Source: Chloroflexota bacterium
Lineage (GTDB): Bacteria > Chloroflexota > Dehalococcoidia > Dehalococcoidales > JAUYDJ01
Assembly (NCBI GenBank): GCA_030690025.1
Contig: JAUYDJ010000172.1
Location: 1-6,968, forward strand
DNA: 6,968 nucleotides
Direction: 5' to 3'
Shown: positions 1-6,968 of the stretch, one piece after another
Position numbering within the stretch: position 1 is the stretch's first letter
How the letters are laid out: every line of letters begins with the position of its first letter
Translations under genes and position numbers: made by a program
Notes under the pieces: generated by a model
What the model saw: the letters and a program-made list of their open reading frames with translations, nothing else
What the model was told of the DNA's origin: nothing
The model's database searches: none

Positions 1-63
1 CTGGTTAAGAGCGATATCCAGCAGCAGGCGGGTGCCATAGCGTCCTTTAGTTGAAAGTTTCAT
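1..63 (-). CDS. Rrf2-family transcriptional regulator, N-terminal fragment (cut by window edge)
   Basis: Only the first 21 codons are in the window, read leftwards from an ATG at 61-63. They begin MKLSTKGRYGTR and continue LLLDIALNQ. This is the hallmark N-terminus of Rrf2-family winged-helix regulators (IscR, CymR, NsrR, RirA), where the lysine/threonine/lysine-glycine-arginine-tyrosine stretch starts helix 1. Family members bind DNA as dimers and sense Fe-S status, nitric oxide, iron or cysteine supply. The cysteines that would show whether this one carries an Fe-S cluster lie outside the window, so its signal is unknown. The gene is divergent from the ccm operon and shares a roughly 186-base intergenic region with it. 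Regulation of the neighbouring operon is therefore possible but is an inference. Its Shine-Dalgarno is weak. Family assignment is fairly sure despite the short fragment. Confidence 0.85.
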   Translation of the reverse strand, partial: MKLSTKGRYGTRLLLDIALNQ

Positions 64-73
64 CGTCTTAATT

Positions 74-107
74 AATGTATACTAAACTAATCACTTTAGT
101 ATACATT
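74..107. promoter_or_regulatory. Perfect 13-bp inverted repeat, probable operator
   Basis: AATGTATACTAAA (74-86) and its exact reverse complement TTTAGTATACATT (95-107) flank an 8-base spacer. Each arm also contains the self-complementary GTATAC. The repeat lies just upstream of the Rrf2-family start codon and over its predicted transcription start. The size and AT-rich dyad suit a dimeric winged-helix regulator, most simply the Rrf2 protein itself. It would also form an AU-rich hairpin in the leader RNA, so an RNA role cannot be excluded. It has no U tract in the position of an intrinsic terminator. Confidence 0.6.
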
Positions 108-109
108 CT

Positions 110-138
110 AATTTACCGCATTATCCGGAAATTGTCAA
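110..138 (-). promoter_or_regulatory. Probable promoter of the Rrf2-family gene
   Basis: On the - strand a perfect -35 hexamer TTGACA (complement of 133-138) is followed after 17 bases by TAAATT (complement of 110-115), which matches the -10 consensus at four of six positions. Transcription would start near 103, inside the inverted repeat at 74-107. A repressor bound there would block initiation, which fits autoregulation, a common habit of Rrf2 proteins. TAGAAT (complement of 105-110) is a better -10 by sequence but sits too far from the -35. Confidence 0.5.
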
Positions 139-185
139 GAGGGGTCGGTAACCGAATCACCCATCTTCTCAAACTCTAATCAATT

Positions 186-191
186 TATAAT
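186..191 (+). promoter_or_regulatory. -10 box of the probable ccm operon promoter
   Basis: TATAAT is a perfect -10 consensus facing the ccm operon. No good -35 sits 16-18 bases upstream; the nearest candidate, TTCTCA at 166-171, has a 14-base spacer and only four of six matches. A strong -10 with a poor -35 suggests either activator dependence or an alternative sigma factor. Transcription would start near 198, giving a leader of about 50 bases to the first gene at 250. Confidence 0.45.
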
Positions 192-203
192 CAACCTCTA
201 AGT

Positions 204-222
204 CATGGCTAAGCTAGCCATG
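204..222. repeat. Perfect 8-bp hairpin at the 5' end of the ccm leader
   Basis: CATGGCTA (204-211) and TAGCCATG (215-222) are exact reverse complements around a 3-base loop. The element begins within about 6 bases of the predicted start of the ccm transcript. It could be a 5' stabilising stem in the mRNA or a dyad operator in DNA; nothing in the sequence decides between them. There is no following U run, so it is not an intrinsic terminator. Confidence 0.5.
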
Positions 223-249
223 CCATCATGAAGATGCAGTGACCGTTTA

Positions 250-474
250 ATGTCCGAGGAGTTAAATGAGGTTGAGCTGCCCGGCTTGCCCCGCAGCAGT
301 AAAGGTGTTTTCCAGTGGTTAACCTGGGGTGTGGGTGCCCTTGCCTTAGCCGGGGCCGCTGCTCGTCTTGACGATGACTTTGAAGGTGGCAAGATTAAGG
401 AAGAGGTCTACCGCGGGCTGCGCGCCAAGAAGAAGTCGCAGCTAGTGACGCTAATAGAGAACCAGAGAGAATGA
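250..474 (+). CDS. Small one-TM protein with CcmI/SHOCT-like C-terminal segment, first gene of the ccm operon
   Basis: The 74-aa product has an acidic N-terminal tail (residues 1-19), one hydrophobic segment at about 20-38 and a charged C-terminal helix. The segment from about residue 39 (ARLDDDFEGGKIKEEVYRGL) has the pattern 'L..D...G.I.EE.Y..LR...' seen after the membrane anchor in the N-terminal part of CcmI-type proteins and in SHOCT motifs. It has no TPR domain, so it is not a full CcmI. The ATG at 250 is the only plausible in-frame start; its upstream Shine-Dalgarno is poor. The stop codon overlaps the ccmA start (ATGA, 471-474), which argues that it is a genuine, translationally coupled operon member. 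It may be a membrane partner or assembly factor of the CcmABCD complex; that role is inference. The CcmI/SHOCT resemblance was judged by eye and is moderate. Confidence 0.7.
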   Translation: MSEELNEVELPGLPRSSKGVFQWLTWGVGALALAGAAARLDDDFEGGKIKEEVYRGLRAKKKSQLVTLIENQRE

Positions 475-1208
475 CAGCAGATAATGGCAAAGTGAGCCCG
501 GTCTGGGCAATTGACATCCAGGGTCTGACCAAATCTTTCGGTAATAGCCTGGCTCTACGCGGCATAGACTTTCAAGTCGGGCAGGGGGAGTCGGTTGTCA
601 TCTTCGGGCCAAACGGGGCCGGTAAGACCACTTTAATCAAATTACTGGCAAGTATCATGAATCCTACCTCGGGGAAGATTTTGATTAACGGACGGAGTCT
701 TAAGGACAACGCTGAAGAGGTGCGCCGCCAGATTGGGGTCGTTACCCACCAGACTTTCCTTTACAGCCACCTTACCGGCCGCGAAAACCTGGAATTCTAC
801 AGCCGCCTGTATGATGTGCCCCGGCGCCGGGAGCGAATCGACGAGGTAGCCGCCTTGGTGGGTATGAAATCCCGTCTCCACGACCGGGTGGGTACCCTTT
901 CCCGGGGTATGCAGCAGCGGCTGTCCATTGCCCGCTGTTTGCTGCATAGGCCATCGATAATACTGCTGGACGAGCCGGAAACGGGGTTGGACCAGCAGGC
1001 CACTGCTATGCTCTGGCAGGCGCTGTGGTCAGCCGGAGAAAGCCCCACTATCGTCCTGACTACCCACAGCCTGGAGCGCGGGCTGGCGTTGTGTGAACGT
1101 CTGCTAATCTTAGCCTGGGGAAGGATTGCCTACCAGGGGTCAACCCGGGCACTTGGCCTGGACGACCTGAGGCGGACTTACCAGCACTGCGTCGGGATTG
1201 AGCCATGA
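471..1208 (+). CDS. ccmA: Cytochrome c biogenesis heme exporter ATP-binding protein CcmA
   Basis: This is a 245-aa ABC ATPase with all motifs intact: Walker A GPNGAGKTT at 46-54, Q-loop Gln94, signature LSRGMQQR from 143, Walker B IILLDEP at 163-169 with catalytic Glu168, D-loop GLDQ at 172-175 and switch His199. Length, a single nucleotide-binding domain and position directly before ccmB identify CcmA rather than another exporter ATPase. CcmA acts on the cytoplasmic face with CcmB. In characterised System I the CcmAB ATPase is needed to release holo-CcmE from the CcmC:heme:CcmE complex rather than to carry heme across the membrane. The start at 471 overlaps the preceding stop (ATGA), with a GAGAGA stretch just upstream as ribosome site, and the end overlaps the ccmB start by four bases, so the three proteins are probably made in coupled amounts. 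An alternative start downstream would remove part of the first beta strand and is unlikely. Confidence 0.95.
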   Translation: MTADNGKVSPVWAIDIQGLTKSFGNSLALRGIDFQVGQGESVVIFGPNGAGKTTLIKLLASIMNPTSGKILINGRSLKDNAEEVRRQIGVVTHQTFLYSHLTGRENLEFYSRLYDVPRRRERIDEVAALVGMKSRLHDRVGTLSRGMQQRLSIARCLLHRPSIILLDEPETGLDQQATAMLWQALWSAGESPTIVLTTHSLERGLALCERLLILAWGRIAYQGSTRALGLDDLRRTYQHCVGIEP

Positions 1209-1876
1209 GATTCCTGAGTAAGGCCTTAGTTATCACCTGGAAGGACGCTCTCTCTGAGATGCGCACTAAAGAGGTGCTGTCTTCGGTGGTGGTCTTTGCC
1301 CTGCTGGTGATAGTAATATTCAATTTCGCCTTCGGTGCCAGTCAGGAGAAGATGTTGCTGGTAGCGCCGGGTATACTATGGGTAACTTTCACTTTCGCCG
1401 GGATGCTGAGTATCAACCGCGCTTTTATTCCGGAGAAAGAGCAGGGTTGCCTTGAAGGCCTTATGGTGTGTCCCATCAGCCGGGAGGCTATTTACATCGG
1501 TAAGATGCTGGGAAGTCTGCTTTTCATGCTCATCGTAGAAGCGATCGCCCTGCCGATATTCACTTTCCTGTTCAATCTCCCGGTCCTGTCTTTGCAGCTT
1601 GTAGTTGTCACCGTTTTAGCTACGCTCGGATTTGTGGCCGTCGGCACGCTATTCTCGGCGCTGGCGGTTAATACCAAGGCGCGGGAGATGGTGCTGCCCA
1701 TTCTCTTTCTGCCCATTGTCGTCCCGTTAATCATTTCCGCCGTCAAGGCTTCCGAGCTGGCGCTCTCCCGCGAATCGTGGGCTACCCTGGCCTCCTGGCT
1801 TGGGATAATGGGGGCTTTCGACGTTATTTTCTTAGTAGTCTCATTTCTGGTCTTTGCCTTTGTCATCGAAGAATAG
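1205..1876 (+). CDS. ccmB: Cytochrome c biogenesis heme exporter permease CcmB
   Basis: The 223-aa product matches the usual CcmB length and has six hydrophobic segments, at about residues 24-44, 51-70, 101-123, 131-154, 162-180 and 200-220. The cytoplasmic stretch after TM2, ending EKEQGCLEGLMVCPISREAI (76-95), corresponds to the conserved 'E+E.G.L+GLL..P..R..IY.GK' block of CcmB that contacts the ATPase. The C-terminus VFAFVIEE is also typical of the family. It pairs with CcmA in the inner membrane to drive release of heme-loaded CcmE. The start overlaps the ccmA stop (ATGA, 1205-1208). The next gene begins 14 bases after its stop. No truncation or frameshift is seen. Confidence 0.95.
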   Translation: MRFLSKALVITWKDALSEMRTKEVLSSVVVFALLVIVIFNFAFGASQEKMLLVAPGILWVTFTFAGMLSINRAFIPEKEQGCLEGLMVCPISREAIYIGKMLGSLLFMLIVEAIALPIFTFLFNLPVLSLQLVVVTVLATLGFVAVGTLFSALAVNTKAREMVLPILFLPIVVPLIISAVKASELALSRESWATLASWLGIMGAFDVIFLVVSFLVFAFVIEE

Positions 1877-1890
1877 AGGGGAAAGTTAAA

Positions 1891-2586
1891 GTGGGTAAAA
1901 GTTATCTCAGGAACATTCTATCAGCAGTTAGCTTCCTTTTAATGGCAGCCTCTCTGTACATGGTTTTCGTCTACGTCCCCACTGAGGCAACTATGGGGAT
2001 AGTGCAGCGGATATTTTATCTTATGGTGCCGGTGGCCTGGCTATCTTTGCTGTCATTCCTCATAGTCTTTATTGGCAGTATCCTCTACCTGAGAAAAAAG
2101 CAAAGCCGGTGGGACGTTCTCGCTCGCTCTTCTGCCGAAATAGGCATCATCTTTACCACCCTGACTCTAATTACCGGTTCACTCTGGGCCAGGCCAGTCT
2201 GGGGAGTATGGTGGACGTGGGAGCCGCGCCTGACGGCTACCCTGGTCCTCTGGTTTATTTACCTTGCCTATTTCCTGGCACGCTCCCTCGCCGCCGAGGA
2301 GCACCGTGGGGCTACATTTGCCGCGGTAGTCGGTATCCTGGGCTTTGTAGATGTGCCCATTATCGGTTTAGCCACCACCCTCTGGCGGGGCATACATCCC
2401 GGCGCTCTAATCTTCCAGGGTGGGTTGGCACCATCTATGCTATTGACCTTGATGGTCAGCTTAGCCGCCTTCACTGCCCTGTACTCTCTTCTTTTGCTAC
2501 AAAGGATTTCAATGAAGAATGACGAAATCGAGATAAAAAGACTGCTTGGCCTGACGGCTGAACGCCATAACACAGGAGATAGATAA
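1891..2586 (+). CDS. ccmC: Heme-handling protein CcmC (WWD family) with altered axial-ligand site
   Basis: This is a 231-aa membrane protein with about six TM segments. The open frame extends upstream into ccmB, but the GTG at 1891, 10 bases after a GAGGGG ribosome site (1876-1881), gives the usual CcmC length and N-terminus. The tryptophan-rich heme-binding motif WGVWWTWEPRLT spans 104-115. CcmC binds heme at the outer face of the membrane and passes it to CcmE. Known CcmC proteins use two conserved histidines as axial ligands (His60 and His184 in E. coli). The second is present as His169 in LWRGIHPG. At the first, in the block normally reading like 'RI.Y.HVP.AW', the sequence is IFYLMVPVAW with Met45. 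Glu111 also replaces the Asp of the WWD motif. The gene is otherwise intact and lies between ccmB and ccmD, so it is probably functional with a modified heme site, not decayed. CcsA/CcmF relatives are much longer, which excludes them. Confidence 0.93.
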   Translation: MGKSYLRNILSAVSFLLMAASLYMVFVYVPTEATMGIVQRIFYLMVPVAWLSLLSFLIVFIGSILYLRKKQSRWDVLARSSAEIGIIFTTLTLITGSLWARPVWGVWWTWEPRLTATLVLWFIYLAYFLARSLAAEEHRGATFAAVVGILGFVDVPIIGLATTLWRGIHPGALIFQGGLAPSMLLTLMVSLAAFTALYSLLLLQRISMKNDEIEIKRLLGLTAERHNTGDR

Positions 2587-2588
2587 AA

Positions 2589-2735
2589 ATGGAAAATGCT
2601 GGCTACTTACTGGCTGCTTTCACCCTGGTCTGGGCACTGGTTTTCGGCTACGTGATAGTGCTATTTGCCCGGGAGAGAGGACTGCGCAAGGAGATTGAAT
2701 CACTGAAAGAGACGCTTAAGGAAAGACAGGGTTAA
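2589..2735 (+). CDS. ccmD: Heme exporter accessory protein CcmD
   Basis: This 48-aa protein has a short N-terminus (MENAGYLLAAF), one TM segment at about residues 7-26 and a charged cytoplasmic helix (RERGLRKEIESLKETLKE). This matches the CcmD pattern of 'Y...AY...W..L.GY...' followed by an arginine-rich coil. CcmD joins the CcmABC complex and is required to release holo-CcmE. It begins two bases after the ccmC stop and uses an AGGAG site at 2574-2578 inside the 3' end of ccmC. Size, topology and position between ccmC and ccmE make the call secure, although the family is weakly conserved in sequence. Confidence 0.88.
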   Translation: MENAGYLLAAFTLVWALVFGYVIVLFARERGLRKEIESLKETLKERQG

Positions 2736-2736
2736 T

Positions 2737-2850
2737 TTGACTCTTTATACACTGGCTTTTACGGCGGGCTTAATCTCTTTTCTCTCCGGAGCGCGGCTCT
2801 TCCTACAGATGCCAGGCTCAAACTCTAATCCCCAGTTAAGGATACTCTAA
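2737..2850 (+). CDS. Possible 37-aa single-TM microprotein (TTG start)
   Basis: Between ccmD and ccmE an open frame starts at TTG 2737, six bases after the AGGG ending the ccmD coding region, and stops at 2848-2850. The product (M/L)TLYTLAFTAGLISFLSGARLFLQ... has one hydrophobic helix (about 3-18) followed by a positive residue and a short polar tail, the look of a real membrane microprotein and not of random translation. It would sit in the same operon with a one-base gap after ccmD. Against it are the TTG start, the small size and the lack of any family I recognise. It may instead be a degraded remnant or untranslated spacer. Confidence 0.35.
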   Translation: MTLYTLAFTAGLISFLSGARLFLQMPGSNSNPQLRIL

Positions 2851-2915
2851 TATAAGCATAAGCTGCGCCCGATAAAATAGAAACATGCGTGGCTATTCGC
2901 GCGTCTATCAGGTGG

Positions 2916-2921
2916 AAGGAG
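2916..2921 (+). promoter_or_regulatory. Ribosome binding site that sets the ccmE start
   Basis: AAGGAG lies directly against the ATG at 2922 (no spacing) but six bases before the in-frame TTG at 2928. The spacing favours TTG 2928 as the start and gives an N-terminus of Met-Lys-Arg-Arg before the TM helix, as is normal for CcmE. The GTG at 2889 would add 13 residues and has no ribosome site. Confidence 0.6.
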
Positions 2922-2927
2922 ATGACG

Positions 2928-3317
2928 TTGAAACGGCGTAAATTCGTTATCGCGGCGATTATCTTGGTCCTCGCACTTGGCTATCTTGGATACAAAGGTT
3001 TCATGGCTTCAGCCACTTACTACTATGAAGTGAGCGAGTTCATAGGGCAGCAAGACTCGTTTGCTGATAAGAATGTACGGGTTTCGGGTACAGTTGCGAC
3101 TGGAACTATTGAGAAGCAAGGCTCCACCTTGAAATTCACCATAACCGATGGGCAGAAGGACCTGCCGGTAATCTACAAGGGCGTTGTTCCCGATAGCTTT
3201 AAGGCTGGCGGCGAGGCGGTGGTTGAGGGAAAGCTTAATTCAGCGGGCACATTCGAGGCGAAGACACTCCTGGCAAAGTGCCCTTCTAAGTACGAGCCCC
3301 AGCAAACTGGAGGGTGA
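2928..3317 (+). CDS. ccmE: Cytochrome c maturation heme chaperone CcmE, CxxxY type
   Basis: The 129-aa product has a basic N-terminus (KRRK), one TM anchor at about residues 6-25 and an extracytoplasmic OB-fold domain. Family landmarks are YYYEVSEF (31-38), the 'V+VSGTV..G' strand (50-59), FTITDG (70-75), the 'P.IYKG..PDSFK.G.EAVVEG' region (80-101) and the 'F.AKTLLAKC' strand ending at Cys118. The heme-binding motif is C118-P-S-K-Y122, not the His-xxx-Tyr of E. coli CcmE. The cysteine form is known from archaea and Desulfovibrio, where heme is bound through cysteine. CcmE takes heme from CcmC/CcmD and delivers it to the ligase. The preferred start is TTG 2928 (see the ribosome site at 2916-2921); ATG 2922 would add two residues. 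It lies 192 bases after ccmD, and the next gene starts 10 bases after its stop. Confidence 0.93.
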   Translation: MKRRKFVIAAIILVLALGYLGYKGFMASATYYYEVSEFIGQQDSFADKNVRVSGTVATGTIEKQGSTLKFTITDGQKDLPVIYKGVVPDSFKAGGEAVVEGKLNSAGTFEAKTLLAKCPSKYEPQQTGG

Positions 3318-3327
3318 GAAAACTGAT

Positions 3328-3939
3328 ATGGTGAATAGTGAGCTCCAGCCGGAAGCATCGGTTAATGTGTCAACATCTGCAGGAGGCCGGACCGATTCAA
3401 AGAATGGAGTAGGCGGCAGGAAAAGACGGCTAGTCCTGTTCCAGATGGTAATGCTTGCCGCAGTGCTGGGGCTGGTATGGTATGGCTTTGGCCGATACGT
3501 TTTAGCTCCGGTACAGTCATCAGCCGTGCCGCAATATGTCGGGTCGCTGAGACTAGCCAGCCATGTCGAAGGCACGGAGGCCCTGACCGAAATCAACCGA
3601 CTGCATGGCACCAGCATCAGCCTGCAAAACGCATTTATTGCCGAGTATAAGGCTGAATATGGCGGTGACCACTTGACAGTGTGGGCTGGCAATGCCGGAA
3701 GTGACCCGGCGGCGGCAGACCTGATAAGCAGGATGGTCAAGGGCATAGAAAGGGGAGGTACCGGATTCACCAACCTGCGGCAGGTAAAGGTAGCCGGCCA
3801 TGACGTGTGGCAGGCTGACGGAGTCGGCGGCAATTTCTTCTTCTACAAATCTTCGGAGACTGGTGATAGGGTCATCTGGCTCACCATCGAAGGTAGTGAC
3901 AGCGTATCTCTCTTAGAAAGTGCGGTTAGGGTCTTCTAA
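3328..3939 (+). CDS. Membrane-anchored protein of unknown function, last gene of the ccm operon
   Basis: I do not recognise this 203-aa protein. The first 34 residues are polar, low in structure and end in a basic patch (GGRKRRLV, 29-36). One TM helix follows at about 35-54, leaving about 145 residues outside the membrane by the positive-inside rule. The soluble part is mixed alpha/beta-like, with a strand-like C-terminal half (TNLRQVKVAGHDVWQADG, then NFFFYKS and DRVIWLTIEG), and ends in a short helix and RVF. It has no cysteines, so no CxxCH heme site, thioredoxin motif or CcmG/CcmH motif. It sits where ccmF or other maturation genes are often found and follows ccmE by 10 bases, so it is probably co-transcribed. 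The ATG at 3328 is chosen because the frame upstream merely overlaps ccmE; GGAGGG at 3309-3314 is a rather distant ribosome site. A role in heme delivery or cytochrome folding is only a guess from position. Confidence 0.8.
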   Translation: MVNSELQPEASVNVSTSAGGRTDSKNGVGGRKRRLVLFQMVMLAAVLGLVWYGFGRYVLAPVQSSAVPQYVGSLRLASHVEGTEALTEINRLHGTSISLQNAFIAEYKAEYGGDHLTVWAGNAGSDPAAADLISRMVKGIERGGTGFTNLRQVKVAGHDVWQADGVGGNFFFYKSSETGDRVIWLTIEGSDSVSLLESAVRVF

Positions 3940-3948
3940 ACGTTATTG

Positions 3949-6450
3949 TTAGCTGGGAACCGCAACTCTTCTCTGCCAGACCTTACCTGATCTCCCGCCT
4001 TGAAGCACCAGGAAGACCATCATGTAGCAGGCGGCGCCCATCAGGAGCGCGGTGGTAAATCCGAAGGTCATGGCCACGACTATCGTTGCCGTCGAGCCCA
4101 CCACCGAGCCAACCCCGTTAACGCCCCATACCCAGGGGACGTAGCCTTCCATACCGCTCTCTTTCAGCAGCCTCAAACCCAGAGGGAAGGGGAAGCCCAT
4201 CAGAAAACCAAGTGGAACCAAGATGACAATCGTGACTAAAAGGCGCAGGGCCAGTCCTAGGCCCAGAAGTTGCTTAAAGACGAGAGGCAAAGACAAGGCG
4301 TAAATTACCAGCACGAGGACGATAGCCGCAGAGACTGCGGCTATTACTCTGGGTATCCTTTCCGAGGCGAAGTGGTCGCTGTACATGCTGCCTAGACCAG
4401 CCCCTACCAGGAGAGAAGACAGCAGGATGGCCAGCGAGAGCACAGGCTGTCCGAGAAAAAGAACGAACTTCTGGAAAACGGAAATCTCAACCAGCATAAA
4501 GCCTATGCCCAGCATCGAAAAGAACGCCAAGAATCTCAACAGCCTTCCGGCCGAACCGTCACCATACTCTGGCCGAACTTCCCTATCGTGAGGTGTCCTT
4601 CTCCGGCGTATGAGAGGCACCGTTATGAGGACGAGCAGGGTAAGAATTGACAACCATAAAATGACAGATACCGCTAGTGGCGTTCCCTCCGCAAATTTGT
4701 AGAAGAACGGGCTATCATCAGTTGCCGGCCTCAGATCCAGTCCCTGCTCCTTGAAAGCTGACGTCAGGTCATCGAACCTGATGTCTCCCCGGCTCAAGGC
4801 AATCAGTGCCGGGTTGAGCATGCCGCATTCGTCGAAACGCACTCCTTTTTCGTGTGCGGAGCTACCCAGCTTGATGGTCGGTATATAGGATAGGGTCGGC
4901 TCATACCCCAGTTGATGTATTGACTGGTGAATAGACACCAGCTCGGACGGTTCGAAAGGCGTTTTCTTCATCACGAAGACAGGGTAGTGATGCGCGCCAA
5001 TCACGTAGATGCGCTTCATCGCGGCTTCATTACCAATTCCGTTTTGGTTGAGGGCCGCCAGCGAGATAGACAGGAGTTTCAATATCTCACCTGAGTCGTG
5101 GGCCACAACTATCAACTGGCCGTCGTCACTTAGATGTTCCATGTAGTCGTTAATGGAGTCGGTGGTGAACAGGAAATTCTCGGTGAGGGCGTAGCCCTCC
5201 ACACTGCGACTGGTCTTGGTAACGGGCAGGCTGAGCATAATGACATCGTACTTCTCCTTCTGGCGTTTGAGGAAATTCCTGCCCTCATCCACAATCACGC
5301 TGACATTATCCCGGTCATAGATACCGCCATTGTATCGGGAGTATTGGCGCACTATATCTACCAGGTCTTTGTTCACCTCGACGGCCGTTATCTTGCCAAC
5401 GCCGGCCAGCAGCGCCAGTAGTATATCCCGACCCCCGCCCGGCCCGATTATCAGCGCCGTATTCTTCTCTCGCGGGCGCAGGTTCGACAGGGCCAGATAA
5501 GCCGGGAAATCCGTCTTCAGGTTCTGAATTGCAGGTTGCGCAGCGCCAATATCGCCGTTAAACTGGTACATCGGGGTTCCCGCCGTCCCATCCAGAAATA
5601 GGACCATCTGGTCAGGCTGGTTGCGCAGGGCTACCAGGTCGGTGCGGCCAAAAGCGCTCCACTTCGTTTCGACTATTTCTCCACCGAGTGAAGGTTCCTG
5701 AAGAACGTTGGATATCTCCTTGTCCGGGCCTGTCCCGATCGGCACAGCGGCCAGGCCTGACCCAACCAGCACTGTGCCGACCAGGCTAAGTATCATCAAT
5801 ATGCCTGTGGCCGACGTTATGAGCCTTCTGGCGTTAACCCCGCTTGCTTTTATGGCAAAGAGGGCCGCGCCCAGTACAGCGACCACGCTGATGGCGGCAA
5901 TGGTTCTTGAGCCACCAAGTATGTTCAAGATAAGGACTACTGCGAAAGAACCGCTCGCCGCTCCCAGCAGGTCCGCGCCGTAAAGTCTGGAGCTCAGTGT
6001 GGGGAATAGGCGGAATACCCCGGCCAGGAGGACTCCGGCAAAGAAAAACGGGATGAAGAGAAGAGGGACGTAAAAGAGAATACCCACCTCACCAGCTAGG
6101 GAGGCAATTCGGACCATCACTATAAGTGATAGCGGAATGGATAGTGAAAGCAGGCCGGCGAACACGGCTAAAGAGCGGAACCTGTCGTGCCTGCCGGGTA
6201 GCCTGCGCCAGTACAGATGCACAAAGACAGCGCCCAACCCCAGGCCCAGCAAGGCTAGAGATATTACCACGAACACGTAGTGATAGGCGAACATTACGGA
6301 GAGCACCCTGGTGAGGCTTATCTCGAGGGCCAAGAGGCTGAACGACACCAGAAAGATGCCAGCTAGAAGAAGCTTTGACGCACTTCTACCGGGGCGGCTA
6401 TCTTCCGATAGAGTTATGCGATTGTCTCTATTGCTCGCGCTTCCCATCAT
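3949..6450 (-). CDS. Polytopic membrane protein with spermidine-synthase-like SAM-dependent methyltransferase domain
   Basis: This 833-aa protein has three parts: about six or more TM segments (roughly residues 27-235), a soluble Rossmann domain (about 250-585) and a second set of TM segments (about 590-820). The Rossmann part has SAM-binding motif I, IIGPGGGRD (334-342), acidic Glu358 in AVEVN and VDEGR (387-391). This is the 'fused membrane/spermidine synthase-like' architecture. In aminopropyltransferases the strand after motif III carries a catalytic Asp (YDvIi.Ds.DP); here it reads YDVIMLSLPVT (401-411), so polyamine synthesis is unlikely and the substrate is unknown. The two membrane halves resemble each other (LALEISLTRV at 40-49 against MLVEISVFQK at 652-661, each followed by a glycine-rich GLGLG/GAGLG segment), suggesting duplication. 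The frame runs upstream to 6657, but that part overlaps another coding region. The ATG at 6448-6450, after GGTGGG (6460-6465) and overlapping the preceding stop (TAATG), is the better start. Confidence 0.85.
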   Translation of the reverse strand: MMGSASNRDNRITLSEDSRPGRSASKLLLAGIFLVSFSLLALEISLTRVLSVMFAYHYVFVVISLALLGLGLGAVFVHLYWRRLPGRHDRFRSLAVFAGLLSLSIPLSLIVMVRIASLAGEVGILFYVPLLFIPFFFAGVLLAGVFRLFPTLSSRLYGADLLGAASGSFAVVLILNILGGSRTIAAISVVAVLGAALFAIKASGVNARRLITSATGILMILSLVGTVLVGSGLAAVPIGTGPDKEISNVLQEPSLGGEIVETKWSAFGRTDLVALRNQPDQMVLFLDGTAGTPMYQFNGDIGAAQPAIQNLKTDFPAYLALSNLRPREKNTALIIGPGGGRDILLALLAGVGKITAVEVNKDLVDIVRQYSRYNGGIYDRDNVSVIVDEGRNFLKRQKEKYDVIMLSLPVTKTSRSVEGYALTENFLFTTDSINDYMEHLSDDGQLIVVAHDSGEILKLLSISLAALNQNGIGNEAAMKRIYVIGAHHYPVFVMKKTPFEPSELVSIHQSIHQLGYEPTLSYIPTIKLGSSAHEKGVRFDECGMLNPALIALSRGDIRFDDLTSAFKEQGLDLRPATDDSPFFYKFAEGTPLAVSVILWLSILTLLVLITVPLIRRRRTPHDREVRPEYGDGSAGRLLRFLAFFSMLGIGFMLVEISVFQKFVLFLGQPVLSLAILLSSLLVGAGLGSMYSDHFASERIPRVIAAVSAAIVLVLVIYALSLPLVFKQLLGLGLALRLLVTIVILVPLGFLMGFPFPLGLRLLKESGMEGYVPWVWGVNGVGSVVGSTATIVVAMTFGFTTALLMGAACYMMVFLVLQGGRSGKVWQRRVAVPS

Positions 6451-6659
6451 TAAACCAGTCCCACCGGGCTCCGCTTCACCCGGGTAAAGTACACTATGGC
6501 AATCAGGGATGCAGCCAACGTAAGCAGGGCTATTATCTGGGCCTGCTGGAGCCCCCAGAATACGTTCTGCTCTCGAACAAAGGTAAGGGCAAAACTTAGC
6601 GGCATAAGCCAGAAAACAGGTAGCCCTAGTATTGGCATCACTAAGATCAAATGGCACAT
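6450..6659 (-). CDS. Small two-TM protein of unknown function
   Basis: The 69-aa product has two hydrophobic segments (about residues 4-26 and 40-58) separated by a short polar loop (REQNVFWGLQQAQ) and a basic tail (RVKRSP). It begins MCHLILVMPILG, with Cys2 and His3 near the membrane edge. The stop overlaps the start of the methyltransferase-like gene by one base (TAATG), and it starts five bases after the stop of the preceding gene, so the three form a tightly packed operon. The ribosome site (AGGAG at about 6674-6678) is rather far from the ATG. No function is assigned. It is kept over the longer overlapping frame of the next gene because its product is a coherent membrane protein and that of the other is not. 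Confidence 0.65.
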   Translation of the reverse strand: MCHLILVMPILGLPVFWLMPLSFALTFVREQNVFWGLQQAQIIALLTLAASLIAIVYFTRVKRSPVGLV

Positions 6660-6664
6660 CTTAT

Positions 6665-6968
6665 CTATTGCTCTCCTAACTTTCTGACTCCTAAGGCCCT
6701 GACAGGACTCGAAAACCTAACAACAAGGATAAGCACTGCCGAAACCATCACACCCCTCGTGAGCAGGCCCACATCCCACTTCCAGCTAGCCACCCACGGG
6801 CATAGGCCGTGACGCTGTATTGTCTCCAGCATAACGCTTATGCCCAGGACATTCGACAGCACACCAAGTACTATGAAGAAGGACTGATACCTTACCAGAA
6901 AGGCAGTCAGCCCGGCCACCCCGATGAGGGGCAAGAGGTCGCCAAGGTGATGGGCGCAGCAGGCAACC
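6665..6968 (-). CDS. Membrane protein with CCAHH motif, C-terminal part (cut by window edge)
   Basis: The frame is open to the right edge; the last 100 codons and the stop (6665-6667) are visible. The fragment begins VACCAHHLGDLLPLIG, followed by hydrophobic segments around LTAFLV, SFFIVLGVLSNVLGISVML and, after a loop containing CPW and WKWD, GVMVSAVLILVVRF. The Cys-Cys-Ala-His-His cluster, followed by Asp and Pro at a membrane border, looks like a metal- or heme-binding site, but I cannot name a family with confidence. An internal TTG at 6932-6934 could be a start, but it would cut off this motif, so the gene more likely begins beyond the edge. It is the first visible gene of the - strand operon and ends five bases before the 69-aa gene. 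Confidence 0.65.
   Translation of the reverse strand, partial: VACCAHHLGDLLPLIGVAGLTAFLVRYQSFFIVLGVLSNVLGISVMLETIQRHGLCPWVASWKWDVGLLTRGVMVSAVLILVVRFSSPVRALGVRKLGEQ

Follow-up and report, generated by a model that had tools for sequence, protein, structure and literature searches.

We uncovered a natural variant of CcmC, the membrane protein responsible for presenting heme in cytochrome c assembly, in which the first axial heme histidine has given way to a methionine. It is encoded in a 6,968-nucleotide stretch of DNA from a Chloroflexota bacterium (hereinafter the window, meaning this whole stretch). Our preferred reading, to which we would give a probability of roughly 0.55, is that P-His1 (His60 of E. 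coli) was converted to an invariant P-Met1 in a clade of likely single origin, with the heme predicted to lie between Met45 and His169. P-His1 of CcmC has been treated as an essential axial ligand; here a Met in its place is both natural and fixed. With such Met-type CcmCs at hand, one can ask directly whether the second axial ligand has to be a histidine; they bear both on how ligand strength relates to the redox state and release of heme and on whether P-His1 is the ligand exchanged while CcmE is being loaded. To our knowledge, Met-type CcmCs have been neither studied by spectroscopy or mutagenesis nor solved with heme bound. The accessible portions of the open-licence PMC literature yielded no description of a Met at His60 or of a CcmE with a CXXCH, and the table of a 2011 review, in the part available, has CcmC without known variants (PMC3601427).

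The available portions of the experimental literature on the E. coli protein report that the H60A and H184A mutations each abolish holoCcmE and cytochrome c, whereas H147A and H174A do not, and that His60 is a heme ligand in one cryo-EM state (PMC9616876; also PMC10457321). In the related CcsBA, P-His1 has been proposed as the exchanged ligand (PMC6299221), and a 2026 study that reports no heme ligands in CcmCD deals, in its accessible part, with four residues near the cytoplasm and not with His60 (PMC13141917).

Its descent, fold, WWD loop and neighboring genes mark the window protein as a CcmC. It matches PF01578 with 107 bits (cut-off 29.9), and its best NCBIfam match is TIGR01191 with 137.7 bits, which lies under the curated value of 186, a cut-off passed in only 8 of 400 genomes of the phylum. 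The predicted model (pLDDT 94.1) finds its best structural matches in 8ce1_C and 7f02_C, with the CcmC fold, the Foldseek alignment to the latter showing 27% identity; the least certain part of the model is the P-His2 loop (pLDDT blocks of 76 and 74). The WWD loop is present, with a Glu in place of the Asp, and the gene is accompanied by ccmA, ccmB, ccmD and ccmE (Table 1). The P-His2 position is occupied by His169; the P-His1 position is occupied by Met45, and going by this residue we file the protein as a CcmC-derived variant, not a standard CcmC. Compared with the System I CcmC of E. coli (PDB 7f02/7f04/8ce1), it differs in having Met for P-His1, Gly for T182 and Thr for V177.

Table 1. Features of the ccm locus in the window and of related loci
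Feature	Location	Strand	Remarks
ccmA, ATPase of the CcmABCD holoCcmE-release complex	471..1208	+	TIGR01189 above cut-off
ccmB	1205..1876	+	PF03379 above cut-off
ccmC, 231 aa, GTG start, WWD family	1891..2586	+	PF01578 and TIGR01191 match
Met45 of CcmC, ATG codon	2023..2025	+	at E. coli His60 (P-His1, axial heme ligand)
WWD heme-edge loop WWTWEPRLT of CcmC, W107-T115	2209..2235	+	
Thr162 of CcmC (E. coli Val177)	2374..2376	+	marks Met clade
Gly167 of CcmC (E. coli Thr182)	2389..2391	+	two residues before P-His2; marks Met clade
His169 of CcmC, CAT codon	2395..2397	+	E. coli His184 (P-His2), kept
ccmD-like small membrane protein, 48 aa	2589..2735	+	TIGR04391 CcmD_alt_fam above cut-off
ccmE heme chaperone, Cys type	2922..3317	+	PF03100 above cut-off
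CPSKY, CxxxY heme-attachment motif of CcmE, C120-Y124	3279..3293	+	
CcmH, overlapping the end of ccmF, own genome	L173 5232-5810		PF03918 84.3 bits, cut-off 25
CcmE paralogue (CcmE2), own genome, contig C114	L173:4217-4612	-	PF03100 65.7 bits, profile positions 11-91 of 99
Further CXXCH-tailed CcmE paralogues	L174-L186, L296, L297		
CcmCs with one extra WWD-loop residue (e.g., WWDWGTPR, WWTWDEPR)	L004, L008, L117, L128, L129, L132, L201		Met-type only

A first-pass annotation, made from the letters alone, had claimed that Met45 stands where CcmC has its first axial heme histidine and that the second ligand is retained. Both points are borne out by alignment, and the former also by the model. 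A shifted alignment concealing another histidine is ruled out by the alignments together with the model match, and a sequencing error by the recurrence of the Met across many assemblies. In an alignment of 126 close sequences, selected for closeness (119 of the 120 listed homologues, the best of 5665 found, plus the window and six named loci, the window's own protein, P0002, having been dropped from the list), Met45 and His169 are each invariant (126/126), and residue 48 varies, being M, V, L, T or A in almost every sequence. His169 is the only His or Cys conserved in at least 95% of these sequences; thus, there is no spare histidine. In a wider set of 207 distinct CcmCs, whose loci were for the most part selected because they resemble the window or match a CcmC profile, and are hence a non-random sample (of the 266 genomes of the phylum with a CcmC match, the 30 best loci were read, plus those met in searches of the class and order), the position of His60 is Met in 23 and missing in one, the back half of an interrupted gene; all others with a readable column have His (183/183). 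The position of His184 is His in 203, missing in three and Ser in one. An Armatimonadetes-labelled CcmC (L077:1169-1726, + strand) keeps His60 and has a Ser aligned at P-His2, the opposite loss.

The codons at the His60 column are CAC (105), CAT (78) and ATG (23); passing from a His to the Met codon takes three base changes, and no intermediate was seen among these. Within the Met clade, the median dN/dS is 0.12 (range 0.04–0.27; 177 of the 253 pairs among 23 distinct DNA copies with finite dS), and its CcmC is under purifying selection. The death of the E. coli H60A mutant (PMC9616876, in its accessible part) would fit a CcmC that is decaying or has been repurposed and no longer feeds CcmE. 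We regard this as highly improbable in light of the low dN/dS, the invariance of Met45 and His169 among the close homologues (the best 120 of 5665 matches), the neighboring ccmA, B, D and E genes, the ccmE-F-H-A-B-C gene runs of relatives and the multiheme cytochrome encoded in the same genome; decay in particular is ruled out by the first two of these. That cytochrome is a protein with seven CXXCH motifs (L334, contig C73), its gene lying beside an ORF that by eye resembles cytochrome b, and c-type cytochromes are therefore expected in this organism; the Cytochrome C554 family has no match in its genome.

In a maximum-likelihood tree computed with the His60 column masked (141 CcmC rows, 130 of them different, some contigs being present in both of two collections; three rows were excluded before counting, namely a duplicate of the window and one short fragment each of G499 and G424), all 27 Met rows form one clade (SH-aLRT 98), implying one change, and its nearest sisters (L010/G438, support 85) carry His. 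Hence, the swap from His to Met likely arose once. The named members of the clade are Chloroflexota and Dehalococcoidia records. Among the 61 genomes of the window's order (Dehalococcoidales) with a readable CcmC, 21 are of the Met type and 40 of the His type, and, in the part of the 147 genomes of the class with a match that was read, Met was also found inside the class and outside the order in G171 and G544. The presence of both states within the families f8, f114 and f117 had suggested several independent origins of the Met, which the single clade in the gene tree contradicts; transfer or loss would explain this scatter. In G171, an intact Met-type ccmC lies on one contig, and a His-type ccmC with an in-frame stop is found at L292:5777-6478 (+).

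The 23 Met-type and the 183 His-type CcmCs are set apart at just three columns, if a separating residue is taken as one present in at least 90% of one group and at most 15% of the other: 45 itself, 162 and 167. Column 162 is T in 21 of the 23 Met-type sequences (His-type: V 81, I 55, A 22, T 14) and column 167 is G in 22 of the 23 (His-type: T 103, S 49, G 12, D 7); they lie seven and two residues before P-His2, respectively. Additionally, 7 of the 22 Met-type CcmCs with a readable WWD loop carry one extra residue in it, versus 0 of 176 readable His-type ones, with an eighth case, L124, recognized by eye only. The CcmE-docking residues of CcmC are described as sitting just before His60 in the available part of one study (PMC6204919). 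In the window protein, the equivalents of E. coli Asp47 and Gln50 are Glu32 and Met35, and Arg55 is kept as Arg40.

What does the Met do? Methionine thioethers are weaker, easily displaced ligands that favor ferrous heme. In the mechanism we favor, heme would arrive via CcmCD and dock at the WWD loop, His169 taking one of its faces and the thioether of Met45 the other. The weaker Met45 ligand would make it easier both for a vinyl group to be attached to the Cys120 thiol of CcmE and for the ligand to be exchanged while CcmE is loaded, after which CcmAB would free holoCcmE and the heme would go to CcmF/CcmH, with all four heme histidines of CcmF in place. The swap would thus retune how CcmC holds heme and passes it on. 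The main rival is a His-only site, in which P-His1 was simply lost and Met45 is a hydrophobic filler, the heme being five-coordinate via His169 or taking a sixth ligand from Tyr124 of CcmE or water. We consider this possible, if on the unlikely side. It accords with the E. coli structures, in which, according to the accessible accounts, heme is seen either with just His60 or in a loosely bound state lacking this ligand (PMC9616876, PMC10457321), and with the placement of both other marker changes next to P-His2, as if that side had taken over. However, one would expect a filler to be exchanged for Leu, Ile or Val over time, in the manner of residues 44 and 48, whereas Met45 is constant across all 126 aligned sequences (the best 120 of 5665 matches with the window and named loci) and the 23 distinct DNA copies. 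Constancy this strict speaks against Met45 being just a filler, though it does not establish ligation.

In His/Met-ligated cytochromes c, His occupies one heme face and Met the other, the very ligand set predicted for Met-type CcmC; however, the heme of CcmC is transient and not covalently held. The WWD-family heme lyases CcsBA and CcmF are described, in the portions of the literature available, as having P-His pairs and TM-His pairs (PMC13141917, PMC6299221); the window CcmC, in contrast, has a Met at one P position and, besides His169, retains only H138 and H226. System I* of Desulfovibrio and archaea combines a Cys-type CcmE with the lack of CcmH, according to the accessible part of the 2011 review (PMC3601427), and the window likewise has a CxxxY CcmE. 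Nevertheless, assignment to System I* is ruled out because the genome has a CcmH gene (Table 1); moreover, the Desulfovibrio-labelled CcmCs compared keep P-His1. CcmH relatives are also present in the gene runs of the Met clade. The four heme histidines of CcmF, at positions that we take from their motifs, are all present in 66 of 67 distinct sequences (72 rows including copies from overlapping loci), the remaining one being gapped at one of them, and are kept in all 13 CcmFs assignable to Met-type systems, including that of the window's genome.

The first-pass annotation had further proposed that Met45 and a Cys-type CcmE form one co-evolved heme hand-off. The adjacent CcmE is indeed of the Cys type, and part of the expectation holds across the order, where the classical CcmE tail could be read in 19 of the 21 Met genomes and is always CxxxY. 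The tails read in 30 of the 40 His genomes, however, also all have the Cys (28 CxxxY or CxxxF, two with a changed end); for the remaining ten His and two Met genomes no classical tail was retrieved, though at least three of the ten (G438, G476 and G498) have a CcmE match. The same is seen in the 80 named loci: the six with Met comprise five with CxxxY and one without CcmE in the locus, while the 74 with His include 52 with CxxxY and one with CxxxF (53 in all) versus only four with HxxxY, one cut tail and 16 without CcmE in the locus. Thus, a one-to-one rule is contradicted, and Cys-type CcmE is no marker of the Met clade; only two weak CcmE columns, 31 and 105, part Met from His genomes. Given also that a single Met clade is nested among His-type sequences mostly of Cys-type systems, we hold a joint co-evolved change to be improbable. 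As the Cys type is also the norm with His-type CcmC, it most likely came first and the Met later, once, inside a Cys background. Since most of the Cys-type systems examined keep His60, the Met is not needed for the Cys chemistry; conversely, a Cys-type CcmE may have been a precondition for the Met.

We also recovered a second CcmE in the window's genome, CcmE2, encoded in the same gene run as ccmF, ccmH and a zinc-ribbon gene. Its predicted model (pLDDT 84.5) best matches the CcmE structures 8ce8_E, 1lm0 and 1sr3; however, CcmE2 has lost the CxxxY tail and terminates in a CXXCH, with CKACHG as its last residues. Such a motif lies at most six residues from the C-terminus in 116 of the 120 relatives listed, out of 181 found with a 13-sequence query. 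These paralogues add what looks like an unexpected intermediate between a heme chaperone and a cytochrome c. Within the order, CcmE2 is found in 11 of the 21 Met genomes and none of the 40 His genomes, absences being blurred by the incompleteness of metagenome-assembled genomes; it also occurs in two of the seven genomes of the order with CcmE read and CcmC not found. A strict link is opposed by its absence from the other 10 Met genomes and from G171, by G545 and G564, which have CcmE2 with no CcmC listed, and by G546, with a His-type CcmC, in which a high-scoring relative runs into the contig end before its tail. With a single Met origin, the association rests on one event and permits no comparison of independent ones. 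One could still conceive of a clade with a rebuilt heme relay, in which a His/Met CcmC passes on ferrous heme and CcmE2, itself a c-type cytochrome, serves as a heme or electron relay at CcmFH; we rate this as speculative and rather unlikely.

The gene order also varies among these systems: the window has ccmA-B-C-D followed by ccmE, with ccmF and ccmH on another contig, and the relatives L005–L011 have ccmE-F-(H)-...-A-B-C. Downstream of ccmE, the window encodes an ORF of 203 aa (3328-3939, +) without a Pfam or NCBIfam match, relatives of which recur in other genomes near CXXCH-tailed CcmE or near CcmE elsewhere. It is followed on the opposite strand by a gene for a large membrane protein with a spermine/spermidine synthase domain (3952-6489, -), a relative of which lies near ccm genes in L174.
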